DNA of 5,608 nt from Candidatus Desantisbacteria bacterium CG1_02_49_89. Its GTDB lineage: Bacteria > Desantisbacteria > UBA1551. The notes beneath the pieces are model-generated. The model did no database searches and was not told the origin of the DNA. It was given only the letters and a program-made list of their open reading frames with translations. The stretch is taken from assembly GCA_001871075.1 (NCBI GenBank), contig MNUP01000024.1, positions 1-5,608 of the forward strand, given 5' to 3'. Position numbers and translations under genes: made by a program. This document shows positions 1-5,608 of the stretch, piece by piece. Numbering within the stretch: position 1 is the stretch's first letter; each line of letters starts with the position of its first letter.

Positions 1-79
1 TTCCGCACAGGAAAAAACCACACTTGTGTTCCGCAACATTCAAAAGCGGACATTTGGGAACCTTAAAACCGAACATTAA

Positions 80-208
80 TTAAAGATGGAACTCTCCAAT
101 TTTCTGCTCATCCTTTAAAACAATAATCTTTCTGTTGGGGATAAGACCCACGGTTACTTCCTGTTCTGGAAATCGTCCTACTTTCCAGGTTCTGCCTTCG
201 AGAGTACC
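80..208 (-). pseudogene. Relic of a DDE-type transposase C-terminus (probable)
   Basis: Reading the minus strand from 208 to the TAA at 80-82 gives 42 residues containing EGRTWKVGRFPEQEVTVGL, then PNRKIIVLKDEQKIGEF, and ending HL. The alternating beta-strand pattern and the closing basic/hydrophobic segment resemble the small C-terminal domain of integrase-like transposases. No start codon or catalytic DDE region is present. Upstream the frame runs into the CT/GA-rich palindrome at 218-262 and meets a stop at 278-280. It lies just inside the left terminal subrepeats (38-76), where the end of a transposase gene would be expected. The protein-like composition and position support it as a remnant. 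It is too short for a secure family call and could be chance coding potential. Confidence 0.45.
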
Positions 209-217
209 CACCCCCCT

Positions 218-262
218 CACCCTACCCCTCTCCCTCGAGGGGAGAGGATAAAGGAGAGGGTG
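218..262. repeat. REP-like CT/GA-rich palindrome inside the IS relic
   Basis: CACCCT (218-223) pairs with AGGGTG (257-262). Inside it CCTCTCCC (227-234) pairs with GGGAGAGG (240-247) around a five-base loop TCGAG. A second GGAGAGGG copy at 253-260 could compete for the same left arm. Sequences of the CCCTCACCC...CCTCTCCC type are familiar as dispersed extragenic palindromes in several bacterial groups. This one sits where the transposase relic stops looking like protein, so it probably inserted into, or formed at, a deletion junction of the element. Confidence 0.7.
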
Positions 263-379
263 ATTATTACCTGATTTTTAAACCAGCCAGCCTAAATAAT
301 TTTCCCCCGGCTATGTGACACTTTGATTGTTCCCAATGTGACCTTTTGATTATTTCCGCACATAAAAAAACGGGCACAT

Positions 380-435
380 AAAAAAACGGGCTGGTTCCAA
401 ATCACTTAATGATTCAGAAACAGCCCGTTTTTTTT
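380..435 (-). terminator. Intrinsic terminator of the dnaK-groES-groEL operon
   Basis: The 14-base arms AAAAAAACGGGCTG (380-393) and CAGCCCGTTTTTTT (421-434) are perfect inverted repeats with a GC core. The spacer can extend the hairpin through TTC/GAA and ATCA/TGAT pairs. Both strands have a T-run after the GC stem, so it could work in either direction. It lies about 120 bases after the groEL stop. On the minus strand the second arm and its T-run are repeated once more (period 16, at 358-373 and 374-389). Confidence 0.85.
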
Positions 436-443
436 AAATAAAA

Positions 444-542
444 TTATGAGTTATGAATTATGAGTTATGAATCAACGGCAAGGTATCGATTTAAATAAAA
501 TTCCATGCATTTGACTCATAATTCATCATTCATAATTCATAA
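444..542. repeat. Inverted heptamer arrays downstream of groEL
   Basis: Four tandem heptamers TTATGAG/TTATGAA fill 444-471. Four inverted heptamers (CTCATAA, TTCATCA, TTCATAA, TTCATAA) fill 515-542, only 12 bases past the groEL stop. The arms are 43 bases apart and could fold into a long AT-rich hairpin in the groEL 3' UTR. The 13-base word TTTAAATAAAATT occurs at 433-445 and again at 490-502 in the spacer. Such heptamers resemble short tandemly repeated sequences known from cyanobacteria. Confidence 0.85.
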
Positions 543-553
543 TTGTTTTCTAG

Positions 554-2209
<1,656 letters not shown>

Positions 2210-2215
2210 TTAACT

Positions 2216-2309
2216 GCGTATCAGCGTATCAACGTGTCAGCGTATCAGAGCAAATGCAAGGAATAATTTATTTCAATAAATCCTTGTTACTGCGTTGACA
2301 CGTTGACAC
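2216..2309. repeat. Inverted octamer arrays with a central hairpin, groES-groEL gap
   Basis: Four tandem octamers (GCGTATCA, GCGTATCA, ACGTGTCA, GCGTATCA) span 2216-2247. Inverted copies lie at 2296-2309 (TGACACGT, TGACAC). TCAACGTGTCA (2229-2239) and TGACACGTTGA (2296-2306) are a perfect 11-base inverted repeat. Nested between them, CAAGGA (2257-2262) pairs with TCCTTG (2281-2286), and TTTAT (2267-2271) with ATAAA (2276-2280) around a TTCA loop, leaving a four-base bulge. Transcribed as part of the operon mRNA, this would give a stem within a stem just before the groEL ribosome-binding site. No promoter is evident here. Confidence 0.8.
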
Positions 2310-2313
2310 TGCT

Positions 2314-2604
2314 TTATTTAACGATGCCGAGGATATCTTCTTCTCTTATGATAAGATAATCCACACCATCGATCTTCACCTCAGACCCGCCGTATTTGGG
2401 GAAAAGAACTTTGTCTCCCTTTTTGACCTGCAGCGGGACCTTCTGACCGCTGTCCAAAAGCTTTCCGTCGCCGACGGCAATAACCTCGCCTTCCTGCGGT
2501 TTCTCCTTCGCCGTATCCGGTATTAAAATCTTGCCTTTGGCTTGTTCTGCCACTTCCTCTAACGGCTTCACCAGAACCCTGTCTCCCAATGGAACTATCT
2601 GCAT
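2314..2604 (-). CDS. groES: Co-chaperonin GroES (Hsp10)
   Basis: GroES is the seven-subunit lid of GroEL, and this 96-residue protein has the usual length. The N-terminal strand [12 protein letters not shown] (4-15) is typical of the fold. The mobile loop (about 16-33) carries the hydrophobic tripeptide ILI at 26-28, equivalent to the IVL that contacts the GroEL apical domain. The roof hairpin region is near 44-57, and the C-terminal half contains [16 protein letters not shown] and the closing REEDILGIV strand. The start at 2602-2604 is fixed by an almost ideal Shine-Dalgarno AAGGAGGTGG at 2620-2611, eight bases upstream of the ATG. It lies 148 bases after dnaK and 125 before groEL, on the same strand with no intervening terminator, so co-transcription is likely. 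No CIRCE operator precedes it. Confidence 0.97.
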
Positions 2605-2630
2605 TTTACTCCACCTCCTTTCTTTTTTGA

Positions 2631-2751
2631 GATTACGGTGATTATCAACTTATGATTACGGTGATTATCAACTCATGATTACGGTGATTAAAATAATCAC
2701 TGCAATCTCTTTCATAATCACTGTAATCATCTTCTAAAAATCACTGCAATC
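2631..2751. repeat. Three-plus-three inverted 14-mer arrays, dnaK-groES gap
   Basis: GATTACGGTGATTA occurs at 2631-2644, 2654-2667 and 2677-2690, the first two inside almost identical 23-base units. Three inverted relatives follow: TAATCACTGCAATC (2694-2707), TAATCACTGTAATC (2715-2728) and AAATCACTGCAATC (2738-2751). The inverse of the second differs from the direct word at one base, the inverse of the first at two. The array fills nearly the whole gap, from just before the dnaK stop codon to 11 bases from the groES Shine-Dalgarno. It could form a long hairpin in the mRNA between dnaK and groES. Confidence 0.9.
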
Positions 2752-2752
2752 A

Positions 2753-4684
2753 TTATTTATTGTCATCGCGGTGGAATTCCGCGTCAACAGCGCCGTCTTT
2801 CCCGGGCTGCGCCTGTTCGGAACCTTCGGCCTGCGCCTGCGCGCCGGCGCCCGGACCTGCGGCGCTCTCGGCGCCTGCGCTCTCCGCTCCGGGCTGTTCC
2901 TGGCCGGGTTTTGCCTGCCTTTTTGTCTGCGCTTCCTTATAAACAGCCTCGGAAAGGCGGTAAGTCGCGTTGGTGAGTTCCTCCGTCGCCTTCTTGATCT
3001 TTTCCGCGTCCTTTCCTTTCAAGGCTTCTTTCACTGTGTTTATCGAAGATTCGATCTTTGATTTCTCGTCAGCCTTGATCTTGTCCCCGTGCTCCTTGAG
3101 CAGTTTCTCGGTCTGGTAAACAAGAGAATCAGCCTGGTTCCTCGCTTCCACTTCCTCCTTGCGTCTTGCGTCTTCCGCGGCCGCTTTCTCGGCTTCCTTG
3201 ACCATCCTGTCAATTTCATCCTTTGAAAGCTTTGTGGGGGCTGTGATCCTTATGCTCTGTTCCTTACCTGTACCAAGGTCTTTCGCGGAAACGTGCAGTA
3301 TGCCGTCCGTATCGATATCAAACGCGACCTCGATCTGCGGGATTCCGCGCTGCGCCGGCAGTATGCCTGTGAGCTGGAAAGTGCCGAGTTTCGTATTGTC
3401 ATCAGCCATCGTCCTTTCTCCCTGCAGCACGACTATAGCAACTTCAGGCTGGTTGTCTGCCGCGGTCGAAAAGATCTGGCTTCTGCGCGCGGGAATAGTT
3501 GTATTCCTTTCGATCAGTTTCGTGAGAACGCCTCCCAGCGTTTCAACTCCCAGGGAAAGCGGCGTTACGTCAAGCAGGACAAGGTCCTTGTCTTTCAGCT
3601 CTCCTGCGATCACCGCGCCCTGGACAGCCGCGCCCATTGCAACGCACTCCATTGGGTCAATGCCCCTTTCAACCTTTTTACCGACATAATCTTCAACGAA
3701 TTTCTGCAGCACCGGCATCCTGGTGGGGCCGCCCACAAGTATTATCTTTGAAATTTCGCTGGGGCTTATCTTCGCGTCTTTAAGCGCCTGTTCTATTGAA
3801 CCGCGGCACTTTTCTATGATATCCATAACCAGCTCTTCAAGCTTTGCCCTTCTAAGGGTCAGCGCAAGATGCTTAGGGCCTGTCTGGGGGTCGCCTGTTA
3901 TAAAAGGAAGGTTGATGTCAGTGGAGAGTGTGGTGGAAAGCTCTATCTTCGCCTTCTCCGCCGCCTCCCGCACCCTCTGCATTGCCATTTTATCCTTCTT
4001 AAGGTCTATGCCCGATTCCTTCTTGAATTCCCCGGCAACGTAATCAACAAGGATGTTATCCATATCAGTGCCGCCCAGCTGTGTGTCACCGCTGGTTGAC
4101 ATAACCTTGAAAACACCCTTATCCATGTCCATTATTGTAACATCCAGAGTGCCGCCGCCGAAATCAAAAACCATGATCTTCTGTTCCTGTTCCAGCTTAT
4201 CAAGCCCGTACGCAAGGCAGGCTGCTGTAGGCTCGTTGATTATGCGCACAACGTTCAGGCCGGCTATCGTGCCCGCATCCTTGGTCGCCTGGCGCTGGTT
4301 ATCGTTGAAATACGCAGGGCAGGTTATGACGGCTTTCTCTATCTTACCCCCTATGAACGCCTCAGCGTCCTTCTTGATCTTCTGCAGTATGAACGCGGAT
4401 ATCTGCTGGGGGGTATATTCCTTTCCATATATATTAAGCTTAATGTCCTGGCCCATCTTCCTTTTAACAGCCATAACAGTGCCTTCGGAGTTTGCGACTG
4501 TCTGGCGCCTTGCCGGCTCGCCGACAAGGAGCTGCCCGTCTTTCGTGAATGCGACGTATGAGGGAAACGCCTTACCTCCGATGGATGTGCCCTCGGCGCT
4601 CGGGATTATAACCGGCTTCCCCATCTCCATTACTGACGCCGCTGAATTGCTTGTTCCCAGGTCTATTCCTATAATTTTGGCCAT
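2753..4684 (-). CDS. dnaK: Molecular chaperone DnaK (Hsp70)
   Basis: DnaK is a cytosolic ATP-dependent chaperone that binds exposed hydrophobic peptides, normally cycling with DnaJ and GrpE. The 643-residue protein has phosphate-loop motif IDLGTSNS (7-14), catalytic Lys74 in AVKR, NEPTAA (150-155), phosphate-2 motif [14 protein letters not shown] (172-185), Thr201 in [18 protein letters not shown] (315-324), linker [11 protein letters not shown] (369-379), and a substrate domain followed by a helical lid to about 590. Residues 591-630 are an Ala/Gly/Pro/Gln/Glu-rich linker, ending in VDAEF (633-637) and a DDNK tail. Between AVKR and PQQISA the sequence is about 20 residues shorter than in E. 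coli, as in Gram-positive and archaeal DnaK. The start is supported by GAGG at 4694-4691, six bases upstream. It is first gene after the sigma-54 promoter. No dnaJ or grpE adjoins it. Confidence 0.98.
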
Positions 4685-4707
4685 TGTGCACCTCGCTTTC
4701 CAACTAC

Positions 4708-4785
4708 AGTGTCAAGTAACAAGTGCCAAGTGTCAAGTAGAAACTGTTTTTACTAACTACTTGTTACTTGTAACTTGTTACTATT
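4708..4785. repeat. Inverted heptamer arrays in the dnaK 5' UTR
   Basis: Heptamers AGTGTCA, AGTAACA, AGTGCCA, AGTGTCA and a partial AGTAGAA run from 4708 to 4742. Inverted TACTTGT, TACTTGT, AACTTGT and TACTATT run from 4758 to 4785. The inner CAAGTAG (4734-4740) and CTACTTG (4757-4763) are perfect inverted repeats. In dnaK mRNA the arms would form a ladder of five-base helices separated by small internal loops, starting about at the predicted transcript 5' end. The Shine-Dalgarno (4689-4694) lies outside the stem, so direct masking of translation is not indicated. A 5' stabilising stem-loop is one possibility. Confidence 0.85.
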
Positions 4786-4791
4786 TAATAA

Positions 4792-4806
4792 GCAAGGAGA
4801 GTGCCA
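4792..4806 (-). promoter_or_regulatory. Sigma-54 (RpoN) promoter for dnaK-groES-groEL
   Basis: The minus strand reads TTGGCACTCTCCTTGCTT. It matches the sigma-54 core TGGCAC-N5-TTGC at every position, with GG (-24) and GC (-12) separated by the required ten bases. Transcription would begin near 4780, giving a dnaK leader of about 96 bases. Sigma-54 holoenzyme needs an AAA+ activator to open this class of promoter, and such a gene lies immediately upstream on the same strand. I saw no comparably good sigma-70 promoter here and no intact CIRCE. This is a sequence match only and has no experimental support in the window. Confidence 0.8.
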
Positions 4807-4817
4807 ACTTGGTTAGA

Positions 4818-4845
4818 ATTGCAAATTGCAAATTGCAGATTGCAG
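4818..4845. repeat. Four tandem heptamers just upstream of the sigma-54 promoter
   Basis: ATTGCAA, ATTGCAA, ATTGCAG, ATTGCAG occur in direct tandem, from about -38 to -65 relative to the predicted start. Unlike the arrays within the operon there is no inverted partner array. Downstream on the plus strand, 4846-4885 is AT-rich. The array may be simply another member of the short-repeat population, or a protein-binding site between enhancer and promoter. Nothing in the sequence decides between these. Confidence 0.75.
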
Positions 4846-4933
4846 ATTTATATTGATTTTATTGAGAAATAATTGAAACTATAATTATATAGCCGTGATA
4901 ATCTGTGTAAATCAGTGTCTAAATATGCCTTGT

Positions 4934-4975
4934 ATGTTCCGTTTTGAAACAATTTATATGTTCCATCTTGATACA
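4934..4975. other. Paired 17-base repeat: activator-site candidate or IS-end relic
   Basis: ATGTTCCGTTTTGAAAC (4934-4950) and ATGTTCCATCTTGATAC (4958-4974) are direct repeats 24 bases apart. Each contains an imperfect dyad, TGTTCC-N5-GAAACA (4935-4951) and TGTTCC-N5-GATACA (4959-4975). They sit roughly 155-195 bases upstream of the predicted dnaK transcription start, a usual distance for enhancer sites of sigma-54 activators. However, they also resemble the paired terminal subrepeats of the IS relic at 38-76 and 313-351 in both sequence and period (23-24). Either reading is possible. Confidence 0.45.
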
Positions 4976-5018
4976 TATAAAAAGCTTTTTACAGGGATTT
5001 AGAGAGATTTAAAATACA

Positions 5019-5039
5019 GTCATGAGTCATGTGTCATGA
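5019..5039. repeat. Three tandem heptamers GTCATGA/T
   Basis: GTCATGA, GTCATGT and GTCATGA occupy 5019-5039 in the gap between the activator gene and dnaK. No inverted partner is evident nearby. It is another example of the local short-word arrays, with a different word again. Confidence 0.7.
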
Positions 5040-5062
5040 GCAAAATAAATCTATTTTCGTGT

Positions 5063-5140
5063 TTTCGTAGTTTCCTCGCCCATCCTTTTAGGTGGGCGAA
5101 GTCTCGCCCGCTGAAAGACGGGCGGAGTGCTTTCGTAGTT
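5063..5140. repeat. GC-rich double hairpin flanked by 10-base direct repeats
   Basis: The direct repeat TTTCGTAGTT occurs at 5063-5072 and 5131-5140. Between the copies are two GC-rich hairpins. In the first, TCGCCCA (5076-5082) pairs with TGGGCGA (5093-5099), with inner CCT/AGG pairs around a TTT loop. In the second, CGCCCG (5105-5110) pairs with CGGGCG (5119-5124). The flanks are AT-rich, so the block looks like an inserted extragenic palindromic element with a target duplication. The second direct repeat overlaps the stop codon of the activator gene (5139-5141). No T-run follows either stem on the minus strand, so it is not a standard intrinsic terminator. Confidence 0.7.
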
Positions 5141-5608
5141 AATACTTGAGGCTGAATTTTTTCATTTTGCGGATGAGTGTTGTCCGGCCTATACGCAGTT
5201 TTTTGGCAGCCTGGCTTTGGTTGCCGTGGCATTTTACGAGGGTTTCCCTGATGGCTTCCTTTTCCATGTCTTCCATTGTCCTGAATTCAGGGGTAACAGG
5301 CTCGGGAAGGGCCTGCCTTGCCGGTATAAAGGCGGGAAGCTCGTTTTTCGTAATCGTATTGCCTTCGGACACTATGACCGCGTGCTGTATTATGTTGTCA
5401 AGCTCCCTGACATTTCCCGGATATTCATAATTCAGCAGCATCACCATTGCCTCATCGGAAATGTTCGCGATATTTTTTTTGAACTGCTGGTTGTATGCGC
5501 GTAGAAAGTAGGCAAGCAGGAGCGGAATATCATCCTTTCTTTCCCTTAAGGGCGGTATGTGGATCTGGATAACGTTTATGCGGAAAAACAGGTCTTCCCG
5601 GAAAGTTC
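5139..5608 (-). CDS. Sigma-54 enhancer-binding protein (NtrC family), C-terminal part
   Basis: The reading frame is open to the window edge and encodes the last 155 residues. It begins TFREDLFFRINVIQIHIPPL followed by RERKDDIPLL, the end of the AAA+ core of bacterial enhancer-binding proteins, including the conserved REDL-F-R arginine region. YPGNVREL (5400-5423) is the sensor II motif. After a variable linker rich in Pro and Glu, a Fis-type helix-turn-helix closes the protein (NQSQAAKKLRIGRTTLIRKM, within 5154-5225), ending SLKY. Such proteins hydrolyse ATP to open sigma-54 promoters after binding upstream enhancers. The N-terminal sensory domain and GAFTGA loop lie beyond the window, so whether it is a phosphorylated response regulator is unknown. 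Its position before a sigma-54 promoter on dnaK suggests local regulation. An internal ATG at 5447 is not the start. Confidence 0.95.
   Translation of the reverse strand, partial: TFREDLFFRINVIQIHIPPLRERKDDIPLLLAYFLRAYNQQFKKNIANISDEAMVMLLNYEYPGNVRELDNIIQHAVIVSEGNTITKNELPAFIPARQALPEPVTPEFRTMEDMEKEAIRETLVKCHGNQSQAAKKLRIGRTTLIRKMKKFSLKY

Follow-up and report, generated by a model that had tools for sequence, protein, structure and literature searches.

The question raised by this locus is how a general chaperone operon, dnaK-groES-groEL, is switched on, and whether sigma-54 has a part in it. Heat-shock control is usually taught as repression through HrcA and CIRCE or as the work of sigma-32. The window, that is, the whole stretch of 5,608 bases that was analysed, is a complete contig (G000:C33; MNUP01000024.1) within a 2.48-Mb draft genome (G000). 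Its minus strand carries, in this order, an open reading frame cut by the contig edge (5606-5139), a gap of 454 bases, dnaK, groES and groEL. The dnaK gene (2753-4684, minus strand, ATG at 4684) encodes 643 amino acids; its product scores over the curated threshold for DnaK, and no other DnaK was seen in the G000 genome. The groES (2314-2604, minus strand, 96 amino acids, Pfam Cpn10) and groEL (554-2188, minus strand, 544 amino acids, Pfam Cpn60_TCP1) genes come next, and from this arrangement the three genes would be read as a single transcript.

The original prediction placed this operon behind an exact sigma-54 core, TGGCAC-N5-TTGC, correctly oriented and about 110 bases before dnaK, and put the chance occurrence of such a string at about once per million positions per strand. 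These points were confirmed. The predicted -24/-12 promoter, TGGCACTCTCCTTGC (4792-4806, minus strand), has no mismatches to the core, is its sole exact copy in the window and is oriented toward dnaK, with the final C of the -12 GC located 107 bases from the start codon and a predicted transcript start near 4780. The estimated rate was also correct, since about 0.011 exact matches are expected by chance in the window (both strands), and 0.0004 on the correct strand of the intergenic region.

Nevertheless, the exact string occurs twice in the 2.48 Mb of G000 versus six times for a reversed control pattern. There is thus no enrichment of the string as such, and by itself it settles nothing. This count is what would favour a fortuitous string, with dnaK under ordinary control. 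Such a reading is contradicted by the conservation of the site in a relative, the adjacent activator gene, the tandem dyads at a kept spacing and the recurrence at heat-shock genes, all described below, and it is considered very improbable. The site stands above chance because of its position, its conservation, the neighbouring activator gene and the enhancers. The second exact copy in G000 sits within a pilin-like ORF. Separately, TGGCACGGTTTTTGTT was observed in another contig (G000:C95, L004, near 1890, minus strand), 76 bases 5' of a pilin-like ORF; it may be a sigma-54 promoter of the PilR type whose -12 element is weak.

Concerning conservation within the phylum, which rests on one relative of the same order by taxonomy (G001), the gene order matches that of the window: activator, exact -24/-12, dnaK, groES and groEL, the last two keeping their positions. 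The G001 dnaK is 79% identical to that of the window, the gap between activator and dnaK measures 316 bases, and the promoter TGGCACGCTTATTGC is an exact -24/-12 counterpart in the same place, given as 97 bases before dnaK. The window gaps at 4685-4850, 2625-2760 and 440-545 also contain short repeated words (caagtaacaagt, gattacggtgattatcaact, agattgcaaattgc, attatgagttatgaatt), from which the counterpart gaps of G001 are largely free.

The genome also encodes RpoN, on which the prediction depended: an ORF of 481 amino acids shows the Pfam profile Sigma54_DBD at 7.8e-49. On the other hand, hrcA was not found in G000 or G001 (drafts 87 and 94% complete), and CIRCE was not found at either phylum locus, the best match having 7 mismatches out of 18. 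These results bear on another interpretation of the site, in which TGGCACTC would be the decayed left arm of CIRCE (TTAGCACTC) and not a -24 box. GCACTC is indeed present in the site, but a right arm is missing, the best locus match is the poor one just mentioned, hrcA is found in neither genome, and in G001 TGGCACGC comes with an intact -12 element. This interpretation was rejected as hardly credible.

Two features that give most weight to a sigma-54 promoter were absent from the original prediction. One is the cut ORF (5139-5606, minus strand), which encodes the C-terminal 155 amino acids of a sigma-54 enhancer-binding protein (EBP), with Pfam AAA_lid_14 and HTH_8 (a Fis-type helix-turn-helix); the contig edge cuts off the N-terminal part, where the Walker motifs and the GAFTGA loop would lie. 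The fragment is 76% identical to the complete G001 activator (322 amino acids), which consists of an AAA+ sigma-54 interaction domain (E 5.7e-72) and a DNA-binding domain. Pfam detected no receiver or other sensor domain in the complete G001 protein, and its reading frame is closed 15 codons 5' of the start. Its activity is thus probably controlled by a partner protein or through the amount of the activator itself. Identity with PspF did not follow from the profile comparison, as the G001 activator scored 273.9 bits against an NCBIfam equivalog cut-off of 443.6. It should also be noted that in this protein (L035 2275-3243) GAFTDA replaces GAFTGA in the sigma-54 contact loop. The D. vulgaris survey has GAFTDA in DVU2106 as well, an activator to which it assigns cell division operons (PMC4641369).

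Between the activator gene and the promoter there are two enhancer-like dyads. Dyad 1, TGTTTCAAAACGGAACA (4935-4951, minus strand), is located 128 bases upstream of the -24 box and has 16 of its 17 bases in common with G001, and dyad 2, TGTATCAAGATGGAACA (4959-4975, minus strand), is an exact pattern match placed 24 bases upstream of dyad 1. The alignment of the two gaps showed one strongly conserved block outside the promoter, TGTTTCAAAAyGGAACAtA. The dyad TGTWTC-N5-GRAACA, a tandem pair in the window, is therefore also present in the G001 gap, where only the right half of dyad 2 is kept, at the same -24 offset. Exact matches to the pattern TGTWTCNNNNYGGAACA are restricted genome-wide to two in G000, both before dnaK, and one in G001. 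The near dyad and the -24 box are 128 bases apart in the window and 130 in G001, a steady distance while that from promoter to ATG changed from 107 to 82, which indicates that the dyad spacing itself is conserved. With a spacing constraint of their own, and next to an activator gene, the dyads look like an upstream activator sequence to which the EBP would bind. Dyads with one mismatch elsewhere in G000 and G001 were discarded as regulon members, as there is no strong -24/-12 element alongside. Together, the activator gene (5139-5606) and the tandem enhancers (4935-4975) are the strongest support for the promoter.

The same intergenic region contains a possible sigma-70 promoter, TTTACA-16-TATAAT (4884-4911, minus strand), which matches 11 of 12 consensus positions on the right strand and lies between the enhancers and the sigma-54 box. 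This site may provide basal dnaK expression, with sigma-54 adding to it and not replacing it. A stronger version makes it the main promoter of dnaK, with the sigma-54 promoter as an accessory; tandem sigma-66/sigma-54 promoters are reported for hrcA-grpE-dnaK of Chlamydia (PMC8762339). However, the site has no counterpart in the G001 locus, where the sigma-54 site is exact, and sigma-70-like sites matching at least 9 of 12 positions arise about once per kb by chance in the region. This division of labour is a possibility of some weight, though not the arrangement to be expected here.

To see where else the enhancer and promoter occur as a pair, the dyad and a -24/-12 element 70-130 bases apart were searched in 386 genomes across bacteria chosen by relatedness. 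Five places were obtained, with none for the reversed-pattern control: dnaK in G000 and in G001, two places in G025 (a dnaK with hsp20 behind it, and clpB), and three consecutive hsp20 genes in G165. A second search, which covered the G165 phylum (392 genomes) with a slightly looser pattern, recovered hsp20 genes in G165 (again), G698 and G682 and a gene of the sigma-70 family in G430, again with no control matches. A third search covered the G013 phylum (40 genomes) and gave a single match, in G809, which is probably due to chance; it lies in GC-rich DNA, with 215 bases between it and an unrelated gene. In total, about 800 genomes yielded nine places, and the reversed-pattern controls none; seven precede dnaK, clpB or hsp20, one precedes the sigma-70-family gene and one is the probable chance match. 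The downstream gene families were confirmed by Pfam and NCBIfam. Three of the nine places had served to draw the pattern and are consequently not independent, but four of the remaining six are classical heat-shock genes, and the probability of at least four of six is about 1.5e-7 if about 1% of genes are assumed to be of heat-shock type. Extra dyads (0-2 mismatches) are found close to the main one in G682, G430 and G165. Most of the genomes searched, including two relatives from the G025 phylum, had no such pair.

In G430 (G430:C113, L184, 1501-2594), the sigma-70-family gene with the dyad and the sigma-54 box is directly downstream of an EBP gene. This layout could possibly represent a cascade from sigma-54 to a sigma-70-type factor, comparable to Rrp2-RpoN-RpoS of Borrelia.

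In an activator tree built from the AAA+ and DNA-binding regions, one G025 protein is the sister of the activators of the window and G001 (support 100/98), so that a genome sharing the enhancer, at dnaK and clpB, also has the nearest activator. This G025 protein carries a receiver domain, which was probably lost in the window lineage or, alternatively, gained in G025. The closest activators of G165, G682, G698 and G430, together with G013_1485, form a second clade (support 82/96), which includes the single full-length activator of G682. The recognition helices of both clades are similar (GRKTL versus GRTTL). As the closest activators are split over two clades, one orthologous activator in all these genomes is not claimed.

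In a survey made independently of the dyad, strong -24/-12 elements (score of at least 14) precede dnaK in 6 of about 110 upstream regions, compared with 0.1% of shuffled ones, which indicates that more than one lineage acquired or kept sigma-54 control of dnaK. In a set of 80 named dnaK loci of Omnitrophota, Elusimicrobiota, Planctomycetota and others, neither a strong -24/-12 element before dnaK nor a directly upstream EBP gene was found. Sigma-54 boxes were observed before dnaK in G013 (L024), G008 (L016) and G002 (L027), where they are strong, and in G054 (L025), where the box is weaker. The TGTWTC-N5-GRWACA dyad was not found at these four boxes, which suggests that sigma-54 controls dnaK independently there, by way of different enhancers.

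Regarding all these data, dnaK-groES-groEL is very probably a sigma-54-dependent operon driven by a dedicated EBP encoded directly upstream. The promoter is convincing because rpoN is present and neither HrcA nor CIRCE was found, an activator gene lies upstream, the order is kept in G001 and the dyads are conserved. The sigma-54 reading of the original prediction was thus supported by rpoN, the G001 locus, the activator gene and the tandem enhancers. Two conditions that would have spoken against it, a genome lacking rpoN and loss of the -24/-12 element in a relative (G001), were checked and neither applied. In the mechanism proposed, EBP dimers would occupy the two TGTWTC-N5-GRAACA dyads, which lie in tandem about 150 bases upstream of the -12 box, and assemble into an AAA+ ring. 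Through DNA looping, the ring would reach the sigma-54 RNA polymerase waiting at TGGCACTCTCCTTGC, and ATP hydrolysis by the EBP would melt the promoter. An operon dependent on such an ATP-driven activator would leak very little when not induced and switch on sharply, unless a second promoter supplied the basal expression that it needs. In the window lineage, this EBP/sigma-54 pair appears to stand in for HrcA/CIRCE control, and the operon would be one local instance of a broader regulon of sigma-54 chaperone genes that elsewhere includes dnaK, clpB and hsp20.

The sequence itself shows the promoter, rpoN, the activator gene, the dyads with their spacing, the lack of a detectable hrcA or CIRCE and the recurrence at heat-shock genes. 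Protein-folding stress as the inducing condition, and with it the signal-gated heat-shock response put forward originally, is inferred. A different cue, such as nitrogen, redox or envelope stress, would make the EBP-driven promoter real but part of a specialised circuit and not of a heat-shock one. By analogy, NifA drives groESL3 in Bradyrhizobium, and the G001 activator has no recognisable sensor domain while its G025 homologue has a receiver domain. Against it, the DnaK of this operon is the only one found in the G000 genome, and the recurrence of the pair before clpB and hsp20 points to common folding stress and not to nitrogen or redox metabolism. A specialised cue is thus rather unlikely.

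The EBP could possibly be gated by the chaperones themselves, a speculation by analogy with the HrcA-GroE and sigma-32-DnaK feedback loops; if true, gating by free chaperone would be the positive-control mirror image of the HrcA-GroE loop. The broadest picture can be put forward only tentatively, and it is doubtful as a whole: a sigma-54 heat-shock response spread over several lineages, with TGTWTC-N5-GRWACA as enhancer code, would govern the dnaK-groESL, clpB and hsp20 genes. Within the window lineage, it would have replaced HrcA and sigma-32, and its activator would have lost the receiver domain and come to be gated directly by free chaperone. In any case, the enhancer-promoter pair offers a definite pattern by which a sigma-54 chaperone regulon can be searched for, and since candidate activators can be named in several genomes, which bacteria use sigma-54 for heat shock becomes testable.

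The original prediction considered sigma-54 chaperone promoters unusual. This needs some qualification: Chlamydia hrcA-grpE-dnaK and Myxococcus lonD with HsfA have been reported, and a 2025 survey predicts more. In Bradyrhizobium, groESL3 is a chaperonin operon under NifA and sigma-54, one of several groESL copies and tied to nitrogen fixation; both systems use sigma-54, whereas the window has an apparently single dnaK together with groESL and an activator of its own. The enterobacterial PspF is a sensorless activator made of AAA+ and Fis-type domains, whose gene lies beside a sigma-54 stress operon, with pspF divergent and its product gated by PspA. The G001 activator is similar in being sensorless, in its AAA+ and Fis-type domains and in adjoining its sigma-54 target, but it is far below the PspF cut-off, lies in tandem with the target and has GAFTDA.

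In Chlamydia trachomatis, the tandem sigma-66/sigma-54 promoters of hrcA-grpE-dnaK have AtoC as activator (PMC8762339, citing Soules et al. 2020). As in the window, the operon includes dnaK, a promoter is of the sigma-54 type and the activator belongs to the NtrC family; in Chlamydia, however, HrcA is the principal regulator and heat shock lowers rpoN, while in the window no hrcA was found, the activator gene adjoins the operon, the enhancers are dedicated and groESL is included. In Myxococcus xanthus, HsfB-HsfA controls lonD (Ueki and Inouye 2002, cited in PMC9109919), and HsfA also controls secondary metabolism and pilY1 (PMC9109919). HsfA is likewise an NtrC-like activator that directly controls a heat-shock gene, but this target is a protease gene, and HsfA is described there as a phosphorelay response regulator, with no link to dnaK-groESL. 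In Planctomycetota and Bacteroidota, the GroEL, GroES, GrpE, DnaJ, DnaK and IbpA genes have predicted sigma-54 promoters (PMC12316311), although the sections on these predictions name no activator, enhancer or dedicated operon of this kind. A targeted look at the sigma-54 regulome of D. vulgaris found no chaperone regulon (PMC4641369). In the literature consulted, with few subscription papers, neither the TGTWTC enhancer nor a dnaK-groESL operon that has a dedicated activator was described. Compared with HrcA/CIRCE and sigma-32, the targets are the same, but those systems rely on negative control or on an alternative sigma-70 factor. Hence, sigma-54 control of chaperones was already known, while the dedicated activator layout and the enhancer shared with heat-shock genes appear to be new.
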